From assembly GCF_003627965.1 (NCBI RefSeq), contig NZ_RBWE01000001.1:1102588-1166587 (forward strand): 64,000 bases of DNA, read 5' to 3'. The notes under the pieces were generated by a model. That model was not told where the DNA came from and made no database searches. It saw only the letters and a program-made list of their open reading frames with translations. Positions within the stretch are counted from its first letter, which is position 1. Every line of letters starts with the position of its first letter. The position numbers and the translations under genes were made by a program. The DNA is from Desulfofundulus salinus (GTDB lineage Bacteria > Bacillota > Desulfotomaculia > Desulfotomaculales > Desulfovirgulaceae). Shown here piece by piece: positions 1-64,000 of this stretch.

Positions 1-185
1 TTCATGAAAGGCTCAAGATCCAGCTGGAACGCCGCCTGTCCTCTTACCTGTTCATTGCCGGCCATTTGAACCGGGACCTGGCTGCCGATGTGGAGGCGGC
101 GTGGGACGCCGTCAACCGGGGAAGCCCCGATGCGCCGGGAAAGGTGCAAGAGGTGCTGGATGCCGTTAAGCCGGCTTTTATTTAA
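1..185 (+). CDS. C-terminal end of an unidentified protein (partial)
   Basis: An open frame enters from the left edge and stops at TAA 183-185, giving about 60 residues that end in KPAFI. The tail is helical, with alternating charged and hydrophobic residues, and has no cysteine pair, catalytic motif or membrane segment. I do not recognise the family. It is read toward the T-box leader of aroF, but the intervening promoter makes co-transcription unnecessary. Confidence 0.6.
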   Translation, partial: HERLKIQLERRLSSYLFIAGHLNRDLAADVEAAWDAVNRGSPDAPGKVQEVLDAVKPAFI

Positions 186-209
186 ACTCAAAAAAGACAA
201 CCAGCCCCC

Positions 210-238
210 TTGCGCTGCCGGAGTTTTTCTTTTATAAT
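210..238 (+). promoter_or_regulatory. Sigma-70-type promoter of the aroF-pheA leader
   Basis: TTGCGC (210-215) is separated by 17 bases from a perfect TATAAT (233-238). The transcript would start near 245, just ahead of the first conserved T-box elements. Confidence 0.65.
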
Positions 239-245
239 AAGGCAT

Positions 246-555
246 AAATTATATCCCTAAAGTCGATGAAGGGGAAAAGTAGGCCGGAAACAGTTCTCCA
301 GGGAGGAGGCGTCGGCGACTGGAAGCGCCTTCAGAACATGACCGGTTGAAGTTCTCCCCGGAGATGCAGGCTGAAACCCGTTACCGCGGGCAAGTAGGCC
401 GTGCCGTAGTCTTCCCACGTTACCGGGAAGGGGGTATCGGAAAGACACATTCCCGTACCCTGTGTTGAGGTGGGCCGTTTTTGCGGTCAAGTAGGGTGGT
501 AACGCGGAAAGCAGTATGCTTCTCGTCCCTAAAGGTGCGAGAAGCTTTTATTTTT
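246..555 (+). promoter_or_regulatory. T-box leader (probable tRNA-Phe sensor), first expression platform
   Basis: The region carries a GC-rich stem I-like domain (about 265-410) and the T-box core AGGGTGGTAACGCGG at 493-507. An intrinsic terminator follows: stem 518-525/538-545, then a T-rich run to 555. A TTC in the 3' side of the stem I region, in the context GAAGTTCTCC, is a plausible phenylalanine specifier. The bulge UGGU would pair with a tRNA acceptor end having A73, as tRNA-Phe does. In this family uncharged tRNA stabilises the antiterminator and lets the downstream biosynthetic genes be transcribed, which suits aroF-pheA. The specifier assignment is by eye and not folded. Confidence 0.85.
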
Positions 556-581
556 CCCGTTGCTGTAAGGGGTGTTTGTTT

Positions 582-690
582 TTCCCGTACCCTGCTCGAG
601 GGGGCCGGGTTTTTCCGGCCAATTGGGGTGGTACCGCGGAAGTCCGCTGCTTTCGTCCCCAGGGATGAAAGCGGCGGACTTTTATTTTTA
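582..690 (+). promoter_or_regulatory. Second, duplicated T-box antiterminator/terminator module
   Basis: A second T-box core, GGGGTGGTACCGCGG, lies at 625-639, followed by a strong terminator (stem within 641-680, T-rich run 681-690). The segment opening TTCCCGTACCCTG occurs at 451 and again at 582, so the stem III-to-terminator part of the leader has been copied with an offset of about 131 bases. No second stem I domain fits between the two platforms. It appears to be a duplicated readout module behind a single specifier domain, rather than two complete T-boxes. Confidence 0.8.
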
Positions 691-715
691 AAATCATGAA
701 TGGAGGGATTAATAA

Positions 716-1729
716 ATGGTAGTAGTTATGGACGGGCGGGCTTCCGCCGAGCAGGTCGAGGCGGTAATTATGCGTCTGGAGGAATGCGGTTTTTCTGCCC
801 ACCCCATTTATGGGGTCAGGCGGATTGTCATTGGCGCCGTAGGCGACCGGCGCGTACTTAATTCCCTGGGACTGGAAACCATGCCGGGGGTGGAGAGGGT
901 CGTGCCGATCATGAAGCCTTACAAGCTGGTCAGCCGGGAAGCCAGGGAGGAAAACACCGTTGTCCGGGTAGGTCACGTGGCCATTGGTGGCAGCCAGCTG
1001 GCGGTCATTGCCGGACCCTGTGCCGTGGAAAGCCGGGAGCAGTTGCTTGCAGCAGCCCACATGGTGCAGCAGGCCGGTGCTGCTATTTTACGCGGCGGCG
1101 CTTTCAAACCCCGTACTTCCCCCTACAGCTTCCAGGGGCTGGGGGAAAAGGGCTTAAAACTGCTGGCGGAAGCGGCCCGCCAGACCGGCCTGGCCACAGT
1201 TACCGAAGTGGTGGATGAGCACAGTCTGGAACTGGCCGTTGAGTACGTTGATATGCTCCAGGTGGGGGCCAGGAACATGCAGAATTTCCGCCTCCTGCAG
1301 ATGGTCGGCCGCTCGGGCAAGCCGGTACTGCTCAAACGCGGCCTGTCGGCTACAGTGGAAGAGTGGCTGATGGCGGCGGAGTACATCATGTCCGAAGGTA
1401 ACGGGCAGATAGTCCTTTGCGAGCGGGGTATCCGCACCTTTGAGCATTCCACCCGCAACACCCTGGACTTGAGTGCCGTACCGCTGGTGAAGTCTTTAAG
1501 CCACCTGCCAGTGATTGTGGATCCCAGCCATGCCACGGGGGACCGCCGGCTGGTGGGCCCCATGGCCAGGGCGGCGGTGGCTGCCGGTGCCGATGGTTTG
1601 CTGATTGAAGTGCACCCTGAGCCCACGCAGGCCCTTTGTGACGGTCCCCAGTCCCTGACTCCGGCGCAGTTTGTTTCCCTGATGGAGGAATTGCGGGCGG
1701 TGGCTGCTGCCGTGGGGCGGGCGGCTTGA
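716..1729 (+). CDS. aroF: 3-deoxy-7-phosphoheptulonate (DAHP) synthase, class I-beta
   Basis: Condenses phosphoenolpyruvate and erythrose 4-phosphate, the first step of the shikimate pathway, in the cytosol. The 337-residue protein has an N-terminal ferredoxin-like regulatory domain (about 1-75), as in Thermotoga-type enzymes. The catalytic barrel follows, with the motifs AGPCAVES, RGGAFKPRTSPYSFQG and LLKRG and the late VDPSHATG. The ATG has GGAGGG nine bases upstream. It is the first gene behind the phenylalanine-type T-box, with pheA 18 bases downstream, so starvation for charged tRNA-Phe would raise both pathway entry and the phenylalanine branch. The family assignment is firm. Confidence 0.95.
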   Translation: MVVVMDGRASAEQVEAVIMRLEECGFSAHPIYGVRRIVIGAVGDRRVLNSLGLETMPGVERVVPIMKPYKLVSREAREENTVVRVGHVAIGGSQLAVIAGPCAVESREQLLAAAHMVQQAGAAILRGGAFKPRTSPYSFQGLGEKGLKLLAEAARQTGLATVTEVVDEHSLELAVEYVDMLQVGARNMQNFRLLQMVGRSGKPVLLKRGLSATVEEWLMAAEYIMSEGNGQIVLCERGIRTFEHSTRNTLDLSAVPLVKSLSHLPVIVDPSHATGDRRLVGPMARAAVAAGADGLLIEVHPEPTQALCDGPQSLTPAQFVSLMEELRAVAAAVGRAA

Positions 1730-1747
1730 AAGAAAGGAGCAAGAGCC

Positions 1748-3013
1748 ATGGACAAAAAAATTGGTTACCTTGGCCCATGTGGTACCTTTTCGGAACTGGC
1801 GGTGCGGCAATACCTGGCCCGGCAGCCGGCAGGGGATGTCCAAATGGTAGCCCTGCCGTCCATATACGAGGTGCTTGCGGCGGTGGTGCAGGGAGAAGTG
1901 ACCGAAGCGGTGGTGCCGCTGGAGAACTCCAGTGAAGGGGCGGTTAACCAGACTCAGGACCTGCTGGCCCATACTTTCCCGGACTTACGCATTAAAGGGG
2001 AGATCATCCTGCCGGTGGTCCACTGCCTTATGGCTCCGCCGGGAGTATCGCTAAAGACAATTGAAAGGGTGCTTTCCCATCCCCATGCCCTGGCCCAGTG
2101 CCGGGAGTTCATCTCCAGACACCTGCCCGGAGCTCAGGTGGTGGAAACCGCCAGCACGGCCGCTGCCGTGCACCTGGTGGCTTCCACCGGTGCTCCCTGG
2201 GCAGCCATTGGCCCCGTAACGGCTGCCCGGGAGTACGGGCTGGAAGTGCTGGTGGAAAAAATCAATGATTGCCCCGGCAACGCCACCCGGTTTATCGTGG
2301 TCGGTCGTGAGGACGGCGGGTGGGCGCCGGACTGCAAAACAACCCTTATTGTTTCCGTGGCCCACCGCCCGGGAGCCCTGTACGAGGTGCTGGGAGAGTT
2401 TGCCGCAAGGGGGATCAACCTGACGCGTATAGAGTCCCGTCCCTCCAGGCGCCGTTTGGGGGAGTACCTGTTTTTCATCGATCTGGTAGGCCACCGGCTT
2501 GATGAACAGGTACAGGAAGCTTTAGAAGCAGTGGCTTCCCGGGCAGAGTTGAGGGTGCTCGGTTCCTATCCCGCGGACTTGAGCGGGCCTGAGCATACTG
2601 CCGACCCGGTCGATAAAGTAAAACGGCCAGCTGACGACATCCCCAGCAGCTCAACGGTGGAGGCCGGGTTCACCGGTCAGGCGGTATCCCCATCCCCGGT
2701 ACAATGGGAGGAAATTGAAGGGTTGCGGGAGGCCATCGATGAGGTGGATGAACAAATGGTGGAATTGCTGGCCCGGCGTAACGCTCTGGCGGTCCGGATA
2801 GGGAAATTAAAGGCAGGCGTTTGCCCGGTGCGCGATCCCCACCGGGAATCCCGGGTGCTGGCCCGGGTGCGCCGCCTGGCCCAACTAAAAGGGGTGGATC
2901 CGGCGATAGTGGAAAAAGTATATCGTTTGATCATCCAGCATGCCGTACGCCTGCAAAGGGAACAGCAGGGAGGCGCCCGGGCCGCCTGCACCCCGCCTGC
3001 CGGTGACTTTTAA
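1748..3013 (+). CDS. pheA: Prephenate dehydratase with ACT domain and C-terminal chorismate mutase
   Basis: Catalyses chorismate to prephenate to phenylpyruvate. Residues 1-180 are prephenate dehydratase (GYLGPCGTFSE near the start; the TRF motif in NATRFIVVG near 180). Residues about 195-270 are an ACT domain with the phenylalanine-binding-type ESRPS motif. A roughly 45-residue polar, proline-rich linker follows. Residues about 320-405 are an AroQ-type chorismate mutase (LREAIDEVDEQMVELLARR). The order dehydratase-ACT-mutase is the reverse of the enteric P-protein, where the mutase comes first. The reading frame is intact and 421 residues long. SD AAAGGAG precedes the ATG. It is co-transcribed with aroF. 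Confidence 0.93.
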   Translation: MDKKIGYLGPCGTFSELAVRQYLARQPAGDVQMVALPSIYEVLAAVVQGEVTEAVVPLENSSEGAVNQTQDLLAHTFPDLRIKGEIILPVVHCLMAPPGVSLKTIERVLSHPHALAQCREFISRHLPGAQVVETASTAAAVHLVASTGAPWAAIGPVTAAREYGLEVLVEKINDCPGNATRFIVVGREDGGWAPDCKTTLIVSVAHRPGALYEVLGEFAARGINLTRIESRPSRRRLGEYLFFIDLVGHRLDEQVQEALEAVASRAELRVLGSYPADLSGPEHTADPVDKVKRPADDIPSSSTVEAGFTGQAVSPSPVQWEEIEGLREAIDEVDEQMVELLARRNALAVRIGKLKAGVCPVRDPHRESRVLARVRRLAQLKGVDPAIVEKVYRLIIQHAVRLQREQQGGARAACTPPAGDF

Positions 3014-3053
3014 GGCCGGGTTTCCCCCGGCCGCTTGAAAAAGGAAGATAGTG

Positions 3054-3248
3054 CTACTTGACTTCCGGGTTCCTTTCCCTCCGCCCTGTTTTACAGGACA
3101 TCTGCCATTTTACCGCCTTGTTGGTTCCGTGGCGGTGGACGCTTTCCAGCTGTGCCTTTTGGGATTTAATCTCCCTAGGTTGAGGGATTCCCGGCGGGCG
3201 GTGGAGGTCCGCAATGGTTTCGGGTCTTTTGTAACCGTTGCCGGTCAT
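3054..3248 (-). CDS. Small basic protein of unknown function
   Basis: A 64-residue frame, rich in Lys/Arg/His and without membrane segments, starts at an ATG preceded by an excellent ribosome-binding site (AAAAAAGGAGGTGCCCC then ATG). That site is the main reason to call it real. The protein opens MTGNGYKRPETIADL and has one cysteine. I do not recognise the family. It runs against pheA and its stop lies about 40 bases beyond the pheA stop. An overlapping plus-strand frame at 3051-3287 lacks a ribosome-binding site and was not called. Confidence 0.5.
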   Translation of the reverse strand: MTGNGYKRPETIADLHRPPGIPQPREIKSQKAQLESVHRHGTNKAVKWQMSCKTGRRERNPEVK

Positions 3249-3346
3249 GGGGCACCTCCTTTTTTGACTGTTTCATGCTTGATTTAGTGTTATTTTGCCC
3301 TGTCCTTTAATCACTAATCTCCCGCGGAATGGGTAAAAGAAAGTAA

Positions 3347-3377
3347 AAAACCCTTCTTAGCGGTACAGAAGGGTTTT
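3347..3377 (-). terminator. Intrinsic terminator of the bifunctional-nuclease gene
   Basis: An 11-bp perfect inverted repeat (AAAACCCTTCT / AGAAGGGTTTT) has a run of six T on the minus strand. It lies just past the stop of the minus-strand gene at 3404. A shorter T run on the plus side could also serve plus-strand transcripts. Confidence 0.8.
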
Positions 3378-3403
3378 GTTAGTTTTCTTCTTTAGATTGT
3401 GCG

Positions 3404-3877
3404 TTAGTGAAGGGACTTTTTATATTCTTTAGTAAGCTCAAAGATCTTTTCCAATTCGGCCCGGGTTTCCTCATCAAAAAGGTCCTTGATAAAAAGCATA
3501 TGCTCCGTGAGTTTGTCGGTTACATATACCGGTGCCGCCGCCCGCAAAGCCAGGGCCACGGCGTCGCTGGGGCGGGCGTCCAGCACCAGACCATGTTCGG
3601 GTAGTGCCAGGTGAACCTCCGCGTAAAAGGTGCTGTCTTTGAGATCGGTGATTACCACCTGGGAAATCCGGGCACCCATAGCTTCACAGGCGTTTTTAAA
3701 CAGGTCGTGGGTCAGGGGGCGGGGTGGAGGTACCTGCCCTAAGGCTACGGCAATGGAGTGGGCTTCCAGCAATCCCACCCAGATGGGTAACACCCTTTCT
3801 TCTTCCTGATCGGTTAGCAGTATGATTGGATTACCCGACATGTCATAGGCAATTCCCTTCACATTGACACGGATCAC
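3404..3877 (-). CDS. Bifunctional nuclease (BFN/DUF151) family protein
   Basis: The 157-residue protein carries the family hallmarks: LPIWVGLLEAHSIA near residue 35, RPLTHDL, then DARPSDAVALALR near 105. A charged C-terminal tail follows, as in many bacterial members. The family is small and cytosolic; nuclease activity has been reported for some members, but the physiological role here is unknown. I place the start at the GTG giving MIRVNVKGIAYD, because GGAGGT sits seven bases before it. An upstream in-frame GTG overlaps that site. Confidence 0.88.
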   Translation of the reverse strand: MIRVNVKGIAYDMSGNPIILLTDQEEERVLPIWVGLLEAHSIAVALGQVPPPRPLTHDLFKNACEAMGARISQVVITDLKDSTFYAEVHLALPEHGLVLDARPSDAVALALRAAAPVYVTDKLTEHMLFIKDLFDEETRAELEKIFELTKEYKKSLH

Positions 3878-3958
3878 CGCTCCCACCTCCGTAAAACTTG
3901 CCCGGGCTAAACCTGCCCGTGACCTGCCCGATCTTATTGCTATTTTATCACTAAATTA

Positions 3959-4297
3959 TCAATTTTTAAATAAAATATTGATTACCCAGCCCGCAACACT
4001 GGTCAGGAGAGCCCCCCAGAAGGCACCGCCAAAGCTATAGACGTGAAAGCCGGGTACCAGCCAGGCAGTTATGGTGAAGGTTATGGCATTGATGACAAAG
4101 ATAAACAGGCCCAGGGTAATGACCGTTAACGGCAGGGTAAGGAATAATAACACCGGCCGCACAAAAGTATTTACCAGACCCAGGACAAAGGCTGCCAGTA
4201 CCGCCGGGCCGATGCCCACGATACGAAACCCGGGTACGATTAAATCAATTAACAGCAGAGCCAGTCCGTTAAGACAGATGGTCGCAAGCCAGCGCAT
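3959..4297 (-). CDS. Phage-holin-family (YvlD-like) four-helix membrane protein
   Basis: The 112-residue protein has four hydrophobic helices with short loops and the family pattern LGLVNTFVRPVLLFLTLPLT. This family is named for holins but is a common chromosomal membrane protein of spore formers (YvlD type), probably linked to envelope homeostasis. No other phage gene is nearby. The start ATG (MRWLATI) is chosen over an upstream one because AAAGGAG lies seven bases before it. It runs in the same direction as the BFN gene 80 bases downstream. Confidence 0.82.
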   Translation of the reverse strand: MRWLATICLNGLALLLIDLIVPGFRIVGIGPAVLAAFVLGLVNTFVRPVLLFLTLPLTVITLGLFIFVINAITFTITAWLVPGFHVYSFGGAFWGALLTSVAGWVINILFKN

Positions 4298-4469
4298 GAG
4301 AAAACTCCTTTTACTGAACATTTACTTAAATCTTTCGCCGCTTCTGGCCCGGTTCCTGCTGACAAACTTAAAAGTTCCGTCCCTATGTTGGCAGTGACGC
4401 GCCCCCCCTTGCCGGAGCAGGAATTAAAACCCACCTGTCGAATAACATATGACTAATGGAGGTGGGTGT

Positions 4470-5636
4470 GTGTCTACCCGAAAAGAAGTTTCCCGCCGGC
4501 CCGGTGAGGCCGGTTTGCCTGCCGCGTCTCTTCTGGAAGGGGCGGCTGTAGCCGTCCCGGCGGTGTTGACCGGGCAGAATTTTTATCACCCGCTGGTATT
4601 CCTGCTCCTGGGGTTCTATACCTCCTGGCGGGTGGGACGCGTCCGGCAGGCTTGCTTTTTTGGGGGCTTTTGCCTGGGGGCTGTGGCCACTGCTACGGCA
4701 ATCTTCGGGGTAAGCGGTAAAGTCTTGCCTGCGAAAGCACTGGCAGTTATAATGCTGGTCATTGCCGTTTTTGCTGCTTACCGCCTTTTTTCCGGGGCAC
4801 ACTTTTTTGCTACTTATTACCACACGCCCCTGGCCTGGGTAACTACTTTGAGCTGGGCCCTTGTTACGGGTCTTTTCGTGCGGGGTGCCGGGGTCGGTGA
4901 TGTGGGGGTGATGATCACTCCCATGCTCTGGCTTTGCCTGTTGCCCCTTTGGGCGTCCTCCTGGCGCCTGCTGCACAGCCTGCTCTTTGCCGTAACCTAT
5001 TTGGCCGCGGTGTACCTGCCGGAGTTACCCGGCGGCGGTATTAACCTGCTGGCCGGGCAATGGCCGGTGGGAGTTGCCGCTCTGGGTCTGGCTCTGGTGC
5101 CTGAACTTTTGGGCTACCTTTACCCCGGGCGAAAACACCCCCTGGATTCCCTGCCGGTGATCACTCCAACGCTAAACTGGCGGCAGAAATTAAAGGCCTG
5201 GCGGGAGGTATTTTTTCTCCTGGGTGATTTCTATGCCCTGAACATGGAAAAGTATGCCTGGTTTGTGCGGTCGGCTCATTACGGGCGGTACTTCATTTTC
5301 CTGGGGGCAGCAGGGGAAATTGTGGCCCCGCTGCTGGATTTGCTGCCGTGGCTTGCATGGCTGGCCGGGTTTTTAGCCCTTGCCGGTATGCTGATGGAGC
5401 TGGGCGCTGGCAACTACGGGGTGATGATCCCCGGGCTGGGTTTCTACGGTGTGGCTATGGCTGCCGGCCGGGGTTTCCTGGCCGGCCCGGTCCAGTATTT
5501 TCCCCTGGTCTGTGGTACCCTTCTGGTTCTGCTGTCCTTTGTCCTCTGGCAGGGCCGGCCCCGGGAAACCCCGCAAGAGTTGCAAAGGTGGAAAGAATTG
5601 AACTTTCCGGCTACCTTGCCTTCCGACGGGCAATGA
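4470..5636 (+). CDS. Polytopic membrane protein of unknown function
   Basis: The 388-residue protein contains roughly nine to ten hydrophobic segments. A cytosolic-looking loop around residues 220-260 (HPLDSLPVITPTLNWRQK) and a hydrophilic tail (GRPRETPQELQRWKELN) lie outside the membrane. I do not recognise a family; no transporter or enzyme motif is visible. The start is a GTG (MSTRKEVS) with GGAGGT six bases before it. Its 3' end overlaps the convergent gene at 5611 by 26 bases. Confidence 0.7.
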   Translation: MSTRKEVSRRPGEAGLPAASLLEGAAVAVPAVLTGQNFYHPLVFLLLGFYTSWRVGRVRQACFFGGFCLGAVATATAIFGVSGKVLPAKALAVIMLVIAVFAAYRLFSGAHFFATYYHTPLAWVTTLSWALVTGLFVRGAGVGDVGVMITPMLWLCLLPLWASSWRLLHSLLFAVTYLAAVYLPELPGGGINLLAGQWPVGVAALGLALVPELLGYLYPGRKHPLDSLPVITPTLNWRQKLKAWREVFFLLGDFYALNMEKYAWFVRSAHYGRYFIFLGAAGEIVAPLLDLLPWLAWLAGFLALAGMLMELGAGNYGVMIPGLGFYGVAMAAGRGFLAGPVQYFPLVCGTLLVLLSFVLWQGRPRETPQELQRWKELNFPATLPSDGQ

Positions 5637-5856
5637 TATGGTAGAGCCTGCCGTCATGGCTGCCCCGGGGCTGGTAGTCAAAACCGGCTGCCTCCAGGAT
5701 TTCCGTAACCTGGTCGGCCTGGTGGGCGTCGGTAGCTTCCATAACGATGTTGAGCTCATCATCTTCGCCCAGGCCGTTTAAAGCGGACTGCAGCCGTGCT
5801 ATTCCCCGTTCGTTAATAACCGGTTCCAGGTGAATGGTGATATCTGCCATCTCCAT
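5611..5856 (-). CDS. Small acidic hypothetical protein
   Basis: An 81-residue soluble protein with an alternating strand/helix pattern suggests a small ferredoxin-like fold (MADITIHLEPVINERGIARL, then a basic tail ending IARRKAR). No family is recognised. GGGAGGT precedes two in-frame ATGs; either the first (spacing four) or the third-codon ATG (spacing ten) may be used. The end overlaps the convergent membrane-protein gene. Confidence 0.62.
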   Translation of the reverse strand: MEMADITIHLEPVINERGIARLQSALNGLGEDDELNIVMEATDAHQADQVTEILEAAGFDYQPRGSHDGRLYHIIARRKAR

Positions 5857-6291
5857 TTATACCTCCCATGTTAGCTTTTCCATTATAGCCTTGTCTATGT
5901 ATGGTGCAGATGTTCGGTAAAAACCGCTTTGTTAACTACAGGGCACGGCGTTGCCCGGAAAGATAACCTATGAGGTGGAGCTGCAGCGTTAGCTGCGGCT
6001 TCTCTTTTTTGATCGGCAACAACACCGGCCTTTTTTAATTTCCCCCTCGATGGGGGGTTTTGGCGGAGGCAGGGATTGCAGTTTGATGACGCTGCGACGT
6101 GCAGGCCGGTTTACCCAAACACTCCTGTACCGCCTTTAACCCCCTTTTCCCTGAAGTGCGGTGTATGGGAGAGCCTGAATGTTTTTTGACTTTGTGGCGG
6201 CCTGCTGTCAGTGGAGATAGTGTAAAATAAAATCGAGGTTTCCAGTATAGAGGAAAACGGGAGGGAAAAGGGGTGCTAAAGTTGAATAGGT
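5857..6291. other. Intergenic stretch without a recognisable gene
   Basis: This holds a hairpin GCAGC-GTTA-GCTGC with flanking pairs near 5980-6002, followed by CTTCTCTTTTTT, which resembles a plus-strand terminator. It also has a C/G-rich inverted stretch near 6045-6060. No frame with a ribosome-binding site is seen. The right part leads into a nuclease gene remnant, so some of this DNA may be decayed coding sequence. Confidence 0.5.
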
Positions 6292-6552
6292 AAGGACGAC
6301 GGCGAGGCCGAAGTAAGGGTCAAGATGTTCAACGCCGAATTGGTCCTGAACAGCTACGCTCAGGTGATGACCGTCCCGCCCAACGTGAAGTACGCCGACC
6401 TTTTCGCGGAGCTCCAGCGGGAGGCGCGGGAAGCCGGGAATGGCCTGTGGGGGGCGGTGGCCGCCGCGTACAACATGTGGGATTTGCAAAGTATTAAAGA
6501 AAGACACCAGCAAATGCTAAGTAAAGCTAAAAATTGTGGCTATAATTATTGA
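6292..6552 (+). pseudogene. Remnant of a thermonuclease (SNase-family) gene
   Basis: The frame reads KDDGEAEVRVKMFNAELV, then PPNVKYADLF and LQREAREAGNGLWG. This matches the C-terminal third of staphylococcal-nuclease-like secreted nucleases. The N-terminal two thirds, including the IDGDT segment and the catalytic arginines, is absent. An in-frame ATG gives 75 residues, but no good ribosome-binding site precedes it. The last 25 residues are not family-like. It is best read as a truncated, non-functional copy at the edge of a decayed defence region. Confidence 0.7.
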
Positions 6553-6576
6553 CCAAATTCGTAAAGGAGCCAAACC

Positions 6577-6969
6577 ATGATCAAAGTTACCGCAGCCATA
6601 TTAATTAAAGATGGGCGGGTTCTGATTGCTAAACGTAAGGCAAATGATAAACTGGCCAATAAATGGGAGTTCCCGGGCGGCAAAATTGAGGCCGGTGAAA
6701 GCCCGGAAGAATGTTTACGCCGGGAAATGCGGGAAGAATTCCAGGTTGAGATAGCGGTGGAGGAGTTCTTTGGGGAGAGCATATATCGTTATGATCATAC
6801 TACCGTTCACCTGCTGGCTTACCTGGCCCATTTGGAAAAAGGGGAGCTTAAACCAACAAGCCACGCTGAATATCGCTGGGTAAGCGCAGACGAACTGGAC
6901 AAATATGATTTTGCTCCTGCTGATAAACCGTTCGTAGAAAAAATACAAAGCAGCAGGGTGATAGAATGA
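6577..6969 (+). CDS. NUDIX hydrolase, MutT/NudG-type (deoxy)nucleoside triphosphate pyrophosphohydrolase
   Basis: A 130-residue single-domain NUDIX protein. The Nudix box runs from about residue 37 (GGKIEAGESPEEC, then REMREEF) with all metal-binding glutamates present; WEFPGGK precedes it. Such enzymes hydrolyse damaged or minor nucleotides such as 8-oxo-dGTP or modified CTP. SD AAAGGAG lies nine bases before the ATG. The stop overlaps the next start (ATGA), so the next frame is translationally coupled. Similar MutT genes accompany restriction and helicase genes in other genomes, as they do here. Confidence 0.88.
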   Translation: MIKVTAAILIKDGRVLIAKRKANDKLANKWEFPGGKIEAGESPEECLRREMREEFQVEIAVEEFFGESIYRYDHTTVHLLAYLAHLEKGELKPTSHAEYRWVSADELDKYDFAPADKPFVEKIQSSRVIE

Positions 6970-7226
6970 GTTTCCAACCTGGACTACAACCCGAAGTTTT
7001 TGTCCCTGGTAAATATACCTATATGGGGAGAGTAGAATTGGCCGGGCAACCTTATCAGGAAATACAACCCGATGCTGATGGTAACCCGCGCCGGGTATGG
7101 GTCTTCCCTCTTCGGTTAGTAGATACCTCGTCGCCGGTTCTTATACCGGAGGAGTTTGCAATCGATGCATGTTTTAGATCTCGCTGCAGACCGGGAAAAG
7201 TTACAAAAAGAGTTGCAGTTAATTAA
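6966..7226 (+). pseudogene. Fragment of a modification-dependent (ScoMcrA/HNH-type) endonuclease-like protein
   Basis: An 86-residue frame overlaps the mutT stop. Its core, GKYTYMGRVEL then PDADGNPRRVWVFPLRLV, resembles the end of the SRA-like base-recognition domain found in McrA/ScoMcrA-type HNH endonucleases and DUF3427-like proteins. No HNH motif is present. From about residue 65 the sequence becomes atypical (CFRSRCRPG), while another frame reads MHVLDLAADREKLQKEL. This suggests a frameshift near 7165. It could be a small independent protein, but a truncated remnant is more likely. Confidence 0.5.
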
Positions 7227-7241
7227 TGGGAGGAATAGTTA

Positions 7242-8657
7242 ATGACCGAAAACACCAGCCTGGATCTCAGTACCCTGGAGAACTGGCTTTGGGAAGCGGC
7301 CTGTGTCATTCGTGGCCCGGTAGATGCCCCAAAGTATAAGGACTACATATTACCTCTGATCTTTTTAAAACGCCTTTCCGACGTCTTTGAGGATGAAGTG
7401 GCCAGGCTGGCCGACGAGATATTTGGTAGTGTAGAAGAATCACTGGAGCAGGTGGATGAAGATCACGAGCTGGTCAGGTTTTATATCCCCCAAATCGCCC
7501 GCTGGCCGTCCATTGCCCGGCAGACCACGAACATCGGGGAATATCTCACCGATGCCGTGCGGGCGGTGGCCCGGGAGAATCCCAAGCTGCAGGGCATTTT
7601 TGAACACGTAGACTTTAACGCCCGGGCAGTCGGCCAGCCTATTATAGACAACGACCGGCTTTTTACCCTGGTCCAGATCCTTTCCCGCTACCGGTTGGGA
7701 TTAAAAGACGTGGAGGCCGACATTCTGGGCCGGGCTTATGAATACTTGCTGCGTAAATTTGCCGAGGGTCAGGGACAAAGCGCCGGCGAATTCTATACTC
7801 CCCGGGAAGTGACCTGGCTCATGGCCTATATCCTGGACCCCCAACCCGGCGATGAGATCTACGATCCGGCCTGTGGCTCCGGCGGTCTTTTAATCAAAAG
7901 CGTGCTGGCTTACCGGGAAGCATATGGGACTGATAGCCAGATCGCCCCGGTCAAGATTTACGGCCAGGAGATTAACTTCACCACCTTTGCCATGGCCAAA
8001 ATGAACGCTTTCATCCATGATCTGGAGGCCGAAATCCGCCTGGGGGACACAATGGCCCGGCCGGCCTTTACCAACCCCGATGGTTCCCTGCGTGTTTTTG
8101 ATAAGGTGACCGCCAATCCCATGTGGAACCAGAAGTTCCCCCTTTCCATATATGAAGAAGACCCCTTTGACCGGTTTAAGTTTGGCGGTATCCCGCCGGC
8201 CTCCAGTGCCGACTGGGGCTGGATCCAGCACATGTTTGCCTCCCTCAAAGAAAACGGCAAGATGGCCGTGGTTTTAGACACCGGTTCCGTTTCCCGGGGC
8301 AGCGGCAACCAGGGCTCCAACCGGGAGCGGGACATCCGGAAAGTCTTTGTGGAAAATGACCTGGTGGAATGTGTGATTCTGCTGCCTGAAAACCTGTTTT
8401 ATAACACCACCGCCCCGGGCATTATCCTGGTGATCAATAAAGCCAAAAAACATCCGGGGGAAATTCTGTTAATTAACGCATCCAGGCTATTTACCAAAGG
8501 GCGCCCGAAGAACTACCTGGACGATGACCATATAAAGCAGGTATATGAGATTTACCGGGACTGGCGGGAAGAGGAGGGCCTGAGCAAAATAATCCGTACC
8601 GAGGAAGCGGCCCGCAATGATTATAACCTTAGCCCTTCCCTAGAACTATACACTTAA
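7242..8657 (+). CDS. hsdM: Type I restriction-modification DNA methyltransferase subunit
   Basis: The N6-adenine methyltransferase subunit works with HsdS and HsdR. The HsdM N-terminal helical domain occupies about 1-150 and the N6-MTase domain about 165-440. SAM motif I is seen as DPACGSGG and the catalytic motif as NPMW in place of NPPF, a variant used by this HsdM subfamily. SD GGGAGG precedes the ATG. The protein stops at 471 residues, right after ARNDYNLSPS. Relatives usually continue with a further acidic, helical tail, so the C-terminus is cut by the junction with hsdS. Methylation could survive, but assembly with HsdS may not. Confidence 0.9.
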   Translation: MTENTSLDLSTLENWLWEAACVIRGPVDAPKYKDYILPLIFLKRLSDVFEDEVARLADEIFGSVEESLEQVDEDHELVRFYIPQIARWPSIARQTTNIGEYLTDAVRAVARENPKLQGIFEHVDFNARAVGQPIIDNDRLFTLVQILSRYRLGLKDVEADILGRAYEYLLRKFAEGQGQSAGEFYTPREVTWLMAYILDPQPGDEIYDPACGSGGLLIKSVLAYREAYGTDSQIAPVKIYGQEINFTTFAMAKMNAFIHDLEAEIRLGDTMARPAFTNPDGSLRVFDKVTANPMWNQKFPLSIYEEDPFDRFKFGGIPPASSADWGWIQHMFASLKENGKMAVVLDTGSVSRGSGNQGSNRERDIRKVFVENDLVECVILLPENLFYNTTAPGIILVINKAKKHPGEILLINASRLFTKGRPKNYLDDDHIKQVYEIYRDWREEEGLSKIIRTEEAARNDYNLSPSLELYT

Positions 8658-9774
8658 GTTTCGTGAAGAGATCACCAGTGGCGTATATTGTGAAAAGGGC
8701 GATATTCTATTAGCCCGGATTACACCTTGCTTTGAAAACGGAAAGCAAGGCATCCTACGAGATATTCCCACTTATTTTGCATATGCCACTACCGAGGTCT
8801 ATCCATTGAAGCCCAACCCCTCGAAACTTGAACCCCTGTTCCTGTTTCATTGCTTACGCCAGCCGGATGTTAGAAGACAACTTGCTGGTAAGATGGAAGG
8901 AGCAACCGGGAGGCAAAGAATTCCTAAATCAGTATTAGAGGCGCACCTTCTCCCCCTCCCACCCCTCCCCGAGCAGCGCAAAATCGCCCACGTCCTTTCC
9001 ACCATCCAGCGGGCAATTGAACTGCAGGACAGGATCATCGCCGCCGTCCGGGAATTAAAGCGGTCGCTCATGCGGCACCTCTTCACCTATGGCCCGGTGC
9101 CTGTGGACCAGATTGACCGCGTCCCCCTGAAGGAAACCGAAATCGGCCCGGTGCCGGAGCATTGGGAAGTAGTAAAGTTGGGAGATGTTGCAGATACAAA
9201 GAGTGGTGGGACACCTAGCAGAAACGTTCCTGAATATTTTAAAGGGAATATTCCGTGGGTAAAGTCTGGAGAATTAGATGATAATATTATATTTAAAACT
9301 GAGGAGCAAATTAGCGAAAAGGGATTAGAAAATTCTTCGGCAAAAATTTTTCCTAGAGGTACACTTCTTATTGCAATGTATGGAGCTACTGCAGGTAAAA
9401 CAGCACTTTTAGATATAGATGCTGCTACCAACCAAGCTGTATGTGCGGTATTTCCTAAGGATAAATCCTTTGATCCACAATATATGAAGGCCTATATTAT
9501 ACACAGGCGCGAAGATCTCTTGAAAGAACGGTATGGGGGAGCACAACCTAATGTTAGCCAAACCATTATTAAGGCATTTCCTGTTACGCTTCCTCCTCTT
9601 CCCGAACAAAGCCAAATCGCGCACATTATTACTAGACTAGAACAAAAGGTTGAGGCAGAAGAGAAACGTAAGGTAGCTTTACAATCCCTCTTCCAAACCA
9701 TGCTCCACCTGCTCATGACCGGCAAAGTGCGGGTAAAAGACCTGGAGGTGAATCTTGATGCCCCTGGGCGGTGA
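8644..9774 (+). CDS. hsdS: Type I restriction-modification specificity subunit, 5'-truncated
   Basis: The frame opens in the last bases of hsdM and reads FREEITSGVYCEKGDILLAR, the interior of a target recognition domain. It lacks the first part of TRD1 and a good start codon; the first ATG-like start is codon 8806. The central conserved region follows (LPLPPLPEQRKIAHVLST). A complete second TRD follows that (GPVPEHWEVVKLGDVADTKSG), then the distal repeat LPPLPEQSQIAHII. A deletion has joined hsdM and hsdS out of frame, so the subunit is probably defective or of altered specificity. TRD2 is noticeably AT-richer than its surroundings, suggesting exchange. Confidence 0.8.
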   Translation, partial: NYTLKFREEITSGVYCEKGDILLARITPCFENGKQGILRDIPTYFAYATTEVYPLKPNPSKLEPLFLFHCLRQPDVRRQLAGKMEGATGRQRIPKSVLEAHLLPLPPLPEQRKIAHVLSTIQRAIELQDRIIAAVRELKRSLMRHLFTYGPVPVDQIDRVPLKETEIGPVPEHWEVVKLGDVADTKSGGTPSRNVPEYFKGNIPWVKSGELDDNIIFKTEEQISEKGLENSSAKIFPRGTLLIAMYGATAGKTALLDIDAATNQAVCAVFPKDKSFDPQYMKAYIIHRREDLLKERYGGAQPNVSQTIIKAFPVTLPPLPEQSQIAHIITRLEQKVEAEEKRKVALQSLFQTMLHLLMTGKVRVKDLEVNLDAPGR

Positions 9775-12640
9775 AAAGGCCACGGTCCAAAATCCCTTCA
9801 TCCGTTACGCCACCGAAACGGGCTGGCAGTATGTCGCCCCATCTGATCTGGAGCTCCGGCGCGGCGGCGTGGGCGGGTTGGTGGTCCGGGATGTCTTTAT
9901 CAGCCAGCTCCAGAAATTAAACCCCGGCGTAGTGGATCACCTGCGTGCCGAAGAGGTATTAAAGCGGCTGGAGCGGGTACCGCCCACCATTGAAGGGAAC
10001 CTCCAGGCCTGGGAATACTTGAAGGGCCTGCGCTCGGTCTATGTAGAAACAGAAAAAAGAGAACGCAACATCCGCCTTTTGGACCTGGGCAACTGGCGGG
10101 CTAATGTCTTCCAGGTTTCCGACGAGTTTACGTATACCAACGGCACCTGTACCATTCGGGCCGATATTGTCTTTTTAATTAACGGGATCCCGGTGCTGGT
10201 GGTAGAAACAAAGTCCACCAGCGAGATCGAGGGCATCGCTAAAGCCCTGGATCAGTTGCGCCGTTATCACCAGCAGGCCCCGGAATTCATGGCCCTCTTG
10301 CAGGTATGTAACCTCACCCACCTGGTCCGCTTCTACTATGGAGCCACCTGGAGCCTGAGCCGCAAAAATCTTTTCAACTGGCGGGACGAGAACCAGAGCC
10401 AGGATTTTGAATCCCTGGTGAAAAACTTCATCCATCCCCAGCGGGTTTTGCGGGTATTGACGGACTTTATCATGTTTACCCGCAAAGATGACGTTTTGAG
10501 CAAGGTCATCCTGCGCCCCCACCAGATGCGGGCCGTTGGCCGGGTGCTAAACCGCGCCGCCGACCCGGCCAAAAAGCGGGGGCTGGTCTGGCACACCCAG
10601 GGTTCGGGCAAGACCTACACCATGATCACCATTGCTAAAAAGCTCATTGAAGATCCCCGTTTTAATAACCCCACGGTGCTCATGCTGGTGGACCGCAATG
10701 AGCTGGAACAGCAGCTTTTCAACAATCTCTCCGCCTGCGGCCTTGGCGCGGTGGAGGTAGCCAGGAGTAAAAACCATTTAAGAGAACTTTTAGCTTCCGA
10801 CCGGCGGGGTTTGATCGTGAGCATGATTCATAAATTTGATGACATGCCGGCGGACCTTAACCTGCGTTCCAATATTTTTGTGCTGGTGGATGAGGCCCAC
10901 CGCACCACTGGCGGAGACCTGGGCAACTACCTGATGGGCGCCCTGCCCAATGCCACCTATATCGGTTTTACCGGCACTCCCATTGACCGCACGGCCCACG
11001 GTAAGGGTACCTTTAAAGTATTTGGCTGTGAAGATCCCCATGGCTACCTGGATAAGTACAGCATTGCCGAATCCATAGAGGACCGGACGACGGTACCCCT
11101 GCATTACGCCCTGGCCCCCAATGACCTGCGGGTGGACCGGGAAACTCTGGAGGAAGAATTCTTAAATCTGGCCGCGGCCGAAGGGGTCAGTGACGTTGAG
11201 GAACTGAATAAGGTTTTAGAAAAAGCCGTTACCTTGAAGAATATGCTCAAAAACCGGGAGCGGATGGACCGGATCGCCGCCTATGTGGCCCGGCATTACC
11301 GGGAATACGTGGAGCCGCTGGGTTATAAAGCCTTTTTAGTGGGAGTGGACCGGGAAGCCTGTGTTCTGTATAAAGAGGCCCTGGACGAATACCTGCCGCC
11401 TGAATATTCGTCTGTGGTGATCAGCCGGGGGCATAATGATGAAGCTCACCTGGCCCGTTATCATCTTTCCGACGACGAAGAAAAGAAAATCCGTAAGGCC
11501 TTTGCCGATCCGGAATCACTGCCCAAGATTCTCATTGTAACCGAGAAGCTGCTTACCGGTTACGATGCCCCGGTGCTGTATTGCATGTACCTGGATAAGC
11601 CCATGCGGGACCATGTGCTGCTGCAGGCCATTGCCCGGGTCAACCGTCCCTATGAAGATAAAGATGGCCACCAGAAGCCGGCCGGCTTTGTCCTGGACTT
11701 TGTGGGTATCTTTGAAAACCTGGAGAAAGCTTTAGCCTTTGATTCCCGCGACGTGGAAGGGACAATCCAGCACCTCGACCTGTTAAAAGAGCGTTTTGCG
11801 GAAATGATGGCCAAAGCGAAAAGGGATTACCTGTCCATTATTGAAAATTACAGTTATGACAAAGCAGCAGACAAAGCCCTGGAACATTTCCGGGGCCAGG
11901 AGGCCAAACAGGAATATTACTGGTTTTTCAAGGAACTGGCCAACCTTTATGAAATTCTCTCTCCCGATCCGTTTCTCCGGGAATACCTGGATGACTATGA
12001 TCAGCTGGCCAGATTATACCGATTGCTTCGGTCAACGGAGACAGTTCCTTTAGACAAGGAGCTGATGCGGAAAACAGCCCGGCTCGTGCAGGAACATACC
12101 CTGCCGGGGGCAATTAAAGATGGGGTGGACATCTATGAAATTACCGAGCACACCCTGGAGAAGCTGGCCGAGGACACCGCTCCCTATACGGTTAAGGTTT
12201 TTAACCTGCTAAAAAGCATCACCGAGGCGGTCGCAGAAAGAGCCAAGCAGGCGCCTTACCTCCTTTCCATCGGGGAGATGGCCGAAAGAATCGCCCAGGC
12301 CTACCAGGAGCGGCAATTGAATACCCAGGAAGCGCTTAAGCGCCTGCAGGAATTAATTGATGAATTTATGGCGGCGGAAAAAGAGCGGGCCGAGAAAAGA
12401 ATGGCTCCGGAACCTTATGCCGTTTACTGGCTTTTAAAGCGGCAAAAGGTTAATGGAGCTGAACGGGTAGCCAGGAATATGGCCCGGGCCTTTGAACGTT
12501 ATCCCTACTGGCAGAGCAGTGAAACCCAGGAACGGCAGATACGTTTGGAATTATATAAAAACCTCAAAGCAGCAGCCGTTAAGGAAATAAAAAATTTGGT
12601 AGACCAAATATTAAGCCTGTTAAAGGGGGCTGGACGATGA
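9758..12640 (+). CDS. hsdR: Type I restriction enzyme motor/endonuclease subunit
   Basis: The ATP-dependent translocase and nuclease subunit of a type I restriction complex; 960 residues and intact. The N-terminal nuclease domain shows the catalytic pattern ADIVF...VLVVETK (about 130-150). The SF2 helicase motifs follow: Walker A HTQGSGKT near 285, DEAH box VDEAHRTTGG near 375, GFTGTP near 405 and the late QAIARVNR. A charged helical C-terminus would contact HsdM/HsdS. The start is the ATG (MPLGGEK) with GGAGGTGA nine bases before it, overlapping hsdS by 17 bases. Confidence 0.95.
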   Translation: MPLGGEKATVQNPFIRYATETGWQYVAPSDLELRRGGVGGLVVRDVFISQLQKLNPGVVDHLRAEEVLKRLERVPPTIEGNLQAWEYLKGLRSVYVETEKRERNIRLLDLGNWRANVFQVSDEFTYTNGTCTIRADIVFLINGIPVLVVETKSTSEIEGIAKALDQLRRYHQQAPEFMALLQVCNLTHLVRFYYGATWSLSRKNLFNWRDENQSQDFESLVKNFIHPQRVLRVLTDFIMFTRKDDVLSKVILRPHQMRAVGRVLNRAADPAKKRGLVWHTQGSGKTYTMITIAKKLIEDPRFNNPTVLMLVDRNELEQQLFNNLSACGLGAVEVARSKNHLRELLASDRRGLIVSMIHKFDDMPADLNLRSNIFVLVDEAHRTTGGDLGNYLMGALPNATYIGFTGTPIDRTAHGKGTFKVFGCEDPHGYLDKYSIAESIEDRTTVPLHYALAPNDLRVDRETLEEEFLNLAAAEGVSDVEELNKVLEKAVTLKNMLKNRERMDRIAAYVARHYREYVEPLGYKAFLVGVDREACVLYKEALDEYLPPEYSSVVISRGHNDEAHLARYHLSDDEEKKIRKAFADPESLPKILIVTEKLLTGYDAPVLYCMYLDKPMRDHVLLQAIARVNRPYEDKDGHQKPAGFVLDFVGIFENLEKALAFDSRDVEGTIQHLDLLKERFAEMMAKAKRDYLSIIENYSYDKAADKALEHFRGQEAKQEYYWFFKELANLYEILSPDPFLREYLDDYDQLARLYRLLRSTETVPLDKELMRKTARLVQEHTLPGAIKDGVDIYEITEHTLEKLAEDTAPYTVKVFNLLKSITEAVAERAKQAPYLLSIGEMAERIAQAYQERQLNTQEALKRLQELIDEFMAAEKERAEKRMAPEPYAVYWLLKRQKVNGAERVARNMARAFERYPYWQSSETQERQIRLELYKNLKAAAVKEIKNLVDQILSLLKGAGR

Positions 12641-13080
12641 GTCTGGCGTTAGGCCATAACTTATTCGGCAGGCAACAGGGGCCTTCAACTGATAATCCGG
12701 CGTACGTTGCCGTAAAAGATCCCTTTGGGAAGCTAATGGAGCGCGGCGATGTATCCTATGATTCGATGAATTCTCTTGCCTCCCTGGATGAGCTTGAGGA
12801 AGTGATCCCCGAAGAAGTATTCCGGGCGGAAGTGGCTACCTGGGCCAGGCGGATCGGTGTGGAACCTAAACAGGTCCAGCTCCGGGCGATGAAAAAGAAA
12901 TGGGCCAGTTGCTCCAGCAAAGGGAGGCTGACCTTTGACCCGGCCATATTACGCATGCCGGCAGCCTTCCGGGCGGAGGCCATTGTCCATGAGCTGCTGC
13001 ACTTGAAGATACCCAACCACGGCCCACTATTTAAGGCGCTGCTGAGGGGGTTTTTAGCGAAGTATAGGGGGGAAGCCTGA
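12637..13080 (+). CDS. YgjP/SprT-like (DUF45) metallopeptidase-domain protein
   Basis: The 147-residue protein overlaps hsdR by four bases (ATGA), so it belongs to the same operon. Residues about 95-147 are a YgjP-type metallopeptidase domain, with MKKKWASCSSKGRLTFDP and the zinc motif HELLHLKIPNHGPLF (HExxH plus a downstream His). The first 60 residues are unrelated and may bind a partner. YgjP-like genes often follow hsdR in type I systems; their role there is not established. Confidence 0.85.
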   Translation: MSLALGHNLFGRQQGPSTDNPAYVAVKDPFGKLMERGDVSYDSMNSLASLDELEEVIPEEVFRAEVATWARRIGVEPKQVQLRAMKKKWASCSSKGRLTFDPAILRMPAAFRAEAIVHELLHLKIPNHGPLFKALLRGFLAKYRGEA

Positions 13081-13214
13081 CCAAAGAAAGTACTTCTTTT
13101 GCTTTGCGTGATAGTCTTAGGACAAAAAACTCAAAATAGTGGGCATAGTTATTTTAAGTCCCAATTTTTTAGCGGCAAATTCGGTCAGGCCGGACGGCCG
13201 CCGGGGAAAAATTA

Positions 13215-13243
13215 TTGTCAAATTACTGATTTTACAGTATAAT
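13215..13243 (+). promoter_or_regulatory. Strong sigma-70-type promoter of a structured RNA
   Basis: TTGTCA (13215-13220), a 17-base spacer and a perfect TATAAT (13238-13243) place the transcription start near A13251. Confidence 0.8.
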
Positions 13244-13250
13244 CTTTCAT

Positions 13251-13408
13251 AAGTACCCTGACGGATGGGGGCCAGGTGGCCCTGAACCGGAGGGGTATGA
13301 TAACGGCATAACAGCCTTCCCTGCGAAAAGGGTTTTTCCTGTACTCAAGGGGGCAGCGAAGAAACCGGGCAGCAGCCTGCTTTTCGTGGGAGAAAGGCAG
13401 GCTTTTTT
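13251..13408 (+). ncRNA. Stand-alone structured RNA, 6S-RNA-like
   Basis: A ~158-nt transcript unit with its own promoter and an intrinsic terminator contains no ribosome-binding site or open frame. It starts AAGTACCCTGACGGATGG, reminiscent of the AAAGUCCUGAUGUGUU start I recall for Bacillus 6S-1. Its middle, CCCTGAACCGG then GTATGATAACGG, resembles the CCCUGAGCCGAUAU and AUAUGGUAACG segments of proteobacterial and Bacillus 6S. 6S RNA binds sigma-70 RNA polymerase as a promoter mimic. No riboswitch class I know matches. The family assignment comes from memory of consensus sequences, so it is tentative; the existence of an RNA is better supported. Confidence 0.5.
13374..13408 (+). terminator. 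Intrinsic terminator ending the 6S-like RNA
   Basis: A 12-bp stem (AGCCTGCTTTTC / GAGAAAGGCAGGCT with one G-T pair) is followed by six T. Confidence 0.9.
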
Positions 13409-13504
13409 GTTTACATTAATAGCATCTTCTAAAAAGGGCATGGTGCGCTCATTTGTGAACGAATTGCGGGGTGCGTTTAAGTTGCGGCGTTGGGAGGTGA
13501 GGTT

Positions 13505-13756
13505 GTGGAAAGGCGCATTGGTGTCGTCGGCATCCTGGTCGAAGACCGCCAGCATGCCGCGGGAAAGATCAACAGCATCCTGGGGGAATATGCGGAGATT
13601 ATTGTGGGGCGCATGGGCATACCTTACCGTGAGAAGAACCTTTCGGTCATAGCTCTAATTGTTGACGGCACCACCGACGAAATTGGGGCTATGACTGGAA
13701 AACTGGGCAGTATCAGGGGTGTGCAGGTAAAAAGCGCCCTGGTGTCCCGCAAGTAA
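13505..13756 (+). CDS. TM1266-family iron-only hydrogenase system regulator
   Basis: An 83-residue ACT/NikR-C-like domain protein: MERRIGVVGILVED, then NSILGEYAEIIVGRMGIPY, ending KSALVSRK. The family, represented by Thermotoga TM1266, sits beside [FeFe]-hydrogenase maturation genes and is presumed to regulate them by binding a small ligand; the ligand is not established. The GTG start has GGGAGGTGA four bases upstream; an upstream in-frame TTG lies inside that site. The hydEFG block follows after a miniature element, which separates the regulator from aspA. Confidence 0.88.
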   Translation: MERRIGVVGILVEDRQHAAGKINSILGEYAEIIVGRMGIPYREKNLSVIALIVDGTTDEIGAMTGKLGSIRGVQVKSALVSRK

Positions 13757-13773
13757 CACATTTAAAAAATATA

Positions 13774-14069
13774 CTGTCGCAAAATCAGAAACAAAACGGG
13801 CGGCGGTCGTCCCTTAAGGAGCGACATTGCGGAGGGCCGGATACGACACACGGCGCTGCCGAGGTTAGCGAACCGGCAGCGCGAATCGCGCTGGTACCAG
13901 TATCGATAGAATGATTGAGCTACTTAAGCTGTAATTATCTCATGAAAAAATAAGACTTCCGGCGCATATGCAGCGCTGCCAGGTTCGCTCCGAGGCAAGC
14001 CGATGTTTCGTCCGGCCCGTAGCACGGAGCGACGGGGGACGACCGCCGCGCCGGGTAGTTATGCGACAA
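13774..14069 (+). mobile_element. Miniature inverted-repeat element, copy 1
   Basis: A 296-bp non-coding element has termini CTGTCGCA and TGCGACAA, flanked on both sides by TA. Longer imperfect terminal inverted repeats share CGGCGGTCGTCCC. Internal palindromes are present, for example CGCTGCCG with CGGCAGCG near 13855-13882. Copy 2, in the same orientation and about 85-90% similar by eye, is at 20385-20678. A TA target site fits IS630/Tc1-mariner-type transposition in trans. No transposase is encoded. The right end lies 25 bases before aspA. Confidence 0.8.
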
Positions 14070-14093
14070 TATCAAAAAGGGTGTTGGGTTGAG

Positions 14094-15527
14094 GTGTCCT
14101 ACCGGGTAGAAAAAGATCTGCTGGGTGAAAGGGAAATCCCCCGGGAGGCCTACTACGGCATCCATACTTTAAGGGCCAAAGAAAATTTTGCCGTGTCCGG
14201 GGTTCCCGTTCACCGGGAGCTCATCTGGGCCCTGGCCCTGGTCAAAAAAGCCGCGGCCATGGCCAACAGGGAGATTGGTTTGCTGGAACCCCGCATTGCC
14301 GGGGCCATAGTGCAGGCGGCGGAAGAACTGGCCCGGGGGCAGTGGCATGATCAAATTGTAGTCGACGCCTTTCAGGGCGGGGCGGGCACTTCCACCAACA
14401 TGAATGTCAACGAGGTCATTGCCAACCGGGCCATTGAAATCCTGGGGGGGACAAAGGGAGATTACTCACTGGTCCATCCGCTGGATCACGTTAACCTGGG
14501 CCAGTCCACCAATGACGTTTACCCTACGGCCCTGCGGGTGGCGGCCATCAAACTGGTGCGGGAGTTGAGCCAGGCCATGGCCGTTCTGCAGGGGGCCCTG
14601 CAGGCCAGGGAAAAGGAGTTTGCCACCATACTCAAGATCGGCCGCACCCAGCTGCAGGATGCAGTGCCCGTTACCCTGGGCCAGGAGTTCAGCGCCTACG
14701 CTGAGGCGGTAGCCCGGGACTGGTGGCGTTTGTACAAGGCAGAGGAACGCCTGCGGCAGGTTAACCTGGGTGGGACAGCCGTGGGGACGGGACTCAACGC
14801 CAGCCGGCGTTATATCTTCCGGGTGGTGGAGATCCTGCGGGAGCTGACCGGTTTTGGCCTGGCCCGGGCGGAAAACACCGTGGAAGCCACGCAAAATGCC
14901 GATATTTTCGCGGAGGTCTCCGGCTTTGTAAAGACCGCCGCCGTCAACCTGGCCAAGATCGCCGGGGATCTGCGCCTGTTATCTTCCGGCCCCCGGGCGG
15001 GATTGGGGGAAATCAGGCTGCCTGAGGTGCAGGCCGGTTCATCGATCATGCCCGGCAAGGTCAACCCCGTGATCCCCGAAATGGTCACCCAGGTGGCCTA
15101 CCAGGTGATGGCCGGCGATGCGGCTGTTAACATGGCCGCGGCTTCCGGGCAGCTGGAGTTGAATGCCTTCCTCCCCCTGATTGCCCACAATTTGCTCCAC
15201 TCCCTGGAAATGATGACCGGGGCGGCCAGGTTGCTGGCGGAAAAATGCGTCCGGGGCATTCAAGCTGATGAGGCCCGCTGCCGGCAGCTGCTGGAAGCCA
15301 GCCAGGGAGTGATCACCGCTTTTGTCCCTTACCTGGGCTACGAGAAGGCTACCGCCGTGGTTCTGCGGGCGGTCCGAAGCGGTCGGCCGGTGACGGAACT
15401 GCTGGTGGAGGAGGGGTTGTTCACCAGGGAGGAAATCGAAGCAATCCTTAAACCGGAAGAGCTGACCACACCGGGTGTGGCCGGCGTGCGGCATTTAAAA
15501 CGTTTTTTAACCAGGGAAGGTGATTAA
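14094..15527 (+). CDS. aspA: Aspartate ammonia-lyase
   Basis: Converts aspartate to fumarate plus ammonia; a cytosolic tetramer of the fumarase/aspartase superfamily. The 477-residue protein opens YRVEKDLLGEREIP and has the superfamily signature GSSIMPGKVNPVIPE near residue 315. NVNEVIANRA and GQSTNDVYPTA are also present. A fumarase is less likely because of the aspartase-like LGEREIP/YYGIHTLRA start. The start is unclear: GTG 14094 is chosen by homology, although no clean SD precedes it and an ATG at 14062 arises from the end of the miniature element. It lies directly upstream of hydF, three bases away, in a maturation operon. This suggests it supplies ammonia for building the dithiomethylamine ligand of the H-cluster. 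Confidence 0.88.
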   Translation: MSYRVEKDLLGEREIPREAYYGIHTLRAKENFAVSGVPVHRELIWALALVKKAAAMANREIGLLEPRIAGAIVQAAEELARGQWHDQIVVDAFQGGAGTSTNMNVNEVIANRAIEILGGTKGDYSLVHPLDHVNLGQSTNDVYPTALRVAAIKLVRELSQAMAVLQGALQAREKEFATILKIGRTQLQDAVPVTLGQEFSAYAEAVARDWWRLYKAEERLRQVNLGGTAVGTGLNASRRYIFRVVEILRELTGFGLARAENTVEATQNADIFAEVSGFVKTAAVNLAKIAGDLRLLSSGPRAGLGEIRLPEVQAGSSIMPGKVNPVIPEMVTQVAYQVMAGDAAVNMAAASGQLELNAFLPLIAHNLLHSLEMMTGAARLLAEKCVRGIQADEARCRQLLEASQGVITAFVPYLGYEKATAVVLRAVRSGRPVTELLVEEGLFTREEIEAILKPEELTTPGVAGVRHLKRFLTREGD

Positions 15528-15530
15528 GCC

Positions 15531-16814
15531 ATGAGCCTGAATGCCACCCCCCGGGGGCAGCGGCTGCACATTGCCCTTTTCGGCCGGCGCAATGCAGGCA
15601 AATCCAGCTTAATTAACGCCATAACCAACCAGGAAGTGGCCATCGTTTCCGGCATCCCCGGCACAACCACCGATCCCGTGGCCAAGGCCATGGAGCTCCT
15701 CCCCCTGGGGCCGGTGATGATTATCGACACGGCGGGGCTGGACGATACCGGGGAACTGGGCGCCCTGCGGGTGCAGAAGACCCTGGAGGTGCTCAACAAA
15801 ACCGACCTGGCCCTTTTGGTGGTGGATCCCGGGCGGGGAATTGGGGAATATGAACGGGATGTGGTGAACCGGGCCCGGGAACAAAAAGTGCCGGTGCTGG
15901 GAGTAATCAACAAAATCGACCTCTACCCCGAAGCGGTTAACCGCCCGTGGCAGCAGGAACTGGATGTGCCCTTTGTGGCGGTCAGCGCTTTGACCCGCCG
16001 GGGCATCAATGAGCTGAAAATGGCTGTCGTAAAGGCTGCCCCCAGGGACTGGGCCCTTCCCACCATTGTGGGGGACCTGATTGAACCGGGGGACCTGGTC
16101 ATGCTGGTCATCCCCATTGACAAGGCTGCTCCCAGGGGGAGGCTCATCCTCCCGCAGCAGCAGGTAATCCGGGACGTGCTGGAAAACGACGCCGTGGCAG
16201 TGATGGTCAAGGAGCGGGAGCTGAAGCACGCCCTGGCCAGCATGGCCGTGAAGCCGAAGCTGGTGGTTACCGATGCCTCGGCCTATCTCAAAGCTGTGGC
16301 CGACACACCGCCGGATGTGCTTTTTACCTCCTTTTCCATCCTGTTTGCCCGCTATAAAGGAGACCTGCCCACCCTGGTGGCCGGGGCCAGAGCCGTCAAG
16401 GATTTAAAGCCCGGGGACAAAATCCTCATTGCCGAGGCCTGTACCCATCACCCCATCCAGGATGATATCGGCCGGGTGAAGATCCCCCGCTGGCTCCGGC
16501 AGGCGGTGGGAGGGGAACTGGTATTTGACGTGGCCAGCGGCGGGAGCACCCTGCCTGAAAATCTCCGGGATTACAAGCTGATCGTGCACTGCGGGGCCTG
16601 TATGCTCAACCGCAGGGAAATGCTCTACCGGATCATGCAGGCCCAGGAAGCCGGGGTGCCAGTTGTCAATTACGGCGTGCTCATGGCCCACATTCACGGG
16701 GTTTTAAAGCGGGCATTATCCCCCTTCCCCCAGGCTTTAGCCATTCTTGAAGAGGAACAGGTGGAATTTGAAGACGAGCTGGCCCTGTTGAGCAGGTATC
16801 GCGAACACAGGTGA
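15531..16814 (+). CDS. hydF: [FeFe]-hydrogenase H-cluster maturation GTPase
   Basis: The scaffold that assembles the two-iron subcluster and delivers it to HydA. The N-terminal GTPase domain shows GRRNAGKSSLIN (P-loop), PGTTTD, DTAGLDD and NKID. A dimerisation domain follows. The C-terminal cluster-binding domain carries ACTHHPIQDD and HCGACMLNRREM, giving the CxH ... HCxxC ligand set. It is 427 residues, normal for the family. ATG follows aspA by three bases, with AAGGTGATT as the ribosome-binding site. hydE follows after four bases. Confidence 0.96.
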   Translation: MSLNATPRGQRLHIALFGRRNAGKSSLINAITNQEVAIVSGIPGTTTDPVAKAMELLPLGPVMIIDTAGLDDTGELGALRVQKTLEVLNKTDLALLVVDPGRGIGEYERDVVNRAREQKVPVLGVINKIDLYPEAVNRPWQQELDVPFVAVSALTRRGINELKMAVVKAAPRDWALPTIVGDLIEPGDLVMLVIPIDKAAPRGRLILPQQQVIRDVLENDAVAVMVKERELKHALASMAVKPKLVVTDASAYLKAVADTPPDVLFTSFSILFARYKGDLPTLVAGARAVKDLKPGDKILIAEACTHHPIQDDIGRVKIPRWLRQAVGGELVFDVASGGSTLPENLRDYKLIVHCGACMLNRREMLYRIMQAQEAGVPVVNYGVLMAHIHGVLKRALSPFPQALAILEEEQVEFEDELALLSRYREHR

Positions 16815-16818
16815 TCCT

Positions 16819-17883
16819 ATGCGGCACGAGTTCATGGAAGCGCTGGCCAAAGCCAGAGAAGCCCATAGCCTTGAGCACCAGGAAATCCTTATTCTCCTCC
16901 AGGCCAGGGGCGAAGAGGTTGATGCCCTCAGCCGGGCGGCCGATGCCGTGAGAGCAAAGTACCTGGGAGATGAGGTGCATTTACGGGGCATCATTGAGTT
17001 TTCCAACTACTGCCGCCGGAACTGCCTTTACTGCGGCCTGCGCCGGGACAACCGGCAGCTGCGGCGCTATCGTTTAACCCCCGGGGAAATCCTGGCCGCT
17101 GCCCGTAAGGCAGCCGGGCTGGGTCTTCCGACCATTGTTCTGCAATCGGGGGAAGATCCCCATTATACGGCCCCGGTTCTGGCGGATATCATCAGGCGTT
17201 TAAAGGAAGAGGTGGGGGTGGGAGCGGTAACCCTTTCCGTCGGCGAGCGTTCCTTTGAGGATTACCGCCTGTGGCGGGAAGCGGGGGCCGACCGCTACCT
17301 CTTGAAGCACGAAACTGCCGGCGCCGCCCTTTTTGCCCGGCTGCGGCCGGGTACCACCTTGCAGGACCGGCTGCTGCGCCTGAAGTGGTTGCAGGAGCTG
17401 GGCTACCAGGTGGGGTCGGGAAACATCGTCGGCCTGCCTGGCCAGAGTTTGGAAACCCTGGCCGCCGACATCCTGCTCCTGCGGGAATTGGACGTAGAGA
17501 TGGCGGGCATTGGCCCCTTCATACCCCACCCGCAAACACCCCTGGCAAAAGAGCCTCCCGGAGAGCTGGAACTCACCCTGAAGGTGCTGGCCGTGTCCAG
17601 GTTGCTCCTTCCCCGGACCCATTTGCCCGCCACCACCGCCCTGGGTACCATCCACCCCGCGGGGCGCCGTTTGGGCCTGTGTTTTGGTGCCAACGTGATT
17701 ATGCCCGATACAACCCCGCCGCCTTACCGCTACTATTACCAGATCTATCCCGGGAAGGCGGGACTGCACGAGGAAATGGAAACGACACTGGTTTCGTTGA
17801 AGAACCTGATCTTTTCCTTAAACCGGCGGGTGGGGAGCGGACCGGGGCATTCTCCAAAAATTCAAGGAGGGATGGAACAGTGA
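16819..17883 (+). CDS. hydE: [FeFe]-hydrogenase maturation radical SAM protein HydE
   Basis: A radical-SAM enzyme that processes the iron-cysteine synthon made by HydG during two-iron cluster synthesis, releasing 5'-deoxyadenosine. The 354-residue TIM-barrel protein has the cluster motif CRRNCLYC (CX3CX2C) near residue 65. It also has the HydE/BioB-like segments LQSGEDP, TLSVGER and VGLPGQS. A C-terminal BATS-like region is present. Its end overlaps the hydG GTG start by four bases, so the two are translationally coupled. Confidence 0.95.
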   Translation: MRHEFMEALAKAREAHSLEHQEILILLQARGEEVDALSRAADAVRAKYLGDEVHLRGIIEFSNYCRRNCLYCGLRRDNRQLRRYRLTPGEILAAARKAAGLGLPTIVLQSGEDPHYTAPVLADIIRRLKEEVGVGAVTLSVGERSFEDYRLWREAGADRYLLKHETAGAALFARLRPGTTLQDRLLRLKWLQELGYQVGSGNIVGLPGQSLETLAADILLLRELDVEMAGIGPFIPHPQTPLAKEPPGELELTLKVLAVSRLLLPRTHLPATTALGTIHPAGRRLGLCFGANVIMPDTTPPPYRYYYQIYPGKAGLHEEMETTLVSLKNLIFSLNRRVGSGPGHSPKIQGGMEQ

Positions 17884-19292
17884 AGTGTGAACCGGCTACC
17901 TTTATCAACGAAGAGCAAATTAACGGTCTGCTGGAAGAAGGCCGCCGGGCAACTCCTGCCACGGCCCGGGAGATCATCGCCCGGGCGGAAGAGGCCAGGG
18001 GGCTCTCCCCCTTTGAAGTGGCCGTTTTGCTCCATGTAGAGGACCGGGGTACCCTGGACCTCATGTATGCCACCGCGCACCGGGTTAAAGAAAAGATCTA
18101 CGGCAAAAGGCTGGTTCTCTTTGCCCCCCTTTATATCAGCAACTACTGCATCAACAACTGCCGGTACTGTGGTTACCGCCGGGACAACAAAGAACTGGTG
18201 CGGCGCCGCCTGACCATGGAGGAAATACGGGATGAAGTGATTGCCCTGGAAGCCATGGGACACAAGCGGCTGGCCCTGGAAACGGGGGAGGACCCCGTCA
18301 ACTGCCCTATCGATTACGTGCTGGAAGCCATCGAGACCATCTACTCCGTTAAGGACAAGAACGGCAGCATCCGGCGGGTGAACGTGAATATCGCCGCCAC
18401 TACGGTGGATGAATACCGGCTTTTAAAAAAGGTTGGCATCGGCACTTATATTTTATTCCAGGAAACTTACCACCGCGATACCTACCGGGCCATGCACCCC
18501 TCCGGCCCCAAGCGGGATTACGACTGGCACACCACGGCCATGGACCGGGCTATGGAGGCTGGAATTGATGACGTGGGCCTGGGCGTTTTATTTGGTTTAT
18601 ATGACTATAGGTTTGAAGTGCTGGGCCTGCTCTTCCATGCTTTGCATCTGGAAGAGCGCTTTGGCGTAGGTCCCCACACCATCTCGGTTCCCCGGCTGCG
18701 CCCGGCCTTAAATATCAATCTGGAAAACTTCCCTTACCTGGTTTCCGACCGGGACTTCAAAAAAATCATCGCCATTTTGCGCCTGGCCGTACCTTACACC
18801 GGCATGATTCTCTCCACCCGGGAACGGCCCGGGTTCCGGGATGAATTGATCTCGGTGGGCATTTCCCAGATCAGTGCCGGTTCGTGTACGGGCGTGGGAG
18901 GCTACCACAGGGCTTTGACGGGCGAGCACCGGGAAGAGGGAGATACTTCCCAGTTCCAGGTGGAGGATCACCGGAGCCCCGACGAAGTGCTGCGCAGCAT
19001 TTGTTTATCCGGGTACATACCCAGCTTCTGTACGGCCTGTTACCGCAAGGGGCGTACCGGTGACCGGTTTATGTCTTTAGCTAAAACCGGCCAGATCCAG
19101 AACGTCTGCCAGCCCAACGCCATTCTCACCTTCAAGGAATTTCTCCTGGACTATGCATCGCCCCGGACCCGGCAGGTGGGTGAGGAGACCATCCAGAAGC
19201 ACCTGGAGTTGATCGAAAATTCCGCCGTGCGCGAGGAAACCGCAGCCCGTTTGGAAATGATCGAAAAAGGACAGCGGGACCTGTACTTTTAG
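17880..19292 (+). CDS. hydG: [FeFe]-hydrogenase maturation radical SAM tyrosine lyase HydG
   Basis: Cleaves tyrosine to p-cresol and dehydroglycine, which yields the CO and CN ligands bound to iron. The 470-residue protein has the radical-SAM motif CINNCRYC near residue 90 and the family segments LETGEDP and QETYHRDTY. The C-terminal auxiliary-cluster motif CTACYRKGRTG is near 385. The start is the GTG in GTGA overlapping the hydE stop, with AAGGAGG nine bases upstream. The open frame extends about 600 bases further upstream, but that part is hydE read in another frame. A terminator follows. Confidence 0.96.
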   Translation: MKCEPATFINEEQINGLLEEGRRATPATAREIIARAEEARGLSPFEVAVLLHVEDRGTLDLMYATAHRVKEKIYGKRLVLFAPLYISNYCINNCRYCGYRRDNKELVRRRLTMEEIRDEVIALEAMGHKRLALETGEDPVNCPIDYVLEAIETIYSVKDKNGSIRRVNVNIAATTVDEYRLLKKVGIGTYILFQETYHRDTYRAMHPSGPKRDYDWHTTAMDRAMEAGIDDVGLGVLFGLYDYRFEVLGLLFHALHLEERFGVGPHTISVPRLRPALNINLENFPYLVSDRDFKKIIAILRLAVPYTGMILSTRERPGFRDELISVGISQISAGSCTGVGGYHRALTGEHREEGDTSQFQVEDHRSPDEVLRSICLSGYIPSFCTACYRKGRTGDRFMSLAKTGQIQNVCQPNAILTFKEFLLDYASPRTRQVGEETIQKHLELIENSAVREETAARLEMIEKGQRDLYF

Positions 19293-19312
19293 TTTTATAT
19301 TAATATGCTCTT

Positions 19313-19368
19313 TCCCCCTTTGTTACCCTGATCATTGAAAATGTCTTTGGTAGCAAAGGGGGATTTTT
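19313..19368 (+). terminator. Terminator after hydG
   Basis: An imperfect 15-bp stem (TCCCCCTTTGTTACC / GGTAGCAAAGGGGGA) has a long loop and ends in six T. Confidence 0.8.
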
Positions 19369-19480
19369 TGTGGAATACGTTGGGAGGTGATAAAAAGAGA
19401 TTTTTGTTAAAAAGCGGCGATACTGCCGTTAAGCCGTTTTATATGACCGCTTATTCCCTTCAAATGACCATTTAGCAAAC

Positions 19481-19510
19481 TTGTATTGCTTTTTTGAAAA
19501 AAAGTATTAT
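19481..19510 (+). promoter_or_regulatory. Candidate promoter of the hydrogenase sensory operon
   Basis: Within an AT-rich 240-base gap, TTGTAT (19481-19486) is followed after 18 bases by TATTAT (19505-19510). A short palindrome TTGTAATAAACAA lies just downstream at about 19515 and might be an operator. Nothing else was seen in the gap apart from a small GC hairpin near 19414-19436. Confidence 0.4.
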
Positions 19511-19605
19511 TCTGTTGTAATAAACAATTTTGATGACTAACGATAACGTAATATTATTGTATAGGGCGAATGATCAAAAAAGCTTTTTATGGCAGGTGAA
19601 CGACA

Positions 19606-19947
19606 ATCAAGTTACATGTCATTAAAGAGATGCTCCATGCCGATGTGCTCTGCGGTGCCGACCTGCTTGACATAGAGGTCACCTGCGGCTTTGGCTGTGA
19701 CCTGATCAGCGATTCTTTGTGTTTTGCCAGGCCGGGTTGCCTTCTGCTCACCGGGCTTACCAATGTGCAGATCATCCGTCTTGCGGAAATGGTGGAGGCG
19801 CGGGCCATCGTTTTTGTGCGGGGTAAGAGGCCCGGTGAAGACGTAATCAAGCTGGCGCGGGAAAAGGGCCTTCCCTTGCTGGCGACCGATCTATTCCTGT
19901 TTGAAAGTTGCGGCATCCTCTACCAGGCGGGACTGCGGAGTTCCTGA
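19606..19947 (+). CDS. DRTGG-domain protein of the hydrogenase cluster
   Basis: A 113-residue single DRTGG domain reads ADVLCGADLLDIEVTCGFGCDLISD, then PGCLLLTGLTNVQIIRLAEM. Such domains accompany [FeFe]-hydrogenase operons and are thought to be ligand-binding regulatory modules. Comparison with relatives (MKL...EVLCG) places the first residue at codon 19606, which is ATC. AGGTGAA sits five bases before it, and no ATG, GTG or TTG lies between the upstream stop and ATG 19630. ATC initiation is therefore the best reading; ATG 19630 is the fallback. Another DRTGG protein is at 22085. Confidence 0.8.
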   Translation: MKLHVIKEMLHADVLCGADLLDIEVTCGFGCDLISDSLCFARPGCLLLTGLTNVQIIRLAEMVEARAIVFVRGKRPGEDVIKLAREKGLPLLATDLFLFESCGILYQAGLRSS

Positions 19948-19964
19948 AACGGGGGTAAGGTGCC

Positions 19965-20378
19965 TTGCAACTGAAGTTTCAGGTGAAGGGGATGGATTTT
20001 GGCCGGGCAGGCCAGGCCGCAACAAAGATCAAAAAAGCCTTACAGCTGGCCGGTATGGATCCCGCGACCATTCGCAAGGCCATCATCATTGCCTACGAGG
20101 CGGAGATGAACATCGTCATCCATGCCTATCATGGCACCCTGACGGCCAATATCACTCCCCACAAAGTGGAAATCATCGCCGAAGATGAAGGTCCGGGTAT
20201 TCCCGATATTCCCCTGGCCATGCAGGAAGGATATTCCACCGCTCCGCCCCACATCCGGGAGATGGGTTTCGGAGCAGGCATGGGCCTGCCCAACATCAAA
20301 AAAAGCGCCGATGAACTGGATATCCAGTCGGAAGTAAATAAAGGCACCAGACTGTGGGCGGCAGTTTTCAACAATTAG
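19965..20378 (+). CDS. Anti-sigma-factor-type (RsbW/RsbT-like) HATPase
   Basis: A 137-residue GHKL ATPase of the serine-kinase/anti-sigma class, showing the N-box AYEAEMNIVIHAY, the G1-box EDEGPGIPDI and a G2-box GFGAGMGLPNIKK. It would bind ATP and act on a partner protein. In hydrogenase clusters these are presumed to relay a redox or hydrogen signal, but the partner is unknown. It begins with TTG preceded by AAGGTG. The miniature-element copy 2 begins seven bases after its stop. Confidence 0.85.
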   Translation: MQLKFQVKGMDFGRAGQAATKIKKALQLAGMDPATIRKAIIIAYEAEMNIVIHAYHGTLTANITPHKVEIIAEDEGPGIPDIPLAMQEGYSTAPPHIREMGFGAGMGLPNIKKSADELDIQSEVNKGTRLWAAVFNN

Positions 20379-20384
20379 TTGATA

Positions 20385-20678
20385 CTGTCACAAAACCAGA
20401 AACTAGATGGGCGGCGGTCGTCCCATAAGGAGCGACATTGCGGAGGGCTGGATACGAAACACGGCGCAGCCGAGGTTAGCGAACCGGCAGCGCGAATCGC
20501 GCTGGTAGCAGTATCGATATAATGATTGAGCTGCTTAAGCTATAACTATTCATGAGGAAAGTAGACTTCCGGCGCATATGCAGCGCTGCCAGGTTCGCTC
20601 CGAGGCAAGCCGATGTTTCGTCCGGCCCGCAGCACGGAGCGACGGGGGAACGACCGCGCCCCGATAGTTATGCGACAG
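20385..20678 (+). mobile_element. Miniature inverted-repeat element, copy 2
   Basis: A 294-bp copy of the element at 13774-14069, in the same orientation. The ends are CTGTCACA and TGCGACAG, with TA immediately outside each end (20383-20384 and 20679-20680). It has a few substitutions and small indels relative to copy 1 and no coding capacity. Confidence 0.8.
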
Positions 20679-20740
20679 TAGCTAGCTAAGAGCTAAACGG
20701 AACGACGGGAGACGACCGCTGCCGGGGTATGCGACAAATA
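20679..20740 (+). repeat. Extra partial right end of the miniature element
   Basis: After copy 2 the sequence repeats a shortened right end (ACGACGGGAGACGACCGC then GGGTATGCGACAAATA), ending with a second TGCGACA at 20730-20736. It is a partial tandem duplication, or the scar of an earlier insertion. It ends 25 bases before the next gene, the same distance as copy 1 from aspA. Confidence 0.65.
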
Positions 20741-20760
20741 TGTAGAAGTGGTGATTAAAA

Positions 20761-22098
20761 ATGCAGCAATATTTCCATTCGGTGCGTCTCGACGAAGAAA
20801 AATGCAAAGGGTGCACCAACTGCATCAAACACTGCCCTACGGAAGCCATCCGGGTTCGCAAGGGTAGAGCCCGCATTATCGAGGAGCGCTGTATTGACTG
20901 CGGCGAGTGTATTCGCATCTGCCCCAACCAGGCCAAGCTGGCCATAACCGATTGCCTGGAAAAACTAAAAGATTTTAAATATACCGTTGCCCTCCCTGCT
21001 CCTTCCTTTTACGGTCAATTTAAACCCGAAGTTACCCCCTCCCGGGTATTAAGTGCCCTGCTAGCCCTGGGCTTTCATGATGTTTTTGAAGTAGCCCTGG
21101 CGGCTGAAGCGGTTTCGTGGGCAATCAGGCATTATATGGAAGTATGTGTTGACAGGCCCCGGCCGTTGATCTCATCAGCCTGTCCTGCGGTAGTCAGGTT
21201 AATCCAGGTGCGCTTTCCCAGCCTGCTGGAACACATCATTCCCATAGAATCTCCCATGGAAATAGCCGGGCGTATGGCCCGGGAGCAGTCCTGCCGGAAG
21301 ACCGGGCTTGAACCGGACGAGATTGGCACCTTTTTCATTACCCCCTGTCCCGCCAAAGTGACGGAAGTAAAACAACCGTCCGAAGGTAGATCCAGTGTCG
21401 ATGGGGCCATCTCCATGGCCGTGGTTTATGGTGCTCTGCTCAAACGCCTGGAAATGCCCGCACCATACCCGGTGGCTCCCCGGGCTTCGGGAGTGGGCAT
21501 TGGTTGGGGCCGGGCAGGGGGAGAAAACGAGGCCATTAAAGCCGGGTCGCTGCTGGCCGTTGACGGTATCCACAGCGTGATTAGCGTTCTGGAAGAAATA
21601 GAAAGGGGAGGCCTTACGGACATCGATTACCTGGAGGCCCAGGCCTGCACGGGAGGCTGCATTGGCGGCCCCCTTGTGCCGCAAAATCCCTTCGTGGCAC
21701 GCGTGCGCATGGGTAATCTGGTCAAATTGTACCCTGCCGGGGAACCATGGGACTTTCCCCGGGATTTCGACTACTATCGCCTGAAAACACCCATTCCGGC
21801 CCGCCCGGCCTTAACCCTGGCCAAAGACCCCCAGGTGGCCCTGGCCCGGCTGGAAGAAGCGGAGCGAATTTGCGCCGAACTCCCCGGGCTGGATTGCGGA
21901 TCCTGCGGTTCCCCCAGCTGCCGCGCCCTGGCTGAAGATATAGTGCAGGGGTATGCCCGCCGCAGCTATTGTATCTTTGAACTGCGGGAACGGCTGCAGC
22001 AACTGGCGGAAGAGATGGTCGAACTGGCCCAGAAACAGCCGCCGGCCATGGGGCGGGATTGGAAACAGGCAAGGGACGGGGGTGGTGAAACTGATTGA
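20761..22098 (+). CDS. [FeFe]-hydrogenase-like sensory protein with C-terminal Fe-S domain
   Basis: The 445-residue protein begins with two 4Fe-4S ferredoxin motifs (CKGCTNCIKHCP and CIDCGECIRICP, residues 15-60). A hydrogenase H-cluster domain follows (about 70-360). H-cluster motifs are modified: L1 is SSACPAVV instead of TSCCPxW, L2 is TPCPAK, and L3 is EAQACTGGCIGGP. The four cluster-binding cysteines thus look retained, while the proton-relay cysteine of L1 is Ala. A C-terminal CGSCGSPSCRALAEDIV adds another cluster motif. This matches the putative sensory, HfsB-type enzymes found beside regulatory genes. The role is inferred: sensing hydrogen or redox state rather than bulk turnover. 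Confidence 0.85.
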   Translation: MQQYFHSVRLDEEKCKGCTNCIKHCPTEAIRVRKGRARIIEERCIDCGECIRICPNQAKLAITDCLEKLKDFKYTVALPAPSFYGQFKPEVTPSRVLSALLALGFHDVFEVALAAEAVSWAIRHYMEVCVDRPRPLISSACPAVVRLIQVRFPSLLEHIIPIESPMEIAGRMAREQSCRKTGLEPDEIGTFFITPCPAKVTEVKQPSEGRSSVDGAISMAVVYGALLKRLEMPAPYPVAPRASGVGIGWGRAGGENEAIKAGSLLAVDGIHSVISVLEEIERGGLTDIDYLEAQACTGGCIGGPLVPQNPFVARVRMGNLVKLYPAGEPWDFPRDFDYYRLKTPIPARPALTLAKDPQVALARLEEAERICAELPGLDCGSCGSPSCRALAEDIVQGYARRSYCIFELRERLQQLAEEMVELAQKQPPAMGRDWKQARDGGGETD

Positions 22099-22477
22099 CT
22101 GGCGGGAAATAATTGCTGAACTGGAACTGACAGCCCATCACCACAATGCCCTGGCCCTGCCCCCGGTATACGGCGCCTACTGTGGTGATATGATGAGCGA
22201 CGTGCTGGCCCGTGCCCGCCGGGGGAGCCTGTGGATTACCATCCAGCGCCACCGGAATGTAATTGCCGTGGCTTCCCTGGTGGGTTTAAGCGGGGTTGTT
22301 ATTTCCGGAGGCCGGGTTCCCCCGCCGGATACCGTGGCCCTGGCCGAGAAGGAAGGTGTGCCCCTCTTCTCCACACCCCTTGATAGTTTTCATGCCGCCG
22401 GCAGGTTTTATTACCTGCTCACCAGGGCCGGTTTGATCAACCCGGGGGAAAATAGTACCGCTGAACCACAAAAATGA
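22085..22477 (+). CDS. DRTGG-domain protein, second copy in the cluster
   Basis: A 130-residue DRTGG-type domain (AYCGDMMSDVLARARRGSLW, then HRNVIAVASLVGLSGVVISGG) is related to but divergent from the protein at 19606. It overlaps the sensory hydrogenase gene by 14 bases. Two consecutive GTG codons (22082, 22085) can start it. Its place between the sensor and the hydrogenase subunits suggests a regulatory role, not a catalytic one. Confidence 0.82.
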   Translation: MKLIDWREIIAELELTAHHHNALALPPVYGAYCGDMMSDVLARARRGSLWITIQRHRNVIAVASLVGLSGVVISGGRVPPPDTVALAEKEGVPLFSTPLDSFHAAGRFYYLLTRAGLINPGENSTAEPQK

Positions 22478-22593
22478 ACGAGGATGGGTGCACCCGTTCC
22501 GATAGATTGAAGACCAGATCATGAAGGGAGGTGATGTATCCTTTTGGGGTCCGCTACCAGCATAGATAGACCATGAGCAAGGAGGTTGTTGTG

Positions 22594-23076
22594 ATGTCCG
22601 TTGCTTGCAAGTGTAGCGGGGAATTGAACAGTAGAATGGATGCGCTGCTTGAGCAATATCGCGGGCAGCCCTCGGCGTTAATTCAAGTGCTGCACCAGGC
22701 GCAGGGGATTTACGGTTACCTGCCCAAAAAGGTACTGCAGAGGGTAGCCGAAGCTCTCAACGTACCCTTAAGTCAGGTCTACGGCGTGGTATCTTTCTAC
22801 TCCTTCTTTACCATTCATCCCAAGGGCAAGCACCAGATCAGCGTGTGTAAGGGTACGGCCTGCTACGTGCGGGGGGCGGGGCAGCTCCTGGATCGCATCA
22901 AAGAAGAACTGGGCCTCAAGCCCGGGGAGACCACCGAAGACGGCCAGTTTTCCCTGGAAGTAGTGCGCTGCCTTGGGGCCTGCGGCCTGGGACCGGTGAT
23001 CACTGTGGATGAAGACGTTCACGCCCGGGTTCAACCGGAGCGCCTGTCCGGTATCCTGGCGGCTTACCGGCAATAA
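22594..23076 (+). CDS. NADH dehydrogenase NuoE-like [2Fe-2S] subunit of the hydrogenase
   Basis: The 160-residue thioredoxin-like ferredoxin has cluster ligands CKGTAC (about 88-93) and CLGAC (about 128-132), preceded by the helical bundle typical of NuoE (LIQVLHQAQGIYGYLP). It corresponds to HydC of trimeric electron-bifurcating hydrogenases, passing electrons between the flavin subunit and HydA. ATG 22594 is chosen over ATG 22573 because AAGGAGG lies eight bases before it, inside the longer frame. Confidence 0.93.
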   Translation: MSVACKCSGELNSRMDALLEQYRGQPSALIQVLHQAQGIYGYLPKKVLQRVAEALNVPLSQVYGVVSFYSFFTIHPKGKHQISVCKGTACYVRGAGQLLDRIKEELGLKPGETTEDGQFSLEVVRCLGACGLGPVITVDEDVHARVQPERLSGILAAYRQ

Positions 23077-23094
23077 GTGATGGGAGGGATTCCC

Positions 23095-23673
23095 ATGATG
23101 GAAGAACTGGCTCACCACATTCTGGATATCGCCAGAAATTCCCTGGAGGCCGGGGCTACCCGTGTGGAGATTACCGTAGAAGAGGATCCGGCCAGCGACG
23201 TATTGCGTTTTTCCGTAATTGATAACGGTTCCGGGATGCCCCCATACGTGCTGCGCCAGTTGACCAACCCGTTTTTTACCACCAAAAGCGGTAAAAAAGT
23301 GGGTCTTGGGTTGCCTTTTTTACAGGCGGCGGTGGAGCGGTGCGGCGGCGACCTGGAAATAAAGAGTGACGTTGGCCTCGGAACAACGGTTGTAGCTACA
23401 TTTCCTTATTATTGCTGGGACCGTCCCCCCCTGGGGGATATGCCCCGGACCATCGTTAGCCTGCTGGTGGGCAATGGCCATCTGGACCTGTGCTACCGTC
23501 ACATTTTCAACGGTCAGAGCTTTGAGCTGGATACCAGGGAAATCAGGTCCCGCCTCAAAGGGATATCTCTGGATACACCGGAGGTACTTATCTGGCTGCG
23601 CCAGTATCTTACCGAAAGTTTAAGCATACTTAGCGGAGGTGGTGGGTATGAAATCGCTCGCCGAGCTGGATAA
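23095..23673 (+). CDS. Sensor-kinase-like HATPase protein
   Basis: The 192-residue GHKL ATPase has H/N-box residues (LAHHILDIARNSLEAGA), the G1 box DNGSGMPP, an F-box (NPFFTTK) and the G2 box GLGLPFLQAA. It lacks a sensory or phosphotransfer domain. Proteins of this type are regularly embedded between NuoE and NuoF genes of [FeFe]-hydrogenase operons; the target is not known. The start is the ATG with GGGAGGG six bases before it. It overlaps the next gene by 26 bases. Confidence 0.88.
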   Translation: MMEELAHHILDIARNSLEAGATRVEITVEEDPASDVLRFSVIDNGSGMPPYVLRQLTNPFFTTKSGKKVGLGLPFLQAAVERCGGDLEIKSDVGLGTTVVATFPYYCWDRPPLGDMPRTIVSLLVGNGHLDLCYRHIFNGQSFELDTREIRSRLKGISLDTPEVLIWLRQYLTESLSILSGGGGYEIARRAG

Positions 23674-24004
23674 GCTCAGGGAGAAGCTGCAGGAAGAGAT
23701 GCGCCTGCGGGAGGGCAGGGAGGACGTTAAAGTGGTGGTAACCATGGGTACCTGCGGGATTGCCTCGGGGGCCCGGGAGGTGCTCACTGCCATCCTGGAG
23801 GAAATCAGCAAGAGGGGACTGAAGGGTGTAACGGTAACCCAGACCGGGTGTGCCGGCCTGTGCCATTGCGAGCCGCTGGTGGAAGTGGAAAGGCCCGGCC
23901 GGGATAAGGTTACCTACGGACACGTGGATGAGAAAAAAGCGCGGGAAATTGTGGTTTCCCACCTGGTCAACGGCCAGATAATTAAAGAGTGGACTATTAA
24001 GTAA
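23648..24004 (+). CDS. Thioredoxin-like [2Fe-2S] ferredoxin
   Basis: A 118-residue protein with an N-terminal coiled stretch (LDKLREKLQEEMRLREGRED), then a thioredoxin-fold ferredoxin with MGTCGIASGAREV and GCAGLCHCEPLVEV, providing the four cysteine ligands. It resembles the N-terminal ferredoxin domain of the adjacent NuoF-like subunit and could act as an accessory electron carrier. The ATG has GGAGGTGG eight bases upstream. Confidence 0.9.
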   Translation: MKSLAELDKLREKLQEEMRLREGREDVKVVVTMGTCGIASGAREVLTAILEEISKRGLKGVTVTQTGCAGLCHCEPLVEVERPGRDKVTYGHVDEKKAREIVVSHLVNGQIIKEWTIK

Positions 24005-24019
24005 GTAGGGGGGGTCGGT

Positions 24020-25813
24020 ATGGAACTTTACAGGGCTCATGTTCTGGTCTGTGCCGGGGCCGGGTGTATTTCCTCGGGGTGCCAGGCAGTAAAATCTGCC
24101 CTGGAAGAGAGCATAGACAGGCTGGGTTTAAAGCGCGAAGTGAAGGTGGTTGAAACCGGCTGTATGGGTCCCTGCGACCTGGGCCCGGTAATTGTGGTTT
24201 ATCCCGAGGGAGTGTTTTACCGCCAGTTAAAACCCGCGGATGCAGTGGAAATCGCCGAAGAACATTTGTTAAAGGGGCGGGTGGTGGAGCGCCTGCTGTA
24301 CAAGACGCCCGAAGACGGCAAGACGGCGGTGACCTCCGATCAGATAGATTTCTTTAAAAAGCAGACCCGCATTGCCCTGCGCAACACGGGAATCATCAAC
24401 CCTGAATCGGTGGAAGAATACATTGCCCGCGACGGGTACCGGGCTTTGGGCAAAGTGCTTACCAGCATGACCCCGGAAGAAGTCATCGAGTGCATCAAAA
24501 AATCCGGTTTACGGGGGCGGGGCGGCGCAGGATTTCCGACCGGCTTGAAGTGGGAGTTTTCAGCCAAAGCGCCGGGGAAGCCCAAGTACGTGGTCTGTAA
24601 CGCCGACGAGGGCGATCCGGGCGCCTTTATGGATAGAAGTATTCTCGAAGGGGATCCCCATAGCGTGCTGGAAGCCATGGCCATCTGCGGCTACGCCATA
24701 GGAGCAAACCAGGGCTACGTTTATGTCCGGGCCGAATACCCCCTGGCGGTGCAAAGATTGAGCCTGGCCATCGAAAAGGCCCGGGAATACGGCCTGCTGG
24801 GAGAAAACATCTTTGGCACGGGCTTTAGTTTCGACGTGGAAATCCGGGTGGGAGCCGGCGCCTTTGTCTGCGGCGAGGAAACGGCCCTGCTGGCTTCCAT
24901 TGAAGGCCGCCGCGGTGAACCAAGGCCCAGACCTCCCTTTCCTGCCCAGGAAGGCCTTTGGGGAAAGCCCACGGTGATCAACAACGTGGAAACATGGGCC
25001 AACATTCCGCCCATTATCCTGAAGGGGCCCGAATGGTTTGCCTCCATCGGCACGGAGAAGAGCAAGGGAACGAAGGTCTTCGCCCTGGCCGGTAAAGTAA
25101 ACAACACCGGTCTGGTTGAGGTGCCCATGGGTACCACCTTGAGGGAAATTATCTTTGATATTGGCGGTGGCATCCCGGGAGGCAAGCAATTCAAGGCCGC
25201 GCAGACGGGAGGCCCCTCCGGCGGCTGCATCCCGGCCCGATACCTGGACGTGCCGGTGGATTACGAGTCGCTGACCCAGCTGGGAGCCATCATGGGCTCC
25301 GGCGGTTTAATTATCATGGATGAGGATACCTGTATGGTGGACCTGGCCCGGTTCTTCCTCGAGTTTGTCCAGGACGAGTCCTGCGGCAAGTGTTCTCCCT
25401 GCCGCATTGGCACCAAGCGCATGCTGGAGATTGTGGAGCGGATAACCCGGGGTGAGGGCCGGGATGGGGATATCGAGCTTCTGGAAGAGCTGGGGCACGG
25501 CATCAAGTCTTCCGCCCTGTGCGGCCTCGGACAGACCGCTCCCAATCCCGTGCTCAGCACCATCCGCCACTTCCGCGACGAGTATGAAGCCCATATATAC
25601 CACAAGAAGTGTCCCGCCGGGGTTTGCCGCGCCTTGATGGTGTACGCCATAGACGAAGAAAAATGCAACGGCTGCGGGCGCTGCGCCCTGGTATGTCCGG
25701 CAAAAGCTATTTCCGGAGAGAAAAAGAAGCCCCACCGGATAGACCTGGAAAAATGCCTCCGGTGCGGCACGTGTATGGAAAAGTGCAAGTTTGGTGCTAT
25801 CTATATCATTTAA
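24020..25813 (+). CDS. hydB: NuoF-like flavin subunit of the NAD-linked [FeFe]-hydrogenase
   Basis: The 597-residue flavoprotein would bind FMN and NAD(H) and, in bifurcating relatives, splits electrons between NADH and ferredoxin. Order of domains: N-terminal [2Fe-2S] thioredoxin-like ([11 protein letters not shown] and CMGPC, residues 11-52); NuoF Rossmann-like FMN/NAD domain ([16 protein letters not shown] near 165, [10 protein letters not shown]); SLBB; 4Fe-4S helical domain ([13 protein letters not shown] near 455); C-terminal two-cluster ferredoxin ([12 protein letters not shown] and [11 protein letters not shown]). HydA follows after 16 bases. Confidence 0.95.
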
Positions 25814-25829
25814 AGCTGGAGGGAGAGAC

Positions 25830-27554
25830 ATGTCCCTGGTGACGCTTACTATAGATGGGCGACAGGTTCAGGTGCCGCCCGGCACCACCATCCTGGCGGC
25901 GGCCAGGCAGGCTGGGGTAAAAATCCCCACGCTCTGTTACCTGGAGGAGTTGAACGTCATCGGTGCCTGCCGCCTGTGCCTGGTGCAGGTAGAAGGAGCC
26001 CGCGCGCTGGTGGCTGCCTGTGTAACCCGGGCCGCCGAGGGGATGGTGGTTCATACCAGCACACCGGCGGTACGGCACGCGCGCCGGCTTAATTTGGAAC
26101 TGCTCATGTCCAACCACCCCCAGGAGTGTCTGACCTGTGTACGCAATACCAGCTGCGAGCTGCAGCAACTGGCGGCCGAACTGGGAGTGGGAGAAATTCG
26201 CCTCCAGGGGGAGATGTCTCCCTACGAGGTGGACGATTCCAGCCCCTCTATAATCCGTGACCCGCGCAAGTGCGTCCTTTGCCGCCGCTGCGTGGCGGTG
26301 TGCGAAAAGGTGCAGGGGGTCAGCGCCATTGCCGTCCAGGAACGGGGCTTTGATACCGTGGTGGCACCGGCCTTCCTGGCGCCGCTGGGCGAGGTAAACT
26401 GTGTCAACTGCGGCCAGTGCTCGCTGGTTTGTCCCACGGCGGCCATTCACGAGCGGGATGAAACGGACAAAGTTTGGGCCGCCCTGGCCGACCCGGAAAA
26501 GCACGTGGTGGTGCAAACCGCCCCTGCCGTGCGGGTAAGTATCGGCGAGATGTTCGGGCTGGAACCGGGAAGTATTGTTACGGGTAAGCTGGTGGCCGCT
26601 TTAAGGCGCCTGGGATTTGATAAAGTCTTTGATACTGATTTTACCGCTGATTTAACGATCATGGAAGAGGGTAGCGAGTTAATTCACCGCCTGCAGAACG
26701 GCGGCAGGCTCCCCCTGATTACATCGTGCAGCCCGGGGTGGATCAAATTTATTGAGCACTTTTACCCCAACCTGCTGCCTAACTTATCAACCTGCAAGTC
26801 GCCGCAGCAGATGTTCGGTGCCCTGGCCAAGACCTACTATGCGCAAAAAGAAGGTATCGATCCGGCCAGGATCTTCGTAGTTTCCATCATGCCCTGTACG
26901 GCGAAAAAATACGAAGCCGGCCGCCCGGAGATGAACTCCAGCGGCTACCGGGATGTGGACGTGGTGCTCACCACCCGGGAACTGGGTAGAATGCTCAAGC
27001 AGGCGGGTATTGATTTCGAGTCCCTTCCCGAGGAAGATTACGACGCGCCCCTGGGTATTTCCACCGGAGCGGGAGTCATCTTCGGGGCCACCGGTGGGGT
27101 GATGGAAGCAGCCCTGCGGACCGCTTATGAACTGGTCACGGGTGCTACCCTGCTGTCCCTGGACTTTGAGGAGGTCCGCGGGCTTGAAGGGGTGAAGGAA
27201 GCTTCCGTCAACCTGGCCGGGACGGAGTTGAAAGTAGCCGTGGCCCACGGGCTTGGCAATGCCCGCAGGGTCCTGGATGCCGTGGCAAACAAGGAAAGGG
27301 AGTACCATTTCATCGAAATCATGTGCTGCCCCGGCGGATGTATTGGCGGCGGCGGCCAGCCGGTTCCCGTGGACAATGAGATCCGGGCAAAACGTATCGC
27401 AGCCATCTACCAGGTGGACCGGCAGATGCCGCTGCGTAAATCCCACGAAAACCCGGCCGTACAGGCCCTGTACAGGGAGTTCCTGGGCGAGCCCCTGGGG
27501 CACAAGTCCCACGAGCTTCTGCATACACATTACACTCCGAGGGAGCGGTTTTAA
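25830..27554 (+). CDS. hydA: [FeFe]-hydrogenase catalytic subunit, NAD-linked bifurcating type
   Basis: Reversible hydrogen evolution. The 574-residue protein has an N-terminal [2Fe-2S] domain (Cys36, 47, 50 and about 63). A His-Cys3 cluster region (HPQECLTCVRNTSC) and two 4Fe-4S motifs (CVLCRRCVAVCE and CVNCGQCSLVCP) follow. The H-cluster domain has L1 TSCSPGW, L2 MPCTAKKYE and L3 MCCPGGCIGGGGQP. The Ser in TSCSPGW is typical of multimeric group A enzymes. With the NuoE- and NuoF-like subunits it forms a HydABC-type enzyme that would oxidise NADH plus reduced ferredoxin or run in reverse. The ATG has GGAGGGAGA four bases before it. Confidence 0.95.
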   Translation: MSLVTLTIDGRQVQVPPGTTILAAARQAGVKIPTLCYLEELNVIGACRLCLVQVEGARALVAACVTRAAEGMVVHTSTPAVRHARRLNLELLMSNHPQECLTCVRNTSCELQQLAAELGVGEIRLQGEMSPYEVDDSSPSIIRDPRKCVLCRRCVAVCEKVQGVSAIAVQERGFDTVVAPAFLAPLGEVNCVNCGQCSLVCPTAAIHERDETDKVWAALADPEKHVVVQTAPAVRVSIGEMFGLEPGSIVTGKLVAALRRLGFDKVFDTDFTADLTIMEEGSELIHRLQNGGRLPLITSCSPGWIKFIEHFYPNLLPNLSTCKSPQQMFGALAKTYYAQKEGIDPARIFVVSIMPCTAKKYEAGRPEMNSSGYRDVDVVLTTRELGRMLKQAGIDFESLPEEDYDAPLGISTGAGVIFGATGGVMEAALRTAYELVTGATLLSLDFEEVRGLEGVKEASVNLAGTELKVAVAHGLGNARRVLDAVANKEREYHFIEIMCCPGGCIGGGGQPVPVDNEIRAKRIAAIYQVDRQMPLRKSHENPAVQALYREFLGEPLGHKSHELLHTHYTPRERF

Positions 27555-27566
27555 AACCTCAACATA

Positions 27567-27626
27567 AACCCCGGAGAACCGGGGTTCATCAAAAAACCCG
27601 AGAGTCCCGGACTATTCCGGGACTCT
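27567..27626. terminator. Convergent terminators between hydA and lysR
   Basis: A GC hairpin AACCCCGG-AGAA-CCGGGGTT (27567-27586) follows hydA. A 10-bp stem AGAGTCCCGG/CCGGGACTCT (27601-27626) follows, with six T on the minus strand, and would end the lysR transcript. Confidence 0.75.
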
Positions 27627-27740
27627 AATTATGTGCGCCGGGCACGAGCGTTGACCTGTCGGCCATAACATTTCTCCTACCCGGACGACATTGGAGGCAA
27701 AGGGTATCTGCCATCTAACCATGCGGTTGAAATCCCCGGC

Positions 27741-28658
27741 TTAGCCCGTTTTCCCCAGTAAACGGCGGCATAGTTCCCTGTCCATGAGGAAGCTTTTGAA
27801 GATGCTGGCTGTGAGGCCGTTGCTGACCTGCCGGGGCCAGGCCAGGTACAGGTAGTAACGAATTTGCAGTTCCGGGATGATTACCTGGGCCACTTTGCCT
27901 GCTTCCAGGGCATCGTGGGCCGCACGGCGGGAAACCGCGGCTATCCCCAGCCCGGCCCGGACCGCCTGCACCATGGACTGGCTGCTGCCCAGTTCAAGTA
28001 TGCTGGGAAAATGCTCCACGGTAATGTTGTGTTCGGCCAGTTTGGCCTCCAGGGCCTGCCGGGTGCCCGAACCAACTTCGCGTATGATCAGCGGTTCGTG
28101 GGTCAATTCCTCCAGGGAGATGTTGTTCCCTGCCCAGGGATGCCAGGAGGGGACGATAAAAATCAACTCGTCTTCCAGCCAGGAATGGTACTCAATACCG
28201 TCCCCGCCCACTGCCGTTCCAAGCACGCCAATGTCGATTTCCCTGTCCTGCAACCAGCGTGCCACTATGGTGCTATTGCCAACCTGCAGGCTTACCCGGA
28301 CCCCCGGGTATTGCTCACGGAAGCCTCCGATAAAAATGGGGAGGAGGCATTCGGCGGGCATGCTGGTAGCTCCAAGCATCAAATGGCCGCTTTTCAAACC
28401 CTGGAGTTCATTGACCATGGCCCGGATTTTCCGGTAATGGCGCACCATTTGCTTGATTTCCGGGTAGAGAAGCCGTCCGGCCTCGGTAAGCAGCACCTTT
28501 TTTTCATTGCGCTCCAAAAGGGTAACGCCCAGCTCTTCCTCCAGTGCTTTTATCTGGAAACTTACGGCCGGCTGGCTCATTCCCAGTTGCCCGGCGGCTT
28601 TAGTAAAATTGCGCAATTCGGCGACCAGCAAAAAGGCTTCCAGCTGTTTTATATTCAT
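27741..28658 (-). CDS. LysR-family transcriptional regulator
   Basis: A 305-residue regulator with an N-terminal winged helix-turn-helix (LEAFLLVAELRNFTKAAGQL then SQPAVSFQIKALEEELG, residues 4-45) and a C-terminal periplasmic-binding-like effector domain. It resembles the CysL/selenium-associated branch of LysR proteins, but the effector cannot be deduced. The start is MNIKQLEAF, 15 codons inside a longer frame, with AAAGGTG about 12 bases upstream. It is divergent from the TtcA-like gene, which it may regulate. Confidence 0.88.
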   Translation of the reverse strand: MNIKQLEAFLLVAELRNFTKAAGQLGMSQPAVSFQIKALEEELGVTLLERNEKKVLLTEAGRLLYPEIKQMVRHYRKIRAMVNELQGLKSGHLMLGATSMPAECLLPIFIGGFREQYPGVRVSLQVGNSTIVARWLQDREIDIGVLGTAVGGDGIEYHSWLEDELIFIVPSWHPWAGNNISLEELTHEPLIIREVGSGTRQALEAKLAEHNITVEHFPSILELGSSQSMVQAVRAGLGIAAVSRRAAHDALEAGKVAQVIIPELQIRYYLYLAWPRQVSNGLTASIFKSFLMDRELCRRLLGKTG

Positions 28659-28901
28659 GGAAAGTTGCAACACCTTTCGGTAAAAAGAAAGCTTAAGTTT
28701 CAAAATTACGTTGCTCTTCGTCGAAAAATTATAAGCTTGTTCTTTCTATATGATATAATAAAAATCCTGCCGCATGCTTAATCTAAAATACCTTCGGGCC
28801 TGCTGTTGTTATTTACCTTTGACAGAACAGTAACGGCAAATATAATTAGGGTGTATATACTCGAAGGGTTAACTTTCGAAAGTTCAAGGAGCGGTTTAAT
28901 C

Positions 28902-29633
28902 TTGAGCAAAGAGTTTCAGCGGTATGTAGTTACCCGGGTAAAACGGGCCATTGTGGATTACGGTATGATTGCAGATGGGGACCGGGTGGCGGTAGGTCTT
29001 TCCGGGGGGAAGGACAGCAGCGTGCTTTTGCATGTCCTGAACCTTGTCCGGCGGGTGGCACCCATTAAATTTTCCCTGCACGGCATTTATGTAGATCCCG
29101 GCTGGGACATGGAAGTAAACGTGTTGCGGGAATTTTGTGAGTACGAAGGGGTTCCTTTTTATTATAAACCCACCAACATTGCCGAGGTAGTTTTTGATAT
29201 CCGGCAGGAGAAAAACCCCTGTGCCCTGTGTGCCAACCTGCGCCGGGGGGCTTTAAACAATACCGCCCGGGACCTGGGATGCAACAAAGTGGCCCTGGGA
29301 CATCACCTGGATGATGTGATTGAAACCTTTTTCATGAGCCTTTTTTACACCGGGCAGTTTCGTACTTTTTCCCCCATTACTTATTTAAGCCGGAGCGGTG
29401 TCACCATGATTCGTCCTTTAATCTATTTAACTCAGGAGCACGTACGGGAAATGGCGCGGCAAAAAAACTTGCCCATTTTAGAAAATCCCTGTCCCGTTAA
29501 CGGCAGGACCAAGCGGCAGGAAATGAGGGAGTTCGTGGCAAATCTACTTACCAGATATCCCGATCTACACCTGCGCTTTCTCAATGCTTTCAAGACGGCA
29601 GACTTACGTAACCTGTGGCCGGTAACAAAGTAA
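28902..29633 (+). CDS. TtcA/TtuA-like ATP-pyrophosphatase (tRNA thiolation type)
   Basis: The 243-residue PP-loop ATPase has the motif GLSGGKDSSVLL near residue 40. It also has a CALC cysteine pair near 113 and a third cysteine in ENPCPVNGRTKRQEMR near 205, arranged as in tRNA 2-thiocytidine synthetase TtcA. It would adenylate a tRNA base and insert sulfur. Without the rest of the family for comparison, the exact base modified is uncertain. The start is TTG (MSKEFQRY), since AAGGAG lies ten bases before it. An earlier ATG gives 32 extra residues that do not look conserved. Confidence 0.82.
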   Translation: MSKEFQRYVVTRVKRAIVDYGMIADGDRVAVGLSGGKDSSVLLHVLNLVRRVAPIKFSLHGIYVDPGWDMEVNVLREFCEYEGVPFYYKPTNIAEVVFDIRQEKNPCALCANLRRGALNNTARDLGCNKVALGHHLDDVIETFFMSLFYTGQFRTFSPITYLSRSGVTMIRPLIYLTQEHVREMARQKNLPILENPCPVNGRTKRQEMREFVANLLTRYPDLHLRFLNAFKTADLRNLWPVTK

Positions 29634-29900
29634 AAACTGCTGAGGTGAATAGAGCTTAAGGATCTTTTCTGGCTTCGGATGTAACTACTAGTATAGCCTT
29701 TTTATTTGAAAAATGCTACAAAACATTAAAATCTCATTTTCGTTCAATTTACAAAATTACTATTTTAATTCGTGCCCGAAGTAGATATTTACTCACACTT
29801 TTCGCCCCTTTATAATGAAGAAAAGAAACGTTTGTGTATTGTATGCTGTATAATTAGTTTTTAAGTTTTCGCTTAATTTGCACCAAGAAGGGGTGAGAAT

Positions 29901-32003
29901 GTGGGACTACTGAACAACTTTTATAACCCGAATGCGGTAGCCGTTGTCGGTGCCTCAAAAAAACCCGGTAAAGTAGGCCACTCTATAGTGAAGAATCTAA
30001 TCGAGTCAGGATTTCCGGGACAAATTTATCCGGTTAATCCCAAGGAGGAGGAAATTGAGGGTTTAACGGTTTATCCATCGGTTACAGCCATTCCAGAGCA
30101 GGTGGACCTGGTCGTTGTAGCCGTTCCCGCAGCCAGAACCCTGGATGTAGCCAGAGAGTGTGGGGAAAAGGGTGTCAAAAACCTGGTAGTGGTCACTGCC
30201 GGGTTTAAGGAAATTGGCAAAGAGGGTCTGGATCTCGAAAAAGAACTGGTAGCTATCTGCCACCAGTATGGCATGCGTATGCTGGGGCCAAACTGCGTGG
30301 GCATGATGGACACCCATACGCCCATCAACGCTTCTTTTACCAAAACTTTCCCCTTGAAAGGCGACATAGCCTTCCTCTCCCAGAGCGGTGCCACCCTGAT
30401 TGCCATCCTGGACTGGAGCCGCTCCGTTGGTCTTGGTTTCAGCAAGATGGTCAGTCTGGGTAATAAAGGAGATCTTTCGGAAATTGATTTCATTGCCGAA
30501 GCTGCCGAGGACCCCTATACCCGCGTAATCGCCTGCTACCTGGAAGACGTGGCCGACGGGTCTCGTTTCCTGGAAGTGGTCCGCGAGGCCACCCGTAAAA
30601 AACCCGTAATCATTCTCAAGTCCGGTACCAGCCAGGCCGGTGCCCAGGCCGCTTCTTCCCACACCGGTGCCCTGGCCGGTAGTGACCTGGCTTACGACAC
30701 GGCCTTCCGGCAGTGCGGCGTAATCCGCGCCCGGTCCATGACCGAGCTCTTTGAGCTGGCCATTGCCTTTTCCCGTTGTCCGGTTCCGGCCGGCAAGAAG
30801 GTGGCCATTGTGACCAACTCCGGGGGTCCGGGCATTGTGGCTACGGATAATGTGGAAGCCAGGTCCCTGACTATGGCGCGGTTTACCAGGGAAACCATTG
30901 AAGAATTGCGTGGGGGACTACCCGCCGAGGCCGCCCTGTACAACCCGGTGGACGTGCTGGGTGATGCCAGGGCCGACCGTTATCGTTTTGCCCTGGAAAA
31001 GGTTCTTGCCGACCCCAATGTGGACAGTATCGTGGTTTTAATGTGTCCCACCGCCGTGGCCCAGCCCCTGGAAACCACCCAGGCCGTGATTGAGCTACAA
31101 AAGAAATATCCCCATAAGCCAATTATGGGCGTTTACCTGGGCGGCGAATCCATGGCTGAAGGTGCACGACTCATGTCCGAAGCCGGCATGACCTGTTTTA
31201 CTTTCCCCGAGCCGGCTATTGCGGCGATCAACGGATTGGTTAGTTACGGTGAATTTCGCAATACCCCCGTAGGGGAAAGTGATCTGATCTATCCCGATGT
31301 GGACAAGAAAGCGGTCAAGGCCATTTTTTACGATGCCATGCGGGATAACCGCCTGGTGCTGCTGGGCAGCGAAGCTGCAGCCGTTGCCAGGGCGTACGGC
31401 ATCCCGGCCGCTCCCATATCCCTGGCCACCACCCCCGAGGAGGCGGTGGAGGAAGCCGAGAAAATGGGCTACCCGGTGGTGCTTAAGGTGGCTTCTCCCA
31501 AGATCCTGCACAAGACCGACGTGGGCGGCGTGAAAATTGGCCTTGATTCTCCCGAGGCAGTACGCAAAGGTTTCATCGAGATTATGGAGAACGTCCATCG
31601 CCTGCTGCCCCAGGCGGTGGTCTACGGCATAGAGGTACAGAAAATGATGCCCAAGGGCGTGGAGCTGATCATCGGCATGACCCGGGATGTCCAGTTTGGC
31701 CCCATGATTGCCTGCGGTCTGGGTGGTATTTACGTCAACCTGCTTAAAGATGTTTCCTTCCGCCTGGCCCAGGGGCTCACCCGGCGGGAGATTGAGGCCA
31801 TGCTCAGCGAAACCAAGGCCTATACCCTCTTGCGGGGTTACCGGGGCGAGAAGCCGGCCGACCTGCCGGCGCTGGTGGAAGCCATCGGCCGTACGGCCCG
31901 GCTGGTGCTTGACTTCCCGGAGATCAATGAAATCGATATTAACCCCGTCTTTGTCTATAACCAGGGCTTAAGTGCCCTTGATATCAAAATTACCATATCG
32001 TGA
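29901..32003 (+). CDS. Acetyl/acyl-CoA synthetase, ADP-forming
   Basis: Interconverts acyl-CoA, ADP and phosphate with acid, CoA and ATP, conserving energy. The 700-residue protein fuses the alpha part (CoA-binding domain from residue 9 VAVVGASKKPGKVG; ligase domain with the active histidine in SSHTGALAGSD near 255) to the beta part (ATP-grasp domain, about 480-700, VVLKVASPKILHKTDVGGV). This gives the single-chain form. It starts with GTG behind AAGGGGTGAG. The 267-base AT-rich gap upstream contains no other gene. It pairs with the BioD/DRTGG protein 12 bases downstream. Confidence 0.9.
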   Translation: MGLLNNFYNPNAVAVVGASKKPGKVGHSIVKNLIESGFPGQIYPVNPKEEEIEGLTVYPSVTAIPEQVDLVVVAVPAARTLDVARECGEKGVKNLVVVTAGFKEIGKEGLDLEKELVAICHQYGMRMLGPNCVGMMDTHTPINASFTKTFPLKGDIAFLSQSGATLIAILDWSRSVGLGFSKMVSLGNKGDLSEIDFIAEAAEDPYTRVIACYLEDVADGSRFLEVVREATRKKPVIILKSGTSQAGAQAASSHTGALAGSDLAYDTAFRQCGVIRARSMTELFELAIAFSRCPVPAGKKVAIVTNSGGPGIVATDNVEARSLTMARFTRETIEELRGGLPAEAALYNPVDVLGDARADRYRFALEKVLADPNVDSIVVLMCPTAVAQPLETTQAVIELQKKYPHKPIMGVYLGGESMAEGARLMSEAGMTCFTFPEPAIAAINGLVSYGEFRNTPVGESDLIYPDVDKKAVKAIFYDAMRDNRLVLLGSEAAAVARAYGIPAAPISLATTPEEAVEEAEKMGYPVVLKVASPKILHKTDVGGVKIGLDSPEAVRKGFIEIMENVHRLLPQAVVYGIEVQKMMPKGVELIIGMTRDVQFGPMIACGLGGIYVNLLKDVSFRLAQGLTRREIEAMLSETKAYTLLRGYRGEKPADLPALVEAIGRTARLVLDFPEINEIDINPVFVYNQGLSALDIKITIS

Positions 32004-32015
32004 GGTGTTGGCCTG

Positions 32016-33065
32016 ATGAGAAATCTGTACATTATGGGCACTCCGGCCAGCGGTAAAACGGCCCTGGCCCTGGGCCTGGCTCAAAAATTGCAAAAAGAAG
32101 GCTTTCGGGTTGTATACTTCAAGCCTATCGGGAGCCCTTCCCGGGGACCGGAACGGATGGATGAGGATGCCGTTTTAATGCGGGAAGTGCTGGGGATGGA
32201 CGTGCCCCTGGAATTAGTGGTGCCCCGGATGATCGGCCCATCCTACCTGTCCGGCAATGGTTGTAAAGACGCTCTTGCCCACGTCCGCGCAGCCTACGAG
32301 CAGATTTCCGCAGGTGCCGATGTGGTGATTATCGGCGGGGCAGCCTACCCCTACGCTTACGCCGCCTGCGGGTTGGACGATATTACCCTGGCCAGACAAC
32401 TGGACGCTCAGGTATTGCTGGTGTTAAACATTGAAAATGATTTTGGCTTTGACCAGGCCCTGTTCTTTAACCGCAGCTTTACGGCGGCGGGGGTAAATCT
32501 TTTGGGGAACATTTTCAACAACATTCCCCGTCCTCTCCTGGCCAAGATCGAAGGCATCTACCGGCCCCTTTTAGAGGAACACGGCTACCGCACTTTGGGT
32601 GTGATCCCGCGCCGCCCGGAAATTGCTTCCCCTACCGTGGAAGAATACTATGAAGTTCTGGGCGGGGAAATCCTGACCGGCAGCGAAAATCTAAAGCGCC
32701 TGGTGGAGGATGTGGTGGTCGGGGCCATGACCGCCGAGAGCGCCCTGACCTATTTCCGCCGCACTGCCGATAAGGCGGTGATTCTGGGTGGTGACCGGGC
32801 CGATGTTGCCCTGGCCGCCCTGGAAACCAGCACCTCGGTGCTCATCCTGACTGGCGGCCTCTATCCCGACGTGAAGGTCATTGCCCGGGCGCAGGAAAAG
32901 GGAGTGCCCCTGATCCTGGTTCACTATGATACCTATACTACTATCGAAAAAATCAGCCACTTGTCCCGTCGTTTAAAGCCGGGCGATACCACCGGAATTA
33001 AAGTGGCCCTGGAAAACGTGGAACAGTATTGCCAGTGGGAGGCCATTGTGGAGGCTTTGCGCTAA
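32016..33065 (+). CDS. BioD-like P-loop/DRTGG protein (phosphotransacetylase N-terminal-like)
   Basis: The 349-residue protein begins with a dethiobiotin-synthetase-like P-loop (MGTPASGKTALALGLA). A DRTGG domain occupies about 215-325 (DKAVILGGDRADVALAALETSTSVLILTG, in part). This architecture equals the regulatory N-terminus of long phosphotransacetylases, without the catalytic domain. Its immediate position after the ADP-forming synthetase suggests it regulates acetyl-CoA/acetate conversion, possibly sensing a nucleotide. It ends in a terminator. Confidence 0.85.
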   Translation: MRNLYIMGTPASGKTALALGLAQKLQKEGFRVVYFKPIGSPSRGPERMDEDAVLMREVLGMDVPLELVVPRMIGPSYLSGNGCKDALAHVRAAYEQISAGADVVIIGGAAYPYAYAACGLDDITLARQLDAQVLLVLNIENDFGFDQALFFNRSFTAAGVNLLGNIFNNIPRPLLAKIEGIYRPLLEEHGYRTLGVIPRRPEIASPTVEEYYEVLGGEILTGSENLKRLVEDVVVGAMTAESALTYFRRTADKAVILGGDRADVALAALETSTSVLILTGGLYPDVKVIARAQEKGVPLILVHYDTYTTIEKISHLSRRLKPGDTTGIKVALENVEQYCQWEAIVEALR

Positions 33066-33081
33066 TTTTAGGCCAGCAGCT

Positions 33082-33113
33082 ACACCGCCGACCGTGCAGC
33101 CGGCGGTGTTTTT
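33082..33113 (+). terminator. Terminator after the synthetase operon
   Basis: The stem ACACCGCCG / CGGCGGTGT with a ten-base loop is followed by five T. Confidence 0.85.
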
Positions 33114-33149
33114 ATGCCACCGGGGGGGGAGGCTGCCCAGGCATTTGCC

Positions 33150-33178
33150 TTGACAAAGGGACGACACCCCTATATAAT
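33150..33178 (+). promoter_or_regulatory. Promoter of the yceD-rpmF operon
   Basis: A consensus TTGACA (33150-33155), 17-base spacer and TATAAT (33173-33178) lie 30 bases before the YceD start. Confidence 0.85.
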
Positions 33179-33207
33179 GAGTTTTGTTAAATTAAGGGGT
33201 GTTTGAC

Positions 33208-33744
33208 ATGCGTATTGATGTGACGGATTTAAAAAAGAGCCCCGGGGAAAGCATACAGGTGGAACTCTCTTCTCCATTGCCAGAACTGGAGTTCTACGGG
33301 GAAAGGTTGAGCTTTGAGGGTCCCGCCCGGGCTTCCCTGGAGATTAGCAATACCGGGAAAGCCCTTTTGGTGGAGGGTAAGGTCAAGGGTACGCTGGGAG
33401 TCCGTTGTGCCCGCTGTTTGGAACCTTTTCGCTGGCCGGTAGAGGCCACGCTAAGCGAAGTGTACTATCCTGCGGACAGTGAAGAGCTGGTTGTTGTAGA
33501 GCCAACTCAAGGAGAGTACCAGGAATGGATCCCCTTTTCCGGCGATGTCCTGGATATTACGCCGGAAGTACTGAAGAGCATTTTGCTTGTGTTGCCCATG
33601 CGTTTCCTTTGTAAAGAGGGTTGCCGCGGTCTGTGTCCCCGGTGTGGCCAAAACCTGAACATGGCACCCTGTGCCTGTCCCGGGGAAGATGTGGACCCGC
33701 GCCTGATGATACTCAAGGACATGTTTAAGGACAGCAACCGGTAA
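33208..33744 (+). CDS. yceD: YceD/DUF177 family protein
   Basis: The 178-residue protein usually precedes rpmF in bacteria and, by its family, helps 23S rRNA/50S maturation. Visible are the CARCLEPF motif near residue 70 and a C-terminal cysteine-rich part (CKEGCRGLCPRCG, then CACP) that may bind zinc. The start is MRIDVTDLKKS with AAGGGGTG eight bases upstream. rpmF follows after 28 bases. Confidence 0.9.
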   Translation: MRIDVTDLKKSPGESIQVELSSPLPELEFYGERLSFEGPARASLEISNTGKALLVEGKVKGTLGVRCARCLEPFRWPVEATLSEVYYPADSEELVVVEPTQGEYQEWIPFSGDVLDITPEVLKSILLVLPMRFLCKEGCRGLCPRCGQNLNMAPCACPGEDVDPRLMILKDMFKDSNR

Positions 33745-33772
33745 CCATTGGTTAAAGGGGGGGTGGATTGGT

Positions 33773-33949
33773 ATGGGTGTTCCGAAAAGGAAAACTTCTA
33801 AGCGGCGGGCCAGAATGCGGCGGGCCCACTGGAAGATAGAGGCCCCGGGACTGGTGCGTTGTTCCCAGTGCCATGCCCTGATCGTGCCTCACCGGGTTTG
33901 CCCGGAATGCGGGTATTACAAGGCAAAAGAAGTGGTGAGAGTTCAGTAG
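33773..33949 (+). CDS. rpmF: Ribosomal protein bL32
   Basis: A 58-residue basic protein begins MGVPKRKTSKRRARMRRAHW. The zinc-ribbon form is retained: CSQC and, 13 residues later, CPEC. This is the usual length for L32. The ATG lies 11 bases after a purine-rich GGGGGGG stretch. It is a component of the 50S subunit and the second gene of the yceD operon. Confidence 0.95.
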   Translation: MGVPKRKTSKRRARMRRAHWKIEAPGLVRCSQCHALIVPHRVCPECGYYKAKEVVRVQ

Positions 33950-34069
33950 TTAATCCGGTTGCAAAAAGTTTAATCCATCTATAATCAGGTTTTAGCTCAA
34001 GCAGCTCCGGTAAAGGCGGGTATGTTTGTTGCCCTGCCTGCGCCGGAAAATTTTTTTGCCCTGGAGGAG

Positions 34070-34119
34070 TTGCTTTTTTTTGGCATTCCCGCTATACTTA
34101 TTTTAGTACCTGGTGCTAA
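34070..34119 (+). promoter_or_regulatory. fapR promoter with FapR operator
   Basis: A promoter (TTGCTT 34070-34075, 17-base spacer, TATACT 34093-34098) overlaps at its start site the palindrome TTAGTACCTGGTGCTAA (34103-34119). This closely matches the known FapR box. FapR would repress its own operon until malonyl-CoA or malonyl-ACP releases it. Confidence 0.85.
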
Positions 34120-34138
34120 ATTTTTTGGTGATGGGGCA

Positions 34139-34717
34139 ATGTCCAAAAGTCATACGGGAAAACTGAAGCGCCAGCAGCTGGTTGCCCGCTACCTGAGCGG
34201 CAACCCTTTCCTCACCGATGAGGATCTCGCCGCCATCCTGGGGGTCAGCGTACAGACCATCCGGCTGGATCGCAACGAGTTACATATTCCGGAAAAACGT
34301 GAGCGTTTGGAGCAGGTGGCCCGGGGCGTTTACGGCCAGCTCCGGGCTTTGAGTGAGACCGATCTGGTGGGTGAGCTGGTGGAGCTGAACATAGGCAAAT
34401 CGGGCGTTTCTATACTAACCATTACCGATGAGATGACCCTCAAACGCACCCGCGTGGCCCGGGGGCATTATTTATTTGCCCAGGCCAACTCTCTGGCGGT
34501 GGCTTTATGCGATGCCGAGGTGGCCCTTACCGGCACCACCAAGGTGAGTTTCCGCCGGCCGGTGTTTTGCGGGGAAAAGGTGGTGGCCAGGGCGTTTGTA
34601 AGGCGAAAAAAGGGCAATAAATATATGGTAAGGGTTGCCTCAAGAGTCAATAACGAGGTAGTGCTGGAAGGAAAATTTCTCATCTTCGCCATAGCAGAGG
34701 AGGTCTGGCGGCAGTGA
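34139..34717 (+). CDS. fapR: Fatty acid and phospholipid biosynthesis regulator
   Basis: A 192-residue repressor: an N-terminal helix-turn-helix (FLTDEDLAAILGVSVQTIRLDR, in part, residues 22-45), a linker helix, and a hot-dog thioesterase-like domain that binds malonyl-CoA. ARGHYLFAQANSLAVAL is the ligand-pocket helix region. The start MSKSHTG is used, because an upstream frame extension reads through the operator. The stop overlaps the GTG of plsX. It leads the lipid operon it controls. Confidence 0.93.
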   Translation: MSKSHTGKLKRQQLVARYLSGNPFLTDEDLAAILGVSVQTIRLDRNELHIPEKRERLEQVARGVYGQLRALSETDLVGELVELNIGKSGVSILTITDEMTLKRTRVARGHYLFAQANSLAVALCDAEVALTGTTKVSFRRPVFCGEKVVARAFVRRKKGNKYMVRVASRVNNEVVLEGKFLIFAIAEEVWRQ

Positions 34718-35724
34718 AAATTGCCGTTGATGCCATGGGCGGTGACCATGCGCCGGCGGAAATCGTGCGGGGGTCAGTGGAAGCGGCCCGGGAATACCGC
34801 CAGGAGATCATTCTGGTGGGGGACCGGGAAAAAATTCTGGCCGAACTGGGCCAGTCACCCCCTGATCATATTGAGGTGTTTCACGCCCCGGAAATTATTA
34901 CCATGGAGGAACAGCCGGCCGTAGCGGTCCGGAAAAAGAAACAGTCTTCCATTGTGCAGGCTGTGAGGCTGGTTAAGGAAGGGGAGGCAGCAGCCCTGGT
35001 TTCTGCCGGCAGTACGGGAGCGGCCATGGCGGCTTCCCTTTTAGGTTTGGGACGCATCCAGGGGATTGACCGCCCGGCCATAGCCAGTATTTTACCCCGG
35101 CGTGGGGGAACCACCGTCCTTTTAGATGCGGGAGCCAACGTGGACTGCAAACCCCACCATTTACTGCAGTTTGCCATTATGGGTTCCCTGTACGCCGAAA
35201 AGATCCTTGGCGTTCCCCGGCCCCGGGTTGGCCTTTTAAATGTGGGGGAAGAAGAGACAAAGGGCAACGAACTCACCCTGGCCACCTTTCCCCTCCTGCG
35301 CCAGGCAAGAATTAACTTTATCGGCAACGTGGAGGGGCGGGATATCTTCGCCGGTACGGTAGACGTGGTAGTTTGCGATGGCTTTGTGGGGAACATTGTT
35401 TTGAAGGCCGGAGAAGGGCTGGCCACGGCACTGCTTGGAATGATCAAGGAGGAAGTTACCAGGAGCTGGCTGGCCAAAATGGGTACGGCCATGGCCATCC
35501 CTGCATTAAAGTGTTTCGAAAGGCGCATTGATTATGCCGAGTACGGTGGCGCGCCGCTTTTAGGAGTCAACGGGGTATCCATCATTTGTCACGGCAGTTC
35601 CACTGCCCGGGCGATCAAAAACGCCATTAAAAGGGCCAGGGAAGCAGTTGAAACCGGCCTGGTAAGCGCCATCCGGAGCAGTATTGAAGACATCGCTGAG
35701 CACCAGAAAGTGGGGATAAGTTAA
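34714..35724 (+). CDS. plsX: Phosphate acyltransferase PlsX
   Basis: Forms acyl-phosphate from acyl-ACP for phospholipid synthesis. The 336-residue protein opens KIAVDAMGGDHAP. It contains SAGSTGAAMAAS, a glycine-rich GANVDCKP segment and GFVGNIVLK, as expected for PlsX. The GTG start overlaps the fapR stop by four bases. The stop overlaps the fabH ATG by one base, so the three genes are tightly coupled. Confidence 0.95.
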   Translation: MKIAVDAMGGDHAPAEIVRGSVEAAREYRQEIILVGDREKILAELGQSPPDHIEVFHAPEIITMEEQPAVAVRKKKQSSIVQAVRLVKEGEAAALVSAGSTGAAMAASLLGLGRIQGIDRPAIASILPRRGGTTVLLDAGANVDCKPHHLLQFAIMGSLYAEKILGVPRPRVGLLNVGEEETKGNELTLATFPLLRQARINFIGNVEGRDIFAGTVDVVVCDGFVGNIVLKAGEGLATALLGMIKEEVTRSWLAKMGTAMAIPALKCFERRIDYAEYGGAPLLGVNGVSIICHGSSTARAIKNAIKRAREAVETGLVSAIRSSIEDIAEHQKVGIS

Positions 35725-36779
35725 TGTCCAAAGAAATTTTGCCCGTGGGAATTTGGGGCACGGGCATTTATGTGCCTGAACGGGTGCTTACCAATGTGGA
35801 TTTGGAGCGTATGGTGGACACCAGTGACGAATGGATCCGCACCCGCACGGGCATCCGGAAAAGACATATTGCCGCGGATCACGAGGCGGCTTCCGACCTG
35901 GCCGTTCGGGCCGCCCGGCAGGCCATGGAGAATGCCGGGGTTACCGGGGAGGAAATTGATTTAATTATCGTCTCTACCAACAGTCCAGACATGCTGTTCC
36001 CGGCAACGGCCTGTCTGGTGCAGCATGCCCTGGGGGCAAAAAAGGCCGGGGCTTTTGATGTTCAGGCGGGGTGCACCGGCTTTATATACGCCCTGGCCTG
36101 CGGCAGCCAGTTTATCGCCGCCCGGGCGGCCAGAACCGTTCTGGTCATTGGTACGGAAGTCCTGAGCCGCCTGGTGAACTGGCAGGATCGCAACACTTGC
36201 GTCCTCTTTGGTGACGGCGCCGGGGCAGTGGTTATGGGGCCGGTTCCGGAGGGCTATGGCATCCTGGCCACCCGTCTGGGTGCGGATGGGTCAGGGGGGC
36301 CGCTTTTATCCCTTCCGGCGGGGCTTTCCCGTTACCCGGCATCAGAGGAAACACTGGCAAAAAAACAGCACTTTATACATATGAATGGCCGGGAAGTATT
36401 TAAGTTTGCCGTCAAGGTGATGGAGGAGAGCTGCCAGGAGGTTTTGCAGGCAGCCGGTCTGGATACGCCAGAGCTGGATTTTTTGATTCCCCACCAGGCC
36501 AACACCCGTATTATCGAGGCTGCCGCTAAAAGGCTGGGCCTGCCTTTAGAGCGGGTATGGATCAATGTGGACCGTTACGGTAATACTTCCGCCGCTTCTA
36601 TTCCCCTGGCTTTGCACGAGGCCCTGGAGGCGGGGCGGATCCAGGACGGCGATCACGTGGTGCTGGTGGCCTTTGGCGCAGGTCTCACCTGGGGAGCCAC
36701 CCTGCTACGCTGGTATGATTATCGATCAAAACCTTTGAGAAGGGAGACGGATAACCATCATCCGCACGAAGCTTTGTGA
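35724..36779 (+). CDS. fabH: Beta-ketoacyl-ACP synthase III
   Basis: Condenses acetyl- or branched acyl-CoA with malonyl-ACP to start fatty-acid chains. The 351-residue thiolase-fold protein has the catalytic triad: Cys in AGCTGFIYAL near 117, His in HQANTRI near 255 and Asn in YGNTSAAS near 285. About 20 extra residues follow the usual C-terminus (YDYRSKPLRRETDN and on). These overlap the start region of fabK, so the stop may have been displaced. Confidence 0.94.
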   Translation: MSKEILPVGIWGTGIYVPERVLTNVDLERMVDTSDEWIRTRTGIRKRHIAADHEAASDLAVRAARQAMENAGVTGEEIDLIIVSTNSPDMLFPATACLVQHALGAKKAGAFDVQAGCTGFIYALACGSQFIAARAARTVLVIGTEVLSRLVNWQDRNTCVLFGDGAGAVVMGPVPEGYGILATRLGADGSGGPLLSLPAGLSRYPASEETLAKKQHFIHMNGREVFKFAVKVMEESCQEVLQAAGLDTPELDFLIPHQANTRIIEAAAKRLGLPLERVWINVDRYGNTSAASIPLALHEALEAGRIQDGDHVVLVAFGAGLTWGATLLRWYDYRSKPLRRETDNHHPHEAL

Positions 36780-37710
36780 TTTGCTGGGAATCGAATATCC
36801 CATCATCCAGGGTGGGATGGCCTGGGTTTCCACCGCTGAACTGGCGGCCGCAGTTAGTGAGGCCGGCGGGTTGGGAATCATTGGTTCCGGCCAGGCTCCC
36901 CCGGAATGGGTGCGGGAGCAGGTACGCCTGGCCCGAAAACTGACGTCCAAACCCTTCGGGGTAAATGTTATGTTACGCTCGCCTTATGTAGACGAAGTGA
37001 TGCAGGTGCTTTTGGAGGAACGGGTTCCGGTAATTACCACCGGGGCGGGCAACCCGGGCAAATATCTGACCGGCCTGCAGGCGGCGGGCATCCGGGTAAT
37101 TCCGGTGGTGGCTTCGGTGGCCCTGGCCAGGCGCCTGGCCAGAAGCGGTGTGGACGCCCTTATTGCCGAGGGCATGGAGAGCGGCGGCCATGTGGGTGAG
37201 CTTTGCACTTTCCCCCTGGTCCCGCAAATTGTGGACGCGGTGGGTATTCCCGTCATTGCCGCCGGCGGTATTTACGACGGCCGGGGTCTGGCAGCCGCCC
37301 TCATGCTGGGGGCGCAGGGTGTACAAATGGGTACCCGTTTCATGTGCGCGGCGGAGTGTACCATTCATCCAGCCGTAAAGGAGATGGTGATTAAGGCCAG
37401 GGACCGGGATACAGTGGTCACCGGCCGGCCCACAGGCCACCCTGTGCGGGTATTACGCAATAAATTGAGTAAACAATTCGAAGAACTGGAAAGCCGCTGC
37501 GCCCCGCCGGAAGAACTGGAGAAACTGGGCATAGGGAAACTGCGGGCGGCCATGGTTGACGGCGATGTGGAATACGGTTCGGTAATGGCCGGACAGGTGT
37601 CGGCCATGGTGCGGGAAATTCAGCCCGCCCGGGAAATCGTCCTGGAAGTGGTGCGGGGTGCGGCAGCCCTGTTGTCGGACGCATCCCGGTGGGTGGTGTC
37701 CGGGAAATGA
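36757..37710 (+). CDS. fabK: Enoyl-ACP reductase II (FMN-dependent)
   Basis: Reduces enoyl-ACP with NAD(P)H and FMN, replacing FabI. The 317-residue barrel has GIEYPIIQGGMAWVSTAELA near the start, GGLGIIGSG, and MESGGHVGE with the catalytic-type His, then GAQGVQMGTRF. Comparison with relatives (MIKTKLCDLLGI) puts the start at IRTKLCDLL, where two ATC codons stand (36757, 36760). AAGGGAG lies ten bases upstream. The first conventional start (TTG 36781) would remove eight conserved residues. ATC initiation is thus likely. A nitronate monooxygenase is less likely in this operon. Confidence 0.9.
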   Translation: MIRTKLCDLLGIEYPIIQGGMAWVSTAELAAAVSEAGGLGIIGSGQAPPEWVREQVRLARKLTSKPFGVNVMLRSPYVDEVMQVLLEERVPVITTGAGNPGKYLTGLQAAGIRVIPVVASVALARRLARSGVDALIAEGMESGGHVGELCTFPLVPQIVDAVGIPVIAAGGIYDGRGLAAALMLGAQGVQMGTRFMCAAECTIHPAVKEMVIKARDRDTVVTGRPTGHPVRVLRNKLSKQFEELESRCAPPEELEKLGIGKLRAAMVDGDVEYGSVMAGQVSAMVREIQPAREIVLEVVRGAAALLSDASRWVVSGK

Positions 37711-38645
37711 AGCTGGCCTTTATCTTCCCCGGCCAGGGGTCGCAGTATGTGGGTATGGGCCGTCAGATGTACGAGTGCTTCCCGGTTGCCCGGCGCACTT
37801 TTGAAGAGGCCGACGCCTCTTTGGGCTTTACCTTAAGCCGCTTATGTTTTGAAGGCCCGGCAGAGGAACTGCAGCATACCATGAATGCCCAGCCGGCCAT
37901 CCTCACGGTAAGTGTGGCCTGTTTACGGGTGCTCCGGGAAAAAGGGGTAGTACCGGACGTGGCTGCCGGCCACAGCCTGGGGGAATACAGCGCCCTGGTG
38001 GCGGCGGGGGCCATAACCTTTGCCGATGCGGTAAAAATAGTGCGCAAGCGGGGCCAGTTCATGCAGGAGGCGGTACCCCTGGGAGCCGGGGGGATGATGG
38101 CCGTCCTCGGACTGGATGTTCCAACGGTCGAAGAGATCTGTCGCCGGGCATCCGATGCCGGGGTGGTGGAAGCGGTCAACCTCAACTGTCCGGGCCAGGT
38201 GGTCATTGCCGGGGAAATGCAGGCTCTGGAACGGGCCTGTGTGCTGGCCAAAGAAGCGGGAGCCAGGCGTTGCGTTCCCCTGGCCGTAAGCGCTCCCTTC
38301 CACTCCAGCTTGATGCGCCCGGCCGGGGAGAAACTGGCCCGGGAGCTGGAGCAGGTGGCCATGGCCGATCTCCGGTTTCCCGTGGTGGCCAATGTTACGG
38401 CCGACTTCGTGACCTCCAAAGAGGAGGTAAAAAGGCTCCTGGTGCAGCAGGTTTACAGCCCCGTGCGCTGGGAGGAAAGCATGCGGCGGCTCATTGCCGG
38501 CGGCGTCCAGGCCTTTATCGAGGTGGGTCCCGGGACGGTGCTCTGCGGCCTGTTGCGCAAGATTGACCGTCAGGTACACTGCTGGTCGGTCCAGGATCCG
38601 GAGTCCCTGGAAAAAGTCCTTGCATGCCTTAAGGAGGTTAGCTAA
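37707..38645 (+). CDS. fabD: Malonyl-CoA:ACP transacylase
   Basis: Transfers malonyl from CoA to ACP. The 312-residue protein contains [12 protein letters not shown] near the start, the nucleophile motif GHSLGEYSA near 90, the substrate Arg region RGQFMQEAV and the catalytic His in APFHSSLM near 200. The ATG overlaps the fabK stop (ATGA). fabG follows after one base. Confidence 0.96.
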
Positions 38646-38646
38646 A

Positions 38647-39390
38647 ATGTTACTTGACGGTAAAAAGGCCATTGTTACCGGTGCTTCCCGGGGCATCGGC
38701 CGGGCCATTGCCCTGGCTTTGGCCCGGGCCGGGGCGGACGTGGTGGTGAATTTTAACGGTCAGGCCGCCGCCGCCGAGGAAGTAGTTACCCGGATCCGGG
38801 AGATGGGCCGGCAGGCGGTAACCTGCCAGGCGGATGTTTCCGTGCCTTCCGAGGCGGCAAAACTGGTTAATGTGGCCGCCGAGCAACTGGGCGGACTGCA
38901 TATCCTGGTGAACAACGCCGGCATCACCCGGGATAACCTGGTGATGCGCATGGCGGATGAAGATTGGGACCGGGTGCTGGACGTAAATTTAAAGGGTGCT
39001 TTTAACACCATCAAGGCAGCTTCCCGGTTGATGATGAAAGCCCGCTGGGGCCGCATTATCAACATCAGTTCGGTGGTCGGCATCACGGGCAACGCCGGCC
39101 AGGCCAGTTACGCCGCCAGCAAGGCCGGGCTCATCGGTCTGACCAAAGCGGTGGCTAAAGAACTGGGCTCCCGGAACATTACCGTTAACGCGGTGGCACC
39201 GGGGTTTATCCTTACCGATATGACCGGCTCCCTTTCCGGGGCCGTCAGGGAAAAGATGTTAAGCCGGGTGGCACTGGGCCGTTTCGGGCAGCCTGAAGAG
39301 GTAGCCGCGGCAGTGGTTTTCCTGGCCAGCGATGCTGCGGGGTATATTACCGGGCAAACCATTGTCGTTGACGGCGGTCTAACTATATAG
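38647..39390 (+). CDS. fabG: 3-oxoacyl-ACP reductase
   Basis: A 247-residue NADPH-dependent short-chain dehydrogenase: [12 protein letters not shown] at the N-terminus, NNAGITRDN, catalytic Ser in INISSVVG near 140 and YAASKAG near 153, and the C-terminal GQTIVVDGG. All catalytic residues are present. SD AAGGAGG lies before the ATG within the end of fabD. Confidence 0.96.
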
Positions 39391-39439
39391 GCTGATTACA
39401 TAAAGTTAGTGTGAATAGCATTGGAAGGGGGTGAAACAT

Positions 39440-39670
39440 TTGTCCGTTTTTGAGAAGGTTAAAGCCATCATTGTGGAACAGTTGGGGGTAGATGAATCAG
39501 AAGTGACCATGGAAGCCTCCTTCATTGAGGATTTGGGGGCTGACTCCCTGGACATTGTGGAACTGGTGATGGCCCTGGAAGAGGAATTTGACCTGACTAT
39601 TCCCGATGAGGATGCGGAGAAGATCCGCACTGTGGGTGAGGCCGTCAGATATATTCAGGAGCATTTATAA
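39440..39670 (+). CDS. acpP: Acyl carrier protein
   Basis: A 76-residue acidic four-helix protein with the phosphopantetheine site [10 protein letters not shown] (Ser near 37). The start is TTG (MSVFEKVK), since GGAAGGGGGTGA lies just before it. A GTG three codons upstream falls inside that site. It carries growing acyl chains for the surrounding Fab enzymes. A terminator follows. Confidence 0.95.
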
Positions 39671-39682
39671 GTAAAATCCCAG

Positions 39683-39710
39683 GTCCCGCGATCATTACGC
39701 GGGACTTTTT
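39683..39710 (+). terminator. Terminator after acpP
   Basis: The stem GTCCCGCG / CGCGGGAC with a seven-base loop is followed by five T. As it lies before fabF, it probably attenuates rather than fully stops transcription, leaving acpP at higher mRNA level. Confidence 0.85.
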
Positions 39711-39748
39711 GAAATATGCTTTCATGAATCGCTTAAGGAGGTAAGGTT

Positions 39749-40990
39749 TTGTCCAATAGAGTTGTGGTAACCGGTGTGGGCATAATATCCCCGGTGGGTA
39801 CTGGTGTGAAGGACTTTTGGGCCAATATTACGGCGGGGAAAAGCGGCGTAGGGCCCATTACCCGCTTTGACGCCAGTGCCTACGATACCCGCTTTGCCGC
39901 CGAGGTAAAGGATTTTGACCCCACCCGGTACATAGACAAAAAAGAAGCACGGCGCATGGATCGCTTTACCCAGTTTGCCCTGGCCGCCACGAACATGGCC
40001 TTAGAAGATGCCGGTCTTGACCTGGAACAGGTGAACAGGGACCGGGTCGGTGTTATTTTGGGCTCGGGCATTGGCGGTATTGAGACACTGGAAGAGCAGC
40101 ACCAGGTCCTTCTTAAACGCGGCCCGGGACGGGTGAGCCCCTTTTTCATCCCCATGATGATTGCCAATATGGGAGCAGGCCAGATTGCCATTACCCACCG
40201 GCTGCGGGGTTGTAATTTAACTGTCACCAGTGCCTGTGCCTCCAGCAATCATGCCGTGGGTGACGCCTTTCGCCTGCTCCAGTGGGGCCATGCGGATATA
40301 GTAATCACCGGCGGCAGCGAGGCGCCCATCACTCCGCTGTCGGTGGCGGGTTTTTCAGCGATGAAGGCCCTTTCCACCCGTAATGACGAGCCGGAGAAGG
40401 CAAGCCGGCCCTTTGATGCCGGGCGGGACGGTTTTGTCATTGGTGAAGGGGCGGCCATCCTGATCCTGGAGACCCTGGAGCACGCTCAAGGACGAAAGGC
40501 CCGCATTTACGCCGAGGTGGCGGGTTACGGTACCAGCTGTGACGCCTACCACATTACGGCGCCCGATCCCGAGGGCAGCGGGGCGTCTTTATCCATGGAA
40601 TTGGCCCTCAAAGATGCCGGCCTGCCGCCGGAAAAGGTGGATTATATCAATGCCCACGGTACCTCCACCCCTCTGGGAGACCGGCTGGAGACAGTGGCCA
40701 TTAAACGTGTCTTTGGTGATCACGCTTACCGGCTGGCCGTCAGTTCCACCAAGTCCATGACCGGCCACCTCCTGGGGGCGGCGGGTGGCCTGGAGGCGGT
40801 CGTCTGCGTGCTGGCTATTTACCACGGGGTGATCCCCCCAACCATCAATTACGAGGAACCGGATCCGGAATGCGACCTGGATTACGTACCCAACCAGGCC
40901 CGGAAGGCGCCCGTGGAGGTTGCCTTAAGCAACTCCTTTGGTTTCGGGGGACATAACGCCACCCTTATATTCCGCAAGCTTCAAGGCTAA
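39749..40990 (+). CDS. fabF: Beta-ketoacyl-ACP synthase II
   Basis: Chain-elongating condensing enzyme, 413 residues. It has the active-site Cys in [14 protein letters not shown] near 164, His in [11 protein letters not shown] near 304 and His in [13 protein letters not shown] near 340. The start is TTG with AAGGAGGTAAGG directly upstream, a very strong site. rnc begins 12 bases after the stop. Confidence 0.96.
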
Positions 40991-41002
40991 AATGGTGATG
41001 AG

Positions 41003-41722
41003 ATGACGGGAATTGAAGAGAAAATCAGCGTCTTGAAAGAAAAGCTGGGGTTCCTCTGGCAAAATGAGGATTTGTTGCGCCTGGCTTTGACCCATAGTTC
41101 CTATGCCTACGAAAAAAATTTCCGGAGCCAGGAAAACAACCAGCGGTTGGAGTTCCTCGGCGATGCGGTACTGGAACTGGTGGTCAGCGATTATCTCTAC
41201 CGCACCTATCCCGGGCACACCGAAGGGGAATTGACCAGATTGCGGGCGGCAGTAGTGTGCGAGCCTTCTCTGGCCCGGACGGCCCGGGAACTGGATCTGG
41301 GTTCCTGCCTTTATATGGGCCGGGGGGAGGAACGTTCGGGGGGGCGGGAACGCCCCTCCATCCTGGCTGACGCCTTTGAGGCCCTTTTAGGGGCCATTTA
41401 CCTCGACCAGGGGCTGGCAATGGCCAAAAAGGTTGCTCTTCAATACCTTAAGCCGGTTATTAAAGATGTGATGGAAGGTCGCGTGGAGCGGGACTATAAA
41501 ACTGAATTGCAGGAAATCCTGCAAGAGGAAGGTAAAGTAGGCATCAGTTACGCCATTTTACGTGAGGAAGGTCCCGATCATCATAAAACCTTTACTGCCG
41601 CGGTATATTTTGGAGGTAAGGAGATGGGTCGGGGACAGGGGCGTTCGAAAAAAGAAGCGGAGCAACAGGCCGCATGCCGGGCACTGGCCAGGCTGGGATA
41701 TCTCCACGGGACGGAGCAGTAG
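41003..41722 (+). CDS. rnc: Ribonuclease III
   Basis: Cuts double-stranded RNA, including rRNA precursors. The 239-residue protein has the endonuclease signature RLEFLGDAVLELVVSDYL near 49 and the second metal-site region ILADAFEALLGAIYLD near 120. A C-terminal double-stranded-RNA-binding domain (about 165-235, ending KKEAEQQAACRALARLG) follows. Its gap to fabF is 12 bases; ftsY follows after 13 bases. Confidence 0.96.
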   Translation: MTGIEEKISVLKEKLGFLWQNEDLLRLALTHSSYAYEKNFRSQENNQRLEFLGDAVLELVVSDYLYRTYPGHTEGELTRLRAAVVCEPSLARTARELDLGSCLYMGRGEERSGGRERPSILADAFEALLGAIYLDQGLAMAKKVALQYLKPVIKDVMEGRVERDYKTELQEILQEEGKVGISYAILREEGPDHHKTFTAAVYFGGKEMGRGQGRSKKEAEQQAACRALARLGYLHGTEQ

Positions 41723-41735
41723 GAGGTTTTTAGGG

Positions 41736-42647
41736 ATGGGGTTTTTTAACCGCCTGAAAGAGAGTTTAACGAAAACCCGCCAGGGTCTGGTGGAAAAAAT
41801 CGAAAATCTCATTATCGGACGCCAGGCCATTGATGAAAGCCTCTTTGATGAGCTGGAGGAAGTGCTAATCGGAGCCGACGTGGGGGTGGAAACGGCCCTG
41901 GAGTTGATGGAAACCCTGCGCCGGCAGGTTAAAGAACGAAAGATAAAAGATCCCGAACAGTTAAAGCCCCTTTTGCAGGACCTCATCCAGGACATCTTAA
42001 GCACAGGCGAGAGGTCCCTTAACCGGGGTGGCCCCCCCACGGTAATCCTGGTAGTGGGGGTTAACGGCGTGGGCAAGACCACCACCATCGGTAAGCTGGC
42101 CCACTACTTCAAATCCCGGGGAGAGCGGGTACTTCTCGGGGCGGCGGATACCTTCCGGGCGGCGGCCATCGATCAGCTGGAGATCTGGGGCCGGCGGGTA
42201 GGAGTGGATGTGATCAAGCATAAAGAAGGGTCTGACCCGGCAGCCGTAGCCTATGATGCCCTGCAGGCGGCCAGGGCACGAAAAATGGACATGCTCATTA
42301 TCGATACCGCCGGCCGGCTGCACACCAAAAGCAACCTCATGGATGAACTGAAAAAAATCCGCCGGGTGCTGGGTCGGGAACTGCCCGGGGCACCCCACGA
42401 GGTGTTGCTGGTGCTGGATGCCACCACAGGGCAAAATGCCATTTCCCAGGCCTGCCTGTTTGGCGAGGCCACCGGTGTGACGGGCATTGTCCTGACCAAG
42501 CTGGATGGTACGGCCAAGGGCGGGGTGATTATCGGCATCCGCCAGATCCTGGACATCCCGGTTAAATTCATTGGTATCGGTGAAGGAGTGGAGGACCTGC
42601 GTCCCTTTAACCCGCAGGAGTTTGTAGCCGCCTTATTTGAGAAATAG
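41736..42647 (+). CDS. ftsY: Signal recognition particle receptor FtsY
   Basis: A 303-residue SRP GTPase: N domain helices (about 1-90), then the G domain with GVNGVGKTTTIGKLA, DTFRAAAIDQL, DTAGRLHTKSNLM, TKLDGTAKGG and the closing GIGEGVEDLRPF. Unlike enteric FtsY it has no long acidic A domain, as is common in Gram-positives. The start is the ATG (MGFFNRLKES) with TAGGAGG nine bases upstream. Confidence 0.96.
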   Translation: MGFFNRLKESLTKTRQGLVEKIENLIIGRQAIDESLFDELEEVLIGADVGVETALELMETLRRQVKERKIKDPEQLKPLLQDLIQDILSTGERSLNRGGPPTVILVVGVNGVGKTTTIGKLAHYFKSRGERVLLGAADTFRAAAIDQLEIWGRRVGVDVIKHKEGSDPAAVAYDALQAARARKMDMLIIDTAGRLHTKSNLMDELKKIRRVLGRELPGAPHEVLLVLDATTGQNAISQACLFGEATGVTGIVLTKLDGTAKGGVIIGIRQILDIPVKFIGIGEGVEDLRPFNPQEFVAALFEK

Positions 42648-42682
42648 TCATTGCGAACCGGGTAGGAGGCCTGGTTTTCTTT

Positions 42683-43783
42683 TTACATCCCGGGGTGGAT
42701 TTTTTGCTTTAATTGCTGCAAGAGGTTGAGCAATTCCGTGCCGTATTGTAATACGTCAATGTTGGTATTGTAAATGAGCTGTTTTATCCCGGGGGTGCTG
42801 ACCAGTTTTACCAGGTTGTCGAAATCGGCGTTGTTCATATTGTTGAGTATCTGGCGTAAAGTTGCCAGGCGGGTGATCTTCCGTCGTAAATCGCGGGTCA
42901 GGTTGGTGTAGGATTCCCCCCGGGCCAGTGCCCGGCCGGCATAAACCCCGCTCCTAATGGAGAACATGACGCCGAATCCTAAAAAAGGCTCCATAAATCC
43001 CCCGGCATTCCCGATCATCAATATATTGCCTACTTGCGGCGGGTAGCAATAGCCACTGATATGTTGTAGGGAAAAATTATCTAACACCTGGTAATCAAGT
43101 TTTTCCATTTCCCAGAAGAGACGCCATTTCTCTTCAATCTCATCGGCATTGCTATTGCTAACTATTAAAATCAGGGAGGCGCGGTGAGCATTAAAAGGTG
43201 AGAGGTAGGCGTAGGCATGGCGTGAGTATTTAGTATTGACCCACATGATCAGGGTATTGGGGTCGAAGTTCCCCAGTACCACCGCTCCCCGCACCCAGGT
43301 TTTCAAGAAGTCCTGCCAGCAGCCCAGCGTGCGCGCGACCGTTGGTGTGCCGTCGGCCACCACCACGTAATCGTAATGGCGCGCCAGCACCTGCCAGTCG
43401 GCATAACGGTTAAAATATACCGGCGTTTTTAAAAGGGAGTAGAGCTGGCTTTCCGTGGAATTTTCGTCCTGCCCCCGCTGGATGAAATAACCCAGGTGTC
43501 CGGTAACAGTGCGGGTGACGTTGGGCATATGCATAATTACTCTTTTCCAGGGGGCCAGGGGCTTGATGGGCAAATGCAGTTCGTTTTTTAAGTAATCCAT
43601 CTGGTCTTTGATGGGCCGGGACATAAGTTGTAAAAGCCCGCCTACATGGTTAAAAGCTTCCCCTGCCCGGGAGCGCTGCTCAAAAATAGCCGGGGCAATA
43701 CCGTGACGCTCCAGTTCCAGGGCGCAGGCCAGGCCGGAAATACCGGCGCCGATAATGGCAATCCGGGGCGTGTGGCGACCCAT
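42683..43783 (-). CDS. FAD-dependent oxidoreductase, geranylgeranyl-reductase-like (paralogue A)
   Basis: The 366-residue flavoprotein has an N-terminal FAD-binding motif IAIIGAGISGLACALEL and a second FAD contact at ILMIGNAGGFMEPFLGFGV (near 270). Between them is a substrate domain without recognised catalytic residues. It is paralogous to the protein at 44986: both are 366 residues and share the KDQ-x-x-YL and PLAP blocks and the ending GIKQLIYNTNIDV/GIKHLIYHSGLDI. The substrate is unknown; an isoprenoid or lipid double bond is one possibility. ATG is preceded by GGGAGGG. Confidence 0.78.
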   Translation of the reverse strand: MGRHTPRIAIIGAGISGLACALELERHGIAPAIFEQRSRAGEAFNHVGGLLQLMSRPIKDQMDYLKNELHLPIKPLAPWKRVIMHMPNVTRTVTGHLGYFIQRGQDENSTESQLYSLLKTPVYFNRYADWQVLARHYDYVVVADGTPTVARTLGCWQDFLKTWVRGAVVLGNFDPNTLIMWVNTKYSRHAYAYLSPFNAHRASLILIVSNSNADEIEEKWRLFWEMEKLDYQVLDNFSLQHISGYCYPPQVGNILMIGNAGGFMEPFLGFGVMFSIRSGVYAGRALARGESYTNLTRDLRRKITRLATLRQILNNMNNADFDNLVKLVSTPGIKQLIYNTNIDVLQYGTELLNLLQQLKQKIHPGM

Positions 43784-43911
43784 GTTTTGTCCCTCCCATG
43801 AAACAAACTTTTACCTTAGTATACCCTTGAGGTTTTCATATAAGCCCTAACCCTGTATATCTACCCCCGTTTCCATACACAATACTATGGAAGTAAAAGG
43901 GGGTGCAGTCA

Positions 43912-45027
43912 GTGGATCAGGGTGGAGGCGATAACCTCATTGAAAAAGGGCGAATTTCCTCCCGCCAGTTAGCCATGTTGCTCTTTACCCTGGTCATATC
44001 GACCATCGATGTTTACCTGCCGGCAGTGGTGGCCGGTGTAGCCGGAAGGGATGCCTGGATTGCAGTAATCCTGGCGGTTTTCTATGCCCTGATCATCTGG
44101 GCAGTGGCCATAGCCCTGGCCGCTCGTTTTCCTCGTCAGACGATTATCCACTACAGCAAGGAAGTGTTAGGCCCCATCCTGGGGGGCTTCATTGGATTGT
44201 TACTGATTATTTTTTTCTTTTTTGTGGGGACTAGCATCACTCGCATGCTGGCCGATGTCATGGTCACGGCCTTTATGCCAGGCACACCTCTAGTGGTTTT
44301 TACCACGAGCGTTATGCTGGTGGCTTCTTATGCAGTCTTTAGCGGGCTTGAGGTCATAGCCCGGGTAAACGAAATTATGCTCCCCCTGGGACTCGCCGCA
44401 CTCATTTTTGTTGGTTTCGGTTCTTTGCCTCAGGTAGATTTTGGTAACTTCTTACCCGTGATGGAACAGGGCCTGGGGCCGGTGAACTGGGGAGGTGTCA
44501 TTTTAGTCAGTACCTTAGCCGAAATTGTGATCGTACTGATGCTCTATCCATATATAAATGACCAGACCCGGGTCGGAGTAAATGGCCTGTGGGCGCTCCT
44601 GGGTTTGGGGGCGGCCATGCAAATTGGCGTGCTGGCCATCGGTCTTTTTACCGCAGAGGTTACCGCTACCATGAACTTTCCGGCCCTGGAAATGGTGCGG
44701 GCCATCAGGTTGGGAGCTTTTATAACCCACCTGGATGTGGTAATCGTGGCTGTTTGGGTGGGAGGCATTTTTTTAAAGCTGGCCCTGCTTTATTATGTGG
44801 TGACTTTAGGGCTGGCCCAGTGGCTGGGCCTGTCCAGCTACCAATCCCTGTTGGCACCAGTGGGGATCTGGATGGTTATCTATTCACTGTTCGCCTATCA
44901 TTCCATAGCCGATTTTTGGGCCCTGGAGTTGAAGGTGTTTCCCGGATACTCTTTGTCTCATACATTTTTAATTCCCTTGTTTCTTTTAGTGGTGGCGTGG
45001 GTGCGCGGATTGGGGGCGAAAAGTTAA
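43912..45027 (+). CDS. GerB-family spore germination permease
   Basis: A 371-residue, roughly ten-helix membrane protein of the amino acid/polyamine/organocation-like GerB family (ISSRQLAMLLFTLVIST at the N-terminus; FITHLDVVIVAVWVGGIFLK and FPGYSLSH late). Such proteins sit in the spore inner membrane, forming germinant receptors with GerA and GerC. No GerA or GerC gene is adjacent, which makes it an orphan. GTG 43912 is taken as the start because AAGGGGGT lies seven bases upstream; GTG 43903 is an alternative. Its 3' end overlaps the convergent paralogue B by 42 bases. Confidence 0.87.
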   Translation: MDQGGGDNLIEKGRISSRQLAMLLFTLVISTIDVYLPAVVAGVAGRDAWIAVILAVFYALIIWAVAIALAARFPRQTIIHYSKEVLGPILGGFIGLLLIIFFFFVGTSITRMLADVMVTAFMPGTPLVVFTTSVMLVASYAVFSGLEVIARVNEIMLPLGLAALIFVGFGSLPQVDFGNFLPVMEQGLGPVNWGGVILVSTLAEIVIVLMLYPYINDQTRVGVNGLWALLGLGAAMQIGVLAIGLFTAEVTATMNFPALEMVRAIRLGAFITHLDVVIVAVWVGGIFLKLALLYYVVTLGLAQWLGLSSYQSLLAPVGIWMVIYSLFAYHSIADFWALELKVFPGYSLSHTFLIPLFLLVVAWVRGLGAKS

Positions 45028-46086
45028 TTTATTAAACTCAGACAAAATGGCATAAATTTTAGGGATTATATCCAGCCCGGAATGGTAGATAAGGTGCTTT
45101 ATGCCGGGTATCCCCAGAATGCCTACCAGGCGGTCCAGACCGTGGTTGTCCAGTTTGTCCAGGCTGGAGCGCAGTTCGTTCAGCTCGTTAATGCGCCGGG
45201 TCAAAGGCTTTACCAGCCTTTCATAATCATCATTGCTGGCAATGGCCCGTGCGGCCAGCACACCGCTGATCATCCCGGAAAAAAGGCCCAGGCCGAGGAG
45301 GCTGCTGACAAAGCCCCCGCTATTGCCAACCAGGAGGATGTTGCCCACCTGGTGACGGGTGACCTGGCCGCAGTGAAATTGCTGTTCATAAGTTTCTGTG
45401 ATGTGGTAATGCAGATTTTCCGCTTCCAGAAAAAGTTCCCAGTAATCATCCATTTCCTCGGGTTTAATTCCTCCTACACAGAGGTGCATACTGGCCCGGC
45501 CCCGGTCGAAGGGAGCCAGATAACCATAGCTGTGACCCGCGTAACGGGTATCCCAGAACATATGGAAGGTGTGAGGGTCAAATTGCCCCAGTACCAGGGC
45601 TCCCTTGATGACTACATTGGTATATTCCTGCCACAGGCCCAACTGGCGGGCGGTTTTGCTGTCTCCCGTGGCCACTACCACCCAGTCGAATTCCCGGGCC
45701 AGGTCCCGCGGATCGGCAATGGTCTCAAAAACTACCGACGAGTTGAGCCGGGCTGCCAGCTGGTTTTCAATGGAAAGGGGAGAGCGCCCCCGGTAAACCA
45801 GATATCCCAGACGCCGGGATCGGATGACCGACCGGTGGCTGGGGCTGTACATAACAATAGAGTGCAGGGGAGCCAGGGGGTGTAGATAAAGACCATATTT
45901 ACGGGCCAGATAAGCCAGCTGGTCTTTCACGGGAAGCCACGCCATGTGCAAAAGTATATCCACCCGCTCCACCGGGTGGCCTACGCGGTGATACCGCTCA
46001 ATAATAACCGGTTTTATCCCGAGCCGTTGCAGTTCCAGGGCGCAGGCCAGACCGCTGGGCCCGGCGCCAATGATGGCTACGCGCAA
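44986..46086 (-). CDS. FAD-dependent oxidoreductase, geranylgeranyl-reductase-like (paralogue B)
   Basis: A 366-residue flavoprotein opens VAIIGAGPSGLACALELQ and has the late FAD motif NILLVGNSGGFVSSLLGLGL. It is clearly related to the protein at 42683 along its whole length. It starts at TTG with GGGAGTGA eight bases upstream. The two paralogues flank the GerB gene, both opposing it, which suggests an ancestral duplication around the permease or insertion of the permease between them. Function in spore membrane or pigment lipid reduction is a guess. Confidence 0.78.
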   Translation of the reverse strand: MRVAIIGAGPSGLACALELQRLGIKPVIIERYHRVGHPVERVDILLHMAWLPVKDQLAYLARKYGLYLHPLAPLHSIVMYSPSHRSVIRSRRLGYLVYRGRSPLSIENQLAARLNSSVVFETIADPRDLAREFDWVVVATGDSKTARQLGLWQEYTNVVIKGALVLGQFDPHTFHMFWDTRYAGHSYGYLAPFDRGRASMHLCVGGIKPEEMDDYWELFLEAENLHYHITETYEQQFHCGQVTRHQVGNILLVGNSGGFVSSLLGLGLFSGMISGVLAARAIASNDDYERLVKPLTRRINELNELRSSLDKLDNHGLDRLVGILGIPGIKHLIYHSGLDIIPKIYAILSEFNKLTFRPQSAHPRHH

Positions 46087-46242
46087 AAAGAATCACTCCC
46101 GCCTGACTTTCTATTAGCTTTACTCATATTGTTTGATACAGCAGGAGATATTATGAGTTAATCATATTCGGATTCGATTCAGCCTTACCCCAAAGCGGGT
46201 GGAAGACATGCCGGGCAAAATGGAAGGGGAGACAGGTGACGC

Positions 46243-46692
46243 ATGCCCTGGGTTATTTCCTTTGCGATTAGCTGGCTGGTTTTCTTTGCCCTGGCGGACC
46301 GCCGGAGGTACATGCCCCTGTTAGTGGGGGGGCTGGCGGCCGTGATTGTTCAGCTTTTAACCGATAATATGGGACATTACCTGAATCTTTACCGTATATC
46401 CGATCCCGTGCTCCCTATCTTTTATTCTTCCGCGTTTTTTACCTTTGGACCCGTGTTTACCATGGGTGCCCTTTTCGGCCAGTACCTTCCTTCCCTGCGC
46501 TGGCTCCAGGGGCTCCACATTATGGCCTTTTCCGGCCTGTTCCTGTTGGAAGAGCGTATGTTTATGCTGGCGGGCGTTCTGGTATATACCCATTGGGATC
46601 ATTTTGCCAGTCTACTTGTGAATACGCTGGTCTTCACTGGCCTGGCCTGGCTTGTGGAGAGCCAGCGTGTGGGCTGGGGTAGCCCGGGTTAA
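46243..46692 (+). CDS. CBO0543-like small membrane protein, copy 1
   Basis: A 149-residue protein with about five hydrophobic helices and short basic loops (ADRRRYMPL, EERMFML). It shares its topology and the [F/L]VE/EERFM-like helix with the protein at 46950. That pattern fits a small integral membrane family common in endospore formers (CBO0543 type), of unknown function. The ATG follows AGGTGACGC. Confidence 0.68.
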   Translation: MPWVISFAISWLVFFALADRRRYMPLLVGGLAAVIVQLLTDNMGHYLNLYRISDPVLPIFYSSAFFTFGPVFTMGALFGQYLPSLRWLQGLHIMAFSGLFLLEERMFMLAGVLVYTHWDHFASLLVNTLVFTGLAWLVESQRVGWGSPG

Positions 46693-46836
46693 ATCCTTTG
46701 TTCCAACCGGGTTCCTTTCTCTGGATCGAGGCTGCAAGACCGGGGATCGGTAGATTTCAAATTTACACGGGTTTCACAGCAATTAAGTGGACCTATTAAT
46801 TTAAAAATAGGTTTGCCACCTGATGGAGGGTATGAG

Positions 46837-46926
46837 GTGAATCTCTTTACTTTTACCGTTTTTTCTGTTGGGGTGGCCCTGGCCGTGGTCCTGTGGCTGC
46901 TGGTAATCAGAATGCTGGAATCGTGA
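46837..46926 (+). CDS. 29-residue single-helix membrane peptide
   Basis: A short frame, GTG to TGA, encodes a peptide that starts MNLFTFTVFSVGVAL and ends VIRMLES. One continuous hydrophobic helix fills it, closed by a charged tail. GGAGGG lies seven bases before the GTG. It sits between two related membrane-protein genes in the same direction. It may be a small subunit of that membrane complex. No family is recognised. Confidence 0.45.
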   Translation: MNLFTFTVFSVGVALAVVLWLLVIRMLES

Positions 46927-46949
46927 AATGTTAGGGTAGGTATGGGGCT

Positions 46950-47393
46950 TTGGTCTGGTTGATATGGTTTATCTTTTCACTGGGATTATCTATTTTAGCG
47001 GCGGGAAAGAAAGGCTGGCTTCAGTTCTGGCCTGTGGGTCTGGTTGCCCTGGTAGTGGTCTATGTCCTGGACAGCGCCCTTGTCGATTTGGGGGCTTTTT
47101 CCTATCATTACGGCGTGCCGGCTTTGGGGGGGCTGCCCTTGCTGTACTTTTTATCCATTTTTCCCAACGGCATTATTTTGGCCCGATTTTACCCGCTCCG
47201 GCGCCGCTTGCGCCTGCCGTATGTGCTGGTGGTGGCGGCATTGTTTTTATTTGTGGAGCGGTTTATGATCATCACGGGTAGTTTCCGGCACCTGCATTGG
47301 ACGCTGGAGTATAGCCTGGTGTTGAATGTAATTGGAATGATCCTGGTTCTGTGGTTGGGAGAGTGGCTGGGGGTGATTAAACCGGGGGAGTAA
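46950..47393 (+). CDS. CBO0543-like small membrane protein, copy 2
   Basis: A 147-residue polytopic protein (about five helices), similar in length and layout to the protein at 46243, with the helix FLFVERFMIITG corresponding to FLLEERMFMLAG there. It begins at TTG; the ribosome-binding site is weak (TAGGTATGGGG). It lies 23 bases after the 29-residue peptide, so a three-gene unit is likely. Function unknown. Confidence 0.66.
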   Translation: MVWLIWFIFSLGLSILAAGKKGWLQFWPVGLVALVVVYVLDSALVDLGAFSYHYGVPALGGLPLLYFLSIFPNGIILARFYPLRRRLRLPYVLVVAALFLFVERFMIITGSFRHLHWTLEYSLVLNVIGMILVLWLGEWLGVIKPGE

Positions 47394-47428
47394 TGTGAGG
47401 AAGTTTCCGGGGCAGGCGGTAAGTATAA

Positions 47429-47671
47429 TTACAGCCGGAAGCGGGGGCGCGTTTCCAGCCCGGGCAGAATTTTAGTGGGAGCGAAGGGATTGGCTTCCAT
47501 AGCTATTATTTCAGTGCGCAGGACAAGCACATGTTGTGTTTCTTCATCCCTCAAACGCATGAAAAGCTCCCGGGCAACCGGGTTGACCATTAGCAGCATT
47601 TGTTCATTGTAAAAGGTCTGGCTCCATATCTTGTCTATCAGTACATCGTACAGTAGATCCAGCTTATTCAC
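47429..47671 (-). CDS. Half-size ferritin-like helical protein (second half)
   Basis: An 80-residue protein with two long helices has the iron-ligand pattern EETQHV (ExxH) near residue 45 and an upstream YNEQ glutamate near 23, as in one half of a rubrerythrin/ferritin-like four-helix bundle. A non-helical tail follows (NPFAPTKILPG). The start is GTG (MNKLDLLYD) with GAGGTGA eight bases before it. It lies 13 bases downstream of the other half. Confidence 0.6.
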   Translation of the reverse strand: MNKLDLLYDVLIDKIWSQTFYNEQMLLMVNPVARELFMRLRDEETQHVLVLRTEIIAMEANPFAPTKILPGLETRPRFRL

Positions 47672-47684
47672 GGTTTTTTTCACC

Positions 47685-47891
47685 TCAACGAATGTTTAAT
47701 TCCTTCATTTCCTTTTTAAGCATGGCAACACGCCGGCGGCTTGTCACGGCAAAGTGGCCAAAGAGTTCCTTTAACTTTTTATCCCGGGCGTTACGGGCTA
47801 AAAAGGCGTATTTTGACTGGCGCTTTTGTTCCATATCTATGGCCAGTTTAATGGCATTGTTGAGAACTTCCTTTTCGGTAAGCAAAGACAA
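47685..47891 (-). CDS. Half-size ferritin-like helical protein (first half)
   Basis: A 68-residue, strongly basic helical pair: EVLNNAIKLAIDMEQKRQ, then KLKELFGHFAVTSRRRVAML. The spacing of E and H residues resembles the first two helices of rubrerythrin-like proteins, with the H of LFGHFA in the ExxH position but a Leu/Phe context in place of the Glu. The start may be TTG 47891 (GAGGTG six bases before) or TTG 47927 overlapping arsR. Together with the next gene it could form one bundle. Confidence 0.58.
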   Translation of the reverse strand: MSLLTEKEVLNNAIKLAIDMEQKRQSKYAFLARNARDKKLKELFGHFAVTSRRRVAMLKKEMKELNIR

Positions 47892-47910
47892 GTCAACCAC
47901 CTCACTATAT

Positions 47911-48219
47911 TTAGTCTTTTCTTTCAAGGCTCCGGTTATGCGCTACAACATTCATTAAGACCTTCATCAAATCTTTGACCAGTTCATTGGTCACGGTATA
48001 ACAAATTTCTGTTCCTTGGCGCCGGCCCCTGATGATTCCCCGGGATTTCAAAATGCCTAAATGTTGGGAAACGGTGGATTGTGGTAAATCGAGGCATTCT
48101 CGCATTCTGGTCACGTTGCATTCGTTGTTGATCAGCCCGTCTACAATACACAGGCGAATGGGGTGGGCCAGGGCTTTCAGGAGTTCGGCCTTTTCCTCGT
48201 ATTGCTGGAATTTGTTCAT
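47911..48219 (-). CDS. ArsR-family transcriptional regulator
   Basis: A 102-residue winged-helix dimer-type repressor: ALAHPIRLCIVDGL, then MRECLDLPQSTVSQHLGILKSRGIIRGRR as recognition region. Cysteines in ECNVTRMREC lie in and before the recognition-domain helix where metal or thiol sensors of this family have ligands. The inducer may be a metal or an oxidised sulfur/oxygen species. ATG 48219 follows AGGTGATGCT. It leads a likely three-gene unit with the two half ferritin-like genes. Confidence 0.87.
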   Translation of the reverse strand: MNKFQQYEEKAELLKALAHPIRLCIVDGLINNECNVTRMRECLDLPQSTVSQHLGILKSRGIIRGRRQGTEICYTVTNELVKDLMKVLMNVVAHNRSLERKD

Positions 48220-48435
48220 AGCATCACCTGCTATCGTTTTATCCATATATTACGATTTTAAAGTAGCCCTTTTTGCCCTGTCAATGATTTGTTGGTGGTT
48301 CAATATTTTTAAAAGTCGAAAGGAAAGTGGGGAGGAAGGGCGAATAGTAGGAAAGGTTAAAAAGAAGGCTAATTAAAAACCCGATGGATGGCATGGCTAT
48401 TCCGGCGGGAAATACTGCTACGGAGGGCTTTCATT

Positions 48436-49221
48436 ATGACTGTACGCATAGCCATCATTGGCGGGACGGGAGTGTACGATCCCAATATTTTAAGCAATGT
48501 TCGCCAGAAACGCCTGGAAACCCCCTTTGGTCCGGCCTGGGTAAAGATCGGCACCTACCAGGGCAGGGAGGTGGCCTTTATGGCCCGGCACGGGGAAGAC
48601 CACTCGGTGCCCCCACACCTTGTTAACTACCGGGCCAACATTTGGGGTCTCAGGCAGCTGGGGGTGAAAAACGTCTTTGCCACGGCCGCCGTGGGTTCTT
48701 TGAATCCGGAAATGAAGCCCAAACAGTTTGTTTTCGTGGATCAGTTTCTGGATTTTACCAGGTCCCGGGTTCAGACTTTTGTGGAGAAAGGGGTGGTTCA
48801 CCTGGACATGACCGACCCCTATTGTCCCGAATTGCGAATGACGCTGGCCCGGGCCGCGCAGGAGCTGGAACTGGAGTATCATGCCAAAGGTATCTATGTT
48901 TGTACTGAAGGGCCGCGCTTTGAAACCCCGGCGGAGATCCGCATGTTCCGGCAACTGGGCGGAGACCTGGTGGGCATGACCAGTGTGCCCGAGGTAGTCC
49001 TGGCCCGGGAGGCAGGTATTTGTTATGCCACCATTGCCATGGTGACCAATTTTGCTGCAGGTATTTCGCCCACCCGCCTCTCCCACCAGGAAGTGGTGGA
49101 TGTGATGGCCGAAAATGCAGGCAACCTGCGCCGGCTGGTTATGCGGGCCATTGAGCTTTTGGACCCGGATCGCACCTGCCTGTGTCACGAGTCACCGCTG
49201 GATCCCTCGGCGGTGAAATAA
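48436..49221 (+). CDS. mtnP: 5'-methylthioadenosine phosphorylase
   Basis: Phosphorolysis of 5'-methylthioadenosine (and possibly 5'-deoxyadenosine) to adenine and the sugar 1-phosphate. The 261-residue PNP-family protein has IIGGTGVYD at the start, [11 protein letters not shown] near 50, [12 protein letters not shown] near 160 and [12 protein letters not shown] near 180. The C-terminal CLCHESP adds a CxC pair, seen in thermostable family members. ATG is chosen by homology, with GGAGGG nine bases before it. It leads the SAM by-product salvage cluster. Confidence 0.93.
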
Positions 49222-49238
49222 AGGAAGGGGTGGGTACC

Positions 49239-50285
49239 TTGGACACCATGCGCTGGGAGAACGGGATGCTGGTGCTCCTGGATCAAACTAAATTGCCCGG
49301 TATGGTGGAATATATCCACTGCCGGGATTACGAAACTGTGGCTGAAGCCATTCGTAGTTTGCGGGTACGGGGGGCGCCGGCCATCGGGGCGGCGGCGGCC
49401 TACGGTCTGGTGCTGGGGGTGCTGACAGCGGAAGCTAAAAACCGCGAGGAACTGCTTGCCCGGGCCCGGGAGGTGGCAGACGTTCTTGCCTCCACCCGGC
49501 CCACTGCCGTCAACCTTGCCTGGGCCTTGAACCGCCTGCTGGCCCGGCTGGAGGCTTCCATGGCCACAGAGCCGGAAGAATTAACGGAGCTTTTAATTAA
49601 CGAGGCCCACGCTATTTACCGGGAGGATCTGGAGGGCAATAAGCGCATCGGGCAATTTGGCCAGGAGCTAATTCCCCACGGGGCGAGGATTCTCACCCAT
49701 TGCAATGCCGGCGCGCTGGCCACTGCCGGTTACGGCACTGCCCTGGGGGTGATCCGGGCTGCCCACGAAGCCGGGAAACAGGTCAGCGTTTATGCCGATG
49801 AGACCCGGCCCCTGTTGCAGGGAGCACGCCTTACCACCTGGGAGTTGATCCAGGATAATATACCGGTTACCCTGATCACCGATAATATGGCTGCTTATCT
49901 TATGGCCCGGGGTATGGTGGACCTGGTGGTGGTAGGGGCGGATCGCATTGCGGCCAACGGTGACGTGGCCAACAAAATTGGCACCTACGGCCTGGCCGTA
50001 CTGGCTAGAGAACACGGCCTGCCCTTTTATGTGGCTGCCCCCCTGTCCACCATAGACCTTTCCCTGGCCAGCGGTGAGGATATTCCCATTGAGGAGCGGA
50101 AGCCTGAAGAAGTAACCCACCTGGCCGGCATACCGGTGGCTCCCCCTGGAGTTAAAGTGTGGAACCCCGCCTTTGATGTTACCCCGGCGCGGCTGGTTAC
50201 AGCCATCATTACCGACCAGGGAGTGGCCCGGCCGCCTTACGGGGAAAGCCTGGCCGGGCTGGTGCGGGGTAATGGTGTAGTGTGA
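49239..50285 (+). CDS. mtnA: S-methyl-5-thioribose-1-phosphate isomerase
   Basis: Isomerises methylthioribose 1-phosphate to methylthioribulose 1-phosphate. The 348-residue eIF2B-like protein shows [17 protein letters not shown] near 50, the catalytic-Cys segment [12 protein letters not shown] near 160 and Asp in [16 protein letters not shown] near 240. TTG 49239 with GGAAGGGG upstream is the likely start; ATG 49248 is an alternative. It is 17 bases after mtnP. Confidence 0.94.
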
Positions 50286-50322
50286 CCGGTAAAAACATAA
50301 AGTTGAAGGAGAGCAGTAGAAT

Positions 50323-51576
50323 ATGCAGGATTATCTTGTACGGGATATCAACCTGGCACCCGGGGGTAGACTGAAAATAGACTGGGTGCGGGTTCACATG
50401 CCTGTTCTAAATGCCATCCGGGAGGAATTCGAGAGGGAAAAGCCCTTTGCCGGAGTGCGGGTGGCCATGAGCATTCACCTGGAAGCCAAAACGGCTTACC
50501 TGGCCGAGGTGCTCAAAGCCGGCGGGGCTCACGTAGCCATTTCCGGGTCCAATCCCCTCTCTACCCAGGACGACGTGGCTGCGGCTTTGGCAGCGGCAGG
50601 TATTCATGTCTATGCCTGGCATGGCGCCACCAGCCAGGAATATATAGATCACCTGATTAAGGTGCTGGAAATTCGCCCCCATGTGGTGATCGATGACGGC
50701 GGTGACCTGGTTCACCTGCTGCATACCCGTTGTCGGGAACTGGCCTCGGAGGTAGCCGGGGGATGCGAGGAAACCACCACCGGGGTATCCCGCTTGAAAG
50801 CCATGGAGCGGGAAGGCAAGCTCCTTTTCCCCATGATTGCCGTCAACGATGCCCGGTGTAAGTTCCTTTTTGATAACCGCTACGGGACCGGGGAATCGGT
50901 ATGGGCCGGCATCATGCGCACCACCAATTTGCTGGTGGCAGGTAAGACCGTGGTGGTGCTGGGTTACGGCTGGTGCGGCAGGGGTGTGGCCATGCGTGCC
51001 TCCGGGTTGGGCGCCAAAGTAGTGGTCTGTGAGGTGGACCCGGTCAGGGCCCTGGAGGCATATATGGATGGCTACCTGGTGATGAAAAGCGAGCAGGCTG
51101 CCGGGGTGGGGGATATCTTCATCACCGTTACCGGCTGCCGCGATGTTTTAAGGGGTGAGCATTTCCGGCGCATGAAGGACGGGGCCATTCTCGCCAATGC
51201 CGGCCACTTTGACGTGGAGATCAACAAGCCCGAGCTGGCTGCAGCGGCCGTTTCCCGCCGGGTGGTGCGGCAGAACATCGAAGAATTCACCCTGCCCGAC
51301 GGGCGGCGCATTTACCTCCTGGGGGAGGGGCGCCTGGTGAATCTGGCCGCCGGGGATGGCCATCCGGCAGAGATCATGGATATGTCCTTTGCCCTGCAGG
51401 CCCTGTCCGCCCGCTACATCTGGCAGCATAAAGGCCGCCTGGGACCCCGGGTGTACCTTGTGCCGGCGGAGCTGGACCGGCAGGTGGCGGAGCTCAGACT
51501 CACCTCCCTGGGCGTTGAAATTGACCGGTTGACGCCGGGGCAGGAAGCTTATATCCTGAGCTGGCAGGGCGAATGA
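50323..51576 (+). CDS. ahcY: Adenosylhomocysteinase
   Basis: Cleaves S-adenosylhomocysteine to adenosine and homocysteine, using bound NAD. The 417-residue protein has the substrate-domain motifs [21 protein letters not shown] and [10 protein letters not shown]. The NAD-binding glycine loop [16 protein letters not shown] and NAGHFDVEI are also present. SD AAGGAGAG precedes the ATG. It sits inside the methylthioadenosine cluster, so that both main SAM by-products are handled together. Confidence 0.96.
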
Positions 51577-51618
51577 GCTTTTAAAGATTTATGCAACCGC
51601 GGGAGGAATCGGTTTTTC

Positions 51619-52302
51619 ATGACGGTGGCAGCGGAAAAGTATAAAGAACAGGTATACAAGATGGGCCTGCGCATGGCCACCAGCGGGCTGGTGACGGGCA
51701 CCTGGGGCAATCTTTCCGCCCGGGTGCCCAGGGAAGATCTGGTGGTGATCACGCCCAGCGGCTTGCCCTATACCACCCTGCAGGTCCGGGATATGGTGGT
51801 TATGGATATGAACGGCCAGGTGGTGGAGGGAGAACGTTGCCCCTCCACGGAATTCCAGCTGCATCTGGCCATTTACCGCGCCCGTCCCGACGTCTATGCC
51901 GTGATGCACACCCACAGTGTTTTTGCCAGCGCCCTGGCCGTGGCCCGCAAGCCCATCCCTCCTATTTTGGAGGACCTGGCCCAGACGGTAGGCGATGGTG
52001 TGCCCGTGGCCAGCTATGCCCGGGCGGGTACCGAGGAACTGGCCCGGGCGGCGGTGGAGGCTTTAGGAAACCGGGGGGCGGTGCTCCTGGCCAACCACGG
52101 CGTTATCGGAGTCGGGCGCAACCTGGAAGAAGCATTTATGGTCTGCCAGATAGTGGAGAAATCGGCCAAAGTTTATGTCTGGGCCGACCTGGTAGGAAAG
52201 CCCGCCATCTTACCGCCGGACGAGGTGCAGGCATTGAGGGATTCTTACCTGAACAGTTACAGCCAGGCCGCCATACGGAATTACGCCGTGAACGACCGGT
52301 AA
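51619..52302 (+). CDS. Class II aldolase, probable methylthioribulose-1-phosphate aldolase (Ald2-type)
   Basis: A 227-residue fuculose-aldolase/adducin-fold protein. Zinc ligands are visible in MHTHSVFASAL (two His near 95) and ANHGVIGVG (third His near 155). The catalytic Glu is in PSTEFQLHLAIY near 73; TGTWGNLSAR lies early. By itself it could be L-fuculose-phosphate aldolase or methylthioribulose-phosphate dehydratase (MtnB). The neighbours mtnP and mtnA, and the absence of MtnC/MtnD/MtnW genes, favour the DHAP-shunt aldolase. That enzyme yields dihydroxyacetone phosphate and 2-methylthioacetaldehyde. Confidence 0.85.
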   Translation: MTVAAEKYKEQVYKMGLRMATSGLVTGTWGNLSARVPREDLVVITPSGLPYTTLQVRDMVVMDMNGQVVEGERCPSTEFQLHLAIYRARPDVYAVMHTHSVFASALAVARKPIPPILEDLAQTVGDGVPVASYARAGTEELARAAVEALGNRGAVLLANHGVIGVGRNLEEAFMVCQIVEKSAKVYVWADLVGKPAILPPDEVQALRDSYLNSYSQAAIRNYAVNDR

Positions 52303-52383
52303 AGTATGACTGGCCTGCCGGGACGGTATCAAGTTCTGCCCGCGAAAGTTTGGAAAAGTTTTTGGGGTTTGGAGGAGTTAATA

Positions 52384-53685
52384 ATGGGTATGTTGATCCG
52401 CGGAGCTGCCGTGCTGACCATGGAAAAGCCTGAGTCTCTGCTGCCAGACGGGGAAATAATTGTTGAGGGGCAGTATATAACCCATGTGGGTCCGGCCGGG
52501 AGCGTTTCCCCGGAGCGCACCTTTGAGCGGGTGATCGACGCCCGGGGTATGCTGGCCATGCCGGGTTTTGTGAACTGCCATACCCATGCGGCCATGACTT
52601 TATTTCGCGGTTATGCCGACGACCTGCCCTTAATGCAGTGGCTGCAGGAGAAAATCTGGCCTGTGGAAGAGCGGCTGGAGCCCGAGGATATTTACTGGGG
52701 TACCATGCTGTGCTGCCTGGAAATGATGCGGTCCGGGACCACTACCTTTGCCGATATGTACTTCCATATGGACGAGGCAGCCCGGGCTGTGGAAAAGGCA
52801 GGGTTGAGGGCCAGCCTGTCCCGGGGGATGATTGGGCTTTCCCCTGGGGCGGGGGAGGCCCTGGACTACAGCCGCCGTTTTATCCGTGACTGGCATGGCC
52901 AGGCCGGCGGGCGCATTACTACCATGCTGGGACCCCATGCACCCTATACCTGCCCGCCCGATTTTTTGCACCGGGTTATGGAAGTTGCTGCCGATTTGAA
53001 GGTGGGAATCCACATCCACATTGCGGAAACCCGGGCTGAGATCGAGGAAATACGTCAGAAATACGGCAAAACACCTGTTGTGCTCATGGATGAGGTGGGC
53101 CTGTTTGAGTTTCAAGTGCTGGCCGCCCATTGCGTCCATCTCGATGAAAACGACATCCGTATTCTGGCCGAAAAGAAGGTAGGTGTAGCCCATAACCCTG
53201 AAAGCAATATGAAACTGGCCAGCGGTATTGCCCCGGTAACCCGTTTGCTGGCTGCCGGAGCGCTGGTGGGCCTGGGCACCGACGGGGCGGCCAGCAACAA
53301 TAACCTGGATATGATGGAAGAGATGCGTTCTGCGGCGCTGCTCCAGAAGGTGGCCACCATGGATCCCACGGCCCTGGCTGCCTTTGATGCCCTGTCCATG
53401 GCCACGGCAAACGGTGCCCGGGTACTGGGACTTCATGATGTGGGCCTGCTTAAACCCGGTTATAAAGCGGATATTATTTTAATTAATCTTGACCAACCCC
53501 ATTTCTACCCGCGGCATGACCTGGTGGCCCACCTGGTTTACGCAGCCCGGTCGGCGGATGTGGAAACGGTCATCATAGACGGCCGGGTGGTCATGGAGAA
53601 AAGACAGGTGCTGACCATGGACGAGGAAGAGGTATACCATGAAGTGCAGAAACGTTCCCAGAGGCTGGTGGGGACAGGTCTTTAA
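52384..53685 (+). CDS. mtaD: 5'-methylthioadenosine/S-adenosylhomocysteine deaminase
   Basis: Deaminates the adenine of MTA, SAH or 5'-deoxyadenosine to the inosine analogues. The 433-residue amidohydrolase has metal ligands in NCHTHAAM near 65, HIHIAETRAE near 210, LAAHCVHLDEND near 240 and GTDGAASNN near 300. The ATG lies six bases after GGAGGAG; a second ATG two codons later is possible. Closing the salvage cluster, it gives a second route besides phosphorolysis. Confidence 0.93.
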   Translation: MGMLIRGAAVLTMEKPESLLPDGEIIVEGQYITHVGPAGSVSPERTFERVIDARGMLAMPGFVNCHTHAAMTLFRGYADDLPLMQWLQEKIWPVEERLEPEDIYWGTMLCCLEMMRSGTTTFADMYFHMDEAARAVEKAGLRASLSRGMIGLSPGAGEALDYSRRFIRDWHGQAGGRITTMLGPHAPYTCPPDFLHRVMEVAADLKVGIHIHIAETRAEIEEIRQKYGKTPVVLMDEVGLFEFQVLAAHCVHLDENDIRILAEKKVGVAHNPESNMKLASGIAPVTRLLAAGALVGLGTDGAASNNNLDMMEEMRSAALLQKVATMDPTALAAFDALSMATANGARVLGLHDVGLLKPGYKADIILINLDQPHFYPRHDLVAHLVYAARSADVETVIIDGRVVMEKRQVLTMDEEEVYHEVQKRSQRLVGTGL

Positions 53686-53711
53686 ATTACGGAGCAGGTG
53701 AAGGTGACTGT

Positions 53712-54887
53712 ATGGCAGTAGTTAAACTGACCCGGGGCCGGCATCACCGGGTCTTAAACGGACATCCCTGGGTTTACCGCACCGAAGTGGAAGATATTCA
53801 CGGTCATTTTAACCCCGGCGATGTGGTGGAAGTGGTGGATCACCGGGGGCGGTTTGTGGGGCGGGGCTATATTAACCCCTCCTCCCAGATCCTGGTGCGC
53901 CTCTTCACCCGCGAGCAGGGGGAAAAGGTTGACCGGGAGTTTTTTCGCCGGCGCTTAATGGCGGCTCTGGAATACCGCCGCCGGGTGGTGCGGCATACCA
54001 ATGCCTGTCGCCTGGTTTTTGCCGAGGCCGATTTTCTGCCCGCGCTGATCGTGGACCGGTTTGGCGATTACCTGTCCGTGCAGACCCTGGCCCTGGGAAT
54101 AGACGTGCACAAAGATACGATTGTAGAGCTTCTGGATGAACTATTAAATCCCGCCGGTATTTACGAAAGAAACGACGTGCCGGTGCGGGAACTGGAGGGG
54201 CTGCCCCTGGTAACGGGCTTTCTTAAGGGTCCCTTTAACCCATTAGTGGAGATAGAAGAAAATGGGTTGCGCTTTTTAGTGGACCTGGCCGGGGGGCAGA
54301 AAACGGGTTATTTTTTAGATCAGCGGGAAAACCGGCTGGCCCTGGAGGGGCTGGCCGGGGGAGCCCGGGTGCTGGATTGTTTTTGCCACACCGGCACTTT
54401 TTCCGTTTATGCCGCCCGTTTCGGCGCCAGAGAGGTGCTGGGTATTGATGTGGCGGGCGACGCCCTGGAGATGGCCCGGAAAAACGCGGCCCGAAACGGG
54501 TTCGGGCAGGTTTGCACCTTCCGGGAGGGTAACGCCTTTGATGAACTGCGGGCCATGGACCGGGCCGGGGAACGGTTTGACTTGATTATTCTCGATCCGC
54601 CGGCCTTTACCAAGTCCAGGGAAGCGCTGGAGGGGGCCATCCGGGGCTACAAGGAGATCAACTTGCGCGCGATGAAGCTTCTGCCTGCAGGTGGTTTTCT
54701 GGTTACCTGCTCCTGTTCTTACCATATGACCGAAGAGCTCTTCCTGGAAGTATTGCTGGATGCTGCCCGGGATGTAGGGCGGCAGTTGCGCCTGGTGGAA
54801 ATGCGCCGCCAGGCCAAAGACCACCCCATGCTTCTGGCTTCCCCCGAAACTTATTATTTAAAGTGTTTTGTTCTTCAAGTATGGTGA
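53712..54887 (+). CDS. RlmI-like class I SAM-dependent rRNA methyltransferase
   Basis: A 391-residue protein: an N-terminal PUA domain (LTRGRHHRVLNGHPWVYRTE), a linker barrel, and a C-terminal Rossmann methyltransferase (VLDCFCHTGTFSVYAARFGA near 220; IILDPPAFTKSR near 295; TCSCSYHM near 335). The Cys in CSCSYHM matches the catalytic cysteine region of RNA 5-methylcytosine enzymes. The exact 23S position is not deducible. ATG lies 11 bases after GGAGCAGG. Confidence 0.92.
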   Translation: MAVVKLTRGRHHRVLNGHPWVYRTEVEDIHGHFNPGDVVEVVDHRGRFVGRGYINPSSQILVRLFTREQGEKVDREFFRRRLMAALEYRRRVVRHTNACRLVFAEADFLPALIVDRFGDYLSVQTLALGIDVHKDTIVELLDELLNPAGIYERNDVPVRELEGLPLVTGFLKGPFNPLVEIEENGLRFLVDLAGGQKTGYFLDQRENRLALEGLAGGARVLDCFCHTGTFSVYAARFGAREVLGIDVAGDALEMARKNAARNGFGQVCTFREGNAFDELRAMDRAGERFDLIILDPPAFTKSREALEGAIRGYKEINLRAMKLLPAGGFLVTCSCSYHMTEELFLEVLLDAARDVGRQLRLVEMRRQAKDHPMLLASPETYYLKCFVLQVW

Positions 54888-55013
54888 TAAGATTCTCAAG
54901 CGCCTGTTGAAATCAGCAATAATCGGGAAAAAAGGTTGGTTCACCCCTTAAAACTGACTGGCCAATCGTATAAAATGTACGGAAGCAAAAAACAAAAGAA
55001 TGGAGGGTGGTTC

Positions 55014-55991
55014 ATGAAGAGGTTGAAAAAGTTTTTCTCCCTGGGGCTGGTTACCGTACTGATCTTTTCCCTGGCGGCCGGTGCGTGGGCTGCACCAAAA
55101 GGTTGGGGTCAGACCGGCCAGGCCAGAGGACACGCTGAACGGAACATGGAGCAAGAACATGAAAGGAACATGAATGAAGGGGCCACGGTTGAGGAACAGG
55201 AAATGAATGAAAAGGAGAAAGAACCGGAACAGGAGAAAAACAGGCTAAAAAAGCAGGAAAAAAAGAAGAGCGTGACAGAACACGTTTATAAGGGTGTAGA
55301 AAACGCCCTGCAGCATGTGAAAAACCCGGTGGCCCGGGCCGCTCTGCAGGCCATTTTGGAAGGGAGAAGCGTTGCCCAGGCGGTTTATGAAGCAAAGCAG
55401 TACCTTAAGGATTGGAACGACCAGAATGAGATCCTCATCGTAGCCGGGGAATTGAAAGAGGCGCTGGAAGAGGATGTGTCCGCCGATAGCCTTACCAGGG
55501 CACAAGGTTATAAGCACCTGGGCGAGATGCTCATTAAGGCCGGAAAAATGGAGGATGCCCGTTCGCTGTTGGAGCAGGCCCTCAGGAACAACCCGGGTGA
55601 CGATGAAATCTATTCTATCTTAAATAAGGTTTTTGCTAAAGTAAAAGATAATAATAAGGTAAAAGTGTATATAAAAGGAAACATGCCCGTGTTTGATGTG
55701 GCCCCCGTTATTGAAAATGGCCGCGTCCTGGTGCCGCTCCGGGTACTGGCAGAGAGCCTCGGTGCCGCCGTTGATTACAAGGACAACACTATTAACATTC
55801 AACTCAACAATTCCACCGTTAAACTGGTAGTGGGCAGCGGGAAGGCATTGGTTGACGGAAACCCGGTTATGCTGGAGGTTCCCGCCAGAGTTGTTGACGG
55901 ACGGACACTGGTACCTCTGCGCTTTATCGGGGAAGGTTTGAAAGCTAAAGTAAATTACTACCGGGAAGGCAATCTTGTGGCGGTAGAATAG
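55014..55991 (+). CDS. Secreted protein with copper-amine-oxidase-N-like stalk domain
   Basis: The 325-residue protein has a signal peptide (KRLKKFFSLGLVTVLIFS, cleavage after AWA). A 60-residue, extremely charged segment rich in Glu, Lys and Met/Asn follows. A helical TPR-like region with MIKAGKMEDARSLLEQALRN comes next. The C-terminal stalk domain (about 225-325) repeats the pattern GRVLVPLRVLAESLGA and GRTLVPLRFIGEGLKA. The domain is common on surface proteins of Gram-positive anaerobes; no enzymatic domain is present. The ATG has GGAGGG six bases before it. Confidence 0.85.
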   Translation: MKRLKKFFSLGLVTVLIFSLAAGAWAAPKGWGQTGQARGHAERNMEQEHERNMNEGATVEEQEMNEKEKEPEQEKNRLKKQEKKKSVTEHVYKGVENALQHVKNPVARAALQAILEGRSVAQAVYEAKQYLKDWNDQNEILIVAGELKEALEEDVSADSLTRAQGYKHLGEMLIKAGKMEDARSLLEQALRNNPGDDEIYSILNKVFAKVKDNNKVKVYIKGNMPVFDVAPVIENGRVLVPLRVLAESLGAAVDYKDNTINIQLNNSTVKLVVGSGKALVDGNPVMLEVPARVVDGRTLVPLRFIGEGLKAKVNYYREGNLVAVE

Positions 55992-56010
55992 TGAATAAAA
56001 TGCTCACAAA

Positions 56011-56030
56011 AGCCACCCTGTCGGGTGGCT
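56011..56030 (+). terminator. Hairpin after the stalk protein gene
   Basis: The stem AGCCACCC / GGGTGGCT is followed by a short T-containing tail; a modest intrinsic terminator. Confidence 0.6.
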
Positions 56031-56076
56031 TCAATTATTATGATACCCAGAACTGGGGCCAGGTTGCCCCGCGATG

Positions 56077-56180
56077 AGTAAATATTCAGTGAACCCGGGG
56101 TGCTGTTACCGGCGCTTCGCAAGTCGTTCGCTCCGGACAGCGCCGCATCCTTGTCATAACGGTTTTACTGAATATTTACT
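56077..56180. repeat. Palindromic-ended miniature repeat, family 2, complete copy
   Basis: A 104-bp element is bounded by perfect 14-bp inverted repeats, AGTAAATATTCAGT and ACTGAATATTTACT. The sequence GCGATGAGTA occurs immediately at both borders (56071-56080 and 56181-56190), suggesting a target duplication of up to ten bases. The inner 82 bases (56099-56180) recur at 63356-63437 with very few changes. No coding capacity. Confidence 0.75.
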
Positions 56181-56267
56181 GCGATGAGTACCGCCGGGGT
56201 AAGTGGCCTATGCTATGTTTATGGTCACTTACCGTTTATCCGGCCTTTCCCTACATCCACTCCCGGA

Positions 56268-57098
56268 CTATGATATGTGGTCGCTTACCACCGTTTTTAT
56301 CTCTTCGGTTATGACTCCTGGTTGTCCGCTTCCGATGGGGCGGTCATAAATTTTTACCAGGGGCATTACCATCATTAAAGAATTGGTCAGGAAACATTCG
56401 TCGGCATCGAGCAGTTCGTGCGGGGAAACCGGCCGCTCCTGTGCCGCAATGCCCAGCCGGCGGCAGGTTTCCAGCACCACCTGCCTCATGATGCCGGGCA
56501 GCAACCCCTGATCCGGAGAGGGAGTAATCACCTGGCTGTTTTTTACCAGAAAGATATTGCTCACTGCTCCTTCTGCCACATAGCCGGCGGTGTTCAAAAA
56601 AAGTGCCTCATCCCACCCTCTTTCCCGGGCTTCCTTTTTGGCCAGCACATTTTCCAGGTAGTTTAAAGTTTTGAATTTTACTAGAGGAGATTGTTCATTA
56701 CGCCGGAAAGATGACCAGCCGGCCCGAAACCCCTTCTGATAGTCCAGGGTGCTGTAAGGCAGGGGGCGGGTGGAGATGACCAGGTTACCGGCGGCTTCGC
56801 CCGGGGCCGTTCCGGCGGAAAGGGTTAAACGCAGGGCGCCGTCAATGGTATTGTTTAGTTTTATTGTTTGATGTACCAGACTGCCCAACTCAGTCAGTAA
56901 CAAGGGCAGGGTCATCCCCAGGGCTGTGCATCCCTTCTCCAGCCGTTTCAGGTGTGCTTCCAGCAACACGGGTTGACCCCTACGTACCAGAATGGTCTCA
57001 AAAAGGCCGTAGCCATAAAGGAATCCCTGATCCAGTGCGGGAATTTGAGCGCGGCTTGCCGGTAGAAACTGGCCGTTTATACATATCACGGTGTTCAA
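56268..57098 (-). CDS. pabC: Aminodeoxychorismate lyase
   Basis: Releases p-aminobenzoate and pyruvate from aminodeoxychorismate; PLP-dependent, fold type IV. The 276-residue protein shows GFLYGYGLFETILVRRG near 25, the PLP lysine in VKFKTLNYLENVLAKKEA near 145, and EGAVSNIFLV near 180. A D-amino-acid or branched-chain transaminase is possible from sequence alone, but the upstream pabA-pabB genes decide for PabC. It starts at TTG with GAGGTGAC seven bases before. Confidence 0.88.
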   Translation of the reverse strand: MNTVICINGQFLPASRAQIPALDQGFLYGYGLFETILVRRGQPVLLEAHLKRLEKGCTALGMTLPLLLTELGSLVHQTIKLNNTIDGALRLTLSAGTAPGEAAGNLVISTRPLPYSTLDYQKGFRAGWSSFRRNEQSPLVKFKTLNYLENVLAKKEARERGWDEALFLNTAGYVAEGAVSNIFLVKNSQVITPSPDQGLLPGIMRQVVLETCRRLGIAAQERPVSPHELLDADECFLTNSLMMVMPLVKIYDRPIGSGQPGVITEEIKTVVSDHIS

Positions 57099-57117
57099 TT
57101 ATCTAGTCACCTCACCG

Positions 57118-57150
57118 CATCCTCGTCATTACGGTTTTGCAGAACATTCA
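57118..57150. repeat. Degenerate end of repeat family 2
   Basis: GCATCCTCGTCATTACGGTT, then ACATTCACT, matches the inner right part of the 56077 element with several changes. Only this end is left, between pabB and pabC. Confidence 0.5.
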
Positions 57151-57161
57151 CTGATATTCTA

Positions 57162-58727
57162 TCACCGGGTTGAACGATGATCCTCATGCACCACCGGCCT
57201 GACGGCCAGGGAAGCGAAAGCCTGCCGGTCATCCAGACCCAGCGCCCGTACCAGTGCCCGGGCCTTGTCCAGCGTTTCTACGTACTCCATGTAAGGATCT
57301 GAATCAATGGTAATGCCACCGCCAACCTGGAAATAGATTTGTCCCCCTTTAAATATCATCGTGCGGATCACTATATTTAAATCGGCGTTACCGTCAAAGC
57401 CGATGTAGCCGATGGAGCCGGTGTAAATACCCCGGCGTACCGGTTCCAGTTCCTCAATGATTTCCATGGCCCGGATCTTTGGCGCCCCGCTGATGGAGCC
57501 GCCGGGAAAGGCCGCCGCCAGCAGGTCCACCACATCTTTATCCGGGGCCAGTTCCCCTTCCACTGTGGAAACCAGATGAAATACGGTGGCGTACTCCTCC
57601 AGCCGGTAAAGTTCCGGCACCCGCACCGATCCCGTCCGGCAGACCCGTCCCAGGTCGTTGCGCTCCATATCCACAATCATCACCAGTTCGGCCCGGTCTT
57701 TTTCACTGTTCCACAACTCCTCCCTGAACCGCATATCGCTGGCCGGGTCTTTTCCCCGGGGGCGGGTTCCTTTAATGGGCCGCGTTTCCACGTGGCGGCC
57801 GGTTACTTTTAAAAAGCGTTCCGGTGAAGAGCAGACCACCTGGAATTCTCCAAAGTTCAGGTAGGCCGCCATGGGGGCGGCATTGATGGCCCGCAGGCGC
57901 CGGTACAGGGGCCAGGGCTCCACCACCCGGGGCAGGGAAAAGCGCTGGGACAGGTTGACCTGAAAGATATCCCCGGCGGCAATGTACTCTTTGGCCCGCT
58001 GCACCGCCCGGCAGTAGCTGATTTCGTCAAAATGGGCAAAAAGGGCGGGCGCGTTTCGTTTCCCGGGATGGCTTCCATGGTGAGAGCTGTTTACCCGCGG
58101 TATACCCGTGTCGCCGGTATGTGACCACGGTCTCCGGCTTGTTTCTACGGGAACGGTTACCATTTGTTGCCGTTGCAGCCCGCTGGCCAGCAAACTGCAG
58201 GTTTCAGCCAGCCTTTGCCGCGCCCGCCGTGCGGCAGCTGCGGGACCGGTTTCCGGAAAACCCGTGGAAACCACCCATACTTCTCCCGTAACCCGGTCTA
58301 CCACCGTGACCACGTCGTAAAACCCCAGGCAGAGGTCGGGGGTTTGTAAATCGTCCACGGCCAGGGAAGGCATTTTTTCCAGTACCCGCCCCAGGTCGTA
58401 GCTGAAGTATCCCACCGCGCCGCCGCCGAAAGGAAGGGGACAGCTGCCCGGGGGCAGGCGATAATGGGCCAGTAAATCTTTGAGCTTTTCCAGAGGGTGG
58501 CCGGCTAAAGGAGTGGTTTCTCCTTCCCGTTCCAGCCATAAGCGTTTTCCCCGGGAGCGCAACACCAGAAAGGGATCTGCTCCCATCAGGGAGTACCGGC
58601 CCAGTCCCTGGACGATCAACCCGCTGTCCAGCAAAAAGCTGTAGGGGCGGGAGGATAGCCCTTCGAAGAGGGCCAATACGTCTGCTGTTACCGGTATTTT
58701 TTTTATTAGAGGTAAACACACCGGCAT
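57162..58727 (-). CDS. pabB: Aminodeoxychorismate synthase component I
   Basis: Converts chorismate and ammonia (from PabA) to aminodeoxychorismate. The 521-residue chorismate-binding enzyme contains PIKGTRPRG near 335, where Lys replaces the Ala of anthranilate synthase and identifies PabB. SEKDRAELVMIVDMERNDLG, SISGAPKIRAMEII and the late GGGITIDSDPYMEY are also present. The N-terminal domain is complete. An unusually long insertion with low similarity, about residues 185-235, separates it from the catalytic core. ATG follows AAAGGG. Confidence 0.93.
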   Translation of the reverse strand: MPVCLPLIKKIPVTADVLALFEGLSSRPYSFLLDSGLIVQGLGRYSLMGADPFLVLRSRGKRLWLEREGETTPLAGHPLEKLKDLLAHYRLPPGSCPLPFGGGAVGYFSYDLGRVLEKMPSLAVDDLQTPDLCLGFYDVVTVVDRVTGEVWVVSTGFPETGPAAAARRARQRLAETCSLLASGLQRQQMVTVPVETSRRPWSHTGDTGIPRVNSSHHGSHPGKRNAPALFAHFDEISYCRAVQRAKEYIAAGDIFQVNLSQRFSLPRVVEPWPLYRRLRAINAAPMAAYLNFGEFQVVCSSPERFLKVTGRHVETRPIKGTRPRGKDPASDMRFREELWNSEKDRAELVMIVDMERNDLGRVCRTGSVRVPELYRLEEYATVFHLVSTVEGELAPDKDVVDLLAAAFPGGSISGAPKIRAMEIIEELEPVRRGIYTGSIGYIGFDGNADLNIVIRTMIFKGGQIYFQVGGGITIDSDPYMEYVETLDKARALVRALGLDDRQAFASLAVRPVVHEDHRSTR

Positions 58728-58752
58728 AATCGATCCGCCCTTTCATTGGGAT

Positions 58753-59319
58753 TCAGGCCAGGGTCAGGAAATTTGCCAGCAGTTTTTTCCCTACCATCGT
58801 TAAAATGGATTCCGGGTGAAACTGTACCCCCTCCACCGGATATTCCCGGTGCCTCAAACCCATGATTTCCCCCTGACCGGTTTGGGCGGTAATGGTCAGG
58901 CAATCCGGGAGGGTTTCTCTTTCCACCAGCAGGGAGTGGTACCGGGCAGCGGCAAAGGGATTGGGTAACCCGCGGTAAATACCCGTGCCGTCATGGTAGA
59001 CCAGGGAAGTCTTACCGTGCATGGGCCGGCCTGCCCTTACTACCCGGCCCCCAAAGGCCTGACCGATGGCCTGGTGGCCCAGGCATACGCCCAGGATGGG
59101 GATGCGTCCGGTAAAGTGTTTGATTGCTTCCAGGGATATTCCTGCTTCATCTGGTGTGCAGGGACCGGGGGAAATCACAATGTGGCTTGGAAAAAGATCT
59201 TCCATTTCCTCCAGGGTCACCCGGTCGTTACGGAATACCCGTACCTCTTGCCCCAGTTCCTGCAGGTACTGGACCAGGTTGTACACAAAGGAGTCGTAGT
59301 TATCGATTACTACAATCAA
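58753..59319 (-). CDS. pabA: Aminodeoxychorismate synthase component II (glutamine amidotransferase)
   Basis: Supplies ammonia from glutamine to PabB. The 188-residue class I amidotransferase has [16 protein letters not shown] at its start, the oxyanion segment [11 protein letters not shown], the nucleophile in [15 protein letters not shown] near 80, and the His/Glu pair in VQFHPESI near 170. It may also serve anthranilate synthase. TTG is chosen as start since GGAGGGTGG lies just before it; an extension upstream runs through a terminator. 25 bases separate it from pabB. Confidence 0.93.
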
Positions 59320-59380
59320 TTTGCCACCCTCCAGTATACTGAAGAAAAACCTCAAAATCATACGCACAGTGTGCCTTCTT

Positions 59381-59410
59381 AAAAAACAAAAAACCAGCCC
59401 CTGGCTGGTC
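59381..59410 (-). terminator. Leader terminator upstream of pabA
   Basis: Read on the minus strand, the stem ACCAGCC / GGCTGGT with a three-base loop is followed by TTTTTTGTTTTTT. It lies between the pab promoter and the pabA start, so it should act as an attenuator of the pab operon. Confidence 0.8.
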
Positions 59411-59494
59411 CTCACCCCAGAATCTCCGAGTCGTCTCAAGCTCCCCCTGGCTCTTCCCTGCTCAGCTCAAACTCAGCTTTCAGTTGCCAAGGTC

Positions 59495-59524
59495 AGCTTA
59501 GCACAGGTAATTAGCGGATGTCAA
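59495..59524 (-). promoter_or_regulatory. Candidate promoter of the pabA-pabB-pabC operon
   Basis: On the minus strand a consensus TTGACA (59524-59519) is followed after 18 bases by TAAGCT (59500-59495), with an extended TGC in front. The roughly 80-base leader between the start site and the terminator at 59381 shows no obvious leader peptide. Confidence 0.55.
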
Positions 59525-59687
59525 GATCGTTGTATCCGGTCCGGGTAAGGCTTGCCCGGTACGTGCGGTCATGGTAATATGGGAAGTAAATACGGCTGGA
59601 AGGCTTTGACCGTCACTAAAAAATAGCTGCTATTTCAGGGGACTTTAGGCTAAAAATAATTCAAAAAGCGGACTGGAGGTTTATGAC

Positions 59688-60401
59688 TTGCGAGCGCTGG
59701 TAGTACAAAATGTGACCATTGAAGGGCCGGGTCTTTTGCAGCCGGCCATGGAGAAGGAGGGCTGGCAGCTTGATATACGGGTGATGGATCAACCGGGGGC
59801 ACACTTGCCCGCCTCTTTAGATGACTATGGCGCCCTGGTAATCCTGGGCGGCCCGATGAACGTCTATGAAGAGGAGTCCTACCCGTATTTAAGGCAAGTT
59901 GATCAACTGATTAAAGAAGCAATCCAAAAAAGTTTACCCGTGCTGGGTATCTGTCTTGGCGGTCAGCTGATTGCCAAGGCCCTGGGTGCACCTGTTGTCC
60001 GCAACCCGGTTCCGGAGATCGGCTGGTATAAACTCCGGCTTACCGCCGACGGTTTGAAGTCGCCCCTGTTTGCCGGTTTGCCGGAAGAATTTTTTGTCTT
60101 CCAGTGGCACGGCGACACCTTTGCCCTGCCTTCCGGGGTTTCCCACCTGGCTGCCAGCGAGGATTGTGTTAACCAGGCCTTTTCTTTAGGGCGGCATATC
60201 TTTGCCCTGCAGTTTCATCTGGAGGTGAACCCGGAGATAATTAATACCTGGGCCGAAGCTTATGCCGATGAGTTGGAAGAATACGGCGGTCCCGGTGCCG
60301 CCGGCCGCCTGGTGCAGGAGACCGCGACTGTCTGGGAGGAGTACCGGCAGGTGGCCGGGCAATTTTTGACTAACTGGATGGCTATTTTGTCGAGGCACTA
60401 A
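59688..60401 (+). CDS. Type 1 glutamine amidotransferase (GMP-synthase-like)
   Basis: A 237-residue class I amidotransferase: LVILGGPMNVYEEESYP near 50, nucleophile GICLGGQLIAKALGA near 88, WHGDTFALP near 140 and the His in ALQFHLEV near 175. The residues expected for catalysis (Cys, His, Glu) are present. The acceptor substrate is unknown; relatives include YfeJ-like proteins. TTG start with GGAGG eight bases before. It is divergent from pabA. Confidence 0.87.
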   Translation: MRALVVQNVTIEGPGLLQPAMEKEGWQLDIRVMDQPGAHLPASLDDYGALVILGGPMNVYEEESYPYLRQVDQLIKEAIQKSLPVLGICLGGQLIAKALGAPVVRNPVPEIGWYKLRLTADGLKSPLFAGLPEEFFVFQWHGDTFALPSGVSHLAASEDCVNQAFSLGRHIFALQFHLEVNPEIINTWAEAYADELEEYGGPGAAGRLVQETATVWEEYRQVAGQFLTNWMAILSRH

Positions 60402-60442
60402 AACAGGTGTTTTCAGGTTAAAATAGAACGCGAAAAAGAGAG

Positions 60443-60483
60443 GAAAACTTTGCCCGAACGCGAATTATTTGGGCAAAGTTTTC
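60443..60483. repeat. 13-bp perfect inverted repeat before the macro-domain gene
   Basis: GAAAACTTTGCCC (60443-60455) pairs with GGGCAAAGTTTTC (60471-60483) across a 15-base loop. The nonamer GAACGCGAA occurs twice (60426-60434 and 60456-60464), once in the loop. It could be a terminator for the amidotransferase gene or an RNA or operator structure controlling the next gene. Confidence 0.6.
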
Positions 60484-60504
60484 TGGTTCCGGGAGGGATT
60501 TTTC

Positions 60505-61062
60505 ATGGAGGTGCGTTTGGGTTCAACCTTGCTGCGCTTGATGGTGGGGGATATCACCCAGCAGGATACCGAAGCCATTGTTAATGCGGCCAATTCCAGC
60601 CTGATGGGCGGTGGTGGTGTGGACGGGGCCATTCACCGGGCCGGTGGGCCGCAGATCCTGGAGGAATGCAAGCAGATTGTGGCCCGGCAGGGCAGCTTGC
60701 CCACGGGTCAGGCGGTAATTACCACGGGTGGCAAATTGAAAGCCCGGTATGTCATCCATACCGTGGGCCCCATCTGGTCGGGGGGCAACCGGGGAGAAGA
60801 CGAGTTGCTGCACAATGCCTATTATAACAGCCTTTCCCTGGCCAGAGAAAAGGGTATCAGATCCATTTCCTTTCCCTCCATCAGCACCGGTGCCTACCGT
60901 TTTCCCATCGAGCGGGCGGCGACCATTGCCTTGAAAACGGTGCGGGACTTTATTTTAGAAAACAATTTCTTTACGGAAGTACGCTTTGTTCTGTTCCGTG
61001 AAGATGATTTCAAAATCTACCAGAGGGCCTGGGAAAAGCTTTCCGGTGGAGTAGTAGGTTGA
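60505..61062 (+). CDS. Macro-domain protein (ADP-ribose binding/hydrolysis)
   Basis: A 185-residue single macro domain: GDITQQDTEAIVNAANSSLMGGGGVDGAIHR (in part) near 15-45, TTGGKLKARYVIHTVGP near 80 and FPSISTGAYRFP near 122. The Asn/Gly-rich loop that binds ADP-ribose and the GVDGAIHRAGG loop are intact, as in O-acetyl-ADP-ribose deacetylases (MacroD/YmdB type). The ATG (MEVRLGS) has GGGAGGG seven bases before it. Confidence 0.92.
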   Translation: MEVRLGSTLLRLMVGDITQQDTEAIVNAANSSLMGGGGVDGAIHRAGGPQILEECKQIVARQGSLPTGQAVITTGGKLKARYVIHTVGPIWSGGNRGEDELLHNAYYNSLSLAREKGIRSISFPSISTGAYRFPIERAATIALKTVRDFILENNFFTEVRFVLFREDDFKIYQRAWEKLSGGVVG

Positions 61063-61094
61063 AAAATACAGGCGCCAAAGAGGCTTTTCTGCCT

Positions 61095-61123
61095 AAAAAG
61101 CCCGGGATTTTCCCGGGCTTTTT
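61095..61123. terminator. Bidirectional terminator between the macro gene and cstA
   Basis: A 13-bp perfect stem AAAAAGCCCGGGA / TCCCGGGCTTTTT gives a U run on either strand. Confidence 0.9.
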
Positions 61124-61183
61124 AGGGATTTTTCCTTTTTTAATGTGGAGTAACCTGTCATGATCTATTACTTATTGGCCTGG

Positions 61184-62980
61184 TCATGCTGTGGGAGCTT
61201 TTTCAAGCGTGTGGGTAACTTGCTCCTTTTGGGAGAGCAGCTTTACCCACGTCCTCACGGAATCGGCGATAATCAGGATAACCATGATCAGCATGATTGC
61301 CGAAATGGCTGCCAGCAGGTAGTTATGCTTCGGCAGGTAGTTGATGACAATATTTTGATATCCGGCTGTAATGGTGGTTACTGTCAGGAAGACCATAGGG
61401 ATGAAGGTGGTCCAGGCATACCGGGCCTTGCCCATCCTGATCAGCATGGTGGTGCCGATAGCCAGGGCCATGCTGCCCAGCAACTGGTTGTTCACACCGA
61501 AAAGGGGCCAGATGGTGGAAATGCTGCCGCCGTACAGCAGGTATCCCCAGGCCAGGGTGAAAATACCGCTGGTCAGGATGATGCCCGGCCACCAGTTGTG
61601 GTCCTTTAACGGCTTGTATACCGCACCGCCGATTTCCTGCATCAGGTAGCGCCCGACCCGTGTGCCGGCATCAATTAAAGTGAGGATGAACAGCGCTTCA
61701 AACATGATGGCAAAGTGGTACCAGTAGCCCATCAGATGCCGTAAGCCGCCGATTTTGGAGAAGATGTCGGCCATGCCCACGGCCAGGGACACGGCGCCGC
61801 CGGGGCGGCCGGCCAGGTTTTCTGATACCAGCTGGGAGAGTACGGGCAGGTCCTGTACCTGCATACCCAGCTTGGCAAAGACCTCCGGTGGGCTGTTGAT
61901 GGCAAAATAATCGGCGGCCGGCAGCACGGTGGCTGCGATCAGGGCCATCAGGGCCACAAAACCTTCCGTTAACATGGCGCCGTAACCGATGGGCAGAATG
62001 TCGGCTTCGCTGCGCACCATTTTGGGTGTGGTGCCGCTGGAAACAAGGGCATGGAATCCCGACAGGGCGCCACAGGCAATGGTAATGAACATGAAGGGCC
62101 ATACTTTACCCGGTATTACCGGACCCCCGCCGGCTACAAACTGGGTTACCGGCGGCATCTGTAAAACGGGGTTGACGATGATTACCCCTGCCGCCAGCAA
62201 TAACATGGTGCCAATCTTCATGTAAGTGCTCAGGTAGTCCCGGGGCACCAGGAGCAGCCACACCGGGAGCACCGCAGCTAAAAAGCCGTAAGCGGCAATC
62301 ATCACGGAGAGCTGTTTTTTGGTAAAGGTCAGGTACGGGGCCAGGGCGGAATGCTGGACGACCGGTCCCAGCACCACCCCCAGGATGATCAGGGTTACGC
62401 CGATCACAGTTGCTTCGGCAATGCGTCCGGGACGGAGCCACTTGAGGTAGATGCCGATGAACAGGGCTATGGGTATGGTTACGCCGACGGTGAAAGTACC
62501 CCAGGGGCTCTGGAAGAGAGCGTTGACTACAGACACGCTGGCACCCGCCAGTACAATGATTAACAGGAACAGAATGGCTACGGAAGCCAGCCAGTAGGAG
62601 AAATTACCCACTTCCCGGCGGGCTATTTCGGCTAAGGATTGTCCGTCGTGCCGAATGGAAGCAAACAGAATGACCATGTCGTGGACTGCGCCGGCCACCA
62701 CGGCGCCAATGAGAATCCACAAGAAGCCGGGCAGGTAGCCGAACTGGGCGGCCAGGACCGGACCGATAAGGGGACCGGCGCCGGCAATAGCAGCGAAATG
62801 GTGGCCAAATAAAACCCAGCGGTTGGTGGGCACATAATCCCGGCCGTCATTATGCGTTTGGGCAGGGGTGGGGCGATTGGTATCCAGGGCTAAAACCTTT
62901 GCCGCCATAAAGGCACCATAAAAGCGATAGGCCAGTACAAATACCAGCGCAGCAATAATTACCAGTGTTAACGCATGCAA
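61184..62980 (-). CDS. cstA: CstA-family carbon starvation/pyruvate or peptide transporter
   Basis: The 598-residue, many-helix membrane protein has the family motifs TNRWVLFGHHFAAIAGAGPLIGP (in part) near 55, FHALVSSGTTPKMV near 300 and FGVNNQLLGSMAL near 510. Members import pyruvate (BtsT) or peptides and are induced on carbon limitation. It starts at TTG with AAGGAGGG nine bases upstream. A LytTR response-regulator gene in the same direction lies 500 bases upstream, resembling the control of CstA/BtsT by LytTR systems in other bacteria. Confidence 0.93.
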   Translation of the reverse strand: MHALTLVIIAALVFVLAYRFYGAFMAAKVLALDTNRPTPAQTHNDGRDYVPTNRWVLFGHHFAAIAGAGPLIGPVLAAQFGYLPGFLWILIGAVVAGAVHDMVILFASIRHDGQSLAEIARREVGNFSYWLASVAILFLLIIVLAGASVSVVNALFQSPWGTFTVGVTIPIALFIGIYLKWLRPGRIAEATVIGVTLIILGVVLGPVVQHSALAPYLTFTKKQLSVMIAAYGFLAAVLPVWLLLVPRDYLSTYMKIGTMLLLAAGVIIVNPVLQMPPVTQFVAGGGPVIPGKVWPFMFITIACGALSGFHALVSSGTTPKMVRSEADILPIGYGAMLTEGFVALMALIAATVLPAADYFAINSPPEVFAKLGMQVQDLPVLSQLVSENLAGRPGGAVSLAVGMADIFSKIGGLRHLMGYWYHFAIMFEALFILTLIDAGTRVGRYLMQEIGGAVYKPLKDHNWWPGIILTSGIFTLAWGYLLYGGSISTIWPLFGVNNQLLGSMALAIGTTMLIRMGKARYAWTTFIPMVFLTVTTITAGYQNIVINYLPKHNYLLAAISAIMLIMVILIIADSVRTWVKLLSQKEQVTHTLEKAPTA

Positions 62981-63128
62981 GTCCCGTTCCCTCCTTTTAA
63001 CACGGTGTTTTTTTATTTGTAAAACCGGCCGGTTCGCTTAAATTATAAAGCCCTCCCTTTCACCAGGTAACAAGAACTCAATCAACGGAACAAAAAAGGG
63101 GTTCACCGGAAATATGGTGCCATAAACA

Positions 63129-63153
63129 GAAAAACTCCACCGGCGGTGGAGTT
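63129..63153 (-). terminator. Terminator downstream of the LytTR gene
   Basis: The near-palindrome AACTCCACCG / CGGTGGAGTT is followed on the minus strand by five T. Its plus-strand side lacks a T run. Confidence 0.55.
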
Positions 63154-63160
63154 ATGCAGG

Positions 63161-63270
63161 CGTAAATATTCAATGAACCTGGTTGGATGAGACGCTGTCC
63201 TCGCTCACTCCAGTGCTTCGCGCCGACAGCACCGCGGCTTGCTTCGGGCCGCCCAGCACTCACTGAATAA
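63161..63270. repeat. Variant of repeat family 2 with a different centre
   Basis: The left end GTAAATATTCAATGAACCTGG and right end CACTGAATAA match the ends of the 56077 element. The central part (GACGCTGTCC, CTTCGCGCCGACAGC) differs. It appears to be a sister element sharing termini. Confidence 0.5.
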
Positions 63271-63355
63271 GCCATTCTGCGAAGGCCAAATTTTCTACTG
63301 CCTTTTGCATTTGCCCTGGAATGAGCATCTTTGCCGGTAAGTGCTGGGTTCGCCG

Positions 63356-63437
63356 GGTGCTGTTACCGGCGCTTCGCAAGTCGTTCGCTCTGGACAGCGC
63401 CTCATCCTTGTCATAACGGTTCTACTAAATATTTACT
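63356..63437. repeat. Repeat family 2, left-truncated copy
   Basis: These 82 bases run from GGTGCTGTTACCGG to ACTAAATATTTACT and match 56099-56180 with about five changes. The left 22 bases of the element are missing. Confidence 0.75.
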
Positions 63438-63485
63438 TGCAGGCTTTTTTTGTCCTCGGACAGTTCGGGTAATGGTGGTCCGGTA

Positions 63486-64000
63486 CTATTCCAGGCCCAG
63501 CATGGATTTCAGTTCTTTGACCTGGTTCTTGCTTACGGGGATTTGGGTCCGTTTGTGGTCGGCCATCACCAGCCAGTAAGTTCCCTTGAACCAGGGCAGC
63601 ACACCCTCGACCCGGTTGAGATTAACCAGAAAACTCTTATGTGTTCTGAGGAAGCCTTCACTTTCGTTATACAATCGTTCCTGGAGTTCGGCCATGGTAC
63701 CGGTATAGTTGTAATGGTCGTTATAGGTGAAGATTTGTACACTGCCGTCCCTGGCCCGTCCGAAGATAATGTCTTGATAATCCAGAAGTTTGATTTCCCC
63801 GTTCTTTTCAACGGGTAGTTTTTTCACCCGGCCCTTTTTATTGTTCAACAGGTCGGCCACCCGTTCCACAGCCTCCGTCCAGTCGTCGGAGCGCTTGTGC
63901 AGTTCTTCAATTCGTTTGATGGTCTTGGCCAGCCGTTTGTCTTCAAAAGGCTTCAAAAGGTAATCCACTGCTCCCAGTTCAAAGGCCCTGACGGCATACT
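63486..64000 (-). CDS. LytTR-family response regulator (N-terminus outside the window)
   Basis: The frame continues past the right edge. The visible 171 residues are the end of a receiver domain (YAVRAFELGAVDYLLKPFE, with the conserved K-P), a linker helix (about 20-60), and a LytTR DNA-binding domain. The latter shows FLRTHKSFLVNLNRV, then KGTYWLVMADHKRTQIPVSK, ending KSMLGLE. It would be phosphorylated by a LytS-type kinase, presumably encoded further right. Its position before cstA suggests it controls that transporter. Confidence 0.9.
   Translation of the reverse strand, partial: YAVRAFELGAVDYLLKPFEDKRLAKTIKRIEELHKRSDDWTEAVERVADLLNNKKGRVKKLPVEKNGEIKLLDYQDIIFGRARDGSVQIFTYNDHYNYTGTMAELQERLYNESEGFLRTHKSFLVNLNRVEGVLPWFKGTYWLVMADHKRTQIPVSKNQVKELKSMLGLE

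Follow-up and report, generated by a model that had tools for sequence, protein, structure and literature searches.

The closest described relatives of the locus analysed here are found around the group D putative sensory [FeFe] hydrogenases, which have been studied intensively in vitro and include TamHydS of Thermoanaerobacter mathranii. According to PMC8163306 and PMC10407848, proteins of the TamHydS class have Ala in place of Cys at the L1 proton-relay position and lack a PAS domain, the relay-position Ala being Ala131 in TmHydS and Ala137 in TamHydS (PMC10407848). The literature also reports that TamHydS has measurable catalytic activity (PMC8163306), that H2 induces a change in its secondary structure (cited in PMC13104023), and that group D enzymes occur upstream of bifurcating hydrogenases with a kinase nearby (PMC3561251, PMC8163306). 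The operons of group D lack a PAS domain as well, and PMC8163306 states "how signal transduction is achieved" as an open question. In Halanaerobium hydrogeniformans, the genes Halsa_1862-1871 were listed in passing, with no analysis, as encoding a PHP protein, a histidine kinase, an anti-sigma-type kinase, an iron-sulfur hydrogenase, and HydABC (PMC4237134).

We analysed a comparable locus in a 64,000-nucleotide stretch of the Desulfofundulus salinus genome, referred to here as the window. Positions 19606-23673 are part of an operon that encodes an NADH-dependent group A6 [FeFe] hydrogenase, and they contain, in order on the + strand, genes for a first DRTGG protein (D1), a GHKL ATPase (K1), the putative sensory hydrogenase (HydS), a second DRTGG protein (D2), the HydC/NuoE subunit, and a second GHKL ATPase (K2). 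HydC is a NuoE-like 2Fe-2S thioredoxin-fold subunit (22573-23076, +; PF01257, 181.9 bits). K2 is followed on the same strand by a 2Fe-2S thioredoxin-like ferredoxin (23639-24004; PF01257 at 21.5 bits and an NCBIfam ferredoxin model at 40.8 bits, both below cut-off), by NuoF-like HydB (24020-25813; TIGR01959 at 522 bits, below the cut-off of 558.65, and NF010120 at 410.8 bits, above the cut-off of 389), and by HydA (25833-27554; NF040763 at 944.7 bits, above cut-off). D1 is preceded, again on the + strand, by open reading frames for the H-cluster maturases (15531-19292), namely hydF (15531-16814), hydE (16819-17883), and hydG (about 17881-19292), named from their own sequence and from matches to genes of relatives. 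Intergenic spacing is mostly 0-95 bases or an overlap, with the exception of a 382-base gap between K1 and HydS. Scans for promoters and terminators gave matches at or below chance level.

A sequence-only reading of this region had named five proteins interleaved with catalytic subunits, and all five are present by Pfam (DRTGG twice, HATPase_c twice, Fe_hyd_lg_C once), with HydC/NuoE between them and the 2Fe-2S protein, HydB, and HydA downstream. Its remark that no classical response regulator is present, leaving the signal output unexplained, also holds for the operon, among whose open reading frames no receiver-domain gene was seen. An aspartate ammonia-lyase-like gene, so identified by sequence, lies at 13968-15527 directly upstream of hydF-hydE-hydG. 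The L1 motif of HydA is TSCSP, with the Ser aligned to the Cys ligand of the H-cluster cubane; HydA1 in PDB entry 7q4v_A also has TSCSP, and HydA1 in 8a6t_A has TSCCP.

HydS (20761-22098, +) matches Fe_hyd_lg_C with 121.5 bits and contains two N-terminal [4Fe-4S] motifs (C15/18/21/25 and C44/47/50/54) and a C-terminal FeS domain with a Cx2Cx4Cx16C motif (C379/382/387/404), all of which are conserved in about 100 homologues. The H-cluster cysteines C141, C196, C296, and C300 are kept in 99-100 of 100 homologues. No Pfam match to a PAS domain was found in HydS, and the protein ends 39 residues past the FeS domain. E255 corresponds to the group D proton-path Glu252 and is Glu in 99 of 100 sequences; this residue is Val in group A and Gln or Leu in group C. 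In a tree of the H-domain, all HydS lie on one side of a branch with support of 1.000 and groups A and C on the other, and the HydS of T. wiegelii falls on the same side as that of the window. By its sequence, HydS is assigned to the group D (M2e) putative sensory [FeFe] hydrogenases. The hydrogenase part of our finding is already known, HydS being a member of the published class that includes TamHydS. The sequence-only reading had singled out the SSACP motif, in which the L1 proton-relay Cys is replaced by Ala. Alignment bears out this replacement (A140, with TSACP in the two best PDB matches and Cys in group A proteins), and Ala occupies the position in 86 of 100 HydS relatives. Since the change is typical of groups C and D and already published for them (PMC8163306, PMC10407848), it is no novelty of this locus.

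The window genome has five [FeFe]-hydrogenase genes. One (L004) is a second sensory hydrogenase, group C-like with a long C-terminal extension, and it adjoins a hydrogenase (L003) that is fused C-terminally to a 2Fe-2S-like part. At another cassette locus (L057:11410-13320), a 637-aa hydrogenase-like protein whose C-terminal stretch resembles a methyl-accepting chemotaxis signalling domain is encoded directly downstream of K1-HydS.

What is new here is the co-occurrence of K1 with HydS, the recurrence of these genes away from hydrogenase genes, their natural fusions, the RsbT-like character of K1, a version with CBS domains that lacks HydS, and the MutL-like character of K2. The gene content and order can be observed directly in other genomes. 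We scanned one genome per GTDB species and picked 80 named loci by HydS peptides only; since these are the loci whose HydS is most like that of the window, the sample leans towards its subclade, and some loci stop at contig ends. Among the resulting 81 loci, window included, K1 lies directly upstream of HydS in 79, D1 precedes K1 in 72, D2 follows HydS in 71, and a gene for a PHP phosphoesterase comes next in 68. The order D1-K1-HydS-D2(-PHP) is kept across Bacillota and in metagenome-assembled genomes labelled Atribacteria, Syntrophorhabdales, Spirochaetales, and Armatimonadetes. Loci such as L052, L063, L102, and L104 have the D1-K1-HydS-D2 unit without HydB in their 10-kb flanks, and where the sensor cassette sits in a divergent operon (four loci), K2 remains beside HydC/HydB. 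These two arrangements resolve the region into two modules, one for the sensor (D1-K1-HydS-D2-PHP) and one for the hydrogenase (C-K2-fd-B-A).

Across 299 genomes of the phylum, K1 and HydS are both present in 119 and both absent from 172, with K1 alone in 7 and HydS alone in 1 (Fisher p = 1e-73, a value that ignores the relatedness of the genomes). The profiles were built from envelope-only alignments, and presence was called at clean score gaps (173 versus 80 bits for K1, 253 versus 181 bits for HydS); 3 HydS copies scored as present are fragmented. The two genes also change together inside families, with 5 genomes having both and 4 neither in one family and 4 having both and 6 neither in another. 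Natural fusions join the same neighbours: D1-K1 is a single open frame in seven loci, some perhaps from the same species, and K1-HydS (L080, L151), HydS-D2 (L152, L153), and PHP-K2 (L071) fusions occur as well. Fusions of adjacent genes count for less than those of distant genes, and because neighbouring genes fuse readily we treat these as supporting evidence and no proof of binding. The reading in which HydS is no more than a slow hydrogenase catalyst and its neighbours are unrelated passengers of the operon would agree with the catalytic activity reported for TamHydS in PMC8163306, but the co-occurrence and fusions speak strongly against it, and we regard it as extremely improbable. It is close to certain that the genes form a genuine conserved sensor cassette. 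The "sensory circuit" of the sequence-only reading is therefore sound as a conserved genetic unit, given the co-occurrence, the fusions, and an order kept in about 70 of 81 loci, and as a whole it is partly supported.

An interspersed repeat of about 304 bp (20380-20683) takes up most of the gap between K1 and HydS and is one of four main copies of an about 300-base repeat in the genome that are 84-91% alike; another copy lies at 13771-14068. The repeat has no match to an Rfam family and is absent from the K1-HydS site in a sister species. It entered this site in D. salinus and is no part of the circuit.

K1 (19965-20378, +) matches HATPase_c with 34.2 bits, and its catalytic Glu45 and Asn49 and its glycine boxes are intact, with E45, N49, D74, G76, and G78 invariant in 31 sequences. 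It has the GHKL kinase fold with an RsbT-like ATP lid. The sequence-only reading had called this protein an anti-sigma-type ATPase, and K1 could accordingly be pictured as an anti-sigma factor whose binding to a sigma factor is controlled by HydS, with a transcriptional output. The best NCBIfam model is indeed SpoIIAB (53.2 bits, below the cut-off of 135; RsbW gives 16.3 against 145), and the K1 fold also matches SpoIIAB. Compared with one RsbT-like protein and one SpoIIAB, both from the window genome and the former adjoining a gene that is RsbR-like by sequence, K1 is nevertheless closer to RsbT in 59 of 60 sequences by BLAST (mean 56 versus 42 bits), and the K1 profile scores RsbT at 60.8 and SpoIIAB at 48.9 bits. 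Neither sigma-factor nor STAS genes are recurrent among the cassette neighbourhoods. The anti-sigma label is probably wrong, and we consider an anti-sigma role very unlikely. Judged from its sequence, K1 may instead work like an RsbT-type switch kinase, a claim about manner of working only, as the neighbourhoods offer no recurrent STAS substrate; it is likely the immediate partner of HydS.

In 5 loci, tandem CBS domains are found N-terminal on K1 (E about 1e-30), and 4 of these 5 have no HydS in the cassette. The core D1-K1-D2-PHP-K2 persists without HydS in L154, L156, and L157, so that the core is not hydrogen-specific. It looks as though HydS would be one input and the CBS pair, which binds adenylates in other proteins, another.

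D1 (19606-19947, +) and D2 (22085-22477, +, with a GTG start that overlaps the end of HydS) score 25.9 and 30.1 bits against Pfam PF07085, both above its cut-off of 25.2 bits. The modelled fold of D1 matches AF1212 (2ioj) and the DRTGG domain of CBS-pyrophosphatase. All 60 D1 sequences compared contain a D-L-x-S motif, and all 60 D2 sequences have its Ser (59 matching the pattern and L080 reading DVLS). We propose, hypothetically and from this conservation, that the invariant Ser is a candidate phosphate acceptor. Ordinary DRTGG domains of the window genome have GAMT at about the same position, and the Ser alone is therefore no proof of phosphate acceptance; adenylate binding, as in CBS-pyrophosphatase, is the better-known role of DRTGG and CBS domains. 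When a natural D1-K1 fusion was modelled with AlphaFold2, the domains were confident and their arrangement was not (pTM 0.56), and the model was therefore kept out of claims about the interface. A P-loop protein whose DRTGG domain reaches full score (113 bits) is encoded at about 32016-33062, near the hydrogenase operon, and a second copy occurs elsewhere in the genome.

The PHP phosphoesterase is gone from the window's own lineage and absent in most of its order, and a sister species has it beside its second copy of HydS. Its absence from this lineage means that PHP is not essential. A candidate for its orthologue in the window genome (L131) was rejected, as this best homologue shares just 31% identity across 114 residues.

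The start of D1 is probably a non-AUG codon, ATC at 19606, since the homologous position has no ATG, GTG, or TTG; the first ATG is at 19630. This start agrees with the coordinate in the sequence-only reading. The start region (19594-19632) has a conserved AGGTGA, about six bases, and then ATC/ATT/ATA-AAA/AAG-CTN/TTN. A start of this type is also found in eleven further loci, and the non-AUG loci mostly have an in-frame TGA just upstream; other clades have ATG-AAA at this position. A conserved AUU/AUC-type start, if true, would suggest translational control of D1.

K2 (23077-23673, +; PF02518, 65.6 bits) had been described as a kinase-like ATPase without a receiver. It is a GHKL ATPase and has no receiver, but the kinase label is doubtful: the 198-aa protein begins at the ATPase domain, carries a small C-terminal domain, and has no phospho-accepting His (DHp) domain, which makes it unlikely to be a classical kinase. 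Its AlphaFold2 model (pLDDT 90.1, pTM 0.85) has the N-terminal domain of MutL as its best fold match over about its whole length (TM 0.56 by query), while catalytic domains of histidine kinases align with no more than roughly its first 110 residues. As modelled, K2 would be no histidine kinase but a clamp ATPase like MutL.

This likeness of K2 to MutL clamps, together with its position between catalytic subunits, would also suit a different explanation, in which D1, D2, K1, and K2 are factors for the assembly or activity control of HydABC, with adenylate sensing by the DRTGG (and CBS) domains, clamping by K2 powered by ATP, HydS as an electron-exchange partner, and no phospho-relay. The tandem CBS domains on K1 in some species point the same way, DRTGG-CBS regions being binders of adenylates in CBS-pyrophosphatase. 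The tracking of HydS by K1, and the loci with D1-K1-HydS-D2 and no HydB in their 10-kb flanks, argue against this explanation, which we hold to be possible but rather unlikely.

Our preferred model is that HydS gates K1, that K1 acts on the DRTGG pair, and that the output is local. HydS would read H2, or the redox state of ferredoxin in equilibrium with it, at a slow H-cluster and pass the change via its C-terminal [4Fe-4S] domain to K1, gating the RsbT-like kinase. K1 would then act on D1 and D2, which would stand where STAS proteins stand in Rsb switches, with the Ser of D-L-x-S as the candidate phosphate acceptor and PHP reversing the mark in most species. The output would most simply go to K2, travelling with HydC/HydB, which could then adjust the activity or assembly of the hydrogenase. 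The cassette, its intact ATP-site and H-cluster residues included, is observed; we infer H2 sensing, phosphotransfer to the DRTGG proteins, the part played by PHP, and the output. We give the model as a whole an even chance of being right, and the phospho-switch on the DRTGG proteins together with its output about an even chance at best. Its most specific form is a partner switch that dispenses with STAS proteins, having an RsbT-like kinase, DRTGG substrates, reversal by PHP, inputs from H2 (HydS) and adenylates (DRTGG, in some species also CBS), and a MutL-like clamp acting on a bifurcating hydrogenase; this form is a tentative one that we think is more probably wrong than right.

The output might instead run through the NADH repressor Rex, modulated by the cassette, as a Rex-like gene lies directly upstream of D1 in seven loci. 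Operons shared with Rex may only reflect common redox control, however, the likely Rex gene of the window genome is distant (G000:C1:1779614), and an operator search in the window gave 3 matches, which is chance level. We regard this route as quite unlikely and retain the local output. HydS is tied almost obligately to K1 and the two DRTGG proteins, and this link, together with the fusions, names candidate signalling partners of group D hydrogenases and points to a testable answer on their signalling route. If true, the model would place DRTGG proteins in a kinase switch and would offer a handle on H2 sensing by fermenting bacteria.

Several known systems share parts of this arrangement. In the partner switching of RsbT/RsbS-RsbR and SpoIIAB/SpoIIAA, the kinase has the same GHKL fold, catalytic Glu/Asn, and, for RsbT, ATP lid as K1, whereas the cassette has DRTGG proteins instead of a nearby STAS partner and no PP2C phosphatase but often PHP. 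The regulatory region of CBS-pyrophosphatase (CBS-DRTGG-CBS; 3l2b, 3l31) shares the DRTGG fold, and the tandem CBS domains recur on K1 of some relatives, but in the cassette these domains belong to separate proteins or to a kinase, and a pyrophosphatase is absent. Group C sensory hydrogenases (TmHydS, HfsB, HydS of R. albus) also adjoin catalytic hydrogenase genes, and many have Ala in L1; they differ in having a PAS domain and other kinase or phosphatase partners. The Halsa_1862-1871 operon contains PHP, which the window lacks. For TamHydS, Ser and Leu have been reported as pocket residues where the HydS of the window has T194 and Q294, and the DRTGG pair and PHP gene of window-type cassettes were not found discussed in the accessible parts of PMC8163306, PMC10407848, and PMC13104023.
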